DNA of 64,000 nucleotides from Oryzomonas sagensis (GTDB taxonomy: Bacteria; Desulfobacterota; Desulfuromonadia; Geobacterales; Pseudopelobacteraceae). The notes under the pieces were generated by a model, which had not been told where the DNA came from, ran no database searches, and was given only the letters and a program-made list of their open reading frames with translations. A program made the translations under genes and the position numbers. The stretch is taken from the NCBI RefSeq assembly GCF_008802355.1, contig NZ_VZRA01000002.1:343642-407641 (forward strand). The letters run 5' to 3'. Positions 1-64,000 of this stretch are shown here, piece after piece. Position 1 is the stretch's first letter. Each line of letters begins with the position of its first letter.

Positions 1-480
1 GGTGTCGAATTCCAGGTAATCAAGCTGGCGCGCGAGTTTTTCGTAATCGATCCCGACGCCGTTTTCCCGGCAGTAGTCATGAATATCCGCCGCTTCCTCG
101 GCAGTGCAATAGACCACTTCATGGCAGCAATTACCGCACCCCTTGTGGCAGAACGGGGGGGCGTAGCCGAACCTCCTGTCCCGTTCGATCAGGGAGTCGA
201 TGGTGGCATCCACCAGCTCGTGCACCACGCGCGTTCGCTCCCTGCCGCCGCCCAGATAGCTTTCCCCGATCCGCCGGAACTCTTTCCAGAGCGCTTCCGC
301 CGGGATATCCGCCGGTTCGTCCGCTAGATTGCCGTACAGGAGCATGTCGCCGTCTTTGATGACCTGCTCCTCCACCCACCGGCGATCCTCGTTGAAGGGG
401 AGGGTGTGGCCCGAGCCGCAGCAGTTCTTATATTTTTTCCCGCTGCCGCAGGAGCAGGGATCATTGCGGCCGATCTTCAT
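1..480 (-). CDS. SEC-C motif and YkgJ-like cysteine-cluster protein (3' partial)
   Basis: The reading frame is open from ATG at 480 to the left edge, so the C-terminus is missing. Residues 1-22 form a SEC-C zinc-binding motif ([16 protein letters not shown]), here N-terminal although it is usually C-terminal. A second cluster follows near residues 118-126 (CHKGCGNCC, then VYC), typical of UPF0153/YkgJ-like proteins that chelate zinc or iron. Both modules are small metal-binding folds; no catalytic activity can be assigned. The fusion of the two is visible in the sequence, and its role is unknown. Confidence 0.75.
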
Positions 481-657
481 GGTACGTGCCTCGAACGATG
501 CGCGCCGCCTGGCTGGATGTTGAGCAAGGCGGGGCGGCATTGAATAATTGATGCTTGTTTGTTACTGTTATAGGTAAGAATACACCATGAGGGCCACCCA
601 TTAAAAGGCTGCCTCATGCGGTGAGGAGCATATCACAGAATAGGGGAGGAACACATC

Positions 658-801
658 ATGGTAACAGAAAAACAGTGTCCCGAATGTCAGGGCAAGATGA
701 TCCTGCTGCCCGGCTGAGGCGGCCTCTTCTGGCGGTGCCAGAAGTGCGGATTAAAGCTTATGTACAACAACGAACAGGATGCCGATTGCCGCTGTTCCTA
801 A
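658..801 (+). pseudogene. Small C4 zinc-ribbon protein interrupted by in-frame TGA
   Basis: ATG at 658 follows AGGGGAGGAACACATC, a good ribosome binding site. The frame gives CPEC and then, after a TGA at 715-717, continues without another stop through FWRCQKCG to a TAA at 799-801. The two CXXC pairs on either side of the TGA make one complete zinc ribbon of 47 codons, like the C4 fingers of topoisomerase type. A single CGA-to-TGA change would explain the break (arginine is plausible between the two glycines). Selenocysteine is conceivable but less likely; see findings. Confidence 0.55.
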
Positions 802-813
802 AGGAAGCCGGCC

Positions 814-963
814 TTGACCTCTGCGGATTTGAAGACGTCGCTGCACCTCTTCGGCCTTGGCGAACGTGCGGCCATCGTGGAGATCAAGGCCCGTCACCAA
901 AGGCGCATGTGGCGGCAGTTCAAGACCGATCCGTTGTGGGGGGAGAGGCAGGGGAGGGCGTAG
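814..963 (+). CDS. Short J-domain-like fragment
   Basis: TTG at 814 is preceded by AAGGAAG with six bases of spacing. The 49-residue product contains LHLFGLGERAAIVEIKARHQ, which resembles helix I and the start of helix II of DnaJ-type J domains. The frame ends before any HPD motif, the residues that would stimulate Hsp70 ATPase. It directly follows the broken zinc-ribbon gene, so this may be a degraded two-gene locus. A chance frame cannot be excluded. Confidence 0.3.
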   Translation: MTSADLKTSLHLFGLGERAAIVEIKARHQRRMWRQFKTDPLWGERQGRA

Positions 964-1072
964 TTTTCAAGTTTTTGATGTTTGTCGGTCTGACCATGTG
1001 TTTTTGTTCTTGCAAAAATTATGATATGATAGCCCTGCCGGAATGAAGGAGAGTACAAAAAGGAGCAGCGCC

Positions 1073-1264
1073 ATGCAACCTGGGGAAGCGCAATACATCA
1101 CCAGCAGCACCGGCAGGAAAAAAGCCGTTATCCTGCCTATCCGCGAATACCAGCGGCTGCTTGAGGATTTGCATGATCTGACGGTAGTTGCCGAACGGCG
1201 TGAGGAATATCCCATTTCGCTTGATGAAATGAAGAAACGCCTGGCCGACCATGCCCCCGTTTAG
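1073..1264 (+). CDS. Phd/YefM-type antitoxin
   Basis: This is a 63-residue protein. The start at 1073 is preferred over ATG 1043 because AGGAG lies seven bases upstream of it. The N-terminal half (YITSSTGRKKAVILPIREY, then a short helix) has the pattern of short antitoxins that bind operator DNA and neutralise a RelE/ParE toxin. The C-terminal tail, rich in charged residues (EYPISLDEMKKRL), is the likely toxin-wrapping segment. The stop overlaps the toxin start by 14 bases, which implies translational coupling and autoregulation. Confidence 0.8.
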   Translation: MQPGEAQYITSSTGRKKAVILPIREYQRLLEDLHDLTVVAERREEYPISLDEMKKRLADHAPV

Positions 1265-1517
1265 CATCCTGCTAAAACCTTCGGTTGAGAAAGATCTGCG
1301 CAAACTTCCCGCATCCGTTGTGCGGCAGGTATTTGAAGCTTTTGAACGATTGGCCGAAGATCCCGCCGTCCCTCCCGACCGCAAACTATCCGGCACCGAG
1401 CGAACCTGGCGCCACAGAATCGGTGATTATCGCATCGTCTATGAACTGGACCTTGCCAACCGCACGGTCATAATTCACTATGTACGCCACCGCAGGGAAG
1501 TTTATCGTCGTTTGTAA
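1251..1517 (+). CDS. RelE/ParE-superfamily toxin
   Basis: This 88-residue protein has the full RelE-like layout: FSILLKPSVEKDLRKLP at the N-terminus, a two-helix segment, then GTERTWRHRIGDYRIVYEL and a C-terminal strand ending in VRHRREVYRR. The RIGDYRIVYE block and the terminal basic residues are the family hallmarks for ribosome-dependent mRNA cleavage. Whether it acts as an mRNase or a gyrase poison cannot be told from sequence alone. The gene overlaps its antitoxin by 14 bases in one operon. Length is normal for the family and no damage is visible. Confidence 0.82.
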   Translation: MPPFSILLKPSVEKDLRKLPASVVRQVFEAFERLAEDPAVPPDRKLSGTERTWRHRIGDYRIVYELDLANRTVIIHYVRHRREVYRRL

Positions 1518-1571
1518 ACCCGCCTATCATATATCCGTCAGCCCCTTCGATACGGTTTTTGCTTATACCTG

Positions 1572-2000
1572 CTAAGTGTTTTGAGGCGGTATCCCCATCA
1601 GGTAGAAAGTAAGTTCGGCATCTCCGCGTTGGAACTTTGGCCGTAAGTCTGCTCTCATTGTTTTTATCAGATCATTGATAAGTCGATCATGGTGCTCAAG
1701 GCTCTTGTTTGGATTACTATATGAGTTGTACTCGATAAATGCGTTGAGAGAACGCATAACGGCAGGCGGCGCAACCAATTTTAGGCCATTGACGGCATCC
1801 GAATGCCTCTCTTGTGCGGCGAGTGAATTTCGACCTTCTACCATTCCTGATAACGCAAATATGTACTCTCGATACAACTCTAGTTTCAACCTCCTCCAAT
1901 CAGCTTCATGTTCTCGGCTTTTGGCAAAGTAGTTCGTGAGTGCCACGACAGTAATTGCTGTACCCGCAGAGATCACCGCTGTCAATGTTGCTGCGTCCAT
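1572..2000 (-). CDS. Hypothetical protein with N-terminal membrane segment
   Basis: The product has 142 residues. Residues 5-25 (LTAVISAGTAITVVALTNYFA) form a single hydrophobic helix, followed by a charged helix starting at KSREHEADWRRLKLELYREY. This layout is common in small phage- or island-borne hypothetical proteins of unknown role. The start overlaps the end of the upstream gene by 19 bases, so the pair is probably co-translated. Local base composition is more AT-rich than the neighbouring sucCD, which hints at acquired DNA. No function is proposed. Confidence 0.6.
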   Translation of the reverse strand: MDAATLTAVISAGTAITVVALTNYFAKSREHEADWRRLKLELYREYIFALSGMVEGRNSLAAQERHSDAVNGLKLVAPPAVMRSLNAFIEYNSYSNPNKSLEHHDRLINDLIKTMRADLRPKFQRGDAELTFYLMGIPPQNT

Positions 2001-2200
2001 AGCGTTACCTCGCTTACTGTATCAGGAATTGTATAGCCATTGCCGAAGGACAAAGAACAGAATCCATGCTCCATGATCGAAAAGTCACTGATTGTTTTGC
2101 CTATGATTATTTCTCGGATTATTTCACATTCATCGAACCAAAGGGATATATGATCGCGGCACTCGTCCAGAATTTTAGCTGAAATATCATTTATTGCCAC
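1982..2200 (-). CDS. Small hypothetical protein
   Basis: GTG at 2200 is chosen because GGAGGGA lies five bases upstream. A farther in-frame start at 2245 would overlap the sucD terminator region. The 72-residue product (AINDISAKILDECRDHISLWF..., then CSLSFGNGYTIPDTVSEVTLW) has no recognised motif. It precedes and overlaps the membrane-anchored hypothetical gene. The AT-rich composition matches that gene and differs from sucCD. Confidence 0.5.
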   Translation of the reverse strand: MAINDISAKILDECRDHISLWFDECEIIREIIIGKTISDFSIMEHGFCSLSFGNGYTIPDTVSEVTLWTQQH

Positions 2201-2244
2201 AAAAATCCCTCCAAAATGTCTCACGCCACCCCTCGCAACGAACA

Positions 2245-2276
2245 AAGCCCCGCCTCCCTCACGGGAAACGGGGCTT
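2245..2276 (-). terminator. Intrinsic terminator of sucCD
   Basis: An AAGCCCCG arm pairs perfectly with CGGGGCTT across a 16-base loop. On the minus strand the hairpin is followed by TTGTTCG. It lies 25 bases past the sucD stop. Confidence 0.65.
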
Positions 2277-2300
2277 GCTCACACCCTTGCTATCGTTACG

Positions 2301-3227
2301 CTACTTCTTCGCCTTTTTCGCCGCCGGTTTCGCCGGGTGCGCGGTGTGCTTGCCCGCCGCCTTCAACGCTTCCTTCATGGCGTGCCCCATCCTGGTCGGG
2401 CTCTCGGCCACCACGACCCCGCATTCGTTCAGGGTGCGGATCTTGTCCTCGGCTTTTCCCTTGCCGCCGGTGATGATGGCCCCGGCATGGCCCATGCGCT
2501 TGCCCGGAGGTGCCGTGACCCCGGCGATGAACGCCGCCACCGGCTTCTTCATGTTCTCCCTGATCCAGTAGGCCGCCTCTTCCTCGGCCCCGCCGCCGAT
2601 CTCGCCGATCATGAACACCGCCTCGGTGTTCGGGTCGTTGTTGAACTGCTCCAGCACGTCGATGAACTTCATGCCGATGATCGGGTCGCCGCCGATGCCG
2701 ACGCAGGTGGACTGCCCCAGCCCCATGTCGGTCAACTGCTTCACCGCCTCGTAGGTCAGGGTGCCGCTGCGGGAGACCACCCCCACCTTGCCCGGCTTGT
2801 GGATGTAGCCCGGCATGATGCCCAGCTTGCACTGGCCCGGGGTGATGACGCCGGGGCAGTTGGGACCCACCAGCAGGGTCCGGCTCCGCTCCTGCACCGA
2901 CCGGGCCAGGACCATGTCCCGCACCGGTATCCCCTCGGTGATGCACACTGCCAGGTCCAACTCGGCGGCGCAGGCCTCCAGGATGGCGTCGGCCGCCGCC
3001 GGGGGCGGGACGAAGATCATGGAGACGTTGGCCCTGGTGTAGCGCACCGCCTCTTCCACGGTGTTGAACACCGGGATGCCGTCGATGTGGATGCCCCCCT
3101 TGCCGGGGGTGACGCCGGCCACGATGTTGGTGCCGTAGGCCCGGCACTGCTGGGTATGGAACAGGCCGCTGCGGCCGGTGATCCCCTGCACGACGATCCG
3201 CGAATTCTTATCGATAAGAATGGACAT
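2301..3227 (-). CDS. sucD: Succinyl-CoA synthetase alpha subunit
   Basis: This is the ligase subunit that carries the phosphohistidine in the reversible step succinyl-CoA + phosphate + NDP to succinate + CoA + NTP in the TCA cycle. The 308-residue protein has the N-terminal CoA-binding Rossmann domain ([17 protein letters not shown]), the GPNCPGVI segment, and the active-site histidine in RMGHAGAII near residue 247. It ends in a lysine/alanine-rich tail that the core family does not need. It starts one base after the sucC stop, so the two subunits are translationally linked. Geobacter-type organisms also use a succinyl:acetate CoA-transferase at this step. Confidence 0.95.
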
Positions 3228-3228
3228 A

Positions 3229-4395
3229 TTACTTTACCCCCCCCAGCATCTTGACGATCCGCTTGGCGCCGTCCCCCAGGTTGTCGCCCACCTGCACGTT
3301 CAGCCCCGATTCCATGAGGAGGCGTTTGCCCTCCTCCACGTTGCTGCCGTCCATGCGCACCACGATGGGGAGGTGGCACTGCACCTCGTTGGCCGCCTCG
3401 ATGATCCCCTGGGCGATGACGTCGCAGCGCATGATGCCGCCGAAGATGTTGACGAAGACCGCCCGTACGTCGCAGTCCTCCAGGATGATCTTGAACGCCT
3501 CGGTGACCTTCTCCCGCGTGGCCCCGCCCCCCACGTCCAGGAAATTGGCCGGTTCGCCGCCGAACTCCTTGAGCACGTCCAGGGTGGCCATGGCCAGCCC
3601 CGCGCCGTTGACCATGCAGCCGATGGAGCCTTCCAGCTTGATGTAGGCCAGGTCGTACTTGCCGGCGTTGATCTCCAGCGGGTCGAGCTGGGAGTAGTCC
3701 ACCATGTCCGGGTATTCCCGATGGCGGTACACGGCGTTGTCGTCGAAGGCCACCTTGCCGTCCATGGCCAGAAGCCACCCGGCCTTGGTGACCACCAGGG
3801 GGTTGATCTCCACCAGGTTGCAGTCCTTGTCCAGGCAGCAGCGGTACAGGTTGAGGATCAACTCCACGCAGTCCTCGCACACCACCCCGGAGAGCCCCAG
3901 GGCCAGGGCCATCTTGCGGGCCTGGTAGGGACGCAGCCCCATGAGCGGGTCAATGGTCAGGACGTGGATCTTTTCCGGGGATTTGTGGGCCACCTCCTCG
4001 ATGTCCATCCCCCCCTCGGGGGAGGCGATGAGGCAGTAGCGCGACGTGGCCCGGTCCAGGGTGATGGAAAGGTAGAACTCGCGGGCGATCTCCACCGCCT
4101 CCTCCACCAGGATGCGGCGGACCTTGAGCCCTTCCGGCCCGGTCTGGGGGGTGACGAGCTTCTTGCCGAACAGCTCCTTGGCCACGTCGTTGGCCTGCTC
4201 CGGGTGGTGGACGATCTTGACGCCCCCCGCCTTGCCGCGGCCCCCCGCATAGATCTGGGCCTTGACTACGCAGTGGCCCCCCATCTCCTTGGCGGCCCGC
4301 TCCACCTGGTCGGCGGTTAGGGCCACCCGGCTGCGGGGCACGGGGATGCCGAAGGTGCTGAAGATCTCCTTGGCCTGGTACTCATGGATGTTCAT
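3229..4395 (-). CDS. sucC: Succinyl-CoA synthetase beta subunit
   Basis: The 388-residue protein matches the normal length of SucC. It starts with [19 protein letters not shown], the ATP-grasp nucleotide-binding lobe. It contains [18 protein letters not shown] and ends with the ligase domain ([21 protein letters not shown]), which contacts the alpha subunit and its phosphohistidine. It is the first gene of the sucCD operon and has its own promoter just upstream. No key residue appears to be missing. Confidence 0.96.
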
Positions 4396-4425
4396 GGCAA
4401 GCTCCGTCCGTCGGGATTTTGATGG

Positions 4426-4453
4426 AGTATACCAAGAAATATGGTGGAGACAA
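4426..4453 (-). promoter_or_regulatory. sucC: Sigma-70 promoter of sucCD
   Basis: Reading the minus strand, TTGTCT (4453-4448) and TATACT (4431-4426) are separated by 16 bases. Transcription would start near 4419, leaving a leader of about 25 bases before the sucC ATG. Confidence 0.6.
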
Positions 4454-4553
4454 GGGGATTTTACTATGGGTGAAATGTTTTATTTTAAATAAAATTTATT
4501 TTGCCTGGAGATAACCGAAGAAAGGTTTGAGGCTCTTGCAGAAGTTCAAAAGA

Positions 4554-4650
4554 CCCCTCTCCCTGCGGCCACCCTCTCCCGCAGGGAGAGGGGCGCATCA
4601 GCATCCCTTCTCCTCTCGGGAGAAGGTGCCCCGAAGGGGCGGATGAGGGG
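4554..4650 (+). repeat. REP-like cluster of GC-rich inverted repeats
   Basis: Three hairpins lie in a row: CCCCTCTCCCTGCGG with its exact complement (4554-4593), CCTTCTCC with its partner (4606-4626), and GCCCC/GGGGC (4628-4640). This compound repeat is typical of dispersed extragenic palindromes. It sits between tsaB (3' end) and the sucC promoter. Confidence 0.7.
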
Positions 4651-4712
4651 CATTTTGACTTGTACAAAGAAACGAACCGGACATTACCGATTTTTGGGCT
4701 TTCGTTCTGAAA

Positions 4713-5432
4713 TTACCGTGACTGGCGGGTATTCTGTTGGTCGATCTTGGCGTATTCCGCCTCGGAGGGGCGCAGGTAGACCGGCAGGAGGCGCTCCGGC
4801 GTCAGGGCGGCGCTGTTCCGGTAGGCGTGAAGGGCCAGGAGCGCGCCGTTGGCGGCGTGGCCCGCGTGGTGGAAGGGGGAGGGGAAGCGGGCCAGTTCGC
4901 CCATGCGTTCGGCGATGACCTGGCGGTAGCGGAGCGCGCCGTCGCCGGCAAAGATGACCGGCGTATGGGTGGCGGCGGAGAGTTTATCCAAAAACGCCTC
5001 CGGCCCCATGACGCACTCCGCCATGAGGGGGGCGGGGAGCGGGGCGGAGCAGTCGTACAGAGCGGCGTAGACCTCGTTCTTGCGGGCGTCCAGCAGGGGG
5101 CAGACCGGCAGGGAGGCCAGGGGGAAGTTCATGGCAAGCAGGGCCAGGGTGGAGAAGCCGACGCACGGCCTGCCGGTGGCCAGGGCCAGCCCCTGAATCG
5201 TGGCGACGCCGGCCCGCACCCCGGTAAAGGAGCCGGGGCCGACGGCGCAGGTAAAGAGGTCGATGGCGTCGATCGTGAGCCCCGCGGCGGCCAGCATGCG
5301 TTCGATCTCCGGTATGAGGCGCGCCGACAGGGTCTTGTTGGCGCTGAACAGGGTCTCGGCGACGATGGTTTCGTCGGAGGTCAGGGCGATGCTGGCGATG
5401 GCGGTGGAGGAGTCGATGCTGATGATGTGCAT
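4713..5432 (-). CDS. tsaB: tRNA threonylcarbamoyladenosine biosynthesis protein TsaB
   Basis: TsaB is the non-catalytic ASKHA-fold partner of TsaD, needed with TsaC and TsaE to place t6A at position 37 of ANN-decoding tRNAs. The 239-residue protein starts with IISIDSSTAIASIAL and has GPGSFTGVRAG at residues 65-75, the clearest family signature, followed by LLDARKNEVYAALY. It lacks the TsaD metal-site histidines, as expected for TsaB. It lies downstream of the respiratory gene run, separated by a palindromic repeat, so it may be transcribed independently. Confidence 0.93.
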   Translation of the reverse strand: MHIISIDSSTAIASIALTSDETIVAETLFSANKTLSARLIPEIERMLAAAGLTIDAIDLFTCAVGPGSFTGVRAGVATIQGLALATGRPCVGFSTLALLAMNFPLASLPVCPLLDARKNEVYAALYDCSAPLPAPLMAECVMGPEAFLDKLSAATHTPVIFAGDGALRYRQVIAERMGELARFPSPFHHAGHAANGALLALHAYRNSAALTPERLLPVYLRPSEAEYAKIDQQNTRQSR

Positions 5433-5484
5433 TAATTGGGTTCCCGGTGGCTAGTGGATTAATTACCTCTTCCCAACTCTCCCT

Positions 5485-5524
5485 CATGGGACTTATGCGT
5501 CCCATAGGACCCATAGGTCCCAGA
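5485..5524. repeat. Copy 1 of the CATAGGACC palindromic repeat
   Basis: CATGGGACTTATGCGTCCCATAGG and then ACCCATAGGTCCCAGAG: short inverted and direct repeats built on (C/T)ATAGGNCC. Related copies occur at 7036-7077, 12523-12569 and 19936-19980, always between genes. Confidence 0.65.
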
Positions 5525-5550
5525 GCCGGAGGCCGGGGAGGGGCTGCTGC

Positions 5551-6093
5551 TTACTCGTCCTCCGGCGGTATCCGGCCGGTCCTCTGGACGAATTCCAGCT
5601 GTTCGGCCTTGCGGCCGAGGGCCTCCCGGCAGAAGCTCCAGATACGGTAGCTCTCCACCGACAGGATGGTGACCCCGGAGCCGAGGACGGCCCAGAAGTT
5701 GTCGTCCAGCGCCTTGGCGAAGTGGTAGAAGAGAAAGAAGCCGGTCAGGTAGCCCACATGGCAGAAGCTGCTCTTGTGCTCCAGGCCCGCCGTCATGCGC
5801 GAGAGGCTCAGGATGATGGCGGAGAAGGTGTAGAACAGGAGGACGATGCTGATGATGTGGGGCGCCGGCGGCGGGCCGAGGGCTGCCACGACCGTGTCGG
5901 GCAGGGGGAGCATGGGGAAGTCGCGCCATGCCGTCATGCAGACGAGCATGAACAGGGAAAAGGCCCACAGACCCCGGTTGGAGAAACGGCCGAGACGCTT
6001 GATGTCAGCCCTGAGCTGCTGTTCGAACAGCTCGACCTGGCTCTGCTGCGGCGCCAGGTCGGTTGCCGGCTGATTGTCGACGGTCTGTGTCAT
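5551..6093 (-). CDS. Membrane protein at the end of the cbc-like operon
   Basis: The product has about 180 residues from ATG 6093; an upstream start at 6153 would add 20 residues. It has a charged cytoplasmic start with a coiled-coil-like QQSQVELFEQQLRADIKRL, then roughly four hydrophobic helices (LWAFSLFMLVCMTAW, IISIVLLFYTFSAIILSL, VGYLTGFFLFYHFA, FWAVLGSGVTIL). No heme motif or catalytic residue is seen. It follows the heme sensor-like gene within the same minus-strand run, so a role linked to the respiratory complex is inferred from position only. Confidence 0.65.
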   Translation of the reverse strand: MTQTVDNQPATDLAPQQSQVELFEQQLRADIKRLGRFSNRGLWAFSLFMLVCMTAWRDFPMLPLPDTVVAALGPPPAPHIISIVLLFYTFSAIILSLSRMTAGLEHKSSFCHVGYLTGFFLFYHFAKALDDNFWAVLGSGVTILSVESYRIWSFCREALGRKAEQLEFVQRTGRIPPEDE

Positions 6094-6153
6094 CGCATAA
6101 TCCGATGTGCGCGAAACCGGAGCCAGACCCCGGTTGTGGGTTTCTTGCAGCAC

Positions 6154-6996
6154 CTAGACATCCTTCGGGACGGTTCCCTGTTCGGTAGTGGCCGGTTCTT
6201 TCCCGGCGGGACGAATCCTCTGGCTCAGGTTATAGAGGGATTGGGCAATTCTGTCAAGTTCACGGGGAAAGTGGGTGGGATGGGCCGTGGGGGTCTCACC
6301 CGCCTCCACCTGGTCGGCCAGGTGGCGCAGTCTCTGCAACGGCAGAAAGACGCTCCGGCGCAGGAGCGCCGTGACGCCGCCCACGGTCAGCACGAGGATC
6401 ATAATAGTGAAGACGATCATCTGGTTGCGGATGGAGGCCAGGGAGTTGAGCAGCATCTCCCGGGAGAGCCCGATGTCCAGGATGCCCAGCACCTTTTGTT
6501 CCGGGGGATGGACATGGCAGGCGGCATTGGCGCATTCCGGCTCGTTGTAGATGGGGGCGGTGATGGCCAGCACATCCCGGCCGTCGCCGTTGGTGAAGAT
6601 GCGCGCCTGTTCCATCTTGCCCAGGGAGGCGGACGGCGTGGCCCCGGCGTGGCAGCCGATGCACCCCTCGGTCTTCTTGTCCACCTGGCGGTCCAGTTCG
6701 TCGGAGCGGGTGGAGATGTTGACGATCCCCTTCTTGTTGAAGATGCGGATATGTTCGACCCCCTTCTGCTGGCCGATGTTGCCGATGATCGTGGTGAGCA
6801 TCTCCCGGTCGGACTTGAGCATGGCGTACCGGGTGGATTTGAGGATCGTATCGGCCAGGTTGGTGGCATAGCCGACCGTGTCCCGGTTGACCACGTTCTT
6901 GATGACCGAGTAGAGGAGGAGGAAACAGACGACGACGAATCCGGTGACGGCTATGCCGACCGGAATGAGGGCTCGTCCTGCGAGGGTTTTGAACAT
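6154..6996 (-). CDS. Heme-binding sensor-like membrane protein without kinase domain
   Basis: The start at 6996 is set by GGAGAGA eight bases upstream. A membrane helix spans residues about 10-32. A periplasmic region carries CIGCH (112-116) and a CX4CH motif, CANAACH (155-161). A second helix spans about 192-212, and a HAMP-like segment ends the 280-residue protein. The periplasmic part is clearly homologous to that of the histidine kinase at 12557-14146 (IYNEPECANAACH here, IYNQPECSTGACH there). There is no kinase, receiver or methyl-accepting domain. It sits inside the cytochrome operon, so it may sense redox state and signal through a partner. Confidence 0.75.
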   Translation of the reverse strand: MFKTLAGRALIPVGIAVTGFVVVCFLLLYSVIKNVVNRDTVGYATNLADTILKSTRYAMLKSDREMLTTIIGNIGQQKGVEHIRIFNKKGIVNISTRSDELDRQVDKKTEGCIGCHAGATPSASLGKMEQARIFTNGDGRDVLAITAPIYNEPECANAACHVHPPEQKVLGILDIGLSREMLLNSLASIRNQMIVFTIMILVLTVGGVTALLRRSVFLPLQRLRHLADQVEAGETPTAHPTHFPRELDRIAQSLYNLSQRIRPAGKEPATTEQGTVPKDV

Positions 6997-7035
6997 GGTT
7001 TCATCTCTCCGTGGTGGTAGTTGATTCAACCTTCT

Positions 7036-7077
7036 CTCTGGGGCCTATAGGTCGTATGAGTCCTATAGGCCCCAGAG
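7036..7077. repeat. Copy 2 of the CATAGGACC palindromic repeat (perfect hairpin)
   Basis: Arms of 16 bases (CTCTGGGGCCTATAGG and its exact complement) flank a 10-base loop. It lies between the dodecaheme gene and the sensor-like gene, where it could trim or attenuate the transcript. Confidence 0.75.
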
Positions 7078-7083
7078 TAGTTC

Positions 7084-8088
7084 TTATTTCGTCTTGTGGC
7101 AACTGGCGCAGTTGGCCTTGACGCTGAACGCCTCCTTGCCGTTGTGGCATGCCCCGCAGGATTTGCCTTTCTCCATGTCGGTCATGGTCGCCTTGCCGGT
7201 CACGGCCCGGTAGGGGAAGATCTTGGTGTGGCAGTCGACGCATTTGTAGGCCTGGCTATGGAACGAGTGGCTGAAGGTGACCGGCGCGGTATCCTTGACC
7301 GCAAAGCCGATGTCCTTCGGTTTCAACCCTTTGTGGCAGCGATCGCAGTTGCCGGCCACGGTAAAGACCTTGGCGCTGTTGTGGCAGGCCCCGCAGGATT
7401 TCCCCTTTTCCATGGCATGCATGGTGACCCGCGCCTTGCTGCGGGTGGTGGTGTAAATCTTGGTGTGGCAACTGCCGCACTGGAAATGGCTTGCGTGGTC
7501 GGCGTGGCTGAAGATGACGTTGCCGACGCTCTTGACGGCGAACTTCTGATCCCTGGTCGGGTGGCACGAGGCGCATTTGTCGAGGCTGAAGGCCGTTTTG
7601 CCGTTATGGCACGCCCCGCACGACTTGCCCTTCTCCATCTCCGCCATGGTGGTCCGTTTGTTGTGGCCCGCGGCGAACAGGGCCGGGTGGCAGGCGCCGC
7701 AGTCGGGGGTGGCGACCAGGTGCTTCTGATGGCTGAAACGGGTGGTGCCCGTGGCCTTCACCGCATAGGTGATCTCCTTCACCTGGTGGCAGCGGGCGCA
7801 CTCCTTCAGGGCAAAGGCGCTTTTGCCGTCATGGCAGGCGCCGCACGACTTGCCTTTCTCCATGTCGGCCATGGTGTAGGTGGCCTTTTTCTTGAACGGG
7901 TAGAGGGTGTCGTGGCAGGACTTGCAGTTGTTGGCCATCCGTTTCTGCTGGATATGCTTCTTGTGGCTGAAGACCACTTTGCCGGCATTGTTCGTCGTGA
8001 AGGTGATATCCCTGATATCCACGGCTTGTGCAATCATGCTGCATAACAGAATCGCCAGGGTGATCAAAAGCATGAGATTACGACGCAT
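7084..8088 (-). CDS. omcQ: Dodecaheme c-type cytochrome of four c7-like triheme units (OmcQ-like)
   Basis: A signal peptide (LMLLITLAILLCSMIAQA) is followed by twelve CXXCH motifs in a 334-residue protein. They fall into four repeats, each built as a CXXCH near a conserved FSHxxH, then MEKGKSCGACH, then a third CXXCH. This matches the tandem c7-type 'nanowire' cytochromes of Geobacter, which store and pass electrons in the periplasm. The histidines in FSHKKH, FSHQKH, FSHADH and FSHSFH are likely axial ligands. The gene follows the CbcB/CbcA-like genes, as OmcQ does in G. sulfurreducens; the symbol rests on this synteny and the heme count. Confidence 0.85.
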   Translation of the reverse strand: MRRNLMLLITLAILLCSMIAQAVDIRDITFTTNNAGKVVFSHKKHIQQKRMANNCKSCHDTLYPFKKKATYTMADMEKGKSCGACHDGKSAFALKECARCHQVKEITYAVKATGTTRFSHQKHLVATPDCGACHPALFAAGHNKRTTMAEMEKGKSCGACHNGKTAFSLDKCASCHPTRDQKFAVKSVGNVIFSHADHASHFQCGSCHTKIYTTTRSKARVTMHAMEKGKSCGACHNSAKVFTVAGNCDRCHKGLKPKDIGFAVKDTAPVTFSHSFHSQAYKCVDCHTKIFPYRAVTGKATMTDMEKGKSCGACHNGKEAFSVKANCASCHKTK

Positions 8089-8141
8089 GGAGCTCCTCCT
8101 GTGGATGATGTTTCTGCTCTCGTACCTCGGTTATAACAACT

Positions 8142-8164
8142 CCCTCCCCCCGTGCGGGGGAGGG
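8142..8164. repeat. GC-rich hairpin between cytochrome genes
   Basis: CCCTCCCCC pairs perfectly with GGGGGAGGG over a 5-base loop, in the 105-base gap between the cytochrome b gene and the dodecaheme gene. No T-tract follows on the minus strand, so it may set mRNA stability or partial read-through rather than full termination. Confidence 0.5.
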
Positions 8165-8193
8165 GGACCTGCATTGTCACAAGGTACTCGTGT

Positions 8194-8919
8194 CTACGCC
8201 GTCTCGGTCGTGCCGGAATGGCGCGCCACCCCATGGGGCTGGGTCACCGGCACCGGCCCCGCTCCGGGGATGGCCCCCTGTTCGTCCTCCACCTCCTCTT
8301 CCTCCCAGCCGTTCCACATCGGTTTGAAGTGGGCGAAGGGCGTGTGCCCCAGGGTCGCCAGGTAGATGTGTACGAAGAGGAAGGCGCAGAAACAGCAGGC
8401 GATCAGGTAGTGGACGCTCACCAGGGTCTTGATGCCCCCGATCACGATGAAGATCTCCCGCAGCGGTGCGACGTACATCAGGACGTAGCCGGAAAAGACG
8501 ACCAGCGGCAGCAGCACGAACATGATCACCAGGTACGAGGCCTTCTGCAACGGGTTGAACTTGCTGTCCGGGGTGCTGTGGTGCGGGTTGGGCCCACCTT
8601 TGAAATAATAGAAGAAGTAAAAGAACGCCTGGCGGAAGAGGCCGGATTTTATGTCCTCAAGGGTTGGGACATACAGTTTGAGCATGGTGCGGGCCACGAA
8701 CATGTAGTAGATGAGCCAGAGGGCGTAGGATATGGACACCACGACGCCGGCGGTGTTATGGAGGCGGATGGCCGCCTTGTAGGTGCCGAAGATGTTCACG
8801 TATTCGGGAAACCTGATTTGCAGGGCCGTCACGCAGAGGGTCACGATGCCGAAGGCGTTCAGCCAGTGCCAGATCCTGACCGGCATGGGGGTGAGATAGA
8901 TCTGTTCCGTGTGTTTCAT
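8194..8919 (-). CDS. cbcB: Inner-membrane diheme cytochrome b (CbcB-like)
   Basis: The 241-residue protein has four main hydrophobic helices. Histidines are placed as in cytochrome b561/hydrogenase b-subunit proteins: H18 in RIWHWLNAFG, one in IRLHNTAGV, and two in SVHYLIACCFCAFLFVHIY. It would oxidise menaquinol and hand electrons to the adjacent periplasmic heptaheme protein. The C-terminal 45 residues are acidic and proline-rich and look disordered. It starts four bases after the heptaheme gene stop. In G. sulfurreducens the CbcBA complex is needed for respiration near the lowest usable potentials; applying that role here rests on synteny. Confidence 0.85.
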   Translation of the reverse strand: MKHTEQIYLTPMPVRIWHWLNAFGIVTLCVTALQIRFPEYVNIFGTYKAAIRLHNTAGVVVSISYALWLIYYMFVARTMLKLYVPTLEDIKSGLFRQAFFYFFYYFKGGPNPHHSTPDSKFNPLQKASYLVIMFVLLPLVVFSGYVLMYVAPLREIFIVIGGIKTLVSVHYLIACCFCAFLFVHIYLATLGHTPFAHFKPMWNGWEEEEVEDEQGAIPGAGPVPVTQPHGVARHSGTTETA

Positions 8920-8922
8920 GGC

Positions 8923-9978
8923 TCAGTGCTCCTTCCGGTTTTTTCTGGTGAGGAACCGCAGGGTGCCGTGTCCGATCGGCATCATCATCCCGCCCACGAT
9001 GATCAGTGCCCCGACGATGTTGAGGGCACTGCTTCTGGTGGTGCCGAGCATGTAAAAATCGGGCGTCCCATAGAGAATATCAAGAATTGCGCCTTTCTCA
9101 ACCGCCACGCGGGTCACGTTGCCGTTTTTGTCGGGGAACGCCACATAGCTGGTCTGCATCGCCTGAGGCCCCGAGGCGTGGCAGAAGGAGCAATCCCAGC
9201 ACTTCTCGTTGATCTGGTAGGTATGGGTGACCGTCTCGGGGGTCATCATCCCCCAGAGGCGCATCCCCTTGTTGCGCGCCTCGTGGTTGAACTCCCTCAG
9301 TTCGGCCAGGGAGATGAAGCCGTCGCCGTTTTTGTCCACCAACCGGCTGATATCCCCGTTTATGGGGTGCAGCGCGCCGAGCTCGCCGTATGTGGCGGTC
9401 TTGAAGTCGCCGTGGGGATCGTCAGGTTTCTTGTTTTCGATGGCCATGGTGATGACGTAGCTTTTGGAGCCGGTATGGCAGGTGATGCAGGGGAGCGAAT
9501 CCAGGTGCAGGTCGGCCTGGGTGAGCCATTTGGAATGGCTCTTGATGGTCTTGCCCTTGTCGTGGCACTTGGCGCATTTGCTGTTCAGGTAATCGCCGGA
9601 TGCCGCGATGCCCGGCTTGACTTCATGGGGGTTGTGGCAGTCGTTGCAGGTCGCCTTGGCGCCATGAAGGCTTTTGGCGTATTCCGCCTGGATGGGGGCA
9701 TGGCATTCCTTGCACCTGGCCTTGGTGGGGCGGGAGCCGTCCTTGGGATGGGCCGCCGTCACCGAGTCGTGGCACGAGGTGCACCCGATCAGGGCATGGG
9801 TTGTGGAGGCGAATTTGCTCGCATCCAGGTACAGCCGCTCGCCGCCGTTTCTGGCAACATCCCGATTGCCGTGGCAGGCGAGGCAGGCGTCATTGTCCGC
9901 GGCGGCCGCCGAAGCGGCGGCCGTGGGCAGCATGAGAACAGCCAGGCACAGTATCACTCTGCAAACATCCGTCTTCAC
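8923..9978 (-). CDS. cbcA: Heptaheme c-type cytochrome (CbcA-like) with an EF-hand loop
   Basis: The signal peptide ends near residue 27. Seven CXXCH motifs start at residues 32, 66, 89, 111, 135, 164 and 263, and a C-terminal helix (about 316-336) with a basic tail anchors the protein in the inner membrane. Between hemes six and seven, residues 215-226 ([12 protein letters not shown]) form a canonical EF-hand calcium loop with D1, N3, D5, S9 and E12 all present. The protein would take electrons from the cytochrome b subunit and pass them to periplasmic carriers. It is co-transcribed with cbcB. Confidence 0.85.
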
Positions 9979-10117
9979 GTGAGCTCTCCTTTTCCCTGGA
10001 GCCCCGTCTCGTGCGGGGCGATGGGTAGTGGTGCCGCCTGGTGCGCATTGTTTCGTAGATGTGCCGCCGATTCCGCATCAGCGTGAAGTCGGCGGCAAGT
10101 GCTCGTGCTGTGCCGCG

Positions 10118-10354
10118 TTATTTGTTGGTCACGGTATGGGGTTCGGCCACCTTGTTCTTGCCCATGGCCTTGGCGAACCCGAGCATCATCAGGAGCGCCG
10201 GCATGAGTTGGGCAACGACGATCAGGGCGCAGAAGCCCAGGAATATCCATACGAAGAGCCCGCTGTTGTCCTCCCGCGCGCCGCTTGCCGCAAAGGCGCT
10301 GGATGCGGAACCGATGGTAAGCATGAGAGCATTGATCAATGGTGTGGTTTTCAT
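10118..10354 (-). CDS. Small membrane protein, 78 residues (paralogue 2)
   Basis: ATG at 10354 follows GAGGACGCC. Residues 1-22 look like a signal peptide ending in AFA, followed by a short acidic linker (SGAREDNSG). One long helix (LFVWIFLGFCALIVVAQLMPALLMMLGFAKAM) and a basic tail complete the protein. The helix contains a proline before a methionine-rich stretch, exactly as in the neighbouring paralogue. It lies between the sigma-54 promoter and the heptaheme gene, so it is expected to be expressed with the quinol oxidase, as an accessory or assembly subunit. Confidence 0.75.
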   Translation of the reverse strand: MKTTPLINALMLTIGSASSAFAASGAREDNSGLFVWIFLGFCALIVVAQLMPALLMMLGFAKAMGKNKVAEPHTVTNK

Positions 10355-10428
10355 GGCGTCCTCCCTCGGTAGTATAGCATTCAAAGTGTGTTTGAAAAGT
10401 TGCCCCGCCTTTTTCACGGAGCGGTGCG

Positions 10429-10665
10429 TTATTTGTCGCCGCCGGTTTCGTGCGCCTTCTTCTCGCTTGCCGAGAATACCCCCTTGAGCATGCCGACCAG
10501 CAGCATGATGCCGGGAATGAACTGGAAGAGGACGATCAGGATGCCGAATGCGATGAAGAATGTGGCCAACAGGCTCAGACCTTCTCCCTCTGCTCCCCCT
10601 CCCGCCGCCAGCGCCGTACCGGCGGTGATCATCAGGGACAATAGCGTTGCTGATATGGTTCTCAT
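10429..10665 (-). CDS. Small membrane protein, 78 residues (paralogue 1)
   Basis: The start at 10665 is preferred because GGGGAG lies a few bases upstream; an in-frame start at 10695 would be off the ribosome site. The signal peptide (TISATLLSLMITAGTALA) is followed by GGGAEGEG, one helix (LLATFFIAFGILIVLFQFIPGIMLLVGMLKGVF), and a charged tail. Length, layout and the FIPGIMLLVGM motif match the next gene (LMPALLMMLGF), so the two arose by duplication. It is the first gene after the sigma-54 promoter. Confidence 0.78.
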   Translation of the reverse strand: MRTISATLLSLMITAGTALAAGGGAEGEGLSLLATFFIAFGILIVLFQFIPGIMLLVGMLKGVFSASEKKAHETGGDK

Positions 10666-10718
10666 GGCTCTCCCCTTTCTTGCTGAGCGTGTCATGGTGG
10701 TTCCTTGCCCATTGCCAG

Positions 10719-10734
10719 AGCATCGACCGTGCCA
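10719..10734 (-). promoter_or_regulatory. Sigma-54 (-24/-12) promoter of the cbc-like operon
   Basis: The minus strand reads TGGCACGGTCGATGCT, which matches the TGGCACG-N4-TTGCW consensus at every defined base but one, with exact GG-GC spacing. It sits about 55 bases upstream of the first small membrane protein gene. The divergent gene next door encodes a sigma-54 activator, which fits direct control. Confidence 0.85.
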
Positions 10735-10980
10735 TAATGGCGCAATTGTTGAACAGATAAAGATAAGTGGCTTGAATTATTGGAGGAGTGCCCGGACGCC
10801 CCGCGAACGGGTCGTTCGGGGCCTGGGAAGCGGCGCGGCCGGCTGTATAGCAATCCCATACAGTCGAAAAAAAGGGCCAGGCGCAAACCGGCCGCCAGGA
10901 GGCCGGGATTATTTGGTTTTTAATGAAAAAGCGGCGGGAGGCGTAACCGTATAGCGAAATTATACATCTGGGCAGTCGTG

Positions 10981-11008
10981 TTGACTTGCGGTATCGTCTT
11001 GCTAAAAT
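10981..11008 (+). promoter_or_regulatory. Sigma-70 promoter of the bccR-like gene
   Basis: TTGACT (10981) and TAAAAT (11003) are 16 bases apart, about 80 bases upstream of the regulator start. This gives the activator a housekeeping promoter separate from the sigma-54 promoter it probably serves. The interval 10735-10980 between the two promoters holds no gene and is where activator sites would be expected. Confidence 0.6.
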
Positions 11009-11089
11009 AGGAAAAACAGACTGTGTTTTGAGTAGTTGACATGCTTTTGAAACTATTGCAATGTGACGCTGACGGGGAAGGAGGCGGGA

Positions 11090-12517
<1,428 letters not shown>

Positions 12518-12522
12518 AAAAC

Positions 12523-12569
12523 AATAGGACTTTATAGGACCCATAGGACCTATAAGTCACATAGGTCCT
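12523..12569. repeat. Copy 3 of the CATAGGACC palindromic repeat
   Basis: ATAGGACTTTATAGGACCCATAGG and the related CCTATAAGTCACATAGGTCC alternate between the convergent regulator and kinase genes. It overlaps the last codons of the kinase and may serve as a bidirectional terminator. Confidence 0.6.
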
Positions 12570-14146
12570 CCCTGCTCTTCCCCTCCGCTTCCCTGAAGCG
12601 GCAGCAGGATGGTAAAGGTCGTCCCCACCCCCACCTTGCTTGCCACCTCGATCTTCCCCGCATTGTTTTCCACAAACCCGTAGGAAATGGAGAGCCCCAA
12701 CCCGGTCCCCTCGGCCTTGGTGGTGAAGAAGGGGTCGAAGATGCGTTGCAGGTTCTCTTCGGAGATGCCGCAGCCGTTGTCCCCGATCTCCACGCAGGCG
12801 AAGCCGCCGCCGTCCGGTTGCGAGGTGGTGATGCTGATCAGCCCCCCCTTGGGCATGGCATGGCTGGCGTTGATGAACAGGTTGACGAAGACCTGCTGCA
12901 TTTGGTTGGAATCCACGAAGACATCCCCCAGGTCCGGGTCGTAGGAGCGCTTGATGCTGATGTTCTGGAAGCTGGGCTGATGCTGGAGCAGGCCGACGAC
13001 CCGGTCCAGGAGGTTGTTGAGGGAGATGGCCTCCTTGTGGGGCAGGGCCTCGCGGGAAAACTCCAGGAGCTGCTTGACGATATCGGCGCAGCGGCGGCAC
13101 TCGGCGATGATCCGTTCCAGGTCCGGCTTGAGGGACGGGTCGAGGCGCTTGTCGTTGTCCACGATGGAGGCGTAGAGCAGGATGCCGCTCAGGGGGTTGT
13201 TGATCTCATGGGCGATGCCCGCCACCAGGTTGCCCAGGGAGGCCAGTTTTTCGGAACGGTGGAGCTGGGCCTGCATCTGCTTGATCTCCTGGCTGCGCTC
13301 CTCGACCTTCTGTTCCAGATTGCCGGCCCATTCCTTCAACTCCTCGTTGGCCTTGGCGAGGCCCGCGGTCATGTCGTTGACCGCCTCGGACAGATCCCCC
13401 AGCTCGTCGTCGCTGGTGATCGGTATGCGGGCGTCCATGTCCCCTGCCGACACCCGTGCGGTGTGCTGCACCAGCCGCTGCACCGGGCGGTCCACGAGGC
13501 GCTGGGTCAGGAAGGTGATCAACACCCCGATGAACAGCAGGAGCATGCAGGTCATGACGATGAACTGCATGCGGTACTCGTGGGACTGCTGGCGCAGGCT
13601 TTCCAGGGAGAGGGTGATGTCCAGCACGCCCAGGATATGATGATCCTTGTCGTGGAAATGGCAGGCCCCGGTGGAGCATTCCGGCTGGTTGTAGATGGCC
13701 TTGGTGTAGCCCAGCACCTCCGCGCCGCTGGCGGTGCGGTACAGGCGGCTGCTGTTGTTGGTCGGGGAAAAGAGCCGGGTGTTGTTCGGTTGGTGGCAGA
13801 AGATGCAGGCCGCGTTCTTCTGGTCGATGATGGTGCCGATCTCGCTTTTGTGGCTGGAGAAGACCACCTTGCCGCTCCGGTCGATGATGCTGATATGCTC
13901 GATGCTTCTGCTCTGGGCGATCCGGTCCGCCATCAGGTACAGGCTGGCCTTGTCGTTCTTCATCATGGCGTCGTAGGTGCTCTGGTTGATGATCTCCGTC
14001 AACTGGTCGGCATTGGAGATGGCGTACTCGATGGTGGCTTTGCGGAAGTTTTTCAGGTTGATGTAGTCCAGAATGCCCATGAAGCCGACCAGGATCAGGG
14101 AGGTGGCGAGGGTGAGCTTGACGATGAGGGAGAGACGCAGGCGCAT
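12557..14146 (-). CDS. c-type-heme-binding sensor histidine kinase
   Basis: The 529-residue protein has a membrane helix at 7-27 and a periplasmic region with CIFCH (114-118) and CSTGACH (157-163). A second helix (192-213), HAMP (about 214-266), a coiled coil, and a HisKA domain with H313 in AHEINNPLSG follow. The HATPase domain has intact N (NLFINASHAM), G1 (DNGCGI) and G2 (GTGLGLS) boxes. Covalent heme in the sensor would report redox state or a ligand. It is convergent with the sigma-54 regulator and is its likely kinase by proximity. Its sensor half is paralogous to the kinase-less protein at 6154-6996. Confidence 0.88.
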   Translation of the reverse strand: MRLRLSLIVKLTLATSLILVGFMGILDYINLKNFRKATIEYAISNADQLTEIINQSTYDAMMKNDKASLYLMADRIAQSRSIEHISIIDRSGKVVFSSHKSEIGTIIDQKNAACIFCHQPNNTRLFSPTNNSSRLYRTASGAEVLGYTKAIYNQPECSTGACHFHDKDHHILGVLDITLSLESLRQQSHEYRMQFIVMTCMLLLFIGVLITFLTQRLVDRPVQRLVQHTARVSAGDMDARIPITSDDELGDLSEAVNDMTAGLAKANEELKEWAGNLEQKVEERSQEIKQMQAQLHRSEKLASLGNLVAGIAHEINNPLSGILLYASIVDNDKRLDPSLKPDLERIIAECRRCADIVKQLLEFSREALPHKEAISLNNLLDRVVGLLQHQPSFQNISIKRSYDPDLGDVFVDSNQMQQVFVNLFINASHAMPKGGLISITTSQPDGGGFACVEIGDNGCGISEENLQRIFDPFFTTKAEGTGLGLSISYGFVENNAGKIEVASKVGVGTTFTILLPLQGSGGEEQGGPM

Positions 14147-14269
14147 GGATGACCTTTGCGTTCGGGATTATGCGGTTACGGCTGTCTGGCTACATACTGC
14201 GTTTGCCGTTGCAAGTCAAGGGGTTGGTGCGGATAGCGGGATGGTGCTGTCACGCGGGCCGCTGGCATT

Positions 14270-14836
14270 TCACTCATATGCCGGAGGAAGGGAGGGCTTC
14301 AAACACCGGTAGGTGAAGACCCGCTCGATGAACTCCTCCCGGAACCCCTGGTCGTCCAGCCGCCCCTCCTCTGCCACCGGCAAAAGCGGGAAGCGGGCCG
14401 TCAGGGCTGCGGCGAACAGGCCGCTGCCGCTCCCGGCCGTTCCGTTATCGCCGTAGACCGGGACCTGCGCCACACCGCAACTGGGCGAATTCCTTTTGAA
14501 GATGAAGCCGCACAGGTCCTCGCCCTCCAACTCCCTGACCTTCATCCGGCACCAGGCCTGCATCCGGTCGGTCAGGTCGATGCGGCTTTGGGTGGTCACC
14601 AGGCGCGGGGCGGCCGGGTCCCCCTCCAGGCGCATGGCCTCCCGGGGGATGGACAGGCCGCACCCCACCTCGGGACAGACCGGTACGAACCGGAAAAGGG
14701 GGCCCAGGCGGTCGGTGAGGTCGCGGTCGTGTTTGTGGCCGCCGTCGTAGCGGACCAACTCCCCCAGCAGGCAGGAACTGACGCCAATGACGCCGGGGAC
14801 GGCTGCCGGCTCAGGTTCAGGGTTGCAGGGTGCCAT
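14270..14836 (-). CDS. DUF523 family protein
   Basis: The 188-residue protein carries the DUF523 pattern: VSSCLLGELVRYDGGHK near the start, VCPEVGCGLSIPRE in the middle, and KRNSPSCGV. The paired cysteines suggest a metal or cluster site, but no reaction is established for the family. Some relatives are fused to DUF1722; this copy is not. The start at 14836 overlaps the end of the upstream OB-fold gene by 20 bases, so the two are probably translationally coupled. Confidence 0.8.
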   Translation of the reverse strand: MAPCNPEPEPAAVPGVIGVSSCLLGELVRYDGGHKHDRDLTDRLGPLFRFVPVCPEVGCGLSIPREAMRLEGDPAAPRLVTTQSRIDLTDRMQAWCRMKVRELEGEDLCGFIFKRNSPSCGVAQVPVYGDNGTAGSGSGLFAAALTARFPLLPVAEEGRLDDQGFREEFIERVFTYRCLKPSLPPAYE

Positions 14837-15566
14837 CTTCGATGATCAGCTCATACTTGTAGCCGGCGCCGAAATCCCGGTCCTTGCTGAGTTTCCCCGC
14901 GGCCGTGACCACATCCCCCTCGTTGGGCACCGTTTGGGTGGTGACGGTGAGGTCGTTGGTCTTCTTCTTGGCGCTGCCGCTGCCGTCCCGCAGGTGGACC
15001 CAGTTTTTCCCCATGATCCCCGTTGCGACCTTGACGACCTTGCCCCTGACCACGACCTTGTGTTTGTTCAGGGTATTCTTGTTCTTGTAGAGTTCCGCCA
15101 CCGTATAGGCATTGGGGCCGGTGGCCTTTTCCACCTTGGCCTTGTCGCTTTTGGCGGCGGCTTTCACCGGTGCCGCCTTGGGTGCGCTCGTCGGGGCGGC
15201 CTTCTGCTGTGCCACCGGCCCGTTCGAAAAGACGATCCGGTCGAAGGTGCGCTTGAGGGTTTTGCTGGTGAAGTTGGGGATCTCGCCCCCGGGGCTGAAC
15301 GACATCTTCTGCCCCACGGTCACGCTCATCTCGGGGACGGCCACCCAACTCTTCACTCCGTTGTTCTCCAGGCCGACATAGGTATATCCCCCCGCGTCCA
15401 TGGTTTCCACCACGGTGCCGGAAAGGGGGAGCGGTGCTTGCTGCGAACCGGTCCGGGCCGCGGAACGGTTGCTGAAGGTCCCTTTGGGAAACCCGTGGGC
15501 AACCTGGCCCGCCGCGATGAAAGAGATGGTGAAAATGATGCTCAACAACGGTGCGCTTCGTGTCAT
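14817..15566 (-). CDS. Exported OB-fold protein (NrfJ-like)
   Basis: A signal peptide covers about 1-25. Residues about 46-115 form one conserved region (GTVVETMDAGGYTYVGLENNG, then SWVAVPEMSVTVGQK), as in NrfJ-like proteins found with multiheme cytochromes. An alanine/lysine linker (125-148) leads to a second OB-like domain (YTVAELYKNKNTLNKHKVVV, then KVATGIMGKNWVHLRDGSG). It is therefore a two-domain periplasmic protein that may bind a ligand or assist cytochrome maturation. No heme motif is present. The coupled downstream gene is DUF523. Confidence 0.7.
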   Translation of the reverse strand: MTRSAPLLSIIFTISFIAAGQVAHGFPKGTFSNRSAARTGSQQAPLPLSGTVVETMDAGGYTYVGLENNGVKSWVAVPEMSVTVGQKMSFSPGGEIPNFTSKTLKRTFDRIVFSNGPVAQQKAAPTSAPKAAPVKAAAKSDKAKVEKATGPNAYTVAELYKNKNTLNKHKVVVRGKVVKVATGIMGKNWVHLRDGSGSAKKKTNDLTVTTQTVPNEGDVVTAAGKLSKDRDFGAGYKYELIIEDGTLQP

Positions 15567-15676
15567 GTACGGCTCCTTTGGGAGGGTGTTTGCGGGAAAT
15601 CATATTGTTTTCCGGTGTGATGCACAAGCCTTATTTCGTACCCGCCCCGTCCCGGCCTGCACGGCGTTTTTACACA

Positions 15677-15849
15677 TTGGGGTATTGTTACTCGTGGGGA
15701 AATCTGCTAAAACGTGACCCATTATGGGCGAATCGGTGCCTAGCCGCGGGAAAGCGGCCAGGCATCCTGCGCCCAATCACATCCGGACACAATCTTTCCC
15801 TACTTTGGGGGATTGTTGCCGCCGAGAAAGTTTGTTAAAACGACCCATG
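15677..15849 (+). repeat. Two promoter-like direct repeats upstream of a small gene
   Basis: Copies start at 15677 and 15805. Each reads TTGGGGNATTGTT, a variable stretch, then TAAAACG(TG)ACCCAT. Each contains a TTGTT(A/G) box and a TAAAAC box with exactly 17 bases between (15685-15713 and 15813-15841), so both look like promoters. The second places its start site almost at the ATG at 15847, implying a leaderless or very short-leader mRNA. Confidence 0.5.
15726..15774 (+). other. Long GC-rich hairpin between the two repeats
   Basis: GGGCG/CGCCC, GGTGCC/GGCATC and GCCGC/GCGGC stems stack around a GGGAAA loop, giving about 16 pairs with small internal bulges. No T-tract follows. It would be in the 5' leader of any transcript begun at the first promoter-like repeat. 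Confidence 0.45.
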
Positions 15850-16038
15850 AAGATTCCGGTAGTATTTATCGACGGCACCCCCGGCGTTGTGGGGGATGAT
15901 GAACTCGAATCGTTCATCCAGAAAAGGCGCATCCTCTCCTTCCGCCGTTCCGGGGAGTGGGTCAGGGTTGCCAAGGACCCCCTGCGGGGCTCGTCCGGCA
16001 AGAAGGCCTATGACGGGAAAGAACGAAGAAAGGCGTAA
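15847..16038 (+). CDS. Small GSU-type hypothetical protein, 63 residues
   Basis: ATG at 15847 begins IPVVFIDGTPGVVGDDELESF, then RRILSFRRSGEWVRVAKDP and a lysine-rich tail. The pattern (two beta strands, an acidic turn, then a strand with RRSGEWV) resembles small proteins found widely in Geobacter with no known role. An in-frame ATG at 15724 would add 41 residues, but those are low-complexity and overlap the hairpin. The following exported protein starts 10 bases later, so the two may be one transcript. Confidence 0.6.
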   Translation: MKIPVVFIDGTPGVVGDDELESFIQKRRILSFRRSGEWVRVAKDPLRGSSGKKAYDGKERRKA

Positions 16039-16048
16039 GGGGCTCACG

Positions 16049-16369
16049 ATGCGCATCCTTTTCACCACCATGCTGTTCCTTATTCTGTCCCCCCTGGCAG
16101 GGGCGGCCCTTGCCGACGACAGGTCCGACTGCCTCAACAGTTGCACAAGCGACAAGCGGTCGAGCGATATGTACTGTCCTCCGGCCGGCGGCTACTCGGA
16201 CGAAGACCACCGGCAGTGCTTGGAGAAGAACGCCGCCGCCTACGGCGAGTGCGCCAAGGCCTGTTCCCCGGCCCCGGAACCGCCGCCCGCTACAGCTCCC
16301 GAACCGCCCCCCGCGCCGGCCGATCCGCCACCCGCACCGCCCGAGGGGGCCCCGGCCGGGGATAAATAG
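16049..16369 (+). CDS. Small exported cysteine protein with proline-rich tail
   Basis: The start at 16049 gives 106 residues. A signal peptide (RILFTTMLFLILSPLAGAALA) is followed by six cysteines in a compact domain (SDCLNSCTS, YCPPAGG, CLEKNAAAYGECAKAC), probably forming disulfides. The last third is (P/A/E)-rich and likely disordered. No named family is recognised. It follows the 63-residue gene directly and precedes a convergent barrel gene. Confidence 0.65.
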   Translation: MRILFTTMLFLILSPLAGAALADDRSDCLNSCTSDKRSSDMYCPPAGGYSDEDHRQCLEKNAAAYGECAKACSPAPEPPPATAPEPPPAPADPPPAPPEGAPAGDK

Positions 16370-16434
16370 GAATGAGCAGGAACCGGCTCACCATCGCCTA
16401 CCATGGGGCATCCCCGTGCGCACCGGCATGATCC

Positions 16435-17850
16435 TCAAAATTTGTACGTAAGCCACGTGGTCAGGTAATCCACATCCTCTCCCGGTCCCGATTCCTTCAA
16501 AAAGCTGCCGGCAAAAAAATGTCCATATATGGCGACAAAGGACAGGTGCCGGTCGATGTCCCAGAGCAGTTGCCCCTGGGACATGCTGCCGATGTAGCGG
16601 GCAGCGCTCGTCTTGCCGGAGCGGACGAGAGCCACGGCGTTGTTGTACAGTCCGTCGTGGGTGCTCTCCCGCCAGAAAAAATCCCAGTCGAAGATCAAGG
16701 CGAGATGGTCGGCAAGGTGGAGGTCGATGCAGGGGTTCAGGTCTATGAAGTTGGCCGGCCCGATCAGTCCCGCCTCGCTGAAATAGGCTCCTTTGGGGAA
16801 GAGCGGGTTGAAGGTTTCCAAGTCATGGGTGGCCGGGGCGTCGTCACCGCTGGCGATATCCGCCCGCAGGCCGAATCGTGGACGGAGCGGAAGCGACGAG
16901 AGGGTGTAGCCGGTGTCCGAAGCGACCGTCCAGGCTTGAATAGCGCCGGTGCCGAAACTCCCCCACTGGTAGATGGCTTCGAAGTTGTAATCGAGGGGCG
17001 CCGCTGTGCGCCAGAGCCGTGCCCCCAGGGAATGCCGCGTTTCCCGTGCAGTCCCCTGGTCGAAGCCGGCCTTGCCCCGATAGACCCCCATATAGTAGAC
17101 ATCCAGGTTCCCCTGGGGAAGAAGCGGGAACGGCAGCACCCCATAGGCCCCCCAGAGGGCCTTGGCGTTGTCCGTCCCGTCGTCGAAGGCATACCGGTTG
17201 GTCTGGACCGGCTTGGCGGCAAACCCATCGATCCTGAATTCTCCCGTGCGGTACATGAGCCGGAAACCGTCGAAGCTCTGGCGTACGTTTGGTCCTTCCC
17301 GCACCGAGACGAGCCGCTGGGAGCCGTAGGCCAGTTCCTGCCGCCCGGAGCGCAGGGTCAGGGAGGCTGCGTCGGATAGATCGAGCTTCAGGTCCAAAAA
17401 GGCTTGGTGCAGGTCCAATTCGTCCCGGTCGGTCGGTCGCGGTCCGCCTCTGCGACCATTTTCCAGGCTGCTCTGGAACTGGCTGAAGATGCGCAGGTTC
17501 TCGCCCATCCTGAGGTCGCCGTGCAGGAAGTATCTCTGGAGGAGGTAGCCGGAGTCTTGCGGGTCCTTGCCCCAGTTTGGGTGGTTGAAGTATTCGTAGC
17601 GTTCCCGCGCCTCACCGCCCAGGGAGAGATACCAGGAGCCAGTCCGGTTGAACGGGAGGTATTTGACCGGGTCCCAGATGTCGGTATTCAGGGCCGGATC
17701 GCGCAGGTAGCCGTAATCCTCGTCGGCGCGATTCAGTAAGTAACCCCGGAAGCTGTCCGGTGGCTCCCCGAAGCCGGCAGAGGAAGGCGCCGGAAGAGCG
17801 AGCAACGATACCCCGATAGTAGCCACCCAAACCGCCTGAAAAAGCTTCAT
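16435..17850 (-). CDS. Alginate-export-type outer-membrane beta-barrel
   Basis: ATG at 17850 follows GGAGGCGGTGC. The 471-residue product has a signal peptide, then DSFRGYLLNRADEDYGYLRDP and many alternating amphipathic strands (SLGGEARERYEYFNHPNWG, LRSGRQELAYGSQRLVSVREG). It ends in YLTTWLTYKF, an aromatic last strand as needed for barrel assembly. This matches the alginate_exp (AlgE-like) family, diffusion channels for anionic polymers or organic acids. The real substrate is unknown. It may share a transcript with the ion channel gene upstream. Confidence 0.8.
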   Translation of the reverse strand: MKLFQAVWVATIGVSLLALPAPSSAGFGEPPDSFRGYLLNRADEDYGYLRDPALNTDIWDPVKYLPFNRTGSWYLSLGGEARERYEYFNHPNWGKDPQDSGYLLQRYFLHGDLRMGENLRIFSQFQSSLENGRRGGPRPTDRDELDLHQAFLDLKLDLSDAASLTLRSGRQELAYGSQRLVSVREGPNVRQSFDGFRLMYRTGEFRIDGFAAKPVQTNRYAFDDGTDNAKALWGAYGVLPFPLLPQGNLDVYYMGVYRGKAGFDQGTARETRHSLGARLWRTAAPLDYNFEAIYQWGSFGTGAIQAWTVASDTGYTLSSLPLRPRFGLRADIASGDDAPATHDLETFNPLFPKGAYFSEAGLIGPANFIDLNPCIDLHLADHLALIFDWDFFWRESTHDGLYNNAVALVRSGKTSAARYIGSMSQGQLLWDIDRHLSFVAIYGHFFAGSFLKESGPGEDVDYLTTWLTYKF

Positions 17851-17863
17851 CGCACCGCCTCCC

Positions 17864-19000
17864 CTAAAAGTGTTCACCCCTGCCTTTCCGCACCGATATC
17901 CTGTCCTTGGCCGACCGCTCCCAGAAGCTGCCCCGCCAGTTGTCCACCGAATCCTCGGCAGCGATCCAGGGAGGAAGGGCGATCTGGAAGTGGGCGGCAA
18001 GCTCGTGGACGTACGGCTCGTACAAAAGGCGCAATTCACGCAGCTTCCGGTCGAAGGCCTCGCCCTGCCGCAGGTGCTGCCCGCTTTCGGCCAGAAGGAG
18101 GCGCAGTTCCTCCAGCCGCCCCGGGGGCAGCCGGTCCGGGATCGACTCCCGCGGGGCGGTCCTGAAGACCAGGGAGAGGTCGATGACCGCGTGGCGGGCC
18201 ATGGCGAAGGTCAACTCCGCCTGGCGCTCGCAGGCCCCCTCCAGGCCGGCCATGACCAGTGCGCAGGTGTCCATGATCGCGGCCAGGGCCGCCAGCCACG
18301 ACTGGTTGTCGTGCTGGGAGCGGAAATAGGCCAGGACCGGATAGGAGAGGTGCCCCTCCAGGAACTCCGCCGACCAGCGCTCCCATTCGTGCAGGAGCTG
18401 GCGCAGCGCCTCCTTGCCGTGTTCGTAGCCGTGGCGGCGGAGCATCTCCGAGGCGGTGGGAGGCGAGCCGGCCCGGGCGTCCAGGAGGGAGATGCTCACC
18501 TCCCGGCGGGCGAAGGACTGGTTGAGGGCCGGCAGGTAGCCGATCACCAAGGCGAGAAAGGCGAATCCCATGCCCGATTCCACCACTACCAGGAGGCGCG
18601 CCAGGGGGGTGCGGGGAACGACGTCCCCCAGCCCCAGGGTGAAGAAGGTGGTGCCGCTCAGGTACAGGTCGGTGAGGAAGCCGCTGGCCCCGTCCCGGGC
18701 CAGCACCGCCGAGCCGAGGGCCCAGTGGATGAGGGCAAAGCCGCAGATCAGGCCGAAGGCCCAGAAGCTCAGGAGCAAGAGGAGCGACAGGGGACCGAAA
18801 TAGCTGAGCCAGGTCTCCTGCCGCCGGGCGGGGATCAGGGCTATGACCATCCGCACCCAGGGACGCCAGCTGCTCCGGTAGAAAAACCGGGTGAGGCGGA
18901 AACGGCGCGTCACCCGGCGCGGCAGGACGATGGTCTCGAACCCCTCCCACAGGACCAGGAGGACCAGGGCAATGCCGGATATGATCGCCAGGACCGTCAC
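17864..19000 (-). CDS. Two-pore-loop potassium-channel-like protein
   Basis: The 378-residue protein has an N-terminal helix (1-24) and a helix near 70-95. The pore loop is TTFFTLGLGDVVP and the following helix is LLVVVESGMGFAFLALVIGYL. The filter reads TLGLGD, a variant of the potassium filter TVGYGD with leucine in place of tyrosine, so selectivity may be relaxed. The 220-residue cytoplasmic C-terminal region is helical and shows no RCK nucleotide fold. It starts two bases before the pirin stop, in a tightly packed minus-strand run. Confidence 0.78.
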   Translation of the reverse strand: MTVLAIISGIALVLLVLWEGFETIVLPRRVTRRFRLTRFFYRSSWRPWVRMVIALIPARRQETWLSYFGPLSLLLLLSFWAFGLICGFALIHWALGSAVLARDGASGFLTDLYLSGTTFFTLGLGDVVPRTPLARLLVVVESGMGFAFLALVIGYLPALNQSFARREVSISLLDARAGSPPTASEMLRRHGYEHGKEALRQLLHEWERWSAEFLEGHLSYPVLAYFRSQHDNQSWLAALAAIMDTCALVMAGLEGACERQAELTFAMARHAVIDLSLVFRTAPRESIPDRLPPGRLEELRLLLAESGQHLRQGEAFDRKLRELRLLYEPYVHELAAHFQIALPPWIAAEDSVDNWRGSFWERSAKDRISVRKGRGEHF

Positions 19001-19001
19001 G

Positions 19002-19910
19002 TTATCTGCTCTTGATGAAGGTGCCGTTCTGGAATTCCTCGAAGGCGACCCGCAACTCTTCCTGGGTGTTCATGACGATGGGGCCGTACCAGGCCACCGG
19101 CTCATGGAGCGGTTTCCCCGCGATGAACAGGAACCGGACCGGCTGCTCTCCCGCCACGACCTGCACCTCGCTCCCTTCCCGCTTGTAGAGGACCACGGTC
19201 TCGGGGCCGCAGATGCAGCGCCGGTCCAGGTCCATCCACCCCGCGCCCGCCATCTCGTAGGCAAAGGCGTCACGCTGCTCGTCGAAATACCCCTCGCCGT
19301 CCAGCACGTAGGCGATGGCGGTGTGTCCCGCCGTGACCGGGTGGCGAAAGGTGGCGCCGGCCGGGATGCTCACATCCAGCATCTCCGGATCGATCACGAT
19401 GTCCCGCACCGGCCCCTGGACCCCATTGACCCGGCCGCTGACGACCTTGATCCTGACCCCCGTATCCAGGGTGACCTCCGGGATGTCGGCCGCCCTCACG
19501 TCCCGGTAGCGGGGCGCCATCATCTTCTGGCCGGCCGGCAGGTTGGCCCAAAACTGGAAGCCCCACATCATGCCGGTGGGGCTTTTCTGGGGCATCTCCT
19601 GGTGGATGATGCCGCTGCCGGCGGTCATCCACTGCACGTCGCCGGGGCCGATGACCCCCTTGTTGCCCATGCTGTCCCCATGTTCCACCAGGCCTTCCAG
19701 GACATAGGTGATGGTCTCGATGCCCCGGTGGGGGTGCCAGGGAAAGCCGGGCAGATACTCGGCCGGGTTGGCGGTGTGGAAGTCGTCCAGCATCAGGAAC
19801 GGGTCGAACAGCGGCACCTGGGAGTTGCCAAAGGCGCGTTTCAGGTGGACGCCGGCCCCCTCCACGGTGGGACGGCTCTTGTACAGTTTGTCGATGGCGC
19901 GGGTGGTCAT
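19002..19910 (-). CDS. Pirin family protein
   Basis: The start at 19910 follows AAGGAAA; 302 residues. The N-terminal cupin carries the pirin metal ligands: WHPHRGIETI (two histidines) and GIIHQEMP (histidine and glutamate). The C-terminal cupin (about 180-290) is degenerate, as is usual. Bacterial pirins include quercetin 2,3-dioxygenases and regulators of metabolic enzymes; which applies here cannot be read from the sequence. It groups with an amidohydrolase and an isochorismatase-like hydrolase on the same strand. Confidence 0.88.
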   Translation of the reverse strand: MTTRAIDKLYKSRPTVEGAGVHLKRAFGNSQVPLFDPFLMLDDFHTANPAEYLPGFPWHPHRGIETITYVLEGLVEHGDSMGNKGVIGPGDVQWMTAGSGIIHQEMPQKSPTGMMWGFQFWANLPAGQKMMAPRYRDVRAADIPEVTLDTGVRIKVVSGRVNGVQGPVRDIVIDPEMLDVSIPAGATFRHPVTAGHTAIAYVLDGEGYFDEQRDAFAYEMAGAGWMDLDRRCICGPETVVLYKREGSEVQVVAGEQPVRFLFIAGKPLHEPVAWYGPIVMNTQEELRVAFEEFQNGTFIKSR

Positions 19911-19935
19911 GGGGGAATTTCCTTTCAGGGAGATT

Positions 19936-19980
19936 TGGGGTGTATGAGTCCCATAGGACCTATGGGACTCATACACCCCA
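19936..19980. repeat. Copy 4 of the CATAGGACC repeat (perfect 21-bp hairpin)
   Basis: A 21-base arm beginning TGGGGTGTATGAGTCCCATA and its exact complement are separated by three bases (GAC). It lies between the pirin start and the amidohydrolase stop and could split that operon. Confidence 0.8.
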
Positions 19981-19988
19981 CAATCATA

Positions 19989-21815
19989 TCAGAATGCAAA
20001 GCATGTACAACCGACCCCCCAGGGACCGTCCTCGCCGAATACCCGGTGGGTATGCCGGTGGAGCGGGTCGTCGCATGAGACGGCCGCTGCCAGGGCGGGC
20101 GCCTCGGGCGCGCCGTGCCCATCCCGGTACGCCCCGCCGTAGACGCCCGTGGGCGACCAGTCGGGAGAGACCGGCGGCAGGGGCGGCGCCAGGGAGGCAA
20201 AGTCGCCCGCCCCATGGACGATGCGCCCCCCCATGATGGTCAACAGCGACTCGATCCCCTTGATCTCCTCGTCGGGCACGCTGAAGTAGTCGGCCGACAG
20301 CACCGACAGGTCGGCGAGTTGCCCCACCGCGATCCGCCCCTTTTTGCCGGCGTCCCCGGAAAACCATGAACTCCCCTCGGTGTAGAGGCCAAGGGCCGTG
20401 GCCCGGTCCAGGCGGTTCTCCTCGCCGTACAGGGAGAGGCCGCCCACGGTCTTGCCGGTCACCAGCCAGTAGAGCGAGACCCAGGGGTTGTAGCTCGCCA
20501 CCCTGGTGGCGTCCGTGCCGGCGCCCACCGGAATCCCCATGCGGAGCATGGTCGAGATGGGCGGGGACATGCTGGCCGCTTTTTTCCCGTAGCGCGCCAC
20601 GAAGTACTCGCCCTGGAAGGCCATGCGGTCCTGGATGGCGATGCCGCCCCCCAGGCGGCGCACCCGCTCCATGTTCCGCTCCGAGATGGTCTCGGCATGG
20701 TCGAAGAACCAGCGCAGCCCGTCGAAGGGGATCTCCCGGTCGATGGCCTCGAACACGTCCAGAAAACGGGTGATGGATTCATCGTAGGTGGCGTGCAGCC
20801 GAAACGGCCAGCGTTTCTCCACCAGCAGGGCCACCACCTTTTTCAGCTCCGCCTCCAAGACCGGTTGCAGGTCGGGGCGCGGCTCCAGGAAGTCCTCGAA
20901 GTCGGCGGCGGAAAAGACCAGCATCTCGCCTGCGCCGTTTACCTTGTAGACATCGTTCCCCTTTCCCGGTTCGGTGATCTCGGCCCAGTGGGCAAAGTCG
21001 TCGTACTCCTGACCGGGGCGCTGGGTGAACAGGTTGTAGGCGATGCGCAGGGTCAGTTCGTCCCGTCCCGCCAACTCCTCCACCACCCGGTAGTCGTCGG
21101 GGTAGTTCTGGAAGCCGCCGCCGGCGTCGATGCAACTGGTGATTCCGAGCCGGTTCAGCTCGCGCATGAAGTGGCGGGTGGAGTTGACCTGGTCGTCGAA
21201 GCCGAGCTTCGGCCCCTTGGCCAGGCTGGCGTAGAGGATCAGGGCGTTGGGCTTGGCGATCAACAGGCCGGTGGGATTGCCCCCCCTGTCCCGCTGGATC
21301 TCCCCGCCGGTTGGATTGGGGGTCTCCTTCGTGTACCCCAGGGCTCGGAGTCCGGCCCGGTTGACGAACGCCCGGTCGTACAGGTGCAGGACAAAGACCG
21401 GGGTGTCCGGCGCGGCGGCGTTGATCTCCTCCAGAGTCGGCATGCGCCGCTCGACGAACTGGAACTCGGTCCAGCCGCCGATGACCCGCACCCACTGGGG
21501 CGGCGGGGTGCGGCGGGCCTGCTCGCGCAGCATGCGCAGCGCCAGGGTCAGGGACGGAACGCCGTCCCAGCGCAGTTCCATGTTGAAGTTGAGGCCGCCC
21601 CGGATGACGTGGATGTGGGAATCGTTCAGGCCGGGGATGACGGTGTGTCCTTTGAGGTCGATCCGCCTGGTCGCGGCGGGGGCATCCTTGAGCAGCTCTT
21701 CGCCGCCCAGGGCGGTGATCTTGCCGTCGCTCAGGGCAAGGGCGGAAACCGTGGAAGGGACACCATCCGCTGCGGCAATGGCGCCGTTATACAGAATCAT
21801 GTCAGGTGCGTTCAT
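19989..21815 (-). CDS. YtcJ-like metal-dependent amidohydrolase
   Basis: ATG at 21815 follows AAAGGGGGTAGC; 608 residues. The N-terminal beta sandwich is followed by the metal motif HIHVIRGG (from DSHIH), then YDRAFVNRAGL and later histidines (RLHATYDES, WFFDHAET). The catalytic aspartate region GAGTDATR is present, and the barrel closes with QLADLSVLSADYFSV. The family hydrolyses amide-like bonds; the substrate is unknown. The last 60 residues (from about 545) form an extension rich in Pro, Gly and Cys. It is co-directional with pirin and an isochorismatase-like enzyme, a grouping seen in several bacteria. Confidence 0.88.
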   Translation of the reverse strand: MNAPDMILYNGAIAAADGVPSTVSALALSDGKITALGGEELLKDAPAATRRIDLKGHTVIPGLNDSHIHVIRGGLNFNMELRWDGVPSLTLALRMLREQARRTPPPQWVRVIGGWTEFQFVERRMPTLEEINAAAPDTPVFVLHLYDRAFVNRAGLRALGYTKETPNPTGGEIQRDRGGNPTGLLIAKPNALILYASLAKGPKLGFDDQVNSTRHFMRELNRLGITSCIDAGGGFQNYPDDYRVVEELAGRDELTLRIAYNLFTQRPGQEYDDFAHWAEITEPGKGNDVYKVNGAGEMLVFSAADFEDFLEPRPDLQPVLEAELKKVVALLVEKRWPFRLHATYDESITRFLDVFEAIDREIPFDGLRWFFDHAETISERNMERVRRLGGGIAIQDRMAFQGEYFVARYGKKAASMSPPISTMLRMGIPVGAGTDATRVASYNPWVSLYWLVTGKTVGGLSLYGEENRLDRATALGLYTEGSSWFSGDAGKKGRIAVGQLADLSVLSADYFSVPDEEIKGIESLLTIMGGRIVHGAGDFASLAPPLPPVSPDWSPTGVYGGAYRDGHGAPEAPALAAAVSCDDPLHRHTHRVFGEDGPWGVGCTCFAF

Positions 21816-21859
21816 AGCGCTACCCCCTTTGAGGGCGGTGTTCCAGCCAGGGGTGGAGG

Positions 21860-22510
21860 CTAGTGCCCGGCGCCGGCCCGGCTGGGAGGTGCGCCGTGCA
21901 CCATGGTGTAGGCGTACTCCACGCCCTGGCCGTAGGCTCCGCACAGTTCCTTGACCACCGCCATGACGTCGTTGTAGGTCTCTTTGTGCGCCCAGTCACG
22001 TTGGTACTCGAGAAGTACCTGGAGCGCGGTCACCGGGATTGCGCCCGCCTGTTCCATGCGCCGCATGGCCGCGTTGTGCGCCGTTACCGAAGTGCCCCCC
22101 GAGGCGTCCTCCACGGCATAGACCTCGAACCCGGCCCTCATGGCCTCCAGGGCCGGGAAGGTCAGGCAGACCTCGGTCCAGAGGGCGGCCATGACCAGCT
22201 TGCTTCTCCCGGTCGCCTTCACCGCGGCGACGAACTCCTCGCTTTCCCACGAGTTCATGGAACTGCGCTCGATCGGTTCCTGGCCGGGAAAGATGTCCAG
22301 GAGTTGGGGCCACATATTGCCCGAGAAGCTCTTCGTCTCAACGGTGGTGAGGATGACGGGGACCTTGAAGATCTGGGCCGCTTTGGCCAGCAGCAGGACA
22401 TTGTTGAAAAGGGTCTGGCGGTCGATGTTGGCAACCCCGAAAGTCATCTGGGGCTGAAAGTCGATGAAGATGACGGCGCTGTTGGCCGGGTTGAGTAGTT
22501 CTGTTTTCAT
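21860..22510 (-). CDS. Isochorismatase-family cysteine hydrolase (YcaC-like)
   Basis: The 216-residue protein has the family triad: D17 in FIDFQPQM, a lysine in KATGRSKLVMAAL, and the nucleophile cysteine in LWTEVCLTFPAL. A cis-peptide region follows. YcaC-type enzymes are cysteine hydrolases of unsettled substrate. It is the first gene of the pirin/amidohydrolase group. Its leader carries a run of ten G on the coding strand next to the ribosome site, which could make expression slippage-prone. Confidence 0.88.
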   Translation of the reverse strand: MKTELLNPANSAVIFIDFQPQMTFGVANIDRQTLFNNVLLLAKAAQIFKVPVILTTVETKSFSGNMWPQLLDIFPGQEPIERSSMNSWESEEFVAAVKATGRSKLVMAALWTEVCLTFPALEAMRAGFEVYAVEDASGGTSVTAHNAAMRRMEQAGAIPVTALQVLLEYQRDWAHKETYNDVMAVVKELCGAYGQGVEYAYTMVHGAPPSRAGAGH

Positions 22511-22520
22511 GGGAATCCCT

Positions 22521-22530
22521 CCCCCCCCCC
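22521..22530 (-). repeat. Poly-G tract (G10) beside the ribosome binding site
   Basis: On the minus strand the sequence is G10, then AGGGATTCCC, then ATG. The run merges into the ribosome binding site of the YcaC-like gene. Homopolymer runs of this length change length during replication. Confidence 0.6.
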
Positions 22531-22647
22531 ATATAGGACTATTTTTATCCTTAATGTCAGTTTAAGTCCTTTCAAAAAAAAGTTGCAACAGTAAAATGCG
22601 GCCGGGAGAGGGGAGCGGTCCAAGCCCTCTCTTCCCTCCGCGCCCAA

Positions 22648-22696
22648 TAAGAAAGGCCGGGCAGCACGAAAGGGTATCTCCTTCGGCGGCCCGGCC
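22648..22696 (-). terminator. Terminator downstream of the 22792-23268 gene
   Basis: On the minus strand the GGCCGGGC and GCCCGGCC arms close a 26-base loop and are followed by TTTCTTATT. The rest of the gap 22511-22791 shows no gene. Confidence 0.5.
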
Positions 22697-22791
22697 ATGT
22701 CCGGCGGGACGTTCCTCACTCCGTTTCAAGGGAGTAGGGGCGCAGCGCTTGCGTCCTGTCGTGCAACGCCCCGTAATGGGCGAACACCGGT

Positions 22792-23268
22792 TTAATCCAC
22801 GTCGTACACCCACACGTCCATATGGGAAGCATGGATGCGGTCCCTGATGATGGCGCCGGTCCCGTCGTTGATGATCAGCGAGGAGACGGAGCAGGAAGCC
22901 GGTGCAGGAGAGCCGCTCGTCGCCGTGTCCACGCATTTTTTCAAGGCTGCGAACTCCTGGTTGGCATTGTGGAGACATGCCGCGTGTTTCAAAAGGCACT
23001 CGGTGGGGAAGGTAAGGTGCAACGCCATCTTCCTGCCGTTGACAAAGCCGATGGCGATAATCCTGAGTTGGGTTGCATCCTGTTTTGTGGTGACGGAGAC
23101 CTGTCTGTTGGCGGGGGTATAGCTGTGATTGCCGGATTTATACGCCTCAAGGGCGGTCCGGGATTCCAGGTAGAGATCGCCGAGGCCTGTCGGCTTTTCG
23201 GTACAGCCGGACAGCGCCATGAAGATCACTGCCCAAAGGAACATCCGATCTGCTGCGGCACTGCGCAT
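22792..23268 (-). CDS. Lipoprotein of unknown function
   Basis: The 158-residue product has an N-terminal hydrophobic stretch ending in a lipobox (ALSGC) near residue 22, so it is anchored by lipid. Four further cysteines (TECLLKHAACLHN, KKCVD, ASCSV) may form disulfides. A charged segment then leads to a C-terminal IIRDRIHASHMDVWVYDVD. No family is recognised. It starts 14 bases after the stop of the DUF1499 gene, with a terminator downstream. Confidence 0.6.
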   Translation of the reverse strand: MRSAAADRMFLWAVIFMALSGCTEKPTGLGDLYLESRTALEAYKSGNHSYTPANRQVSVTTKQDATQLRIIAIGFVNGRKMALHLTFPTECLLKHAACLHNANQEFAALKKCVDTATSGSPAPASCSVSSLIINDGTGAIIRDRIHASHMDVWVYDVD

Positions 23269-23282
23269 CTCCGGCCACCTCC

Positions 23283-23741
23283 TTAGAAAGCTGGCGTAGG
23301 CATAACCCGGAACGCCTCACGGATCTCCTCCATCCGGCGACGGTTTTTCCCCAGGTCGGAATACCCGAGCCGCGAGGCGGAGCGTACCTGGATGCTGCTC
23401 CGTTCCCGGTCCAGCAGAAATTCGGCATCATCCGTAAAGAGGGTTGTCCGTAGCTCGGCCCGCAGATACCCGGGGCGTTCTTCGATGATGGTCGCATCGG
23501 CCCGTCGGGAGAGAAGCTGTTTCAGGCGGGCAAAGGCGGCCTCCGGTTCGCCCGTGAACGACAGGGGCGCAATCCGGTGCCGCTCGTCGCCAGACTGGCT
23601 CAGCACACAGTTGGGCGAGGGGGGGCAGGCGGTCAGCCGGCCGTCCCGCACCCCCAGGTTGGTGGGGCGTTCGCCGGTGCACGCGGCCAAAAGGCCTGAC
23701 AGTATGCCCATGATGATGTCCGCTCGCAAAATATGGCCCAT
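23283..23741 (-). CDS. DUF1499 lipoprotein
   Basis: The 152-residue protein shows the DUF1499 core: LTACPPSPNCVLSQ at the N-terminus, a middle segment with PEAAFARLKQLL, and the strand YLRAELRTTLFTDDAEFLLD, then SRLGYSDLGKNRRRMEEIR. An internal ATG at 23711 would give a shorter form starting just before a lipobox-like LLAAC; the true start is uncertain. The family is widespread and uncharacterised. It forms a two-gene unit with the lipoprotein downstream. Confidence 0.75.
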   Translation of the reverse strand: MGHILRADIIMGILSGLLAACTGERPTNLGVRDGRLTACPPSPNCVLSQSGDERHRIAPLSFTGEPEAAFARLKQLLSRRADATIIEERPGYLRAELRTTLFTDDAEFLLDRERSSIQVRSASRLGYSDLGKNRRRMEEIREAFRVMPTPAF

Positions 23742-24004
23742 ACGCCCCTTCGCTGTCCGGACCGCGCATGGCGGCTTGTTCCTTGGCGGACCACCGATTT
23801 TTCAGTATACGCGCATAAAAATAATTTCAACAGACTGTTTTTATCCGCCCGGGCCGGTTATACTTCAGTCAGGTAGAAGGAAGTACAAACCAGGTGTAAG
23901 GAGGCGTGATTTTCTATGGATGACACGCCACCGGGCCGGTATGACACATAGGATGTGAAACAGTTCCGGGCGGCCAAAGCCCGGATCATTCCTGACTGGA
24001 ACCA

Positions 24005-24053
24005 ATACGAGAAAAATGAGCCCACCGAATTGCTTGGTGGGCTCTTCTCGTAT
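24005..24053 (-). terminator. Terminator of the chemoreceptor gene
   Basis: ATACGAGAA, a short bulge and GAGCCCACC pair with GGTGGGCTC and TTCTCGTAT around a nine-base loop. It lies 10 bases past the stop of the minus-strand gene. The interval 23742-24004 holds no convincing gene. Confidence 0.65.
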
Positions 24054-24062
24054 ATGACCGGG

Positions 24063-25760
24063 CTAGACCCGGAACATCCTGACCATATCCTGCAACTCCA
24101 CGGAGAGCCGGGACAGGCTCGAGGACGATTGGGAGATGTCCATGGAACTCTTGGCGCTCATCTCCACCACATCGGAAATCTGCTGAATATTGTTGGATAT
24201 CTCCCGGGTCGTGGCGGTCTGCTCCTCCGCAGCCGTGGCGATCTGGCTGATCTGCGTGGTCACCTCGTTGATCTTTTCCAGAATCTCCTCCAGCGCCTGA
24301 CCGGAGCGGGCGGCTTCGTTCGTTCCCTGCTCCACCTCCCGGACCCCCTCCTCCATGGCGGCCACCGCCTGGCGGGTCTCTCCCTGGATATTCTTGATCA
24401 TCTCGCCGATCTCGCGGGTGGCCCGCGCGGTGCGTTCGGCCAGGGCCCGAACCTCGTCGGCGACCACCGCAAACCCGCGTCCCTGCTCTCCGGCGCGGGC
24501 CGCCTCGATGGCCGCGTTCAGGGCCAGCAGGTTGGTCTGGTCGGCAATATCCTCGATGGTGGCCACGATCGCGCCGATCTGGTCGGAACGGGTGCCCAAC
24601 TGTTCCACCACGGTGGCGGAACTGCGCACCTTGCCGGCGATGCGGCTCATGCCGTCCACCGTGCTCCTGACGATGGCGGCGCCGGCCTGGGCCGTCTTGC
24701 TGGCCTGGTTGGAACTCTCCGCCGCCCGGTGGCAGTTGTTGGCGATATCCATGCTGGTGGCCGACATCTCTTCGCTGGCCGTGGCCACGGTGTTGGCCTG
24801 GCCGACGACCTGGTGGGAGGCGCTGGCCATCTGATCGGCGTTGCTGCTCAACTGCACCGATGCCGAGGCCACCTCCTGGGAACTCTTGTTGACCTTGTCC
24901 ATGACCTGGCGCAACTGCTCCACCATCCGGCGCATGGCCTCATAGATTCCGCCACTGCCCTGCTCGAAACAGTAGGTCAGATCGCCGGCCGCCACCTGCT
25001 GGGTGATCTCCTCCAGATGGGCCGGTTCGGTGCCGATATGGAGCAGCAGGCGCCTGGTGACGAAGATCGAGATGACGGAGATGAGGATGATCAGGACCAG
25101 AGTGACGCCGATGATCAGATAGATTCCCTGTCTGAGGCTTGTCATGCTCTCGTCGGCGGCCTTCTTGACCAGTGCGTCCAGGTCGTCCACGTAGTTGCCG
25201 GTGCCGATCACCCAGCCGAAGGGCTTGAATTCCACCGAGTAGCCCCGTTTCGGAGCGGGGGTCGTTTCACCCGCCCGGGGGAACCAGTAGTCGGTGAAGC
25301 CGCCACCCGGCTGTCTCCCGTTCCGGATGATCTCCCGGACGAGGTATTTACCCTTGGCGTCCTGGGAATCAATGCGACTCTTGCCTTCGACCGGCTTGCC
25401 CAAAATGACGACGTTGATCCCCTCGGTCGTATCGGCCCAGAAATAGCCGTCCTTGCCGTACTTCAGACCGCGCAGCAGGTCGGCGCCCTGTTTCCGGGCC
25501 ACTTCCGGCGATACGCCCTCCTTCTGGGCGCGGTCGTAGACCGCCTGCAACAGGCTGACGGCCGTCTCCACCTCGTTTCGCGCCTGGACGTCGAAATCGT
25601 TGAACAGGGATTTCTTATACATTTCGATGGATCTGTGGTACGAGGCCACGTACTCCTTCAAGGCGATGCAGGTGGTCGCCAATGCCAGCCCGATGCTGCA
25701 CGCCAGCACCATGAAGAGAATCTTGTTCCCGAACCTTACTCCCTGTTTTCCCGTAGCCAT
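24063..25760 (-). CDS. Methyl-accepting chemotaxis protein with single Cache domain
   Basis: ATG at 25760 follows GGGGAGG; 565 residues. It has a membrane helix near 10-32, then a periplasmic single Cache domain ([21 protein letters not shown], then [19 protein letters not shown]), which typically binds small acids. A second helix lies near 190-215, followed by HAMP and the long signalling hairpin. The conserved tip, [20 protein letters not shown], is intact, so it should couple to CheA/CheW. No CheB/CheR pentapeptide is seen at the C-terminus. It stands alone, with its own terminator. Confidence 0.92.
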
Positions 25761-26141
25761 GTCGCCTCCCCCTGTCGTAAGAACAAATTTTAGCTGCGGC
25801 ACCGGAATCATCGCCACGGCGTTGAAGACGGAGCAAGTATATCAGAAAAATATAAGATATCTCTGGTGGGGGCTACGGAGCTTCAATGCGGTTTCGGCCG
25901 TTGCTCTCCGCCGGGCGCGGCGCCTCGCCGGCGCGTTCCGGCAGGGATGCTCCGCAGTTCCGTAATGTCGATGCTGATGGTGACCGGAAGCGCCGTCAAA
26001 GCGCATCGATCGGGGGGCACGGGACACGGGTATCGAAAGAGCGTCACGGCGTCAACGGCAAAATAGTGAATTCTGAAATACGAGAAGCGGCTGTTGCCTG
26101 TTCCGGGCGGCCGGACATCGGGAAGACGGCCGTGGCGGGGC
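25761..26141. other. Gap with no convincing gene
   Basis: The stretch contains the AT-rich likely promoter of the chemoreceptor (around 25835-25865) and a GC-rich palindromic patch near 25915-25935. Frames on both strands here lack ribosome sites and protein-like composition. Confidence 0.4.
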
Positions 26142-26222
26142 CTAGCGTCTACGCGCGATGAAGAAGAGGATGAGACCGAAGATCAGTCCGCACAGGATGA
26201 TGGTATTTGCCAAGGTGTGCAT
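26142..26222 (-). CDS. 26-residue single-helix membrane peptide
   Basis: The frame encodes MHTLANTIILCGLIFGLILF and then FIARRR and a stop. It is one hydrophobic helix with a positive C-terminal end, the layout of small membrane regulators. There is no strong ribosome site upstream, so translation is uncertain. Confidence 0.3.
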   Translation of the reverse strand: MHTLANTIILCGLIFGLILFFIARRR

Positions 26223-26388
26223 GGGATAAGATTAGCATTAGTCGGGTAACCAATACAAATAAAACCTCCAGGGGGCGTGTTTTTCCCCTCCCGCCGGGGT
26301 GCCGGGCTGCCGCCGCGCCGGGATTCTGCGGGGGATTCGGCCCCTCGTGCGTGCCGTTCCCCCACGCATCCGCCCCGGCGCAGGGGGG

Positions 26389-26826
26389 TCACTCATCCTG
26401 TTTGGTGTCGCAGTCGAGCACCATCCCCCGGGCGTCGAAGAAGACGATGATGAAAAAGTGCCCGGGCCCGGTGCCGGGGGCGGCATCCGACGACCTGTGC
26501 TTGCTGACGGTCCAGTAGGTCCAGATCTCGGAAGCGGTATACTTGGCCGGCAGCGGCTCGCTCCCGGGCACCTGGCGCAGGGGGACCTGCCGTTCGGCAG
26601 ACTGGGGCTCGCCCAGAAGGGCCCGTACCTGGGCCTTGTTCGTGGTGCCTTTGCGGATGGCCGCAGCCGCCGCAGGGCCGAGGTGCTTCGTGGGAAAAAC
26701 GGGGCGGTACATGAAGAGCAGCACAATGGCAATGAGCATTGTGCCGAGCAGAAGTCGTATCAATCCAGGCGCTCCATCATCATGGATTTTCCAACAGGCC
26801 GGACGTGTTCCGATCCGTCGCACCAT
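26389..26826 (-). CDS. SmpA/OmlA (BamE-like) domain protein
   Basis: Starts at 26826 (ATG) or 26823 (GTG) both follow AAGGAGG; 26856 lies upstream of that site. The protein has about 145 residues with one membrane helix (LLLGTMLIAIVLLFMY). It then has the SmpA-like pattern AIRKGTTNKAQVRALLGEPQS and EIWTYWT, ending in FFIIVFFDARGMVLDCD. True BamE is a lipoprotein; this one lacks a lipobox and is anchored by a helix, so it is a relative rather than BamE. No operon partner is close. Confidence 0.65.
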   Translation of the reverse strand: MVRRIGTRPACWKIHDDGAPGLIRLLLGTMLIAIVLLFMYRPVFPTKHLGPAAAAAIRKGTTNKAQVRALLGEPQSAERQVPLRQVPGSEPLPAKYTASEIWTYWTVSKHRSSDAAPGTGPGHFFIIVFFDARGMVLDCDTKQDE

Positions 26827-27121
26827 TCCCTCCTTTTCTACCCGATGGACCCCCAACTTTCAATATAAATTCAAGGGAGGCGATTGCATCCGCCCCGCGG
26901 GGCCCAAGGCTCTGGAACGCTTTTGCCTGGGGACGGCGGCAAGGCCGGCGGGACTGACTGCCGCGCCGGCGGGCAAATTAATTTGTAACCAACGGCATGG
27001 CATCTGCGTTCAATGGATATATACTTTCATTCGGAGTACGGGCAGGCCCCGGCCAAACGGGCTTACCGTTCCGTTGGTTTCCGGTACGCTGTAGATGGAC
27101 CCCACGTCCATGGAGAGAGAC

Positions 27122-28300
27122 ATGAAAACATTTCTGATCACGGTACCTGCGGCGTTCCTCGCCCTGGGGCTCCTGGCAGGCAGCGCGGCGTATGCCGACG
27201 GCGACCGGTATGACCCGGCCGACGAGGGGGAGCAGGCGTATGACGCGCCCTTCACGGCTGCGGAACTGGACGACCTGCTCGCCCCCATCGCCCTCTATCC
27301 CGACCCGCTGCTTGCCCAAATCCTCCCGGCGGCCACGTTCAGCGACCAGATCGATGCGGCGGCCCGCTACGTCGGGCAGTACGGCCAAACGGCCCGGATC
27401 GACGACCAGCCGTGGGACGTGAGCGTCAAGGCGGTGGCCCACTATCCCAGCCTGCTTGCCATGATGGACCAGAAGTTCGACTGGACCATCTCCCTGGGGC
27501 AAGCCTATATCAACCAGCAGCAGGATGTGATGGACTCGATCCAGCGGCTGCGCGCCGAGGCGGAGGCCAGGGGCAATCTCGGTTCCACCCCGGAACAGCA
27601 GGTGGTGGATTCGGGCGGGGTCATCAGCATCGACCCGGCCGCGCCCGATGTGATCTATGTTCCCCAGTACGACCCCCAGATGGTGTATATGGAGCCGGGG
27701 TACGGGTTCTTTACGTTCGGCACCGGATTTATCATCGGCGCCTGGCTGAACCGCGATTGCGACTGGCACGGCCGGCGCATCTACTACCACGGCTGGCAGG
27801 GCGGGGGATGGATCGGCCGGTCCCGGCTCCATGTCCGGGGCGGGAACAGCATCTACATCAATAACCGCTACCGGACGATCAGCGTCAACAGGGGGGCGCT
27901 GCAACACGATACCACGCGCTATCGCGGGGAGATTCGCCGCACCGTGCAACTCCGTCCCGCTCTCCCGGGCCGCCCGGCACCTTCGGCCAGGGGTGGGCAG
28001 GGCGCTCCGGCTGCGGTCGGCACCCGCCCGCCGGCTGCCGCCAACGTGTACCGGGGCCGTGACGTCCAGAGGTCGCAGCCGGCATCCCAAACCGGCTACG
28101 GCGGTTACGGCAGCAGCAGGGACGCCGCTACCTACCGTCAGCGCGGCCAGACGAGCAGGGGAGCCATGCAGCCGGTCAACCGGACACCCTCCATGGGCGC
28201 ACCGGCCCAGAGGGCGGTCTCGCGTCCGGCGCCAGCCTCCCGCCCGGCGCCGTCCGGCGGCGGAGGCGGCGGAGGCGGCGGCCTGCGGCGGCAACGCTAG
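27122..28300 (+). CDS. DUF3300 exported protein
   Basis: ATG at 27122 follows GGAGAGAGAC. The 392-residue protein has a signal peptide ending at AYA. The DUF3300 core is AELDDLLAPIALYPDPLLAQ, then the tryptophan-containing WDVSVKAVAHYPSLLAMM and VIYVPQYDP. The last 110 residues are low-complexity (R, A, P, Q, G) and end with a run of nine glycines before LRRQR. The function of the family is unknown. It commonly occurs next to DUF2950, as here, which suggests a shared envelope role. Confidence 0.85.
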   Translation: MKTFLITVPAAFLALGLLAGSAAYADGDRYDPADEGEQAYDAPFTAAELDDLLAPIALYPDPLLAQILPAATFSDQIDAAARYVGQYGQTARIDDQPWDVSVKAVAHYPSLLAMMDQKFDWTISLGQAYINQQQDVMDSIQRLRAEAEARGNLGSTPEQQVVDSGGVISIDPAAPDVIYVPQYDPQMVYMEPGYGFFTFGTGFIIGAWLNRDCDWHGRRIYYHGWQGGGWIGRSRLHVRGGNSIYINNRYRTISVNRGALQHDTTRYRGEIRRTVQLRPALPGRPAPSARGGQGAPAAVGTRPPAAANVYRGRDVQRSQPASQTGYGGYGSSRDAATYRQRGQTSRGAMQPVNRTPSMGAPAQRAVSRPAPASRPAPSGGGGGGGGGLRRQR

Positions 28301-28369
28301 TAAGGGGTGGTCGGTGTCATTGGTTGCGCAGCCGGGTGACCGGTTGCGCTCAGGAAAGGAACGACGCGT

Positions 28370-29341
28370 ATGATGACGGAGAGGGGAAAAGTCTTGTTTC
28401 GCGGCTTGGGGGCGTGGTGCCTGGCCGCCCTGCTGGCGGTGGTGGCTGTGTGGCCGGCGGTCGGTGATGCCGCCCCGCCCGTGCCGCTCCAGCAAAGCTT
28501 CGCATCGCCCGAGGCGGCCCGCCAGGCCCTGGTGGATGCCGTTCAGCACAAGGACCACGGGGCGCTGGCCAGGATCTTCGGCCCGGTTGCCGTTGAGCTG
28601 GAGCCGGGCGATCCGGTGGAACAGGCCGCTGAGTTCGACCACTTCAGCCGCCACGTGCAGGAGGGGATCGGGTTGGTCCGGGAGGGGGAGACAAGGGCAA
28701 TCCTGGTCATCGGCGCGAAAAAATGGCCGTTCCCCGTGCCGATCGTCAAGCGCGGCGACACCTGGCTGTTCAACATGGAAGAGGGGCGCGAGGAGATCGT
28801 CAACCGGCGCGTCGGCCACAACGAACTGCTGGCCATCAACGTCTGCCGGGCCTATGTGGATGCCCAGCGGGAGTATTACGCCATGGCGGAACCGGATGGC
28901 GAGCAGTTGCCCAAATACGCCCAACGCATGATCAGCAGGCCGGGCAGAAAGGACGGGCTCTATTGGCCGACCGCGGCCGGCGAGAAAGAGAGCCCCCTCG
29001 GCCCCCTGGTCGCCAAGGCGAAGGAAGAAGGGTACATGCGGAAGCATCCGGCCGGCGACCACGGCCCCCGGCCGTACCACGGCTACTACTTCCGCATTCT
29101 CACCCGCCAGGGCAAGAACGCGCCGGGCGGCAGGTTCAGTTATGTCATCAACAACAACATGGTGGCCGGCTACGCCCTGGTCGCCTACCCCGCCAAGTGG
29201 GGGGTCTCGGGGGTGATGACGTTCATCGTGAACCAGCGGGGCAGGGTGTACGAGAAGAACCTGGGGCCCAAGACCGCGGAGATTGCGCGCAAGCTGAAGG
29301 GGTACAATCCGGACCTGACCTGGAAGCTGGTTGACCAGTAG
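28370..29341 (+). CDS. DUF2950 exported protein
   Basis: The 323-residue protein has a signal peptide (GLGAWCLAALLAVVAVWPAVGDA). It then has the DUF2950 sequence: SFASPEAARQALVDAV, NRRVGHNELLAINVCRAYVD, and the C-terminal block HGYYFRILTRQG, GYALVAYPAKWGVSGVMTF. The start at 28370 is 69 bases after the DUF3300 stop. A small two-helix membrane protein follows within 100 bases. No catalytic residue can be named. Confidence 0.85.
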   Translation: MMTERGKVLFRGLGAWCLAALLAVVAVWPAVGDAAPPVPLQQSFASPEAARQALVDAVQHKDHGALARIFGPVAVELEPGDPVEQAAEFDHFSRHVQEGIGLVREGETRAILVIGAKKWPFPVPIVKRGDTWLFNMEEGREEIVNRRVGHNELLAINVCRAYVDAQREYYAMAEPDGEQLPKYAQRMISRPGRKDGLYWPTAAGEKESPLGPLVAKAKEEGYMRKHPAGDHGPRPYHGYYFRILTRQGKNAPGGRFSYVINNNMVAGYALVAYPAKWGVSGVMTFIVNQRGRVYEKNLGPKTAEIARKLKGYNPDLTWKLVDQ

Positions 29342-29411
29342 CCCGGAACTGCGGCATCGCGACGCAACGAGACATGGTGCCGAGTACGGCTGGGAGGAAT
29401 GGGCCGAGGGT

Positions 29412-29801
29412 ATGGGGACAGGCAGGCAGAAACATTCATGGCATACCGGGCTGCAAACGCGCCTCTACCTCGGCAGCGCCGTTATTCTGCTGGCTGGCTT
29501 GGGGATTTCCGCCCTGGTCTATCTGGCCGCGGGAGATGTTTCGGATAGCGCTCAAACCTATGAATTTGAGGAGTCGAAGCAATCCCTGCGCGATTTGGAG
29601 GTCTACGGCGGCAAGGCGAATGTCCTTGCCGTGGAATTCATGAAGTGGTTCGGCGGGCTGTGGCAGGGGAAATCTCTCGCCTCTACCCTGGCATGCCTTA
29701 CCCTTCTCCTCTCCTGCGGGCTTTTCCTTGTCGCGTACCGGTGGCCGTTCGACCAGGAATCCGATGGCCGGGCAGAGGACAAAACAGACGATGCCGGCTG
29801 A
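29412..29801 (+). CDS. Two-helix membrane protein following DUF3300/DUF2950
   Basis: About 129 residues from ATG 29412; the ribosome site is ambiguous (GGAGG is 15 bases upstream). Two helices (LGSAVILLAGLGISALVYLAAG and SLASTLACLTLLLSCGLFLVAY) flank an external loop with YEFEESKQSLRDLEVYGGKA. Its position after DUF3300 and DUF2950 suggests a three-gene envelope operon. No family is recognised. Confidence 0.6.
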   Translation: MGTGRQKHSWHTGLQTRLYLGSAVILLAGLGISALVYLAAGDVSDSAQTYEFEESKQSLRDLEVYGGKANVLAVEFMKWFGGLWQGKSLASTLACLTLLLSCGLFLVAYRWPFDQESDGRAEDKTDDAG

Positions 29802-29961
29802 AGGGCACGGCGGTTCGGAAAGCGCTGCCCCGGTGTCGTAGTCACGCCTCGGCGGTCGAAGCAAGATCGCCGGCGGTATCATGCCACCTTTCCCCGTTGA
29901 CGCAGAATAGCTACCCCCCTCTCCGGCTGAAACGATTGTGTAAAAAATATGTAAATAATGC

Positions 29962-29990
29962 TTGACTATTTTAGTATAACGAAATATCTT
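29962..29990 (+). promoter_or_regulatory. Promoter of leader A
   Basis: TTGACT and TATCTT are 17 bases apart in an AT-rich region. Transcription would begin near 29997 and include the whole of leader A. Confidence 0.55.
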
Positions 29991-29992
29991 TT

Positions 29993-30116
29993 ACATAGAT
30001 GGATGAGGTGGGTATATTGATCCCGCCGCTATGTGACCAACAAAACTGCTGACCAGAACTACTGGAGGCCAAGGTTTCCTTTCCCAAATAGGGAAAGCTA
30101 ATTTTGGCCTTTTTTA
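29993..30116 (+). promoter_or_regulatory. Leader A: structured attenuator (copy 1 of a 3-copy family)
   Basis: ACATAG (29993) pairs with CTATGT (30029), and GGTGGG (30007) with CCCGCC (30022), giving an upstream hairpin. The conserved element GACCAGAACTACTGGAGG (30051-30068) follows. Its last bases start an intrinsic terminator (AGGCCAA with TTGGCCT, inner CTTTCCC/GGGAAAG, then TTTTT). The same arrangement recurs at 30830 and 33478. Upstream, 29802-29961 shows no gene. Confidence 0.65.
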
Positions 30117-30159
30117 TTTCAATTGCGGCACCACCACCCATACTAAAGAGGGAATAACC

Positions 30160-30738
30160 ATGAAGAACGGTACCTTCATTACGATTTGCCTGTGCCTTGT
30201 CGGTTTTATGCTCAGCGCCTGCGGCACCAGCGGTTCCAGCGCGTCTCCTAACTCAACCGCGACCCTTGCCGTGCCGGCCTCGCCGCCCGGCATCTCCGCG
30301 ACAAGCGGCACCAATCAGGCGACCGTCTCGTGGAGTCCGGTCAGCGGTGCGACTTCGTACAATATCTATTGGACGAACGACCCCACCCATGTGATGAAGG
30401 ACATGGGCGCGACGAAAATCGCCGGAGTAACCAGCCCGTACCGCCATACGAACCTGACGGTCGGCACCACGTATGCCTATGTTGTGACGGCGGTGAACGC
30501 TTCCGGCGAGAGCGCCGAGTCGGATGTCGCTGCAACGACGACGACGGCCCTTGACGGCCTTGCCCTCTATGCAACGAATTGTTCCGGGTGCCACAACCCG
30601 CTGGCGATATCCGAGAAAAAAGGGCGGACCGCCGCCCAGATCCAGACGGCAATTACCGGCAACAGAGGTGGCATGGGCGCTTTGACGGCCCTCACGTCTG
30701 CGCAGCTTCAGGCGATAGCGGATGTCCTCGGCTTTTAA
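30160..30738 (+). CDS. Lipoprotein with fibronectin-III domain and monoheme cytochrome c
   Basis: A lipobox cysteine lies at residue 21 (FMLSAC). Residues about 40-130 are a fibronectin type III domain (ATVSWSPVSGATSYNIYW, then YAYVVTAVNASGES). The C-terminal 55 residues form a minimal cytochrome c with CSGCH at 141-145 and a likely methionine ligand at 172 (GGMG). It would sit on an outer face of a membrane and pass single electrons. A paralogue with the same layout is at 32748-33317. It is preceded by leader A. Confidence 0.85.
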   Translation: MKNGTFITICLCLVGFMLSACGTSGSSASPNSTATLAVPASPPGISATSGTNQATVSWSPVSGATSYNIYWTNDPTHVMKDMGATKIAGVTSPYRHTNLTVGTTYAYVVTAVNASGESAESDVAATTTTALDGLALYATNCSGCHNPLAISEKKGRTAAQIQTAITGNRGGMGALTALTSAQLQAIADVLGF

Positions 30739-30829
30739 CCCGCTACGTGGGAGGGGGCGGCCAAGGAGGGGGCGAGGCGGCCTGCCGCCAATGGCTTGCC
30801 CGTTGTAAGAATATTTATACCAAACAGCT

Positions 30830-30890
30830 GACCAGAAAACTGGAGGCCGATGATCGTGCACAAGCGGTGCGCACGATCATCGGCCTCTTT
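30830..30890 (+). promoter_or_regulatory. Leader B: attenuator (copy 2)
   Basis: GACCAGAAAACTGGAGG (30830-30846) runs into a perfect 16-bp hairpin (30844-30859 with 30871-30886, 11-base loop) followed by CTTT. The stem sequence differs entirely from leaders A and C while pairing is kept. It lies 66 bases before the beta-propeller gene. Confidence 0.68.
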
Positions 30891-30955
30891 ATGTTTGGGA
30901 GATTACATAGTCTACCGCCGGTTCTGCCGGAGGAAACATCACACAGGAGGTTCAT

Positions 30956-32659
30956 ATGAAAAGATTTACCTGTTTGTTGCTTGCAGCCATGGCCGTTTTG
31001 TCCCTCGGCCTGTCAGGTTGCGGCAGTTCCGCTTCCGGTTCCGCTCCCGGTCAATCAACGGGAAAGACCGTGACAATCAACGGGGCGCTGGAGCCGGGTG
31101 CCGCCAAGGCGACCCTGAAGACGGCGGGAGCCGCGACGGCTTCCATCGGCACCGTTACGGCTCTTGATGCCGCCACGGGCGCCGTCATCAGCGTCGCACC
31201 GGTCAATGTTATTCCGGACAGCACGGGCACGGGCGGGACCTTCAGCGGGCTCACGATCACCGCTCCGTCGAGCCAAGCGGGCGTCATCCTTCGGGTGGTC
31301 CTGAACAACGGCACGATCTATCGCGCGCTTGTCACCAGCGATCTGAGTACGCAAACCGGCCCCTTGTCGGCCACCATCGGCCCCAATTCCGATGCCGTCG
31401 TCACCTCGGTGTCGAGTTCCCTCGGCATCAGCGGCGTGCTGGGCGATAGCGGCGTAAAGGTCCCGGCGGGCACGAAGCTTGCCGATGTCGCAGCCGCGGT
31501 TACCACGGCGGCAAGTTCCGTCCTGCCCAAGCTGCAAACCGGGTATGTGGTGGATACGGGGGGCTCCAGCCCGGCGGTGCCGGGAATCTCGCTTATCGAC
31601 AGGGTTTCCCAGACCGTAGTGAAAACCGTGCGCTTCACCAATCAGGCCGGCACCAGGATCGGCCATTTCGCCAACGTGACCGCCGACGGAAGCGAATTGT
31701 GGTCATGCAGCGGCCAGGGGGGCGCGACCGGGGTCGTGAATGTGTTCGATACCGCTGCCTTCAGGAATTTCAGTACGCTCAACGACAGCAATAAGGGGAG
31801 CTTCATCAAGAAATCGTTTGCCGTCGGTTGCGGTGTGCAAAACGTTCAATCTCCCGACGGCAAGTACATTTTCATCTCCGCCGACCAGTCGCCCAAGGGC
31901 ATCAACGTGTTCGACGTAAAGAACCACGCCTATCTGGGCAATATCGCCAACGGCAACACCGCGCCCCATGTGGGCGCCGTTTCGGCAGACGGCAAAAAGT
32001 ACTACACCACCACTGCCGGGTCGTACCACGCGGTTGGCTACGACATCTCCGGCCTGCCCGCCTCGGTGCCGACGGATGCGAACAAGATTCTGGATGTCAA
32101 CCTGGGCTACGGCAGCCTCCACGCCCTGCGGCTCCACCCCAACGGCAAGTATCTCTTTGTCGGAAACAACACCTGGCCGGTGCCGGCCGGGGTGACAACC
32201 CCCACTTCCGGAACCAACGTCATCGATATCGCCACGCAAAAGATCATTGCCACCATACCGGGACGTCCGCACAACTACGCCATTTCCCCGGACGGCAAGT
32301 ACCTCCTCGTCACCGAGTTGTCCTCGCCCGACTGCGAGGTGTCTCTCCCCGGCGATCCGGGCAACCGGCTGCAGTTCATCGATATCTCGACACTGCTTAC
32401 CGCCAATCCCGATCCGTCGAAAATAGCGGATATCTATCATTTCAATACCCCCGGCTACGGCGGCAGCCATGCGTCATGGGACCCGACCACGGGAACCCTT
32501 TACTACTCGGTGTATGACACCACGAATCAGGGATGGCTGATCCTGCTCAACACCAGCGGCCTGTCGGCGGCCACGCCCAGCGTCGCCCAGATAGGCAGCT
32601 TCATAAAGATCGGTTGGGCTCCGCACGGCGTTCTGTTCCCCGGCATAAACGGCGATTAG
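30956..32659 (+). CDS. Beta-propeller (YncE-like) lipoprotein
   Basis: A lipobox cysteine is at residue 22 (LGLSGC). Residues about 35-195 form a beta-rich Ala/Thr/Ser domain. From about 200 on, repeated blade motifs appear (VQSPDGKYIFISADQ, AVSADGKKYYTTTAG, LHPNGKYLFVGNN, ISPDGKYLLVTE). Histidines recur in equivalent places (PHVGAVS, LHALRLH, PHNYAIS, GGSHASW, APHGVLF), as at the metal or heme face of some propellers. No CXXCH is present. It sits between two fibronectin-III cytochromes and behind leader B, so it may be their partner. Confidence 0.75.
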   Translation: MKRFTCLLLAAMAVLSLGLSGCGSSASGSAPGQSTGKTVTINGALEPGAAKATLKTAGAATASIGTVTALDAATGAVISVAPVNVIPDSTGTGGTFSGLTITAPSSQAGVILRVVLNNGTIYRALVTSDLSTQTGPLSATIGPNSDAVVTSVSSSLGISGVLGDSGVKVPAGTKLADVAAAVTTAASSVLPKLQTGYVVDTGGSSPAVPGISLIDRVSQTVVKTVRFTNQAGTRIGHFANVTADGSELWSCSGQGGATGVVNVFDTAAFRNFSTLNDSNKGSFIKKSFAVGCGVQNVQSPDGKYIFISADQSPKGINVFDVKNHAYLGNIANGNTAPHVGAVSADGKKYYTTTAGSYHAVGYDISGLPASVPTDANKILDVNLGYGSLHALRLHPNGKYLFVGNNTWPVPAGVTTPTSGTNVIDIATQKIIATIPGRPHNYAISPDGKYLLVTELSSPDCEVSLPGDPGNRLQFIDISTLLTANPDPSKIADIYHFNTPGYGGSHASWDPTTGTLYYSVYDTTNQGWLILLNTSGLSAATPSVAQIGSFIKIGWAPHGVLFPGINGD

Positions 32660-32689
32660 GGACACCGCTTTCTCAAAATTGACTCATGT

Positions 32690-32716
32690 TGTCGCCGCCC
32701 CTCTGGGGCGGCGACA
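32690..32716 (+). terminator. Hairpin after the beta-propeller gene
   Basis: TGTCGCCGCCCC and GGGGCGGCGACA pair perfectly around TCT. There is no T-tract, so termination may be partial, allowing read-through to the next cytochrome gene. Confidence 0.5.
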
Positions 32717-32747
32717 AAGCCGCTACTCATCCAGTAATGGAGAACGT

Positions 32748-33317
32748 ATGAAAAGCATCCCGAGAATTTTCTGCTTGGTTGGCCTGTGCTGTAGCCTGTT
32801 GACTGCCGGCTGCGGAGACGGCGCCACTACCCGGTCCGCCACCGCAAAAACAGCATTGGACTCCCCGGCGGGCGTAACCGCCACTGGTGGAGTCAATATG
32901 GTGACACTCGCCTGGAATCCGGTTCCCGGCGCAACCTCCTACAACATCTACTGGTCTGCAAATCCGGGGGTGACCACGGCGACAGGCATAAAAATATCAG
33001 GAGTAAGCAGCCCGTATCACCATGATGGGCTGCTTGTCAGCCAAACCTATTTCTATGTTGTGACGGCGGTAAACGGCTCCGGCGAGGAAAGCCCGGCCAG
33101 CGAACAGGTTGCAACGGTTTCTGCAACCGGCGGCGCAAATCTGTACACTGCATACTGTGCCGGATGTCACGGCCCGCTTGCGGCCAGCACCATCATGGAT
33201 GGCACCCCCGACCATATCAAGGCGGCTATTGCGGCCAACACGGGCGGCATGGGCACACTTACCACCCTGACCACGGACCAGATAGATATCATCGCCCAAC
33301 TGCTGCCGTGTCATTGA
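32748..33317 (+). CDS. Second fibronectin-III/monoheme cytochrome c lipoprotein
   Basis: ATG at 32748 follows TGGAGAACGT; 189 residues. The lipobox cysteine is at 22 (LLTAGC). The fibronectin-III domain (VTLAWNPVPGATSYNIYW, then YFYVVTAVNGSGEES) is nearly a copy of that at 30160. The cytochrome part has CAGCH at 137-141 and the GGMG methionine. It lacks its own leader element and probably depends on read-through from the propeller gene. Confidence 0.83.
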   Translation: MKSIPRIFCLVGLCCSLLTAGCGDGATTRSATAKTALDSPAGVTATGGVNMVTLAWNPVPGATSYNIYWSANPGVTTATGIKISGVSSPYHHDGLLVSQTYFYVVTAVNGSGEESPASEQVATVSATGGANLYTAYCAGCHGPLAASTIMDGTPDHIKAAIAANTGGMGTLTTLTTDQIDIIAQLLPCH

Positions 33318-33373
33318 GGGAGGTCTAATAATCAATTAATAAATATAATATTTATAGATAAAGTATTTTTATA

Positions 33374-33402
33374 TTGACAACGTGCAAATGCGTTGCTATT
33401 TT
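33374..33402 (+). promoter_or_regulatory. Promoter of leader C
   Basis: TTGACA and TATTTT are 17 bases apart in an AT-rich stretch (33318-33400). Transcription would start near 33409, about 70 bases before the leader C element. Confidence 0.65.
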
Positions 33403-33477
33403 GACCGTCACATACGCCATGGCCAGTGCGACAACGGCGCCTGTTGAAACGTTCAAGAACACCCATAACCAGCGACC

Positions 33478-33540
33478 GACCAGAAAAACTGGAGGTTAAG
33501 GCAGAGTGAGTCACACTCATGGCCTTAACCTCCTTTTTTT
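33478..33540 (+). promoter_or_regulatory. Leader C: attenuator (copy 3)
   Basis: GACCAGAAAAACTGGAGG (33478-33495) overlaps a perfect 12-bp stem (33491-33502 with 33522-33533), with an inner GAGTG/CACTC pairing, followed by T7. The GGAGG of the conserved element is wholly inside the terminator stem. The start of the next gene is 140 bases downstream, so control of transcription rather than translation is likely. Confidence 0.7.
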
Positions 33541-33680
33541 ATTGTCGAACAGTACGCCTGGGCGGCGGTCGATCCGGCAAAAAGAAAGAGCGTATCAATG
33601 GCGGCTGTCATTCGCACCTGGTTCGCAAGCGTGGCGCAGTGATGCGATCAAATACAGACAACGAAAGGAGCATGACCACC

Positions 33681-34673
33681 ATGAAATCACACCGTTTGCT
33701 CACCGCCGCAGGTTTCGCCCTGACCCTTGCACTCTCGGGAGTCCTCGCCGGTTGCGGCAGCAGCACCAGCAGCACTTCCACAAGCTCAACGCCGGCCGCC
33801 ACCGTGGCCAAGGCCGTGGAGAATTTCACCACCACGGCAGCCCTGGCCGCAGAGCAGCAGAATGTCCTCGTCGTCGATGTCCGGGCCTTCAGCGCCTATA
33901 GCACCGGCCATATCCCCGGGGCCATTCGGAACACCGTGTCTCTGAATTCCGCCACGGCCTCGGCGACCGGTTTGCCCGGCACCCTCGGCCTGACCCAGGC
34001 CGAATTCGTCGCCCTGGCCGACAAGCTGGGGATTACCCCCTCCACCAAGGTGGTGGCCTACGACACCGACAACAGTTCCTCGGTGGGGCGTTTCGTCTGG
34101 ACCCTGCTCCGCTACGGGCACAAAAACGTCGCCATCCTTGACGGCGGCTACCAGAAGTGGATCGCGGAAGGGCGTGCCAAGGCGACCAAGGCCAATTCCA
34201 CGACGCCCACGGCCAACACCATCTCCTATGCCGTGACCAGCACGGCGGATATCGATGTCAGCGCCTCCTATGTCCTGTCCCGCATCAACGTGCCGGGCAC
34301 GGTCATCTGGGACGCGCGGACCCCGCTGGAGTATATCGGCTATGACCTCCGCACCAACCCGCGGGGGGGACACATCCCCTATGCGGTCAACCTCGACTGG
34401 ACGAATCTCCAGCAGCAGGGCAGCACCGGGGCCTATGTGCTGAAGAGCAGCACCGATATCCTGGCCCTGCTGGCCCAGTACGGCATCACGCCCGACAAGG
34501 AGATAATCGTCCATTGCCAGGCCGGGGTACGCTCCGCCTATGCCTCGGATACCCTTTTGGGGCTCGGCTTCACGAGGGTCAAGAACTATACCGGTTCCTG
34601 GGGCGAGTGGAGCGCCGCCAAGGACACGTCGGGAAACTATGTCTATCCCATTTCCACCGGCACCAACCCATAA
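33681..34673 (+). CDS. Double-rhodanese lipoprotein
   Basis: ATG at 33681 is preferred over 33672 because AAGGAG lies 10 bases upstream. The lipobox cysteine is at 25 (VLAGC). The first rhodanese domain (LVVDVRAFSAYSTGHIPGAI) has no catalytic cysteine (VVAYDTDNSSS). The second has C279 in VHCQAGVRSAY, so it can carry a persulfide. This is the layout of thiosulfate/mercaptopyruvate sulfurtransferases, here moved to the cell surface. Geobacter ext clusters for extracellular electron transfer also carry a rhodanese lipoprotein (ExtH) near a porin, as here. Confidence 0.85.
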   Translation: MKSHRLLTAAGFALTLALSGVLAGCGSSTSSTSTSSTPAATVAKAVENFTTTAALAAEQQNVLVVDVRAFSAYSTGHIPGAIRNTVSLNSATASATGLPGTLGLTQAEFVALADKLGITPSTKVVAYDTDNSSSVGRFVWTLLRYGHKNVAILDGGYQKWIAEGRAKATKANSTTPTANTISYAVTSTADIDVSASYVLSRINVPGTVIWDARTPLEYIGYDLRTNPRGGHIPYAVNLDWTNLQQQGSTGAYVLKSSTDILALLAQYGITPDKEIIVHCQAGVRSAYASDTLLGLGFTRVKNYTGSWGEWSAAKDTSGNYVYPISTGTNP

Positions 34674-34686
34674 CCGAACCCATCCC

Positions 34687-34711
34687 GCCGGGGGCTCACG
34701 ATGTCCCCGGC
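34687..34711 (+). terminator. Hairpin between rhodanese and barrel genes
   Basis: GCCGGGG pairs with CCCCGGC over an 11-base loop. No T-tract follows, so it may be a processing or partial-termination site. Confidence 0.4.
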
Positions 34712-34738
34712 GCTTGCGGCACATAAGGAGGCAGTACC

Positions 34739-35572
34739 TTGAAACGCACGGCAATCACGACACTCATGACCACCCTGGTGGCGGCATACGCCGGCACGGC
34801 TTTCGCCGGTGCCTGGACCGCCCCGAAGAACGCCTTGTATGAAAAGCTGTCGTACAATTACTACTATGCCCACGAGAACTTCGACCGGTCGGGGAATCGG
34901 GGCGGCACGGCCAATAACGGGAAATTCACGGACAACAATATCAGCAACTATTTCGAGTACGGTCTGCGGGACGATCTGACGGTCATCAACTCGCTGACCT
35001 ACAAGTGGCTGGACAACAAGGACGATACGGTCCATTCCACGGCCAGCAGCCTGGGGGATGTGGACCTGGGGCTGCGCTACAAGCTGCTGGACAGTAATGC
35101 CGGCATCGTCTCGACGCAACTGCTCGTCAAGATTCCGGGCGCCTATGACAAGGCAGACCCCCTGCCCCTGGGCAACGGCCAGTTCGATACGGAACTCAGA
35201 TTGCTCTACGGCCGCTCCCTCTACCCGTTTATCCCCGGTTACGGTAATGTGGAGGTCGGCTACCGCTGGCGCGCGGATGGCCCGTCCGACGAGGTCCGCT
35301 ACCTGATCGAGTTCGGCGTCGATATCACCAAAAGCATCTTCACCCGGGCCAAGCTCGACGGCATCTACAGCGTGGATAACGGAAAAAGGCAGGACGGCAG
35401 CGGCAACCCCACGACCACCAATAATTTCGACCTGGGGAAGCTGGACCTGACTGTGGGCTACAAGGTGACCCCCGCATGGGGGGTGGAGGTGAGCTACCGC
35501 CCCGATATCTACGGCCAGAACACGGCCGCCGGGGCGAACTATTCGTTTGCCCTGTACTACAAGACCCCCTGA
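34739..35572 (+). CDS. Small outer-membrane beta-barrel (transporter-like)
   Basis: The start is TTG at 34739, set by AAGGAGG eight bases upstream. The 277-residue protein has a signal peptide (TTLVAAYAGTAFA). Alternating strands with aromatic girdles follow (YEKLSYNYYYAHENF, DVDLGLRYKLLD, VEVGYRWRADGPSDEVRYL), ending in SFALYYKTP. This resembles the phenol-degradation MetA-type/transporter barrels of about 12 strands. It is next to the double-rhodanese lipoprotein and could be its membrane passage. The substrate is unknown. Confidence 0.75.
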   Translation: MKRTAITTLMTTLVAAYAGTAFAGAWTAPKNALYEKLSYNYYYAHENFDRSGNRGGTANNGKFTDNNISNYFEYGLRDDLTVINSLTYKWLDNKDDTVHSTASSLGDVDLGLRYKLLDSNAGIVSTQLLVKIPGAYDKADPLPLGNGQFDTELRLLYGRSLYPFIPGYGNVEVGYRWRADGPSDEVRYLIEFGVDITKSIFTRAKLDGIYSVDNGKRQDGSGNPTTTNNFDLGKLDLTVGYKVTPAWGVEVSYRPDIYGQNTAAGANYSFALYYKTP

Positions 35573-35622
35573 GGTTGCATCGGCACCCCAAGGAATGTTA
35601 CAAACCAAGGAAAGGATATGCC

Positions 35623-36342
35623 GTGACACGGGAAAGAACCTTACCCCCCGAACAGGGGTGCAACAAAAATCGCTCCTGGAAAGCGCCGCTGGTGCTGGCC
35701 CTGGTGGCGGCGGCCGTGGCCGGGGTGCACCTGTCTGGTGCCAGCCACTACCTCCAGCAGGAGCGGTTGCAGGCGCTGATCGCCTCCTACGGGATCCTGG
35801 CCCCGGCCATATACATCCTGATCTATAGCCTGGCGCCGGTGCTGTTCCTCCCCGGCCTGCCGATCACCGTCATCGGCGGCATCCTCTTCGGCCCGGTGTG
35901 GGGTGTGGTCTACGCCATCACCGGGGCCACCCTCGGCGCCTCCCTGGCCTTTCTGGTCGCCCGCTACGGCGCGCGGGACTGGGTGGCCAGACAGCTCACC
36001 GGCCCCAAATGGCAGCGGCTGGACAATGAGGTGGCGCAGCATGGCTGGAAGGTGGTGGCCTTCACCCGCCTGATCCCCGCCTTTCCCTTCAACCTGCTGA
36101 ACTATGCCTTCGGCCTGACCACGGTTCCCTTTACCCACTACGCGGCGGCCTCCTTTGTCTGCATGCTGCCGGCCTGCATCGCCTTCATCGTCTTTTCCAG
36201 TTCGCTTTTGGGGCTGGTCAAAGGCGCGGTTTCGGCGACGGCGCTCCTGGGCATCGGCCTGGTGGCGCTGGTGTCGCTCATGCCGGTGGCCTACCGGCGC
36301 TTCAAGAGGGGCGGGGGGCAAAAAACGCTGGTTGCCGACTAA
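35623..36342 (+). CDS. TVP38/TMEM64 (DedA-like) membrane protein
   Basis: GTG at 35623 follows AAGGAAAGGA; 239 residues. The SNARE-associated/VTT domain is clear: LFLPGLPITVIGGILFGPVWG, GATLGASLAFLVARYGARDW, and VAFTRLIPAFPFNLLNYAFG. The glycine-proline re-entrant motif and the arginine in FTRL are the conserved core. Members move lipids or transport small ions. It is frequently found next to rhodanese genes, and it is here between two of them. Confidence 0.87.
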   Translation: MTRERTLPPEQGCNKNRSWKAPLVLALVAAAVAGVHLSGASHYLQQERLQALIASYGILAPAIYILIYSLAPVLFLPGLPITVIGGILFGPVWGVVYAITGATLGASLAFLVARYGARDWVARQLTGPKWQRLDNEVAQHGWKVVAFTRLIPAFPFNLLNYAFGLTTVPFTHYAAASFVCMLPACIAFIVFSSSLLGLVKGAVSATALLGIGLVALVSLMPVAYRRFKRGGGQKTLVAD

Positions 36343-36367
36343 AAACGGATTTCGGGAGGTCTCTTTC

Positions 36368-36937
36368 ATGAAAGTGCGCGACAGCGGCATGCCCGACGAG
36401 TGTATGTGGTCCGGTTTTTTCGATCCCGATTTCATCCTCCGTGCTTTCGGGCTCGATCAGGGGATAGGGGATGTGGTAGAGTTCGGTTGTGGTTATGGAA
36501 CCTTCACCCTTGCGGCAGCCCGGCTGGTGGCTGGTACTGTCTACGCCCAGGATATCGAGCAGGAGATGGTGGCTGCCGTGCAGGAAAAAAGCAGGCATGC
36601 CCGAATAAAAAACATACGGGCGTCAGTGCGGGATTTCGTTGGCCAGGGCACGGGATTCGCGGACAACTCGATCGATGCGGCGCTCCAGTTCAACATACTG
36701 CACCATGAACAGCCGATCGCACTGATGGCGGAGTCGTGGCGCATCCTCAAGCCGGGTGGCGTGCTGGCCGTCATCCACTGGAATCATGACCCGTCCACCC
36801 CGCGGGGGCCCGTGTTGGAGATCCGGCCACGCCCCGAAGAATGTATTGCGTGGGGTAAAGCCGCCGGCTTTGGATTCGACGAACGTAACCGTTTTGATTT
36901 TCCGCCCTATCATTATGGGCTATTGTTTCAGCGTTGA
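36368..36937 (+). CDS. Class I SAM-dependent methyltransferase
   Basis: ATG at 36368 follows GGGAGG; 189 residues. Motif I is VVEFGCGYGTFTLAAARL, followed by the acidic end of strand 2 (YAQDIEQEMV). The region AALQFNILHHEQPIALM is the strand-4 motif, and WRILKPGGVLAVIHW follows. The compact size lacks any substrate domain, so the acceptor cannot be named. It lies in an apparent operon from the barrel gene to the second rhodanese. Confidence 0.82.
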   Translation: MKVRDSGMPDECMWSGFFDPDFILRAFGLDQGIGDVVEFGCGYGTFTLAAARLVAGTVYAQDIEQEMVAAVQEKSRHARIKNIRASVRDFVGQGTGFADNSIDAALQFNILHHEQPIALMAESWRILKPGGVLAVIHWNHDPSTPRGPVLEIRPRPEECIAWGKAAGFGFDERNRFDFPPYHYGLLFQR

Positions 36938-36950
36938 AAAAGGAATTGAC

Positions 36951-37703
36951 ATGATCGCCCCCCCCGACATAGCCCTGATCATCCCGGCCCGGAACGAAGA
37001 GCTCGCACTGCCGGGGGTGCTTGGCAGCGTGCCCCTGGGGATCACGCGGGTCGTAGTGGTGGACAACGGCTCCACGGACGGCACGGCCCAGGTCGCCGCC
37101 CACTGGGGAGCCCAGGTCGTCGGCGAGCCGGTGCCGGGGTACGGACGGGCCTGCCTGGCCGGGCTGGCCTGCCTGCGGCACAAGCCCCCGGCCATCGTGG
37201 CGTTCGTCGACGCCGACGGCAGCGACGACCTGGCGGGCCTGCCGGGCCTGATCGCCCCGGTGGTCGCCGGAGAGCGGGATTTCATGTTGGGGCGGCGGGT
37301 GCCGGTGGAACGGGCGGCCCTCAGTTTCCAGCAACGCTTCGGGCACTGGCTGGCCACCGGACTGATCCGGCTCTTCTGGCGGCACCGCTACCGGGACCTG
37401 GGGCCCATGCGGGTCATCCGCTGGGGGGACCTGGAGCGCCTGGCCATGGCCGACCGGGCCTTCGGCTGGACGGTGGAGATGCAGGTCCGGGCGATCAAAG
37501 CAGGGTTGCGGATCGAAGAAATCGACGTCCCCTATCACCGCCGCAGCGCCGGAACGTCCAAGATCAGCCGGACGATCGGCGGCACGGTCAAGGCCGGGAG
37601 CACGATCCTCTGGGTTATCGGCCGCGAAGTGTTCCAGGGGCTACGGCAGAAACAGCGGCGGGAACTACCTTCCGGAACGGCTATTGTTGCCGAGCCGCAC
37701 TAG
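36951..37703 (+). CDS. Glycosyltransferase family 2 (polyprenyl-phosphate sugar type)
   Basis: ATG at 36951, 250 residues. IALIIPARNEELALPGVL, VVVDNGSTDGTAQVA and the metal motif FVDADGSDD identify a GT-A fold. The DPM1/DPG-like pattern continues with LGPMRVIRW and YHRRSAGTSKISRT. It probably transfers a sugar from a nucleotide donor to a lipid phosphate. There is no membrane anchor. It starts 14 bases after the methyltransferase stop. Confidence 0.85.
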   Translation: MIAPPDIALIIPARNEELALPGVLGSVPLGITRVVVVDNGSTDGTAQVAAHWGAQVVGEPVPGYGRACLAGLACLRHKPPAIVAFVDADGSDDLAGLPGLIAPVVAGERDFMLGRRVPVERAALSFQQRFGHWLATGLIRLFWRHRYRDLGPMRVIRWGDLERLAMADRAFGWTVEMQVRAIKAGLRIEEIDVPYHRRSAGTSKISRTIGGTVKAGSTILWVIGREVFQGLRQKQRRELPSGTAIVAEPH

Positions 37704-37725
37704 ACAAAGATAAGGAGCAGAAGTC

Positions 37726-38616
37726 ATGCAGGTTAGCGCACCATCTCTTCGGCCCGCCACGCGGGCCGGCTTGTTTCGGGTTATAGGTGTCTTGTTGGTT
37801 ATGGCGGCGACAGCCGTCTGCTGCTCCCCGGTTGCCATGGCGGCCGATCTGGGGTTGATCGATGCGGCCGCCCTGAAAGGGAACCATGCAAAATGGGTCG
37901 TCCTGGACGCCCGTCCCAAAGCCGACTGGGAAGCGGGCCACATCCCCGGTGCCATCCCCTTCTCCTGGGAGAACTACACCCGCACCGACGCCAAAGGGGT
38001 GAAGTACAGCTCGTTTCCGCCCCAGGAGGTGGCCGTGGCGCTGGCCTGGCTGGGGATCGACGAAAAGACGCCGGTGGTGGTGTACGGCGATGCCGACAAG
38101 AGCTGGGGCGGGGAGGGGTATGACGTGTGGCTCCTCTCCTGGCTCGGGCACAAAGGCCCCATCCGGCTCTTGAACGGCGGCCTTCAGGCCTGGCGCGGCC
38201 AGAACCTGCCCCTGGTCAGGGGGGCGGAAAAGCCCGCCGCCCGAAAGGCCCGCTACCGCGTGAGCCTCAAGCCCCAGTACCAGATCTCCACGGAAGAGGT
38301 GCAAAACGGGAAAGGGGCCTACGCGCTGGTGGATGTCCGCTCGACCTTCGAGTGGCTCAAGGGGAGGATACCGGGCGCCGTCCATATCCCGTGGGAGGAA
38401 TTCTACACCGGCAAGGAGCGCCGCCCGCTGCCGGCGGCGGAGTTGAAGAAACTGCTCGCCAAGCATGGCGTGGATACCTCGAAACCGGTGGTCTACTACT
38501 GCCTGGGGGGCATCCGCTCCGGCTATGCCTGGACGGCCCACCAGTTGGCGGGACTGCCCGAGGCCCATAACTACAAGGGAGGCTGGGCCGCCTGGGACAA
38601 GCGGTCGGGCCAGTAA
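37726..38616 (+). CDS. Exported double-rhodanese sulfurtransferase
   Basis: The 296-residue protein has a signal peptide ending at VAMAA. The first rhodanese domain (VVLDARPKADWEAGHIPGAI) has glycine/aspartate in place of cysteine (VVVYGDADKS). The second has C259 in YYCLGGIRSGYAW. It shares this half-inactive design with the lipoprotein at 33681 but is not lipidated, so one set is membrane-bound and the other soluble in the periplasm. It ends the sulfur-related run. Confidence 0.85.
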   Translation: MQVSAPSLRPATRAGLFRVIGVLLVMAATAVCCSPVAMAADLGLIDAAALKGNHAKWVVLDARPKADWEAGHIPGAIPFSWENYTRTDAKGVKYSSFPPQEVAVALAWLGIDEKTPVVVYGDADKSWGGEGYDVWLLSWLGHKGPIRLLNGGLQAWRGQNLPLVRGAEKPAARKARYRVSLKPQYQISTEEVQNGKGAYALVDVRSTFEWLKGRIPGAVHIPWEEFYTGKERRPLPAAELKKLLAKHGVDTSKPVVYYCLGGIRSGYAWTAHQLAGLPEAHNYKGGWAAWDKRSGQ

Positions 38617-38632
38617 GGAAGGGTAGTTATCC

Positions 38633-39163
38633 ATGATGAGCCCCGTACCGTCATCATACCGCGCCGCGTGTGCTCTGGTGCTGCTGTCGCTTTTCCTGTG
38701 CGCCGCACCCGCGGTTGTCTGCGCCGGTACGGATCAGGCCCCCGCAAAGGCGACCCAGGGGAGCGGCAAGAAGAAACTGCTCCTCTTCGCCAAGAACCCC
38801 GCCACCTGGGCCATCGTCACGGGGGGCGCCACCGGCAGGCTGGTCTATCGCGAGAAGAGCGGCGCTTTCGCCCTGAATGCCGCCGGACTGCGCCCCCGCT
38901 CGGCCTACGCCCTGGTCAGATACGCGGACGCTCCCCCGCATGTGGATATCCTGGCCCGGGGGGAGAGCGACCGGCGCGGCAACCTGGAACTCCACGGCGT
39001 CTGGCACACCTGGCTGAAGAAATTCTGGGTGGTGCCGGGCGAGGATGCGCTGGGCAAGGCCGGGGAGGCCGGATCGTTGCGGGCCTGGCGGCCGGACAAC
39101 TATCTGTTCGAGGAAAAACAGCTCGGCATCCCCTGCGATTGCCCCGAGCCGGAGGAACCATAG
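38633..39163 (+). CDS. Exported hypothetical protein
   Basis: The 176-residue product has a signal peptide (ALVLLSLFLCAAPAVVCA). It then has a lysine patch (GSGKKKLLLFAKNP) and a beta-rich domain (GRLVYREKSGAFALNAAGLRP, SAYALVRYADAPPHV). It ends in an acidic CDCPEPEEP. The pattern GESDRRGNLELHGVWH resembles superoxide-reductase-neighbour or lipoprotein-type folds but is not diagnostic. It starts 16 bases after the rhodanese stop. Confidence 0.6.
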   Translation: MMSPVPSSYRAACALVLLSLFLCAAPAVVCAGTDQAPAKATQGSGKKKLLLFAKNPATWAIVTGGATGRLVYREKSGAFALNAAGLRPRSAYALVRYADAPPHVDILARGESDRRGNLELHGVWHTWLKKFWVVPGEDALGKAGEAGSLRAWRPDNYLFEEKQLGIPCDCPEPEEP

Positions 39164-39208
39164 TGACGGCACTGATCACCATGAAGGGCGCACCGGTATG
39201 ATCCAGGC

Positions 39209-40684
39209 ATGAGGCCCCTGCTGCACGCACTCATACCGGTCCTGACCGCGGTCCATTTCAGCGCCCTGTTCGGCCTCTGCCTGTACGGCATGCACCGGAT
39301 CCGGCTGATCCGCTGCCTGTACCGCCCCAAAGGCCCCGGGACGCCGCAGCCGCCCCTGCCTGCCGCCCTCCCCATGGTCACGGTGCAACTGCCGCTGTAC
39401 AACGAACGCTTTGTGGCGGAACGGTTGCTGGACGCCGCCGCCCGCCTCGACTGGCCCCGGGACCGGTTCCAGATCCAGGTGCTGGACGATTCGGACGACG
39501 ATACCCGCCAGTTGGTGGACGAGCGGGCCGCCCGGTGGCGCGGGGAGGAGATCGCCATAGACGTGGTGCGCAGAACCGGCCGCGCAGGCTACAAGGCCGG
39601 GGCGCTGGCCCATGGCCTGGCGACGGCGCGGGGCGAGTTCATCGCCGTCTTCGATGCCGACTTCATACCGGCCCCCGATTTCCTCCACGCCACCATCCCC
39701 TGGTTCGCGGATGGTGGCGTCGGCATGGTCCAGACCCGTTGGGGCTTCTGCAACGCCGACCACTCCTGGTTCACCGGCATCCAGTCCCTCCTGCTCGGCC
39801 CCCATTTCAGCATCGAGCACCGGGTGCGCTACCAGGAAGGGCTGTTCTTCAACTTCAACGGCACCGCCGGGGTCTGGCGCAGGAGCGCCATCGCCTCCGC
39901 CGGGGGGTGGCAGTCCGATACGGTGACCGAGGACCTGGACCTGAGCTACCGGGCCCAACTGGCGGGGTGGCGCTTCGTCTACCGGGAGGAGTGCCGGGTG
40001 CCCTCGGAGCTGCCGGTGACCATGGCGGCGCTGCGCAGCCAGCAGCAGCGCTGGGCCAAGGGGTCCGTCCAGACCGCCCGCAAGATCCTGCCCCGCCTGC
40101 TGCGGGCGCGACTTCCCCTGGCCGTCAAGGTCGAGGCGGTGGCCCATCTCATGGCCAATATCTACTGGCTCCTGGGGATGGTCGTCATGCTGACCCTCTA
40201 CCCGGCGGTCACCTGGCGGGTCGGCATCGGCCTGCACCAGATGCTGCGCATCGACCTGCCGATCTTTTTGGCCACCAGCGGGGCGATCATGGGCTACTTC
40301 CTGCTCTACGCCCTCCGCAGCGGGACCGGAAAGCTGCGGCATCTCCTGCTATTGCCCGCCCTCACCATCGGGCTGGCCCCCAGCATCTCGATCTCGGTGC
40401 TGCAGGGGCTCTGCCGCTCCGGCGGGACCTTCGAGCGGACGCCGAAGTTCGGCGTCCAGGGACGGGAACGGATGCCGGGGCTGGCCTTCCTCTACCGCCA
40501 GAAAAGTATCCCCTACATCGCCATGAACGGCGCACTGTTCATCTACTGCCTGCTGCCGCTTTTCTTCGCCTGGCAGCGGGAAACCTGGTTCGCCGTGCCG
40601 CTGTTCCTGCTCTTCCCCTTCGGGTTCGCCCTAGTGATCGCCAAGGACCTGACCGAGGCGCTGCCGTCCCGCCGGACGCTCTGA
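39209..40684 (+). CDS. Processive-type membrane glycosyltransferase (GT2, CESA-like)
   Basis: This 491-residue protein has an N-terminal helix, then VTVQLPLYNERFVAERLLDA, QVLDDSDDDT, the metal motif AVFDADFIP, VTEDLDLSYRAQLAGW and QQQRWAKGS. Together these give the D, D, TED, Q(Q/R)xRW signature of cellulose-synthase-like enzymes. At least four C-terminal helices form the channel region. The acceptor and polymer are unknown; no BcsB or PilZ partner is next to it. It converges with the following gene with only 13 bases between stops. Confidence 0.85.
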   Translation: MRPLLHALIPVLTAVHFSALFGLCLYGMHRIRLIRCLYRPKGPGTPQPPLPAALPMVTVQLPLYNERFVAERLLDAAARLDWPRDRFQIQVLDDSDDDTRQLVDERAARWRGEEIAIDVVRRTGRAGYKAGALAHGLATARGEFIAVFDADFIPAPDFLHATIPWFADGGVGMVQTRWGFCNADHSWFTGIQSLLLGPHFSIEHRVRYQEGLFFNFNGTAGVWRRSAIASAGGWQSDTVTEDLDLSYRAQLAGWRFVYREECRVPSELPVTMAALRSQQQRWAKGSVQTARKILPRLLRARLPLAVKVEAVAHLMANIYWLLGMVVMLTLYPAVTWRVGIGLHQMLRIDLPIFLATSGAIMGYFLLYALRSGTGKLRHLLLLPALTIGLAPSISISVLQGLCRSGGTFERTPKFGVQGRERMPGLAFLYRQKSIPYIAMNGALFIYCLLPLFFAWQRETWFAVPLFLLFPFGFALVIAKDLTEALPSRRTL

Positions 40685-40697
40685 ATCCTGCCGGGCG

Positions 40698-42089
40698 CTA
40701 GCATGCCGCCGCCCGCCGCTTTCCCCCGAACAATCTGCCCGCCAGGTATGCCGTTACCGGCGCCAGAAAGATCGCCGCCGTCACCGGCATGCTCTCCAGC
40801 CATTGCCCCTGGATGAAGTAGGGTAGCTGCACCCGATAGGCCAAAAAGACCGCCCAGCAGAGCACCAGGCCGGCCGGGCCGGCGCAAAAGGGGAGGAAGA
40901 CCGCCAGGCAGAGGGCATACCAGGGTTGCAGGGTAGGGGTGAAAAGCAGGAACGCCATGGCGATGGCATAGGACGCCCCCAGCGCCCGGCGCATCCCGGC
41001 GGCCGTCGGGATGCCGCAACCGATGCTGCCGATACAACGGAGCGTGATCGTGGCGGCGACCAGCAGGAAAGAGGAGGACAGGAGCATCCTGGCTGCCGTC
41101 CCCGAGCCGGTCGCGGTGCGCAGGATGTGGAAGGCGAACCCGGCGAATTCCCAATTGCGGGCGTAGGCGTCCAGGGTGGCGGCCATGTTGGCCAGGTGGG
41201 GGAGAAACGGCAGCAGCAGGGCCGCCAGGCCGCCCAGGAACCCGGCGGCAAAATACCGCCGCCGCCCCGGCGGGACCATGAGGAAGAGCAGCGGCGCGAG
41301 GATGAACGGGAACAGCTTCACCAGGCCGGCAGCCGCCAACAGCGCCCCGGAGAGCAGAAACGGCCATGGCCGCCCACCGGATGCGGGAGCGTTCCGGCGG
41401 TCCGCCGCAAGCAGGCAGAAGGAGCCGATCAGCATGGTGAGGCCTGCGCCGTCCACATGCCCCGATCCGGCGATCTCCAGCAGCGGCAGCGGATTCCACG
41501 CATAGAGCGCCGCCCGCCACACCGGCTGCTCCAGCCGTTTCAGCAGCAGTGCCACCAGCAGGCAGAGCCCCAGGTCGAGCAGCACCAGAAGCGCCTTGAG
41601 GCCGGTAATGGCGCCCCCGAGGGCGGCCCCCCCGGCGAAGATGACCTGGGCCATGGGGGGATAGATGGTGACATAGCCGGGATGATTGATCCGGGCATGA
41701 ACGGCGGCCAGTTCCGGCGGCGGCCTCACGGCGGCGGGTGCCGCTGCGTAAGGATTGATCCCGTGCAGCACCCTGCTGCCGTCCCACAGGTAGCGGTAGC
41801 TGTCGTCGGAGAGTTGGGGCGGGGCGAACAGAAACAGCAGGCGCAGTACGAGCGCCACGGCGAGAATGACGGCCGGGGACCAGGAAATTTTTTCCCGCTC
41901 GCCGTAATAGAGGGTAGCGGCGAGCGCCATGGCCATGGCCGCCGTGGCGCCCACCAGCATCGGCACCGCCAGGCGCAATTCCGGTTGCAGGGCCAGGAGA
42001 AAAGCGGCGGTAAGGATGATGGCTGCCGGCAACAAGGCCGGGATGGCGCGGCCGTCACCCTGTTTTTGGCGTTTTTCGCAGATGTTCAT
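40698..42089 (-). CDS. GT87-like (DUF2029) membrane glycosyltransferase
   Basis: The 463-residue protein has about ten hydrophobic helices. The large first loop holds SDDSYRYLWDGSRVLHGINPY, typical of GT-C enzymes where the D and following acidic residues bind the lipid-linked sugar. Later YPPMAQVIFAG and the motif PLLEIAGSGHVDG are also seen in GT87/mannosyltransferase relatives. It uses a polyprenyl-phosphate sugar, which the GT2 at 36951 could supply; this link is inference. Confidence 0.75.
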   Translation of the reverse strand: MNICEKRQKQGDGRAIPALLPAAIILTAAFLLALQPELRLAVPMLVGATAAMAMALAATLYYGEREKISWSPAVILAVALVLRLLFLFAPPQLSDDSYRYLWDGSRVLHGINPYAAAPAAVRPPPELAAVHARINHPGYVTIYPPMAQVIFAGGAALGGAITGLKALLVLLDLGLCLLVALLLKRLEQPVWRAALYAWNPLPLLEIAGSGHVDGAGLTMLIGSFCLLAADRRNAPASGGRPWPFLLSGALLAAAGLVKLFPFILAPLLFLMVPPGRRRYFAAGFLGGLAALLLPFLPHLANMAATLDAYARNWEFAGFAFHILRTATGSGTAARMLLSSSFLLVAATITLRCIGSIGCGIPTAAGMRRALGASYAIAMAFLLFTPTLQPWYALCLAVFLPFCAGPAGLVLCWAVFLAYRVQLPYFIQGQWLESMPVTAAIFLAPVTAYLAGRLFGGKRRAAAC

Positions 42090-42440
42090 GGATAATGGCG
42101 GTCCGGGCGCGACGTGACAGGCTGGTGAATAGTATCTGCCCGTTCCGGAAAATCCAAGTTTAAAGTGTGAAATTCGTCGTGGCGCTCTTTCACTCGTCCA
42201 TAACCGCCGTGACCACGTGCCAAAGGAGTGGGGCGGGGCATAGGGCGCATGCCGTCGTTCTCCCCGGCGGCGGTGGTATGGATAACTAACCCGTTTACAA
42301 AAAAATTATCGTAATCTAATTTATTTCCTGTTAAAAAGTAAGTATTTGTGGCTTAATAGGTGAAATTTTATTATATTCCCTCGCATGTCAATAAATTCCG
42401 TTCTTGGTGCCTTGCCAACGCACTACAAGGAGGATTTTGA
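42090..42440. other. Intergenic region with AT-rich promoter zone
   Basis: The stretch from about 42295 to 42400 is distinctly AT-rich (repeated ATTATCG, TAATCTAATTTATTT) and precedes the two-component/second-messenger operon. No frame here is protein-like. Confidence 0.4.
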
Positions 42441-44615
42441 TTGCAACAGATTCCGGGAACGATCCTTGAAGCCATAGAGTCGATCCAATTGCCGTCCATG
42501 CCGCAGGTATTGCTGCGGTTTTTGACCGTGACGCATGACGATCTGGCATCGATGGCCGACTTGGCAAAGGTGGTCGGGCAGGACCCCGCACTGAGCGCAC
42601 GGGTTCTCACGGTCGCAAATTCGCCGGCGCTACGCGGTGGGACGGAGATCAAAAGCCTTGATCAGGGGCTGGTCGTGCTGGGCACGCGCCTGATGAGGAC
42701 TCTGGCCGCCTGCCTCGCCATTCAGAGCGTTTTTGCCCGCACTGCCGGTGATTTGCGATACGATCTGACCGGATTTTGGGGCCATGCGCTCCGGGTTGCC
42801 GAGCTGTCCTCCGTCATCGCCTCACGCGTCAACTACCCCGATGCGGGTGAGGCCTATTTGGCCGGCCTGATGCATGATATCGGCCAGTTGCTCCTGCTGG
42901 GGGGCATGGGTGACAGCTACGGCGTTCTGCTTGACGGGAGCGCCGATGAAACCGCTCTTCACGGCGCTGAAAATTCCCAGCTCGGTACCGATCATACCGC
43001 CGTCGGTGCCTGGTTGGTCGATCAATGGAACCTCTCGTCCTTCATGGCGGATGCGATTCTTTTTCATCACCGGCCGGCCAGCGAGATTGTAAAGGCCGAT
43101 TTCCTCAGTCAAATCGTGTGGTCTGCGCATATCATCGATGACACCAGGGATTCGGGGCCCGTACAAGACGAAGCAACCCCCACGTTAGCCGTTGTCGAAT
43201 CGGCCCTTGGCATCACCGCCTCCGATGTGGCGACCATGCAGCAGGCATGTACCGAACGCATCGCCGAACTGGCTGCCGCGCTTGACATCGAGTGCGCCGG
43301 CCACACGAAGACCCTTCCGTATTTCGCCACCCCGTTCGAACACTTCAGACCAAAGCTGAACGATACCAGCGTGACCTATTCCCGCCTGGAAACGATGGTG
43401 CGTGACATGGCCACCATGAATTCCCTGCAGCAAAACCTCTCCGGCCTCTGCGGCGAAGCCGAAATTGTCCTGGCCGTACGCGAATCGGCCCGAATCCTGT
43501 TTGGCGTGGGGCGCATCGCCTTTCTCTTTGTCCAGCAGGATAGGCAGGTGCTCTCCGGGGCGGACCTGGCCGGACAGCCGGCCCTGCTTCAGCGGCTCCG
43601 GATTAAACTCGGCTCCGGGCAGAGCCTTGCGGCTACCGCTCTCCTGGAACAACAGCCCGCCTCCACCTTTGATGATGAGCGCTCGTCGGCGGCCTCGCTT
43701 GTCGATGTGCAGATCGCCCGCGCGCTGGGGTGCCAGGGCGTCCTGTACGCTCCCCTGTGTGTCCGCGGGAATCACATCGGCGTCATGGTCTATGGAGTGA
43801 CCGCTGCCCAATATGCCAGGATACGGCCCCGCCTCGGCTTGGTGGCTCGTTTCGCCAACCTGGCTGCGGAGAGCATTGAAACCTGGAGAGAAGCGCGCGA
43901 TCACGAGCAGGAGGTTGCCACAACCCTGCAGAGCGGCTTCGAACAGCGGGCACGCAAGGTCGTGCATGAAGCCGGAAACCCGCTCGCCATCATCAAAAAC
44001 TATCTGAAGATCGTCAGCCGGAAGCTGCCCGACGAACTCAACGTGCATCAGGAGATGACGATCCTCGGCGAGGAAATCGATCGCGTGACGCAGATCGTGC
44101 GGAGTCTGGTCGAGGGCGGCGACGTTCCGACGGCCACGGGTCTATTCGACGTCAATACGGTGATCGAGGAGATGTTGGCGCTGTACGGCGAAACGTTTTT
44201 CGCCGGTTGCGGCATAACCCTCCTCAAATCGCTGGAGCCCAACCTCCCCCCGGTCAGCGGGGAGCGGGACAGTTTCAAACAGATCCTGTTCAACCTCTGG
44301 AAAAACGCGTCAGAGGCGATGCCGGAAGGGGGCCGCATCACCATCTCCACGCGCGGGGACATGCTGCTGGATGGGCAGCCCTCCATCGAAATTCATGTCA
44401 GCGACTCGGGCCCCGGCCTGCCCCCGGAGGTCATGCAGGGGCTCTTCAAGCCGCTGGCCGCCAACAGGCGCCCGGGTCATTCCGGCATCGGCCTGTCTAT
44501 CGTGGCGTCACTGGTCGAGCGTCTCGGCGGTCGAATCGGATGCCAGAATCAGGCGGGGCAGGGAGCGTGCTTCATTATTCTTCTGCCGCAATCCGAGGGA
44601 CAACCCAAAGAATGA
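42441..44615 (+). CDS. HDOD-GAF histidine kinase
   Basis: The start is TTG at 42441, set by AAGGAGG eight bases upstream; 724 residues. Residues 1-260 are an HDOD domain (LPSMPQVLLRFL, VVGQDPALSARVL, GLMHDIGQLLLL). Residues about 340-480 are GAF. The kinase follows, with H509 in KVVHEAGNPLAIIKNYL and a HATPase domain with NLWKNASEAM, DSGPGLP and GHSGIGLS. The stop overlaps the start of the REC-PAS-GGDEF-EAL gene (ATGA), so the pair is stoichiometric. HDOD with a kinase suggests a stress or nutrient input, not yet known. Confidence 0.85.
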   Translation: MQQIPGTILEAIESIQLPSMPQVLLRFLTVTHDDLASMADLAKVVGQDPALSARVLTVANSPALRGGTEIKSLDQGLVVLGTRLMRTLAACLAIQSVFARTAGDLRYDLTGFWGHALRVAELSSVIASRVNYPDAGEAYLAGLMHDIGQLLLLGGMGDSYGVLLDGSADETALHGAENSQLGTDHTAVGAWLVDQWNLSSFMADAILFHHRPASEIVKADFLSQIVWSAHIIDDTRDSGPVQDEATPTLAVVESALGITASDVATMQQACTERIAELAAALDIECAGHTKTLPYFATPFEHFRPKLNDTSVTYSRLETMVRDMATMNSLQQNLSGLCGEAEIVLAVRESARILFGVGRIAFLFVQQDRQVLSGADLAGQPALLQRLRIKLGSGQSLAATALLEQQPASTFDDERSSAASLVDVQIARALGCQGVLYAPLCVRGNHIGVMVYGVTAAQYARIRPRLGLVARFANLAAESIETWREARDHEQEVATTLQSGFEQRARKVVHEAGNPLAIIKNYLKIVSRKLPDELNVHQEMTILGEEIDRVTQIVRSLVEGGDVPTATGLFDVNTVIEEMLALYGETFFAGCGITLLKSLEPNLPPVSGERDSFKQILFNLWKNASEAMPEGGRITISTRGDMLLDGQPSIEIHVSDSGPGLPPEVMQGLFKPLAANRRPGHSGIGLSIVASLVERLGGRIGCQNQAGQGACFIILLPQSEGQPKE

Positions 44616-46855
44616 ATTTTTTCGTCCAATCGAAATTCAACCATACGCACGAAGTGGTTGAGCAACCGGAACGCATACTCATCGTCGACGATGAACCGCG
44701 GATGCGTTCCAGCCTGCACCAGCTCCTGGAGGGCCCAAACCGGGACATCGCGGAGTGCGGAAGCGGCGAAGATGCGATCGCCGTACTCAAGAACAACGAC
44801 ATGGATCTGGTCCTGCTGGACATCCATCTGCCGGGCATTTCCGGCCTGGATGTGATGGAATGGCTCGTGAATTTCAATGCGACGACGCGAGTCATCATGG
44901 TCAGTGCGGATGCCAACATCGACTCCGCCATACGTGCCCTTCGCGGCGGAGCCGTGGAATTCATCCGCAAGCCCTATGACCTGGAAGAGATGCAGCAGAA
45001 GGTCGACAACGCCCTGCTGCGCAGCCGTCTGGAGCGCATCAATGCGCTGATGACCATGCGCCTCGAACTTTCCGAGCGCATGCACCGGTTCCTGGTGGAG
45101 AGCTCCCCGGATATCATCTACACGCTCGATACGGACGGCTGCTTCATGTTCATCAATGGCCGGGCCGAGTCGCTGCTCGGCTATTCCCGTGACGAACTGG
45201 TGGGGTGCCACTTCACCGCAATCGTTTCTGACGAAGACATCGATATCGCCAGATATGCCTTCACCGAGCGCCGCCGCGACACCCGTGCCACGACAAATAT
45301 GGAAGTGCGCCTGAAGTGCAACGGCAGCCACCGCTTCGAGTCCCGCCAGATCGTCGTGGTGGTAAGCGCCATGGGGGTCTATGAGGAAAACGGTGATGGC
45401 GATGACTCCCTGGCGAGCCGTTTTCTCGGCACCTACGGCGTGGCGCGCGATATCACCGAGCGCAAGAAAGCCGAAGAGACCATCAGCTTTCAGGCCATGC
45501 ACGACCATCTTACCCATCTGCCGAACCGCAGACTGTTCAAGGACCGGCTCGAACTGTCCATGAGCCAGGCGAAACGGAATGGCCGGCTGGTGGGTGTCAT
45601 GTTTCTCGATCTCGACCGCTTCAAGCTCGTGAATGACACCCATGGGCATGCCGAAGGGGATGAACTCCTGGTAAACGTGGCTCATCGCCTGCGCAACTGC
45701 GTCAGGGGCGGCGACACCCTGGCCCGCCAGGGTGGGGACGAATTCACGGTGCTTTTGCCGGATCTGTATCGCCCCGAGGATGCGGGTATCATCGCCGAGA
45801 AGGTGCTCGATGTGCTGAAGGCGCCATTCCTGGTGAGAGGGCAGGAATTCCGGGCAACGGCCAGCATCGGCATTGCCGTGTATCCCAGCGACGGGGATAG
45901 TGCCGATGTGCTGTTGAAGAACGCCGATATCGCGATGTACAAGGTCAAGGCGACCGGCAAGAACAACTACCTGTTCTTTACCCCTGAGATGAATGCCTGC
46001 TATCACGAGCGCATCAGCCTTGAAAACGAATTGCGGCAGGCCATCAGCAACTCTGAGTTCGAGTTGTACTATCAACCCAAGGTCAGTATTTGCGGGGACC
46101 GGATCGTCGGCCTGGAAGCCTTGATCAGGTGGCGGCATCCGGTGCACGGGCTATTGAATCCGGCCAGCTTCATCGATCTGGCCGAGGAGTCGGGACTGAT
46201 TTGCGACATAACCGACTGGGTGTTGGCAGAGGCGTGCAGCCAAATGGCCCGCTGGCGTGAAATAGGGCTGGATAATCTGCGTATTTCGGTCAACGTCTCG
46301 CCTTCGGAGTTCACCCATAGTGACTTTCTCGAGCGGATCGTCTGCAACATTACCAAGTTCGGTCTCCCAACCGATGCCGTGGAGATAGAAATTACCGAAA
46401 ACCTCCTGTTGCACGATGCCCCGGGTATCATCGACAAGATGCGCTATCTGCGCAATCATGGGGTGCGAATCTCCATCGATGACTTCGGCACCCGCTATTC
46501 TTCGCTCAATTACCTGCGCAAGTTCCCCATCAACACCATTAAGATCGACCAGTCGTTTGTCCGCGACCTGGCGGCGGGAACGACGGTCTCACCTATTCTC
46601 CATGCCATTATCGGCATGGCGCGCGGATTTGGACTGCATCTCGTGGCGGAGGGCGTCGAGACCATGTTCCAGTTGGAAACCCTGAACGAGCTCGGCTGCG
46701 ATGAGATGCAGGGCTATCTTTTCAGCAAGCCGATACCTGCCGCCGAGGTTAAACTGATGCTGATGAATTCACTCCCGGGGTTCTCGAGCCAGTGGCACTA
46801 CGGCACACGATCATCGACCTCCGGCATGGCTGTGCCGGTCGGCTTGCCCGATTGA
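44612..46855 (+). CDS. REC-PAS-GGDEF-EAL cyclic-di-GMP regulator
   Basis: The 747-residue protein has a receiver (phospho-acceptor D70 in LVLLDIHLPG), PAS (about 155-275), GGDEF (intact GGDEF at 374-378) and EAL (EAL at 502-504). The EAL metal residues are in place (NVSPSEFTHSDFL, EITENLLL, IDDFGTRYSSL, DQSFVRDL, VAEGVET). The loop reads DDFGTRYSS, with R instead of the usual G. Both enzymatic halves look active, so it may make and break c-di-GMP depending on phosphorylation by the coupled kinase. Confidence 0.9.
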   Translation: MNFFVQSKFNHTHEVVEQPERILIVDDEPRMRSSLHQLLEGPNRDIAECGSGEDAIAVLKNNDMDLVLLDIHLPGISGLDVMEWLVNFNATTRVIMVSADANIDSAIRALRGGAVEFIRKPYDLEEMQQKVDNALLRSRLERINALMTMRLELSERMHRFLVESSPDIIYTLDTDGCFMFINGRAESLLGYSRDELVGCHFTAIVSDEDIDIARYAFTERRRDTRATTNMEVRLKCNGSHRFESRQIVVVVSAMGVYEENGDGDDSLASRFLGTYGVARDITERKKAEETISFQAMHDHLTHLPNRRLFKDRLELSMSQAKRNGRLVGVMFLDLDRFKLVNDTHGHAEGDELLVNVAHRLRNCVRGGDTLARQGGDEFTVLLPDLYRPEDAGIIAEKVLDVLKAPFLVRGQEFRATASIGIAVYPSDGDSADVLLKNADIAMYKVKATGKNNYLFFTPEMNACYHERISLENELRQAISNSEFELYYQPKVSICGDRIVGLEALIRWRHPVHGLLNPASFIDLAEESGLICDITDWVLAEACSQMARWREIGLDNLRISVNVSPSEFTHSDFLERIVCNITKFGLPTDAVEIEITENLLLHDAPGIIDKMRYLRNHGVRISIDDFGTRYSSLNYLRKFPINTIKIDQSFVRDLAAGTTVSPILHAIIGMARGFGLHLVAEGVETMFQLETLNELGCDEMQGYLFSKPIPAAEVKLMLMNSLPGFSSQWHYGTRSSTSGMAVPVGLPD

Positions 46856-46944
46856 AGCAAATGGCCGGTTCACCACGTGACACGGCATAGTGTCCGGCGG
46901 TGCGGAGTGCGCGCGGGTAGGGGGCGTAGCTGCGGCAGGGTAAC

Positions 46945-46985
46945 AAACAAGGACTCGGGCGATTAAGCCTGAGTCCTTGTTTTGT
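46945..46985 (+). terminator. Intrinsic terminator of the c-di-GMP operon
   Basis: AACAAGGACTCGGGC pairs with GCCTGAGTCCTTGTT around GATTAA, followed by TTGTTTGG. It is about 90 bases past the stop. Confidence 0.7.
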
Positions 46986-46986
46986 T

Positions 46987-47030
46987 TGGTTGCGGGGACA
47001 GGATTTCAACCTGTGACCTTCGGGTTATGA
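46987..47030 (-). tRNA. 3' fragment of initiator tRNA (fMet, CAU)
   Basis: The minus strand gives the anticodon loop (CAT), three consecutive C on the 3' side of the anticodon stem, a perfect ACAGG/CCTGT T-stem, the acceptor 3' strand CCCCGCA and ACCA. A at position 72 and the GC-rich anticodon stem are initiator features. The T-loop has G instead of C56. No 5' half precedes it, so it is a non-functional remnant and a likely attachment-site scar. The stretch 47031-47345 on its 5' side shows no recognisable gene. Confidence 0.75.
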
Positions 47031-47345
47031 TGCGCTTCTTATTTTAATTTCAGTCATATTATCTGGTTAGATGCATTTTCAAAACAGACCCAGTTAAGAA
47101 CAACCATGAACTGCACAGTAGTTCTCTTGGATAATTGTCCGAAGTCACCTTCCTCAGGGCGAAGGATTCCTCCGGCGGATCCCCCATGATCGACGCCCGG
47201 TGCGGGACCATCACCGAAAAGCTAGTCTTCCGCCAAGCTGCAGCTTGAACCGCAAATATCATGTCTACTATTGACTGACTACTTCACATTGCCCATGTTC
47301 TGCTGAACCAACTAGTTGAGTCAAGTCGGAGCCGGCCGCCTCTGA

Positions 47346-47373
47346 TTGACATACCTTATCCGACTGTTAAACT
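47346..47373 (+). promoter_or_regulatory. Candidate promoter of the REC-kinase gene
   Basis: TTGACA and TAAACT are 16 bases apart, about 150 bases upstream of the coding start. Confidence 0.45.
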
Positions 47374-47519
47374 AGTATCATTTACGGATATTGCAGGAGA
47401 GTTCGAGTTACCTGCTTGCTTCAGTTGCCTGTTGCAAGGGATAGACGGCAACGCATGGGAGCAGAATGGGTGGCGCATACTGAATGAGCCCATATCACGA
47501 TTCGGGAGTAGTATCGCAT

Positions 47520-48665
47520 ATGGACACAAGTAATTCAGACGATCACGTCATTTCCATACTTTATGTCGACGATGAGCAGAAATCGCGGGAAGTACTCGGT
47601 AAGCTCATCTGCCATCGTTACCCGAATGTGCGGCTGTTATTTTCCGCCAACGGGAAAGCGGGGGTCAAGTCGTTCAAGCGGCATCGCCCAGAGATCGTTA
47701 TCACTGATGTGAATATGCCTATTTCCGACGGCATCAGCATGGCCGCTGAAATCAAAACCTTGAGTTCCACCACTGAGATCATCGTCCTGACCGCGTGCTC
47801 CAATACGGAACACCTGCTGCAAGCCATCGAGGTCGGCGTCAGTCATTACATCCTGAAGCCAATCAACATAAAGCAGGTTTTCAAGGTCGTTGACAAGGCA
47901 ATAGACATAATCAGGTCGAAACGGGTATTGGTGCAACAAAACGACGCGATCATGGCCCTCAATGCGGGCCTTGCCCAAAAGGCCGCTGAGCTTGAATTGG
48001 CTAACCAGGCGCTTGGGGCCTTCAACTATACGGTGGCCCATGACCTTCGCTCCCCCCTGGTCGTTGCCAGCGGTTTTTTCCGGGTACTTTGCGACAACTA
48101 TGCCCCTGTGCTGGATGATCGGGGCAAGGAGTATCTTGAGGTTATCAATCGGGAGATCTCCCGCATGAACAGCCTCATCGAGGTACTGCTCAAATTCTCC
48201 ATGCACTCGCAAGGCGCGGTAAACAAGAGTTGGACCTGTCTCAGCAAGATCGCCGATGAGATTAGCGGCAGCCTGCTGGCCCAGGATCGCCGTCGCAACG
48301 TCACGTTCCACATAGTCGACGGGATATTCGGTTACGGCGACCCGGACCTGCTGCAGATCGTGCTGGAAAATCTGCTCGGAAATGCGTGGAAATACTCCTC
48401 GAAGACAGACGACGCCCGGATCGAGTTCGGGGCGATCAACAAGGAAGACGACTTGGTCTACTTTGTTCACGACAATGGGGCAGGCTTTGACCAGCGGGAT
48501 GCGGAAAAGCTTTTTGTCCCTTTCCAGCGTCTTCAGTGCAACGACGAGATCGCAGGGATGGGCATCGGCTTGGCAACAGCACACAGGATCATCTTACGTC
48601 ACGGCGGTAGGATCTGGGCCGATGGTGAAATAGGCAAGGGAGCGACCTTCTATTTTACCCTCTGA
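47520..48665 (+). CDS. Response-regulator/histidine-kinase hybrid
   Basis: Start 47520 is preferred (GGGAG at 47505); 47484 is an alternative. The 381-residue protein has an N-terminal receiver (DD at 17-18, D63 in VITDVNMP). A coiled linker precedes a kinase with H174 in VAHDLRSPLVV and HATPase boxes (NLLGNAWKYSS, DNGAGFD, GMGIGLATAHR). This order, receiver before kinase and no membrane helix, fits an intermediate in a phosphorelay fed by another kinase. It stands alone beside the tRNA scar. Confidence 0.83.
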   Translation: MDTSNSDDHVISILYVDDEQKSREVLGKLICHRYPNVRLLFSANGKAGVKSFKRHRPEIVITDVNMPISDGISMAAEIKTLSSTTEIIVLTACSNTEHLLQAIEVGVSHYILKPINIKQVFKVVDKAIDIIRSKRVLVQQNDAIMALNAGLAQKAAELELANQALGAFNYTVAHDLRSPLVVASGFFRVLCDNYAPVLDDRGKEYLEVINREISRMNSLIEVLLKFSMHSQGAVNKSWTCLSKIADEISGSLLAQDRRRNVTFHIVDGIFGYGDPDLLQIVLENLLGNAWKYSSKTDDARIEFGAINKEDDLVYFVHDNGAGFDQRDAEKLFVPFQRLQCNDEIAGMGIGLATAHRIILRHGGRIWADGEIGKGATFYFTL

Positions 48666-48885
48666 CGCGGCTCCACCGATTTCCCCCCTGCTCTAGGACA
48701 ACAGCGTACCGCTGCTTCCTGCAATTCCTAGCAATTCCCGCCTGTACATCCGACAATAAATTCAGACATCGTCCCACCTCCACCACCCGAGCGACCTGTT
48801 ATTATCTATCAAGGAGCTTCCAAAGAGTTGATCTGCGTGCCCAAGTGGCGGTGTTGCTGTGGCATTCTTGGGCAAGGAGGATGAT

Positions 48886-50031
48886 ATGAGGCTTGCTATC
48901 CTTGGCACACGCGGCATTCCCGCATGTTATGGCGGATTTGAGACCTTTGCCGAAGAACTGTCTGTAAGGCTCGTACAGCAGGGAGGGGAGGTCACGGTGT
49001 ACTGTGAAGCCGGGGCTGGCAGCGCGGCCGAAACCTATCGGGGCGTTCACCTGGTGCATATCAAGGCCCCGCGCCTTGGACCGCTGACCACGATCATTTT
49101 CGACGTGCTCTGTCTGTGGCATGCGCGCAAGGCCTTCGACGTTGTCTACATGCTCGGCTATGGCGCGAGTATCTTCTGTTTCCTCCCCCGCTTATGGGGC
49201 AGCACGGTTTGGATCAATATGGATGGCGTGGAATGGGCCCGGTCCAAGTGGGGCCCGATGGCGAAGCTTTGGTTCAGGTTGATGGAAGCGTTGGCCATGT
49301 GGACGCCTGACCGGGTGATCACCGATGCCCAAGGCATCCTCCGCCATCTGCAATCACGCCATGCCCGCATCCCTCCCGCCAGCGTCATCCCCTACGGCGC
49401 GACCGTTGTAAAGGAGGCTCCCGATGCCCGTATGCTACAAGAGTGGCAATTGATGCCCGGCAGGTATTATCTGGTCGTGTGCCGACTCGAGCCTGAAAAC
49501 TCGGTCAGGGAGATCGTGAAAGGCTACTTGCAATCGGGCAGTGCCCACCCCCTGGTAGTGGTCGGTAACATCGCCCCGGCTACGGATCATGTGAAAGTTT
49601 TGTTGCAGCTGAAGAACGAGCGGGTCCGCTTTATCGGTCCAGTTTACGATCGAAGGATGTTGCAGGCCCTCCGGTATCACGCATTGGGCTATTTTCACGG
49701 TCATACCGTGGGAGGGACAAACCCGTCACTTTTGGAGGCGCTCGGCTGCGGCAACCTTATTATTGCCCACGACAATATATTCAATCGGGAGGTTGCGGGA
49801 GAAGCGGCTACCTATTTTCACCGGCACCAGGATATCGCTCAACGCATTCGAGCGCTTGAATCCAGCTCCCCTGAACAAAGAGACCGGTTGAAGACCCTCG
49901 CACAGGAGCGGATTCAAACATATTATAGCTGGGAATACGTCACGGATACCTACAAGGGGCTCGTCGATGCCCCCCTTTCCAAGGGCCATTCATACAAGCC
50001 GGTAATGGTTAACAGCGCCCGCAATATTTAG
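48886..50031 (+). CDS. DUF1972/GT4-type glycosyltransferase (rhamnosyltransferase-like)
   Basis: ATG at 48886 follows AAGGAGG. The 381-residue protein begins LAILGTRGIPACYGGFETFAEEL, the DUF1972 signature found in WchF-type rhamnosyltransferases. The GT-B donor domain has VVCRLEPENSVREIVKGY, VVVGNIAP and HTVGGTNPSLLEALGCG. Signal and membrane segments are absent, so it acts on a lipid-linked sugar at the cytoplasmic face. It may add a sugar in the polysaccharide built by the minus-strand operon to the right; that is inference. Confidence 0.82.
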   Translation: MRLAILGTRGIPACYGGFETFAEELSVRLVQQGGEVTVYCEAGAGSAAETYRGVHLVHIKAPRLGPLTTIIFDVLCLWHARKAFDVVYMLGYGASIFCFLPRLWGSTVWINMDGVEWARSKWGPMAKLWFRLMEALAMWTPDRVITDAQGILRHLQSRHARIPPASVIPYGATVVKEAPDARMLQEWQLMPGRYYLVVCRLEPENSVREIVKGYLQSGSAHPLVVVGNIAPATDHVKVLLQLKNERVRFIGPVYDRRMLQALRYHALGYFHGHTVGGTNPSLLEALGCGNLIIAHDNIFNREVAGEAATYFHRHQDIAQRIRALESSSPEQRDRLKTLAQERIQTYYSWEYVTDTYKGLVDAPLSKGHSYKPVMVNSARNI

Positions 50032-50106
50032 GGCGTGAAATTGTATGGCAAAGGATCGGCATCGATCGCATGCGGCGGTTTTGGAATTTCCCAAGGGGAT
50101 TTCAAG

Positions 50107-50460
50107 GTGGAAAATAGAAATTTTACAAGGGTGGATTTTTCCGGGGTTGCCGCAATCAGGCATGACGATTGTGTCATCTCAGGCACTGTAAAAAATCTGA
50201 GCCTGCAAGGCTTTAATAGTGAAACATCCGGCCCATTGCCATTGAATACACCTCTCAAGGTTGCCATCCGACTTTCTTCGAATACGTTTATATATTTGAA
50301 TACTCAGGCAATATACTTTTTAGGGTTATACTTTGGCATGAAGATATGCAAAATAGATGTCGGTTCTTTTGTCCTGTTGCGGGATATTATTCTTTCCAAA
50401 TGCCACGATCAGATGCTCTTGATGCATGAGACCTACAAAATGGCCCACTGCATTCACTAA
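50107..50460 (+). CDS. PilZ-like domain protein
   Basis: GTG at 50107 follows AAGGGG; 50035 is an alternative GTG. The 117-residue product begins ENRNFTRVDFSGVAAIRHD and has VKNLSLQGF, equivalent to the RxxxR ... (D/N)xSxxG motif that binds c-di-GMP. The first arginine pair is imperfect (RNFTR), so binding may be weakened. The C-terminal half is hydrophobic and cysteine-containing. It lies close to c-di-GMP and glycan genes. Confidence 0.6.
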   Translation: MENRNFTRVDFSGVAAIRHDDCVISGTVKNLSLQGFNSETSGPLPLNTPLKVAIRLSSNTFIYLNTQAIYFLGLYFGMKICKIDVGSFVLLRDIILSKCHDQMLLMHETYKMAHCIH

Positions 50461-50656
50461 TTCACATCAGTACGTTGTCGAGTGGAGAGAAAGAACGTGG
50501 GGGAGCATTTTCTGGACCGTGCCGGTGTACGGCAATCTCGATGCCTTGATGATGTATGGAGCGGAGCGGATCGTCAACGTGGACCTGGCGGGCCGCCGGG
50601 ACCGCACCAACTGGTTGGTGCGGCTGGAGTTGCACCGCCGCTACCAGCGGGGTGGT
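50461..50656 (+). pseudogene. Apparent gene remnant
   Basis: One frame (about 50505-50650) reads FWTVPVYGNLDALMMYGAER, then IVNVDLAGRRDRTNWLVRLELHRRYQR. It has coding-like composition but no start of its own and runs into the next gene's antisense sequence. It resembles the conserved end of a longer protein that I do not recognise. Confidence 0.35.
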
Positions 50657-51640
50657 TCAGTTGGTGAGTGTGTAGACCTGGTCGCCCTGGGCCACGGCAA
50701 CCAGCCGGGACCCGTCCGCGGATGCGGCAACGGCCGTCCAAAGTACGCCCGACGGGCTCACGGTCCAGGTCGCCCCGGAATCCGCAGAGGTGTAGACAGC
50801 CCCATCCTCCGCCAGGGCGAACAGCCTGGCCCCGTTTGCGGCCGATACGACGGCGGCCCACGTATTGCTCGAAACGCCCGTGTCCCTCCATGTCGCGCCG
50901 AAATCGTCGGATGTGGAGAGCCGGCCGGTGCTATCGGCTGCAACCAGCTTGGTGCCGCCCGAGGACAGGGCCACGGAATACCATCCTGATGCTGAATTGC
51001 GCGGGGTCCAGGTCGCCCCGGAATCCGTGGAGGTGTACAGCTGCCCGGTCGCCGTCTCCGCAGCCACGAGCCGGGTGCCGTCGGCGCTCGATGCCACGCT
51101 CATCCAGTTTCTCTCCTCGTCGCGGGGGGTCCAGGTAATCCCCGCGTCCGAGGATGTGTAGATCAGCCCCCCCATCTCCGTTGCGACCAGCTTGACGCCG
51201 TCTGCGGATGAGGCAACGCCGGACCAGCTCCGCTCCTCAGCGCGGGGGGTCCAGCTTACGCCCGCATCTGTCGATGTGTAGATTTGCCCCCCCAATTCCG
51301 CTGCCACCAGCCTGGCGCCGTCTGCGGACGAAGCTACGGCGATCCAGACGCGGGAGGCATCCCGCGGGGTCCAGGTCGTCCCGGAATCCGCAGAGGTGTA
51401 GATATATCCCCCCTCCACCACGGCGACCAGCCTGGTGCCATCCGAGGAACTGGCCACCGACCGCCAGTTGCGGCTTGCATCATGCGCATTCACGGACATT
51501 GCCAGCGATGTTGCCACGGGGGCCGCGCTCGTTGTGAGGGGCTGGCTGGAGCCGGAGCCTCCCCCTGAACCGCCGCAGGCCTGCAGCAGGTAAAATAGCG
51601 CGATTATCGCGAACAAAGCATAAAGTCTGGTTGTTTTCAT
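50657..51640 (-). CDS. Repeat-propeller lipoprotein (Ycf48/BNR-like)
   Basis: ATG at 51640 follows AAGGAAAGCAG. The 327-residue protein has a lipobox (LLQAC) and a glycine linker. Seven repeats of about 39 residues follow, each with VASSADGxxLVA, GGxIYTSxDxG and TWTPR. These are Asp-box/BNR blades, and seven of them close a propeller. The DNA repeats are also very similar, implying recent expansion. The role could be ligand binding or assembly assistance; no catalytic residue is seen. Its 3' end meets the remnant frame. Confidence 0.75.
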   Translation of the reverse strand: MKTTRLYALFAIIALFYLLQACGGSGGGSGSSQPLTTSAAPVATSLAMSVNAHDASRNWRSVASSSDGTRLVAVVEGGYIYTSADSGTTWTPRDASRVWIAVASSADGARLVAAELGGQIYTSTDAGVSWTPRAEERSWSGVASSADGVKLVATEMGGLIYTSSDAGITWTPRDEERNWMSVASSADGTRLVAAETATGQLYTSTDSGATWTPRNSASGWYSVALSSGGTKLVAADSTGRLSTSDDFGATWRDTGVSSNTWAAVVSAANGARLFALAEDGAVYTSADSGATWTVSPSGVLWTAVAASADGSRLVAVAQGDQVYTLTN

Positions 51641-51887
51641 CTGCTTTCCTTGTTGTTGTTGTGCTTGCGGTCGGCGGGCTATCGGAAAGATAGCTTTCAG
51701 GCGGCCTAGGGGTGCAAAGGAATTTCCGCTACGGTGTTTTGCGACAGCAGGGATAGGACAAGCTATGAGCCAATATATAACTGAAACAGGGGATAAGGGT
51801 GTGACGACTGTCACGTTGGAGAGGGTTTGTTTGCCCCGCTGCCGTGTGGCGCCAGGGGCCGTGGCGTGCCGGAATGGGACATATAAG

Positions 51888-51921
51888 AAAAGGCCCGGAG
51901 GAATCTTCCTCCGGGCCTTTT
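51888..51921 (-). terminator. Terminator of the exopolysaccharide operon
   Basis: AAAAGGCCCGGAGGA pairs with its complement around four bases and gives a T-tract on either strand. It lies 84 bases past the stop of the WbsX-like gene. The gap 51641-51887 shows no gene. Confidence 0.75.
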
Positions 51922-52004
51922 GTCAGGTTGTTGCGCCGTAGTTTATCCGGCGGGTCTTGTTCGCAGCGCGGCCCGTCATGTCATGTACCAGGACCGGGCG
52001 GGCC

Positions 52005-53090
52005 TCATTTGGGCCTTTTCTTCGCGGCCGCCGAGGGAACAAAGACATGCCTGATCGTTTCCAGGTAGCTCGTACCCCATTTGTTTGTCGGCTCGATGAC
52101 GGAGCCTTCCCCGAATTCGTTCCAGGCTTCGATCAATAATATCTTTGCCGTGTTTTGCTGCTGGTCCAGGAGTGCTTTGGCCCCCGTCAACATCCGTGTG
52201 AATTTGTCGGGGGTAGGGTTGTTTCTGACAATGGACGTGGCGCCGTGCCACGGTCTTTCGTCGTAGCCGGGGCTGGCCGGGACAAGGTACGGCAGGATCT
52301 TTGCCGTATTCGCCGCAGCGGTATAGTAGGCCAGATAACCATCCACCATCGTGCTGTAGTCGTCGACCAATGCGCCTCTGGCCATGGCGTAATTCCACCC
52401 GGTATAGGCGCTGAACCCCCGGCCGGACAATTGATTTTCCAGGCTGGTGGCTGGCATGTCGTTGATAGTTGCCACAAAATAGATACCGTTATATCCCCTG
52501 CTCTTCGCCATTGAATCAGCTCGTTGCAGCAACGACTGAACCGAGGTGCCGAGCGTAGTCGCGTATAGGAGCAACTGGGGATTGGAAAAGATAAACACCG
52601 CCGGCTTGCCGTCTATCTGATAAAAGGTCGGCTGATTGAAATAGTTGTTGATCCAGTATGACACCATGTTGTCATACTGAGTCAGGGTTGTCAGTGTCGC
52701 AAAGGCGTTGTCCCAGAGAATGCTGAATTGCAGCTTGCTTCTGTTCTTGGCATGTAGATAGTTGTTTATCGCATGGTTGAACTGGGGGCTGCTGCCGTCC
52801 CAATACCAGTCATAGACAAAAAAATTGATCCCGTACTTGGTCGCCAGATCGATGTGCCTCTCTGCAACCCATTGCTGCTCCTCCGGATAATAGCCGAGCA
52901 ATGGCACCCGCTCAGGCCATGGTTTGCCGGGTGATCTCGATCCGGGCAGACCCTTGATGTCCTTCCAGTTGATGTAATCGCTCCGCCAGCCGGGGTAATA
53001 GTAGACCCCTATGGAATAGTTTTGGGCATATGATCCGGCACTCGTCCCACATAACAGTACCAATAAGGCGACGAATTGTATCCGTTTCAT
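52005..53090 (-). CDS. Secreted WbsX-like (GH99-type) protein
   Basis: The 361-residue protein has a signal peptide (FVALLVLLCGTSAGSYA). The WbsX/GH99-like fold is marked by IGVYYYPGWRSDYINW, GINFFVYDWYWDG, DGKPAVFIF and the closing WNEFGEGSVIEPT with its acidic pair. Family members occur in O-antigen and capsule loci and may cut or modify mannose-containing glycan. It is the last gene of the polysaccharide operon and is exported, so it could trim the finished polymer. Confidence 0.85.
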   Translation of the reverse strand: MKRIQFVALLVLLCGTSAGSYAQNYSIGVYYYPGWRSDYINWKDIKGLPGSRSPGKPWPERVPLLGYYPEEQQWVAERHIDLATKYGINFFVYDWYWDGSSPQFNHAINNYLHAKNRSKLQFSILWDNAFATLTTLTQYDNMVSYWINNYFNQPTFYQIDGKPAVFIFSNPQLLLYATTLGTSVQSLLQRADSMAKSRGYNGIYFVATINDMPATSLENQLSGRGFSAYTGWNYAMARGALVDDYSTMVDGYLAYYTAAANTAKILPYLVPASPGYDERPWHGATSIVRNNPTPDKFTRMLTGAKALLDQQQNTAKILLIEAWNEFGEGSVIEPTNKWGTSYLETIRHVFVPSAAAKKRPK

Positions 53091-53114
53091 AAAGAGCCTC
53101 CCGTCATTTAAGTG

Positions 53115-54002
53115 TCATTTGGCGTGATAACAATGCACCATCACCGGTCGTGGCACCCCAGCGAAATCAACGATGCCTTTGACGCGTATTTCATAGCCCA
53201 CCGATAATTTTTCAATAAAATCCACAATGAGGTTCGCGTTCTCAGCCGCATGATAAACGGCAATTGCCAAATTGGGACGGTGCCTCTTTATGGTCTTTTC
53301 AGCGCCAACAACAAGACCGACTTCACCGCCCTCTATGTCGACCTTAATAAAATCCACTTTATCTATTGTGTTGGTTAGACAAAATTCATCGACAGTAACC
53401 ATTTGAACATTTTTTATATAGCCATTGTGACGGCCGGCCTCACTCTTACGGCTTATCTGCCCGATTGTCGGGTCTGAAAAGTTATCGTAAAATTCAACAG
53501 ACTTATTCTCGTCTCCGATCAGGCAGGGATGGATGGAAACCCTGTTTCCCTGTATCTCGGATTCGAATGTTTTATACAAGCATCGGACAATGGCCGTTCC
53601 CGGCTCTATGCAGTAAACCTTGCCCGCCCCGGATTCCAATGCCTTGCGCGTGAAATATCCCTCGCACGTCCCGCAGTCCATGACCACGTCCCCGGTCTTG
53701 ACCACCATCTCCGGGATATCGAAATAATGGTTATTGCCTTGGTTGAACACCTCGAAATACATATCCACGACCCTCGCCACATCCGCCGTATCGGGCCAGT
53801 AGATGACCCTGCCTTCTATTCCGACCTTGAAAAAACCATCTATGTGGTCAACCCTCATACTATTTTTTATACCTGCCTTGCGATAACCGTAACATTTGAA
53901 GGTTTCGTGCGCCACATCCCGCCATAGGGAATGTTTAAGGTACGGATCGTGTACCAGTTTTGCCCTGATCATATGCAAGCGCTTCATCACCGATGCAATC
54001 AT
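53115..54002 (-). CDS. FkbM-family methyltransferase
   Basis: The 295-residue protein has VVMDCGTCEGYFTRKALESG (motif I), VYCIEPGTAIVRCLYKTF, VSIHPCLIGDENKSVEFYDN and VDFIKVDIEGGEVGLVVGAE, the FkbM pattern for O-methylation of sugars. Codon use is more AT-rich than in the cytochrome genes. Its start overlaps the glycosyltransferase stop by four bases. Confidence 0.88.
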   Translation of the reverse strand: MIASVMKRLHMIRAKLVHDPYLKHSLWRDVAHETFKCYGYRKAGIKNSMRVDHIDGFFKVGIEGRVIYWPDTADVARVVDMYFEVFNQGNNHYFDIPEMVVKTGDVVMDCGTCEGYFTRKALESGAGKVYCIEPGTAIVRCLYKTFESEIQGNRVSIHPCLIGDENKSVEFYDNFSDPTIGQISRKSEAGRHNGYIKNVQMVTVDEFCLTNTIDKVDFIKVDIEGGEVGLVVGAEKTIKRHRPNLAIAVYHAAENANLIVDFIEKLSVGYEIRVKGIVDFAGVPRPVMVHCYHAK

Positions 54003-55123
54003 GAGAGGCCTTCCTTGATCCCCAGCGCCATTTTATACCCTTCCAGGGTCTTTTCAGCGGTTTTTTCCCAGGTAAAATTTGCCAGAATATGTTTTCGCAA
54101 TGCCGGGTCTACCGGAGCCTCATAGGCTTTCGCAAGGGCTAGCCGGATCGACCCGACGGAATCCGGGGCGCAGTAGAAAGCATAATCCCGGAAGTAATCC
54201 CGGGTATCACCCTTATTGGTAATGACCAGATTGCAGCCCATGGCGCCTGCCTCCAGAGAAGAAAGTCCCGTCGTCTCCATCCAACTGACCAGGGCATGAA
54301 CCTTGGCCGCCTTGTAGTAGTGGGGCAGCAGGTTATGGTCGACTTCGCCGATAACATGCACATTGGGGCCGGCTTCTCTTTTTATCTGTTCGAAGTAGGC
54401 GCCATGGTTCGGCGCAGGCTTGCCGACCAGGACGAGCGGCCATGGCAACTCCTTCGCCGCCCGGACGAGGTCGAGCTGGCATTTTCTCCCTTCTATCCTG
54501 GCGACGCACAGGATACATCCACGGTATGGTTCAATCTCACGGGCGACAGTGGCCGTGCCGGGATCGAACAGGCCGATGTCTACTGAGTTCGGCACGATAA
54601 CATGGTTTTTTGCGCCCGCTTTGCTGAAATCCTTCATCAGCCTTTTCCTCTCTGATTCCGAATTCGGCAGCAGGACATCGACCATATCCAGGATGCTCTC
54701 CAGCAGCGGCCGATAGCCCTTGAGCAAGATATGGCCTGTTCCCTTGGTAATCTCGCTGTTTTTGACGGCCCGCGCCATGATCTTGAGGTACTCCATCTGG
54801 CCCCAGCTCAGGGCGTTGGCCAGGAGACCAAGCATGCCACGTCGCGCATGCCTGTCGTATTCTGCGTAGGACATGTATATCGTGGAAAGGACCACTTTTT
54901 TATGCTGTTTTTTCGCATTAAGCGCCTGGAGATAGATCTCCTGCGGACGGGTCAGATTAAACAGATGCACCACATCGTAGGGGGCCACATCTGGTTCGAG
55001 TTCGGTCGAAATGCCGACACGGACCCCCGCCCTCTCCAGATATTCCTTTGTCTTCAGGAGTTGGATCGTGTCCCCCCCGGGAACCGTGAAAAGCGTCTGC
55101 CGTGATTGAAAAAGCACGTTCAT
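53999..55123 (-). CDS. Glycosyltransferase family 4
   Basis: ATG at 55123 lies one base after the previous stop; 374 residues. The N-terminal GT-B domain has VPGGDTIQLLKTKEYLERAG and VVHLFNLTRPQEIYL. The donor domain has VARIEGRKCQLDLVRAAKE, VHVIGEVDHNLLPHYYKAA and the ETTGLSSLEAGAMGCNLV motif with the EX7E glutamates. It is a cytosolic retaining enzyme; the sugar is not deducible. Confidence 0.87.
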   Translation of the reverse strand: MNVLFQSRQTLFTVPGGDTIQLLKTKEYLERAGVRVGISTELEPDVAPYDVVHLFNLTRPQEIYLQALNAKKQHKKVVLSTIYMSYAEYDRHARRGMLGLLANALSWGQMEYLKIMARAVKNSEITKGTGHILLKGYRPLLESILDMVDVLLPNSESERKRLMKDFSKAGAKNHVIVPNSVDIGLFDPGTATVAREIEPYRGCILCVARIEGRKCQLDLVRAAKELPWPLVLVGKPAPNHGAYFEQIKREAGPNVHVIGEVDHNLLPHYYKAAKVHALVSWMETTGLSSLEAGAMGCNLVITNKGDTRDYFRDYAFYCAPDSVGSIRLALAKAYEAPVDPALRKHILANFTWEKTAEKTLEGYKMALGIKEGLS

Positions 55124-55124
55124 A

Positions 55125-56270
55125 TCAGTGCCCAAGTATCTGTTCGATCTGATCGACTCTTGCCTGCCATGAATTATGCTGGGCAAATTGGATGCGCTGC
55201 CGCTTCCTGGCATCATCCCGATGCTCATCGAGCGCCTGTGAGAGCGCCGGTTCTATCTCCTCAGGGGTGGAATAGAGGTAAACGAGGTCCGCGTAGTTTT
55301 CCATCTCCTTTGTCCTCGCACCAATGATCGGCATTCCGAAGATCGAATACTCATACAGCTTTAACGGGTTGACGCTGTTTCCGACAGTATCGATGTTGAA
55401 CGGGCTCAGGCAGACATCGAAAGCTTTCATATACGCCGGAACCTCATCGAAGCTTTTTGCCCCGGCATAATACATGTTCTTGTACCGTGCCAAAAGCCGC
55501 CCCAGTTCCTCCTCCCGGTTAGTAAACCCGACGAGGACAACGGTCCCTTCTTTGAGAATTTCAGCGATTCTTTCAAAAACCCCGAAATCGATATGGTCAT
55601 ACAGGGACCCGACGAAACCAACCAGGGGCCTTGGCAATGCAGCAAGGTCGGCCGGGACAGTGGCGCTTTTCGAGAGAAAATGTTCCCAGCTCACTGCATT
55701 CGGGAGCAGATATGTTCTGGGATTTGCCGTTTTCATCTTTTTGAACAACTCGCCAGCCGTTGCAAAACACACATCCGCCTCGGACGCCAGGACACGTTCC
55801 GACCGTTCCATGCGATCCAGCATTTTTCTGTTTCTGGAATGGACGCGCGTGTCATCAATGCAGTCATAGATGATGCTGTTCTCCGGAAACAGGCTGCGGT
55901 CGATAATATTTTTCCACCAGTAGGGAAGATTGAGCATGACAATGGCATCGTTCCGGATGGCGTAACGTCTCTTGATATTCGAAAACCAGAGGGCAAACAG
56001 TATCCTGTCGAGGCGTTGGGTCGTGCCGAACCGGAATGTGGATAACGCCAGCAGGGGCCGGAGCAGGATCACGTTGTCGTGGGGAATTTCCGGCAACCGC
56101 AGCGATTTCCCGGTGAGCAGATGGTGAGCGATGTTCCCGAGCGACAGCATCGGCTCCACATAAAATACCCGATAGCCCCTGTTCGCAAATTCCACCGAAA
56201 GCGACTGGGGCCTTTGGAACAGGTTCCATTCCACATTGCTGAAATACAGGAGGTCGCCTTTTCCGTTCAT
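55125..56270 (-). CDS. GT-B glycosyltransferase
   Basis: ATG at 56270 is preferred because GGGGGAG lies 11 bases upstream; the GTG at 56282 is too close to it. The 381-residue protein starts DLLYFSNVEWNLFQRPQSLS, a pattern seen in glycosyltransferases of teichuronic or capsule loci. It continues with IYDCIDDTRVHS and the donor motif YAGAKSFDEVPAYMKAFDVCL. SPFNIDTVGNSVNPLKLYEY holds the nucleotide-sugar contacts. Confidence 0.82.
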   Translation of the reverse strand: MNGKGDLLYFSNVEWNLFQRPQSLSVEFANRGYRVFYVEPMLSLGNIAHHLLTGKSLRLPEIPHDNVILLRPLLALSTFRFGTTQRLDRILFALWFSNIKRRYAIRNDAIVMLNLPYWWKNIIDRSLFPENSIIYDCIDDTRVHSRNRKMLDRMERSERVLASEADVCFATAGELFKKMKTANPRTYLLPNAVSWEHFLSKSATVPADLAALPRPLVGFVGSLYDHIDFGVFERIAEILKEGTVVLVGFTNREEELGRLLARYKNMYYAGAKSFDEVPAYMKAFDVCLSPFNIDTVGNSVNPLKLYEYSIFGMPIIGARTKEMENYADLVYLYSTPEEIEPALSQALDEHRDDARKRQRIQFAQHNSWQARVDQIEQILGH

Positions 56271-56379
56271 ATCGTCCGTCACTCCCCCATTCCACCCGGT
56301 TCATGCCCTCTTTGAAATGATGGCGAGCCACCCGGCGGATGCTGCGTTACCGCATGGCCCGGCCACGATCTTTTCCTGA

Positions 56380-57273
56380 TCACGTCTTGCTCCGGTACTG
56401 TCGTGCCGCCGTGATCATCTCGCCCCACGCGGTTGTGTCCGCCCTGGGGTGGAACCATTGGTACAGCCTGTATTTTACCTCATTGACCGAGCAGAAAAGT
56501 TTGAACAGGGCGTCCCTTTTCCCGAACTTCGCCAGATAGTACAGGGAACTCTCGAACATAAACTTTTTCCGTAGGGATGAGTTGTTGAAGCTTTTGCCTT
56601 CCAGATGCTGGATGCGGGCCGGGGGGACAATTGCCGATCGGTGGCCGAGGCGGGAGATCCGTTGCGCCAGGTCGACCTCTTCGTAATAGGCAAAATAGTT
56701 CTCGTCGAATCCGCCGATTCGTTCGAAAACCTCCCGCCTGATGAAGAGATCGGCACCGGAAACGAAATCCACGGGGAACGGCACCCCCACAGGATTCAGG
56801 ACGATCCCCTCCTCCTTGTCCCGGAACGGGGACGAGCCGGGGAGGCTGTAGAAAAGCATCGATCCGACAGTCGGAAACCTGCCGAAGGATACCGCCGGCC
56901 TGTGGTCTTCATCGAGCAGCGAGGCCCCGCATGCTGCTATCGCCTTACTCTCCGGTCGTTCCATGAAGTCGAACAGGATCTTCAGGGCGTTATTCTGCAA
57001 CAGCGTGTCGGGGTTCAGGAGGAGGCAGTATTTGCCGTGTGCCAGCGCCACCCCGGCATTATTTCCCCCACCGAAGCCGATATTTTCCTCGGAGGCGAGT
57101 ACCCTCACCCCGGGATAAACGGATTCTACCATCTCGGCCGAGCCATCGTTTGATGCGTTGTCCACCACGATCACTTCGTACTCTACGCCTGCACTCCAGT
57201 CCAGTATTGAGCGAATGCAGTGCTGCAGCAGTTCTCTTGTCCGGAAATTGACGATAATGACGGACACATCCAT
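56380..57273 (-). CDS. Glycosyltransferase family 2 (rhamnosyltransferase-like)
   Basis: The 297-residue protein has VSVIIVNFRTRELLQHCIRS, VVDNASNDGSAEMV, ENIGFGGGNNAG and LLLNPDTLLQ (DXD-like metal site). GGFDENYFAYYEEVDLAQRI is the diagnostic block of rhamnosyltransferase-type GT2 enzymes. It has no membrane helix. It follows the Wzy-like gene by four bases. Confidence 0.87.
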   Translation of the reverse strand: MDVSVIIVNFRTRELLQHCIRSILDWSAGVEYEVIVVDNASNDGSAEMVESVYPGVRVLASEENIGFGGGNNAGVALAHGKYCLLLNPDTLLQNNALKILFDFMERPESKAIAACGASLLDEDHRPAVSFGRFPTVGSMLFYSLPGSSPFRDKEEGIVLNPVGVPFPVDFVSGADLFIRREVFERIGGFDENYFAYYEEVDLAQRISRLGHRSAIVPPARIQHLEGKSFNNSSLRKKFMFESSLYYLAKFGKRDALFKLFCSVNEVKYRLYQWFHPRADTTAWGEMITAARQYRSKT

Positions 57274-57277
57274 GCCG

Positions 57278-58462
57278 CTAACCCTCTGTCGTGTCTTTGG
57301 TGATGAGACCGAGCATGAAAAAGGTGAATGAGCTCCCTACCGGGACCAGGTAATACATGCGGAACGTTCCGACTAACGACAGCAGTACGATAATCAGATA
57401 AGATGCCTTGTCCGGCGCCTTTCTGTAGCAGAGGTACAACAACGCGGCAACGAACGACACCCCGACGATCCCTTCCTCCGCCAGAACGAACATAAGGGGG
57501 ATGTCGCTCGGGAATATGGTAGCGTAGAAATCAAAACCATAAAAATGATGGATGATGTCCTTCGGTATTGTCCCCCCGAACAGGTTGGAAGGTATGGGGT
57601 AGCCGAATATGGGGTACGCGTTGACCTTTTCCCAGACATAGTGAAGCGCCAACGACCTCCGCCACAGGGAGAGATAGGTATCGTGAGGGACATTGGTCAT
57701 GACCCAATACAACCCGGACACGATTGCCCCGGCGACCGCGAGAAACGAGACGGTAAAGACTACTTTTCTCCTCGTCAAATAGGGCTCACACCTTGTGCCG
57801 ATCAGGAACAACGAGACGATAATGATGGCCGGCAGTATCTGCTTTGTCTGGCAAATAAAGAAGGCGAACAGGATGAGCACTGTTCCCATGAGATACTTCG
57901 GCACCGGCAGCTCGTTTCTAATCAGCTTGAGGCTCAAGAGGAGATAGGCGTAAACGATGATGAATTCATCAATGCCGATGCGGTAGGTAACAAAAGGAAT
58001 TCGCGACGGCAGGGGGAATAACGGTTTGAAATGTGTGGAGAAGAAACCGGAGACCTCGAAAGCGAACAGAACCAAAACGGTGATGATCAGCATCCTTACG
58101 ATCAGGCGGTTCACGGTTTCTCTCGGCAGTACCGTCGATTGGCCTATCACGAAAAAATTCAATAGGAGAACCCAATTCCTGAGGGGATAGAGATAGCCGG
58201 GGAGCGTGTACTCGTGGGACAGGGCAAATGATGACACCGCAAGGATCCTCAGGGCAATGTAGGCGGCTATCAAAAGAGACAAGGCGGTAATGATCATCTT
58301 CCGCTGTAACAGCAAATATAAGCAGTAGGCAGAGCTCATGAGCAAAAGCACGTAGTGCCCATAGCGGAGGTACGCGTTACCCTGGCCCAATGCCGTTGCA
58401 GCGAAGCTGACCAGTCCCGTCCAAAACATCATGTAAACAATCAATACGTTCACGCAACACAT
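57278..58462 (-). CDS. Wzy-like O-antigen/exopolysaccharide polymerase
   Basis: The 394-residue protein has at least ten hydrophobic helices and a large periplasmic loop near 265-330 (PHDTYLSLWRRSLALHYVWE, then NAYPIFGYPIPSN). Sequence is poorly conserved in this family, so the call rests on topology, the loop and position beside wzx and wzz. It would join lipid-linked repeat units in the periplasm. Confidence 0.75.
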   Translation of the reverse strand: MCCVNVLIVYMMFWTGLVSFAATALGQGNAYLRYGHYVLLLMSSAYCLYLLLQRKMIITALSLLIAAYIALRILAVSSFALSHEYTLPGYLYPLRNWVLLLNFFVIGQSTVLPRETVNRLIVRMLIITVLVLFAFEVSGFFSTHFKPLFPLPSRIPFVTYRIGIDEFIIVYAYLLLSLKLIRNELPVPKYLMGTVLILFAFFICQTKQILPAIIIVSLFLIGTRCEPYLTRRKVVFTVSFLAVAGAIVSGLYWVMTNVPHDTYLSLWRRSLALHYVWEKVNAYPIFGYPIPSNLFGGTIPKDIIHHFYGFDFYATIFPSDIPLMFVLAEEGIVGVSFVAALLYLCYRKAPDKASYLIIVLLSLVGTFRMYYLVPVGSSFTFFMLGLITKDTTEG

Positions 58463-58485
58463 CCATGTGCATCCAGTTGGTTTCG

Positions 58486-59487
58486 TTATGACGAGGGGCG
58501 CTCATCCGGCAGGAGCTTCCTGAGATGAAATGCCGCCATATCCCCGCGGTTTGCTCTATTCAGGTCAACGGCTCTTCGCTGGAATTCGCAAATTTGCCTT
58601 TTAGTGAAGATTGATTTGCTTGGCGCACAGTGGTATGACCGCTCTGATTCGAGCGGTATGTTTCTCAGGTACTGCTCGCTCCCCCAGAATTGAAACGAAT
58701 CCGAATCATACACCACCTCGGCAACTCGAAGCCCCGCCTTTGCCGCGACTATATCCAGTGATGCGCGGGAATGGAGGTACAAGTGACGCGGTGCGTCGAT
58801 TTGCACCCAGTTCTCGCGGTAATGCTCCCATGCAAGCGAATCTACTGTCGGGATTCTGATCAAGACCGTCCCGGAATCGGTGAGAACCGATGCCGCAGTT
58901 TTGAGAATGTCCTCCGGTTCGGGCATATGTTCGAACGAATGGTTGAACATAATGAGGTCAAATCTTGTTTCAGTGTTCCGTATGTCGGGGAGCGACTGTT
59001 TTTTAATCGAGAGCCCGTTCCCGTAGACGATGTCCTTTTCGATATAGAGGTCAATGCCGAGCACTCCCTTGATGCCTGCCTCCTTCAGTTGGTACGGAAG
59101 CCTGCCGCTGCCGCACCCGACGTCGAGTATTGCCATGTGTTCCAACCCGTCCAACCCGGCGAAGAGCCATAAGGGAAAATCCGCAGGAAAGCACCGGCAC
59201 AAAATCCTCCCCATCATGCCCTTGTTGAACAGCAGATATCTGTTCCTTTGACGTCGCAGGAAGGCCTTGCACCCATGCAGGAGCGAACGTTCGTCTATAA
59301 TTGAATGGGCGTAGTATCCCGAGGGATAGAACCTGCCCATGTCTGTCGGAATCGTTGCGATCTGAAGGCAACGGCAGGACGGGCACTGGACATAGTCGAA
59401 CTCTTCATGGGAGCCGTAGAACATTTCCCGAATCCGGTATCCCTGCCCGTCGCCTGTTTTTCCGCATACCCTGCAGGTAAAAAACAT
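58486..59487 (-). CDS. Methyltransferase with N-terminal zinc ribbon
   Basis: The 333-residue protein starts with CRVCGKTGDG and CPSCRC, four cysteines that bind zinc. A class I methyltransferase follows, with AILDVGCGSGRLPYQLKEAG, GIDLYIEKD, DLIMFNHSFEHMPEPEDIL and SVLTDSGTVLIRIPTVDS. This architecture is common in sugar C- or O-methyltransferases of surface polysaccharide loci. It follows wzx in the operon. Confidence 0.85.
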   Translation of the reverse strand: MFFTCRVCGKTGDGQGYRIREMFYGSHEEFDYVQCPSCRCLQIATIPTDMGRFYPSGYYAHSIIDERSLLHGCKAFLRRQRNRYLLFNKGMMGRILCRCFPADFPLWLFAGLDGLEHMAILDVGCGSGRLPYQLKEAGIKGVLGIDLYIEKDIVYGNGLSIKKQSLPDIRNTETRFDLIMFNHSFEHMPEPEDILKTAASVLTDSGTVLIRIPTVDSLAWEHYRENWVQIDAPRHLYLHSRASLDIVAAKAGLRVAEVVYDSDSFQFWGSEQYLRNIPLESERSYHCAPSKSIFTKRQICEFQRRAVDLNRANRGDMAAFHLRKLLPDERPSS

Positions 59488-59514
59488 ACATGACCCCAGT
59501 GCCTTGCCGTGGGC

Positions 59515-61041
59515 CTACCGTGCATGGTAGGTACTCACGAACATGATTTTCCGTTTTTCTTCAGCATCCAATGAAACACACCAGAAAAAGGCTAAAAGCG
59601 CTGAAATAAATACGACCGCAAGGAGCAGCTTGAGCATCAAATCATGCAGGATTGTCGCAAGGCAGAGGGAAAGGATCAACAGGGCGGCAACTCCCACCGT
59701 GGTGACGATCGATCTGCCGATCCGGCGATCTGTTGACGGCATGGCATGATGGGCGAACCGGAACAGCAGGACCGCATCGACCGCCACGCGGAGAAGCCAG
59801 GCCACCGCTGCGCCCACGATTCCCATCCTGATGATCAGCGCCGCGGCGACCACCAGGTAGAAGGGGAGTTCCAGCAGGTGCAGCTTGGCAGTCATGTCGG
59901 GCCGCCCCAGGGCCTGAATCGCCGTGTACGGCACCTGCGCAGCAGAGTTGACGAAGATTCCCACCGCAAGGATCTGAAGGACCAGGGTGCTGTGCATGGC
60001 AAAGTCGCGGCCAAGCCACAGTTCCATGAGCGGTCCGGCCAGGACGATGATGGCGAGCGTAACCGGGGCCGATATAAACATGATGTATTTCAGCGACTGT
60101 TCGTACAAAAAGACAAACCGGCCGGGACCGCTGACCAGCATGGCGCTCAATTCCGGAAAAATTACCCCCAGCACGCTGCTTGAGATGATCCCCAGCTTCA
60201 TGACCATGTCGTACGGAGTTGCATAATACGCTACGGCACTTATGGTCATAAGCATGCCGACCAGGAACCGGTCCATGTAGCTCATGAAGGGGCCGATAAT
60301 GTTTGAGACCGTCAGCCACTTGCCGAAACCGAGCAATTTCTTTGCATCCGCCCTATTGGGCCATTGGGGGCGGGTCATCCCGGGAATGGCCTGAAGGCAG
60401 AAAAAGGAATAGGCGCTGAATTCCAGGATACGTACCAAGAGCAGGAGCGTCGTAATGGGGAACAGACTGTGTGAAAAAGGGAGCACGAGGAGCGGTGCGC
60501 AAAATGAGGCAGAGCTGACGGGGATCTTCACGGCGTTGATCAGGCCGAAACGTTGCTGCGCCTCGAGGACACCCCGCATCCCGGCGGTGCCGAGAACGAA
60601 CGGGATAGCAACGGCCAGCACAAAGAATGAAGAGATTGTTTCCCCTGTCAGGAACGCTGGGACCTTGAGGACGCAGGTCACCAGCAACGGGTTCAGGATT
60701 GCCAGCAGGATGCCTCCCACTGTGCCGAGGCAGAACAGCAGTATGGTGGATGACCATACCAGCCTGGCCAAGGCCGCCGTGTCTCCGCGAGCCGCGTAAT
60801 CGGCAGCGAATTTCGTGGTGGCACGGCCGGTGCCCATATCCAGGAAACCGAAATAGCCGACCACCATCCAGGAGAGTGTGAGCACTCCGAACCGCTCGGT
60901 TCCCAACCCCTTGACCAGGGCCGGTATGGAAAACAGGGCAACCACAATCGGCGCGGCAAAGCCGATCAGGTTAAAAAGCGTATTCCGCGCAAGGCGCCTC
61001 CCCGGCAAGGCGGCCTGGCCTATCGTGTTCCGCTCAGTCAT
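59515..61041 (-). CDS. Wzx-type flippase
   Basis: The 508-residue protein has about 12-14 helices and the polysaccharide-synthase start RNTLFNLIGFAAPIVVALFSIPAL, then GTERFGVLTLSWMVVGYFGFLDMG. It would flip undecaprenyl-linked repeat units to the periplasm. The start overlaps the stop of the wzz-like gene by 8 bases. Confidence 0.87.
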   Translation of the reverse strand: MTERNTIGQAALPGRRLARNTLFNLIGFAAPIVVALFSIPALVKGLGTERFGVLTLSWMVVGYFGFLDMGTGRATTKFAADYAARGDTAALARLVWSSTILLFCLGTVGGILLAILNPLLVTCVLKVPAFLTGETISSFFVLAVAIPFVLGTAGMRGVLEAQQRFGLINAVKIPVSSASFCAPLLVLPFSHSLFPITTLLLLVRILEFSAYSFFCLQAIPGMTRPQWPNRADAKKLLGFGKWLTVSNIIGPFMSYMDRFLVGMLMTISAVAYYATPYDMVMKLGIISSSVLGVIFPELSAMLVSGPGRFVFLYEQSLKYIMFISAPVTLAIIVLAGPLMELWLGRDFAMHSTLVLQILAVGIFVNSAAQVPYTAIQALGRPDMTAKLHLLELPFYLVVAAALIIRMGIVGAAVAWLLRVAVDAVLLFRFAHHAMPSTDRRIGRSIVTTVGVAALLILSLCLATILHDLMLKLLLAVVFISALLAFFWCVSLDAEEKRKIMFVSTYHAR

Positions 61042-62299
61042 GGTCGTAACCGTCCAGTTTGCCGGGGAGCCTTTTCATTGCCAGTACCCGAAAGGCATCG
61101 ATACCGGAGAATTTTTTCAGTTGCACGATCCGTTCGCTGTTGCCCGGGTCCCTCAGAACCCTCTCCCGGTAATCCAGGAGCAGGGCCAGGACGATGGACA
61201 GCAGGAAGCTCACCGCTCCGGCAATCGCAACCATGGCGGTCCGTTTCGGCTTTGCCCTTTTCTCCGGCTGCACCGCCCTGTCGATGACCTGAATTACCGC
61301 CGCGTCCCGGGCCTCGTCCAGCTTTGCTGCTTCGTACTGTTTGAGCAGCAGATCGTGCAAGGACTCATTGAACTTCAGGTCCCTCAATCTTCTGACGTAT
61401 TCCGTGCCAACCGAAGGCATGCGGCCGGTGGACATCATCGGGTCGTTTCCGGTGCCATGTTTCGACTCAAGCTTTGACAACTCGGCTTTCATCCCGCTTA
61501 GGGTCGCTTCAGCCTTTTGCAGGTCAGGGTTGTTCGCCTTCGAATAGGTCTTCAACACCTTTATTTCCACTTCCTTGGCGGCTATCCCCGCGCGCAGCTC
61601 GGAAATATTCTTGATGACCGCTTTCACCTGCTCTTCCACGTGCAGCGCCCCGGTTTTTTCCTGGAACCCTTTCACCCTTTCCTCGGCCTTGATGAGCGCT
61701 TCCTTTGTCTCCTTCAACTGTTCTTCAAAGAAGAATCTCCTTTGGGCGGCCTCGGTGACCGCAAGGCCCTTCGTCATGCCCTTCAGCTCCTCCACAAAGG
61801 CATTCGCCATATCGGCGGCCCTCTGGGGGACCCTGTCCTCCACCGAGATCACAACGACATTGCTCTTAGCATCACCCTGCACATTGATATTGTTAGTGAG
61901 GTGTTTCCTCGCGTCTTCGGACGTTTTGACGTCATAAAGCTTCCTGAGGTCGAACCTCCTGATGATGTTGTCAAGCACGGTCCTGCTCTGGAGCATGCCC
62001 ACATAGAGATCGGTCTGGCTGGTGCCGAGCATGCCGCTCAGCCCCGACAGACCGCCGCCGACCTGGCTCAACAGCTGGGAGGCCGTCCCCGCGTTGTTCT
62101 GCTGGGGCGGCAGGATCCTGGTTTCGGCCCGGTATATCTTTGGCAACATAAGACCCGCTATCGCCGTGACGGCCATGCAGGCGAGGGTTATCCCCACAAT
62201 GAGCCGTTTCCATTTCATGATGACGATCACATAATCGAGGAGATTTATCTCATCCTCTGCATGGTGGGTCTTTTCGGTTTGCAACGCGGTCTCCTTCAA
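61034..62299 (-). CDS. Wzz/GNVR polysaccharide chain-length regulator
   Basis: The 421-residue protein has a cytoplasmic start (INLLDYVIVIMKWKRLIVG) leading into the first helix, and a periplasmic region with long coiled coil (about 175-285). A GNVR-type segment lies near 300-340, and the second helix (MVAIAGAVSFLLSIVLALLLD) precedes a short tail. There is no C-terminal kinase. It sets polymer length together with the Wza-like exporter upstream (4-base overlap). Confidence 0.87.
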   Translation of the reverse strand: MKETALQTEKTHHAEDEINLLDYVIVIMKWKRLIVGITLACMAVTAIAGLMLPKIYRAETRILPPQQNNAGTASQLLSQVGGGLSGLSGMLGTSQTDLYVGMLQSRTVLDNIIRRFDLRKLYDVKTSEDARKHLTNNINVQGDAKSNVVVISVEDRVPQRAADMANAFVEELKGMTKGLAVTEAAQRRFFFEEQLKETKEALIKAEERVKGFQEKTGALHVEEQVKAVIKNISELRAGIAAKEVEIKVLKTYSKANNPDLQKAEATLSGMKAELSKLESKHGTGNDPMMSTGRMPSVGTEYVRRLRDLKFNESLHDLLLKQYEAAKLDEARDAAVIQVIDRAVQPEKRAKPKRTAMVAIAGAVSFLLSIVLALLLDYRERVLRDPGNSERIVQLKKFSGIDAFRVLAMKRLPGKLDGYDHD

Positions 62300-64000
62300 A
62301 ATACGACGATCAATACGCCGGCGGCCACGGCGATCTGGTACATGATCTGGGTTATGTCCTTGATGTTGCGCATCCAGGCGATCCGGTCGAGCTGCTCGGG
62401 GACGACGACGGTGTCTCCGGAACCCAGGCGCTGGCCGAAGCCGAGGAAACTCCCGCCCGCCTTGAGAGCGGTGCCGTTCGCCTGCAGGATAAAGACGTTG
62501 CCCTTGTCCGCATTGGAGGTGTAGCCCCCGGCCAAGTCCACGTAGTAGCCGTATTCCTTGCTCTGTTCGTAGACAAAGGCGCTTTGATTGTAGACCGAAC
62601 CGATCACCTGGACGGTCTTGGGGTCCGAAGGCACGGTGATGGTATCGCCCTGCTCCAGCTCGATATCGTAGGCCGACCCCCGGAAGGTGGTCATTTCGGT
62701 GATGTTCAGGGCGATCCGCCCCTTGGCCCTGGCCGCCTTGAGCTGTGCAATGAATTGCCTTTTCTGCTCCAGTTCGAACTGGACCATCCGGGCATCGTCC
62801 GGGGACGAAGCGGTGGCGACCTGGGCGGCTCCGGCACCGCTCAGTTCCCGCTCAAGCCGTTCCGCCATCTCGTTGATCTGCCGCTGCTGCTGCTCCCGGA
62901 CCCGTTCCCTGGTAAACATGGCGCCGCGCAGGTACGCCCGCGGGGTGAAGCCGCCGGCCCGCTCAATCAGGGATGACAGGGGCTCCCCCTGCTTGAAGGT
63001 ATAGGTTCCGGGAAATCTGACTTCGCCCTTGATGGCCGCGGTCCGGTAGATGCTCCATTCGGGAATGGTCCGCACCAGCAGGTAGTCGTTCGTCTGCAGC
63101 GGCACATTGTGCTGGGGGGCGCCTGCCAGGGCCTTGGCAAGATCGATACTGAATATGTCGGTCTTCGGCCCTGACTGAGTCGCCGTTACCCGCGTCATTT
63201 CGGCCTGGTCGGACGTGTAGTAAAGCAGTCCGCCCGCCAGGGAGATGATGTCCTTGACCGTTGTCACGCCGGGGGTAACGCCGTATTCCCCGGGGTTGGC
63301 AACCGCACCGGTAACCGTGACGGTCTTGGAGTTGTCGGCAACCGCGAAGATCTTTGCCAGGTCGCTATCCTGGAGCACGAGGTTCTTTGCCGGATTATGT
63401 TCGATGTCGAGGAGGTCGCCCTCGAACACGATCCTGGAATGATGATCTTCGGTCCGCTGAATCTGCACCCGGCCTTTGTAGGCGGTCCCGGTGATGCCGC
63501 CTGCCATCGCGATGAGGTCGAGCAGCCTGGTTTCGCCCTTCAACTCGTAGATCGCGGGGGTATTGACCGTCCCGGCAATCCCGGCAAGGGGGCCGACGGG
63601 CGGGATGAAGATCACGTCCTCGGGCATGAGCCGGAGATCCCTGGTCTTGTCGCCCTGCAACAAAAGATCATAGAGGTCGAAGGTAACCACGGTCTTGCCG
63701 TTCCTCTTGACCTGTATGTTCCGCATCGAACCGGTTTTCAGCGGTCCGCCGCTTTCGAACAGGGCATTGATGACGGTGGAGAGCGACGATATGGTGTACG
63801 CTCCGGGCCGTTGCGCATTCCCCACCACATAGACCTGGATGGTTCTCAGGGGGCCCAGGCTGACGTTCATGTCAAAGCCGCCATAGTATTTGGAAAATTT
63901 TTTGTGCAGAAGTTCTTTCAATTCCTTGAAGGAGACCCCGGCGACGCCAAACACGCCGATCTTCGGCAGGCTGATGGTGCCGTCGTTGTTGACGACGACA
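62296..64000 (-). CDS. SLBB-domain polysaccharide exporter (Wza-like, 5' partial)
   Basis: The frame is open to the right edge (568 codons visible), so the signal peptide is beyond the window. The visible part begins in the Poly_export domain (VVVNNDGTISLPKIG). Four or more SLBB repeats follow (IQVYVVGNAQRPGAYTISSL, IAGTVNTPAIYELKG, VTVTGAVANPGEYG, VQVIGSVYNQSAFVYE). It ends with a C-terminal helix (IMYQIAVAAGVLIVVF). More SLBB copies than in E. coli Wza suggest a longer periplasmic part. Confidence 0.87.
   Translation of the reverse strand, partial: VVVNNDGTISLPKIGVFGVAGVSFKELKELLHKKFSKYYGGFDMNVSLGPLRTIQVYVVGNAQRPGAYTISSLSTVINALFESGGPLKTGSMRNIQVKRNGKTVVTFDLYDLLLQGDKTRDLRLMPEDVIFIPPVGPLAGIAGTVNTPAIYELKGETRLLDLIAMAGGITGTAYKGRVQIQRTEDHHSRIVFEGDLLDIEHNPAKNLVLQDSDLAKIFAVADNSKTVTVTGAVANPGEYGVTPGVTTVKDIISLAGGLLYYTSDQAEMTRVTATQSGPKTDIFSIDLAKALAGAPQHNVPLQTNDYLLVRTIPEWSIYRTAAIKGEVRFPGTYTFKQGEPLSSLIERAGGFTPRAYLRGAMFTRERVREQQQRQINEMAERLERELSGAGAAQVATASSPDDARMVQFELEQKRQFIAQLKAARAKGRIALNITEMTTFRGSAYDIELEQGDTITVPSDPKTVQVIGSVYNQSAFVYEQSKEYGYYVDLAGGYTSNADKGNVFILQANGTALKAGGSFLGFGQRLGSGDTVVVPEQLDRIAWMRNIKDITQIMYQIAVAAGVLIVVF

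Follow-up and report, generated by a model that had tools for sequence, protein, structure and literature searches.

A 28-nucleotide hairpin that overlaps intrinsic terminators, a candidate antitermination element of sulfur genes with YezD (DUF2292) as candidate factor

Introduction

What is controlled by three short repeats, each set before a terminator, among genes for exported proteins in Oryzomonas sagensis? The repeats lie within a 64,000-nucleotide stretch of contig NZ_VZRA01000002.1 (the window), and an initial annotation of that stretch had read them as an attenuator or riboswitch of no named RNA class that controls exported redox and sulfur genes. Here, we follow the repeats through folding, comparative genomics, and the genes around them.

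Results

The window carries three copies of the repeat: copy A, GACCAGAA-CT-ACTGGAGG at 30051; copy B, GACCAGAA-A-ACTGGAGG at 30830; and copy C, GACCAGAA-AA-ACTGGAGG at 33478. The three positions first listed are real, and the fixed one-base spacer is true of copy B alone; because the spacer is 1 to 2 nt long, a one-base pattern finds only the copy at 30830. With three mismatches allowed, that pattern has 0.59 chance matches expected in the window. A variable-spacer pattern matches four exact sites in the organism's own genome, three of them in the window, while the reversed pattern matches none, and a covariance model gives 10 matches in this genome at an E value of ≤1, of which three lie on the contig that includes the window.

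Folding confirms that each of the three hairpins runs into an intrinsic terminator, as had been proposed. When the upstream part is folded alone, all three copies form the same two helices, P0 and P1. All features described here are on the forward (+) strand. In copy A, the predicted antiterminator hairpin spans 30048 to 30069 (P0, 30048-30050/30067-30069; P1, CCAG 30053-30056/CTGG 30062-30065), as indicated by a fold of 30041-30072 (−8.0 kcal/mol) and by family alignment A1; the terminator at 30066 to 30113 (11-bp lower and 7-bp upper stems, minimum free energy of −30.4, z = −4.65) is followed by a T-run and has a GGC in common with P0. The predicted antiterminator hairpin of copy B lies at 30827 to 30847 (P0, 30827-30829/30845-30847; P1, 30832-30835/30840-30843; −8.3 kcal/mol; covariance model R1, E = 1.3 × 10−7) and its terminator, a 17-bp stem, at 30843 to 30892 (z = −7.35). 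For copy C, the corresponding features are a predicted antiterminator hairpin at 33474 to 33497 (P0, GACC 33474-33477/GGTT 33494-33497; P1, 33480-33483/33489-33492; −8.8 kcal/mol; R1, E = 1.9 × 10−7) and a 12-bp terminator stem with T7 at 33491 to 33540 (z = −5.86), inside which the GGAGG lies, as the initial annotation had stated. The competing CCAG/CTGG hairpin that it described is present and was drawn too small, since the real one consists of P0 plus CCAG/CTGG. Promoter-like sites, by consensus match only, do precede two of the copies, A (29962-29990, TTGACT-17-TATCTT; 29990-30018, TTTACA-17-TATATT) and C (33374-33402, TTGACA-17-TATTTT with TG), as had been claimed, but the region holds 4 such sites versus 2.0 (SD, 1.5) in shuffled sequence.

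Behind copy A lies a gene for a protein that by eye resembles a lipoprotein and that carries fn3 and CxxCH cytochrome domains (30160 to 30738; Pfam fn3 over the cutoff, Cytochrome_CBB3 just under it). The gene behind copy B (30956 to 32659) encodes an exported protein with propeller-like repeats that are visible by eye, on which its earlier beta-propeller label rests; Pfam gives no match for this product, and its relatives recur behind other hairpin copies. A second fn3/cytochrome gene (32748 to 33317; Pfam matches to fn3 and Cytochrome_CBB3, each slightly below the cutoff) is without a hairpin copy of its own. Copy C precedes a gene for an exported rhodanese with two domains (33681 to 34673; Pfam Rhodanese in two stretches).

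Across genomes, the element is a 28-nt hairpin with the core GRCU-GA-CCAG-AnAA(A)-CUGG-A-GGYC, in which P0 pairs GRCU with GGYC, P1 pairs CCAG with CUGG, the GA/A internal loop is fixed, and the apical loop is AnAA(A). P1 occurs as CCAG/CUGG, CUAG/CUAG, CCGG/CCGG, UCAG/CUGA, and CCUG/CAGG. In an alignment of 140 sequences, both sides change at 8 of 10 pairs, and double-change cells number 122, versus 52 (SD, 6.8) in shuffled alignments and no more than 40 in the slid controls; the later alignments were gathered by models that reward the P0-P1 structure. In the first 88 copies, the whole structure gives 27 double-change cells versus 21.1, which is not exceptional (65 of 500 shuffles reach 27), and the number of pair types on 140 copies shows no excess (24 versus 22.7). 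A8, G12, C18, and A22 are identical in all 140 rows, which were gathered with models rewarding these bases. Alignment A1 took 88 of 102 distinct rows, leaving out L004, L012, L039, L053, L063, and L073 (within a coding sequence or lacking a terminator) and rows that were incomplete or core identical; A3 took 141 of 174 available sequences; and A5 took 140 of 192 listed sequences, with re-extended ends for three incomplete matches and without L318, the second L329 match, L328, and L373 (incomplete or unlikely members). In a few loci, the elements stand in tandem.

The 3′ strand of P0 is also part of the 5′ arm of the terminator, so the P0-P1 and terminator folds are mutually exclusive. We examined this overlap in 242 of 253 instances. 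In 228 of the 242, the base in the R-Y pair of P0 is compatible with both folds; 196 of these have the commonest combination, G-C-G. The equilibrium fold is the terminator; forcing P0-P1 costs a mean of 6.3 kcal/mol and less than 3 kcal/mol in 18 instances. P0 is short (3 to 4 pairs, one usually U-G), which was counted against the main reading, and the next pair outward forms in only 147 of the 242.

The family is widespread. In the host's order, model R1 is positive in 71 of the 137 genomes sampled from about 141 (E ≤ 0.05). The family also occurs in 85 of 249 genomes from the order of Fictibacillus (E ≤ 0.02) and in 38 of 299 from a Bacillota sample (E ≤ 0.005), with further examples in five more phyla; the initial annotation had called for such a covariance search, and it yields many matches with covarying stems, in over half of the host-order sample. 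A hairpin-plus-terminator pattern occurs in 43 of 277 genomes of the host's class, 42 of them from its order, versus 2 for the reversed pattern.

The genes downstream are mostly sulfate, sulfonate, cysteine, methionine, nitrogenase-like, or corrinoid genes. Among the first downstream genes of 235 of the 242 instances (5 were too short and 2 lacked a frame), counted by cluster with annotated representatives, 102 belong to families counted as direct sulfur and 45 are nitrogenase-like. These genes, mostly of sulfur scavenging, point to sulfur limitation as the theme. The emphasis first placed on redox is misdirected: the redox genes of the window are a minority in a family that mostly precedes genes for sulfur assimilation and organosulfur scavenging, and a redox or electron-acceptor theme was rejected on the downstream gene lists.

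The hairpin co-occurs with genes for YezD, a small protein of Pfam family DUF2292 (PF10055; 62 to 67 bits against a gathering cutoff of 22 in three proteins). In the host's order, 60 genomes have both, 11 have the hairpin alone, no more than 4 have DUF2292 alone, and at least 62 have neither (n = 137; P = 3 × 10−22), the four DUF2292-only genomes being counted within the 137, against the YezD reading. In Bacillota, the corresponding numbers are 27, 11, 19, and 242 (n = 299; P = 1.2 × 10−17); both P values are from Fisher tests that ignore shared ancestry. DUF2292 is also present in the Bacillus subtilis control genome. The two features are often adjacent. Of 293 hairpins, 51 have a YezD-type frame ending shortly upstream (52 regular-expression matches, one spurious). 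Among the 27 Bacillota genomes that carry both features, 16 have a hairpin whose start is −1 to 166 nt downstream of the nearest DUF2292 domain. In the host's class, where yezD was parsed in 24 of 30 loci, the hairpin lies within 200 nt downstream of yezD in 10 of the 24 and within 500 nt upstream in none. Of 20 Bacillota loci, 11 carry the SAM riboswitch (RF00162), always upstream of both yezD and the hairpin, and 11 Bacillales loci have the order SAM riboswitch, yezD, hairpin, cysH; one of the searches behind the RF00162-yezD-hairpin order covered 57 of the 60 loci L381-L440.

The association has exceptions in both directions. Six genomes of the order (G001, G015, G033, G176, G254, and G270) have strong hairpin matches (E ≤ 10−4) and no DUF2292; G176 has six matches at 98% completeness, and the matches in G015 and G270 are followed only by short unclustered frames. 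Conversely, 19 of 46 DUF2292-positive Bacillota genomes have no hairpin at an E value of ≤0.005, three genomes with DUF2292 (G140, G143, and G173) have no match at ≤0.1, and no hairpin at ≤5 accompanies DUF2292 in two plasmid loci of Novosphingobium. A fold search with a YezD model (pLDDT, 79) returned 121 matches at an E value of ≤10 and none at ≤0.001 among solved folds; the YezD sequence had one match among solved structures, an unrelated reductase (E = 0.14). The mean net charge of YezD, only +1.5, was counted against an RNA-binding role. The best NCBIfam match is OscA (NF033785), at 33 and 29.9 bits, well beneath the equivalog cutoff of 85. In Pseudomonas, OscA/DUF2292 is known mainly as a gene of sulfur starvation and chromate resistance (PMC3596284).

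Known RNA classes did not account for the hairpin. Rfam 15 gave no match at gathering score at the hairpins tested, which excludes a known Rfam class there and agrees with the initial annotation; at an E value of ≤5, there were two snoRNA and two microRNA chance matches, none at hairpins. The Rfam scan of DUF2292 loci covered 20 of 30. Identity with the SAM-I riboswitch was rejected, as RF00162 never fell at the hairpin in the loci scanned despite its place upstream of yezD. ANTAR targets have two hairpins with six-base loops carrying A at position 1 and G at position 4; each element here is one hairpin with an A-rich loop of 4 to 5 bases and is not such a target. A DNA operator was rejected on three grounds: the two arms of P1 show RNA-type covariation, the loop varies in length, and the examined copies, many of them chosen for this feature, adjoin a terminator.

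Discussion

Sequence comparison gives good support to the hairpin as a transcription attenuator of no named class. This upholds the attenuator half of the initial proposal through its occurrence in many genomes, covariation in its stems, competition between hairpin and terminator, and the lack of an Rfam match at the hairpins tested; the element may be a riboswitch or may be bound by a protein. The link between hairpin and DUF2292 favors a protein as the binder, and we lean slightly toward the copies being antitermination elements of a sulfur starvation regulon, with YezD as the candidate factor that holds the hairpin.

Under this antitermination model, nascent RNA leaving the promoter would fold P0-P1 first. 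With nothing to hold that fold, the longer terminator hairpin would capture the GGYC strand and transcription would stop. Under sulfur limitation, a factor recognizing the GA/A internal loop and the A-rich loop would hold P0-P1, so that the terminator could not close and the sulfur genes would be transcribed. The factor that locks the hairpin may be YezD, related to OscA, or a ligand. YezD is a candidate because yezD often stands directly before the hairpin, as in the regulator-then-attenuator arrangement of hutP; we infer that it would bind the hairpin and read the signal. YezD could also be one more sulfur gene and not a regulator.

It is somewhat unlikely that the hairpin itself binds a sulfur metabolite, either switching on in response to a starvation signal (for example, O-acetylserine) or switching off when its ligand favors the terminator, with DUF2292 merely a frequent regulon member. 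Few aptamers are as small as a single plain hairpin that lacks a pseudoknot and a second domain, and a riboswitch would require a second explanation for the strong co-occurrence and the yezD-before-hairpin order. The near-fixed core bases across phyla nevertheless fit a ligand as well as a protein, the HMP-PP riboswitch offers a precedent for an aptamer embedded in a terminator (PMC6478431), and the tandem copies would suit a riboswitch. Binding by another trans-acting protein, for instance, a CymR-like Rrf2 protein of the regulon or a moonlighting sulfur enzyme, is unlikely. The layout of the element, with a bulge, a 4-bp stem, and a loop, is one that hairpins bound by proteins typically have, and 6 of the 235 downstream genes make up an Rrf2 cluster, one product scoring over the NCBIfam cutoff for the Rrf2 superfamily (best named family CymR, under its cutoff); Rrf2 proteins, however, bind DNA, and no other RNA-binding family was recognized by eye among the 75 neighboring-gene clusters listed, a weak test. 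Control by leader-peptide translation is a possible alternative, the upstream frames searched being those of the YezD type only. That the hairpin only marks ordinary leader or intercistronic terminators that set expression ratios is very unlikely. The strong intrinsic terminators that end the examined copies, and that are their equilibrium fold, would suit this reading, but a conserved upstream hairpin, its covariation, the shared strand, and the prevalence of sulfur genes would be surprising for simple terminators.

Sulfur control in such bacteria is usually described via DNA-binding regulators or SAM riboswitches. We regard as evenly balanced the broader proposal that YezD/OscA (DUF2292) proteins make up a new family of antiterminators that respond to sulfur and bind RNA, with the 28-nt hairpin as target, in a sulfur starvation regulon of about seven phyla that includes control nested with SAM riboswitches in Bacillales. 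If true, it would reveal a widespread bacterial sulfur regulon based on RNA, give DUF2292/YezD/OscA a testable molecular job, and predict that unannotated genes, such as those for the exported cytochromes of the window, are part of the sulfur starvation response.

The RNA family is apparently undescribed in the open-licence literature searched, which omits most subscription papers. Termination control of the B. subtilis sulfonate genes was reportedly described by van der Ploeg and others in 2001. A partial earlier sighting of the family is possible in the ABC-leader or sulfonate element of Naville and Gautheret (2010), a predicted antiterminator before an alkanesulfonate transporter operon of bacilli (PMC2965389). 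It too would be an antiterminator before sulfur genes and, compared by description and not by consensus, may be the same family in a few bacilli; unlike the present family, it comes with neither a wider regulon nor a partner protein in the portion of that text consulted. SAM-I riboswitches (S-boxes) are likewise sulfur gene leaders with terminators, and in Geobacter they are reported before metIC and metX (PMC545781); RF00162 differs in matching upstream of yezD and not at the hairpin. The HMP-PP (thiS motif) riboswitch, as described in the part of the source consulted (PMC6478431), resembles the hairpin in that a conserved element forms part of an intrinsic terminator and the two folds exclude each other; it differs in its thiamin genes and known ligand, a comparison made by description and not base by base. 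OscA of Pseudomonas is related to YezD, which scores beneath its cutoff.

The BglG/LicT RAT is a short hairpin with an internal loop that overlaps the 5′ arm of a terminator and wins only if stabilized. Folding and the 242 instances show the same overlap here; the hairpin differs from the RAT in sequence, and its range takes in Geobacterales, Clostridia, Bacillales, and other phyla, where most copies precede sulfur genes. In HutP- and PyrR-type operons, a regulator gene is followed by an attenuator and then by the targets. YezD is no recognizable HutP homolog, DUF2292 being the only Pfam family over the cutoff in the three YezD proteins, and the present system differs further in its one short hairpin and its sulfur pathway. 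It shares with those operons a small candidate regulator gene, a terminator with a competing RNA structure, and pathway genes, and in part of the loci yezD occupies the place before the attenuator in which a putative regulator would be expected.

A short hairpin predicted to compete with three terminators in the window

The repeat GACCAGAA-(1-2 nt)-ACTGGAGG is present at positions 30051, 30830, and 33478 (copies A, B, and C); the three-copy family of the initial annotation stands, but its fixed-spacer pattern fits one copy only. As had been claimed, every copy leads into an intrinsic terminator, with stems by folding of 11 + 7 bp, 17 bp, and 12 bp. Immediately 5′ of each terminator, the RNA folds alone as a small hairpin at −8.0, −8.3, and −8.8 kcal/mol, made of an outer stem, P0 (family consensus GRCU/GGYC), and an inner stem, P1 (CCAG/CUGG), the pairing that the initial annotation had suspected. 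Rfam families gave no match at the three copies, even at an E value of ≤5, in line with the earlier failure to recognize a named class. Judged from sequence, the hairpin very probably defines a real attenuator family, absent from Rfam as searched, that sits mostly on sulfur genes.

Copies B and C flank a second fn3/cytochrome paralogue (32748-33317) that has no hairpin to itself; in another genome (G004, locus L037), the same neighborhood keeps two hairpins.

Conserved structure and pairing in two folds

The consensus, read 5′ to 3′, is G-R-C-U/C, GA, CCAG, a loop A-n-A-A(-A), CUGG, A, and GGYC. Covariation must be read against how the copies were collected, the first 88 by a pattern fixing P1 and later rows by structure-aware models. 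In the 140-copy alignment, both bulged A's and the loop-closing G-C pair are invariant (140/140), and both-sided changes occur at 8 of 10 pairs. Double-change cells number 122, versus 52 (standard deviation, 6.8) in shuffled controls and no more than 40 in slid ones; pair types show no excess (24 versus 22.7), and only 57, 64, and 97 rows can form the three outermost pairs. A 141-sequence alignment gave 31 double-change cells versus 7.8 in shuffles, and in the first 88 copies double changes over the whole structure were unexceptional (27 versus 21.1). In those 88, the R-Y pair of P0 is G-C in 61, A-U in 19, G-U in 6, and another combination in 2. Over the family, P1 varies as CCAG/CUGG, CUAG/CUAG, CCGG/CCGG, UCAG/CUGA, and CCUG/CAGG.

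The 3′ strand of P0 is also the foot of the terminator. Among 242 instances, selected for pairing in P1 and at both inner positions of P0 and with the terminator register picked by score, the variable R-Y position pairs in both folds in 228, the commonest combination accounting for 196 of these; P0 pairing one position outward from R-Y holds in just 147/242. Because imposing P0-P1 on the full leader carries a mean penalty of 6.3 kcal/mol (less than 3 in 18/242), the terminator is the default fold, and the hairpin would need help to win.

Distribution of the family

A covariance model from 88 copies detects the element in 71 of 137 genomes of the host's order (E ≤ 0.05) and 10 times in the Oryzomonas sagensis genome (E ≤ 1). 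The bare core is present in 26/39 relatives, yet a reversed control matched 10 as well, and some of the matches are coding sequence. Core plus terminator occurs in 43/277 genomes of the class, 42 of them in the host's order, versus 2 for the reversed control.

An exact scan over 84,980 species yielded 106 stretches, 16 of which lie outside Geobacterales-type records, judged by record title. These 16 derive from Clostridium luticellarii and other Clostridia, Ruminiclostridium, Syntrophomonas, Fictibacillus, Thermoflavimicrobium, another Bacillota bin, Nitrospirota, Auribacterota, Chloroflexi, Omnitrophota (four), and one Treponema; several come from metagenome bins, where misbinning is possible. 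Assigned by eye, direct sulfur genes follow 7 of the 16 (metK twice, cysK, O-acetylhomoserine [OAH] sulfhydrylase, and three sulfonate-type transporters), NifB-like genes follow 4, and an Rrf2 regulator follows 1. The model matches in 14 of these genomes, which were picked because they had matched, C. luticellarii contributing 11 matches and a Bacillota bin 12 (E ≤ 0.1). In the genus of C. luticellarii, 11/13 genomes carry the element, with a maximum of 15 copies (E ≤ 0.02). The broader model R3, built from 140 sequences, is positive in 85/249 genomes of the order of Fictibacillus (E ≤ 0.02) and in 38/299 from the phylum of C. luticellarii (E ≤ 0.005).

Some copies are grouped in "sulfur islands" (G263:C62, L106-L112; G018:C58, L026-L029; G024:C152, L041-L043; G, C, and L denote genomes, contigs, and extracted loci), in one case with eight on one contig within ~62 kb. 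Tandem units, e.g., 112 and 120 nt apart, occur at L014/L015, L021, L166, L176, L334, and L352.

Genes behind the hairpin

A downstream gene (same-strand open frame of ≥80 codons whose start lies no more than 450 nt away) was found for 235/242 instances; counts are not independent, since the sample includes related genomes. The largest clusters are CysH (25), NifB-like (20), NifH-like (19), MetK (15), and rhodanese (13), followed by SsuA-like (10), a variant radical SAM protein (9), SsuB-like (9), and CysK (8). Six members each fall to OAH sulfhydrylase, nitrogenase-alpha-like, corrinoid, Rrf2, and propeller-like proteins, and five each to sulfate-binding, SsuC-like, methyltransferase-like, and transporter proteins. 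By our own count, direct sulfur families make up 102/235, of which 28 (SsuA-, SsuB-, SsuC-, and sulfite-reductase-like) were assigned by sub-cutoff matches or by eye. Nitrogenase-like genes, which may encode methylthio-alkane reductase, make up 45/235. One member each of CysH, NifB, CysK, MetK, OAH sulfhydrylase, sulfate-binding protein, sulfate adenylyltransferase, and the variant radical SAM protein exceeded its NCBIfam cutoff; NifH-like, nitrogenase-alpha-like, SsuA, SsuB-like, DsrE2, sulfite-reductase-like, and corrinoid members fell under it, some sequences being cut to 330 residues. Assignment was by eye for the rhodaneses outside the window, for SsuC, and for others.

Assigned by eye, the genes behind the remaining O. 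sagensis copies are a rhodanese, MetK, a NifX-like/NifH-like pair, and the variant radical SAM protein, and two operons read cysK-yezD-hairpin-nitrogenase-like gene; the tenth copy, a weak one, sits at the end of a contig. Two near-identical yezD-hairpin-nifB stretches at contig ends (L160, C6:449; L161, C1:1701430) differ in their P1 arms and are a duplicate or an assembly artifact.

The variant radical SAM protein recurs behind hairpins (L025, L030, L034, L097, L107, and O. sagensis C7:73762), and in several loci a small pyridoxamine-oxidase-like protein (by eye) comes after it. At L029, L094, L095, L098, and L100, DsrE2-like and TusA-like genes behind the hairpin precede a family 2B encapsulin-like shell gene, of which a 90-residue N-terminal piece matches NF041163; this suggests that a sulfur compartment belongs to the regulon.

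YezD as a candidate partner

A small protein of the ...RFGTVTLVVQDGRVIQVDKNEKIRL... type was sought by regular expression, and such a frame ends shortly before 52/293 hairpins, one of the 52 being spurious. This protein, YezD, is Pfam DUF2292 (62 to 67 bits; cutoff, 22), and its top NCBIfam match, under cutoff, is OscA, "sulfur starvation response protein." With phylogeny ignored, the 137 order genomes divide into 60 with hairpin and DUF2292, 11 with hairpin only, at most 4 with DUF2292 only, and at least 62 with neither (P = 3e-22), or 57/6/7/67 if eight weak hairpin matches are taken as absent. For 299 Bacillota, assuming that both searches cover the same draw, the counts are 27/11/19/242 (P = 1.2e-17, phylogeny ignored), and in 16 of the 27 with both, the hairpin starts −1 to 166 nt past the nearest DUF2292 domain. 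DUF2292 also occurs in four class genomes outside the host's order. Counting against the partnership, G176 has six hairpin matches and no DUF2292 found, and in G140, G143, and G173 DUF2292 is present but the hairpin gave no match at E ≤ 0.1; R3 matches (E, 1e-5 to 0.04) in the four order genomes scored as having DUF2292 only.

In 24 host-class loci with a parsed yezD, the hairpin lies ≤200 nt downstream in 10 and ≤500 nt upstream in 0; with no adjacent hairpin upstream, yezD fits a regulator better than a target. YezD averages 57 amino acids (89 parsed sequences, start codons guessed) and a net charge of +1.5. Its AlphaFold model (mean pLDDT, 79; pTM, 0.53) has a helix (11-23) and a beta-hairpin (27-34/37-45), matches no solved structure at E ≤ 0.001, and its sequence has no relevant match in the PDB. 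Two frames (L529:1468-1854 and L530:1465-1842) encode 126- to 129-amino-acid proteins with two DUF2292 stretches each. That the family acts by antitermination, with YezD as putative binding partner, we consider an evenly balanced proposition.

A SAM riboswitch upstream of yezD

In Cytobacillus spongiae (NZ_CP089998.1, L533), a SAM riboswitch (4760-4865), yezD (4950-5105), and the hairpin with its terminator (from 5103) precede cysH, a transporter gene, sat, and cysC. This riboswitch family, RF00162, is present in 11/20 Bacillota loci, all among the 15 Bacillales loci; in each it precedes yezD and the hairpin, and a cysH-type gene follows. It is absent from 20/20 scanned DUF2292 loci of the host class. 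In such an arrangement, SAM shortage would raise YezD first, which would then open the next gate.

Comparison with known systems

For Geobacter, the portion of Rodionov 2004 (PMC545781) available to us describes S-boxes for methionine genes and no other sulfur leader. Multicopy sequences are listed in the G. metallireducens genome paper (PMC2700814), and GACCAG is absent from its main text. Literature found under yezD, DUF2292, or oscA gave no mechanism in the parts available; an accessible part of one study reports that yezD is one of the genes that deep starvation induces in B. subtilis, where deleting yezD caused no loss of survival (PMC6385201). In bacilli, Naville and Gautheret (2010, PMC2965389), in the part available, describe an antiterminator-forming leader ahead of an alkanesulfonate transporter and an element common to the leaders of a sulfonate transporter and an unknown gene; this may be the same family as our hairpin.
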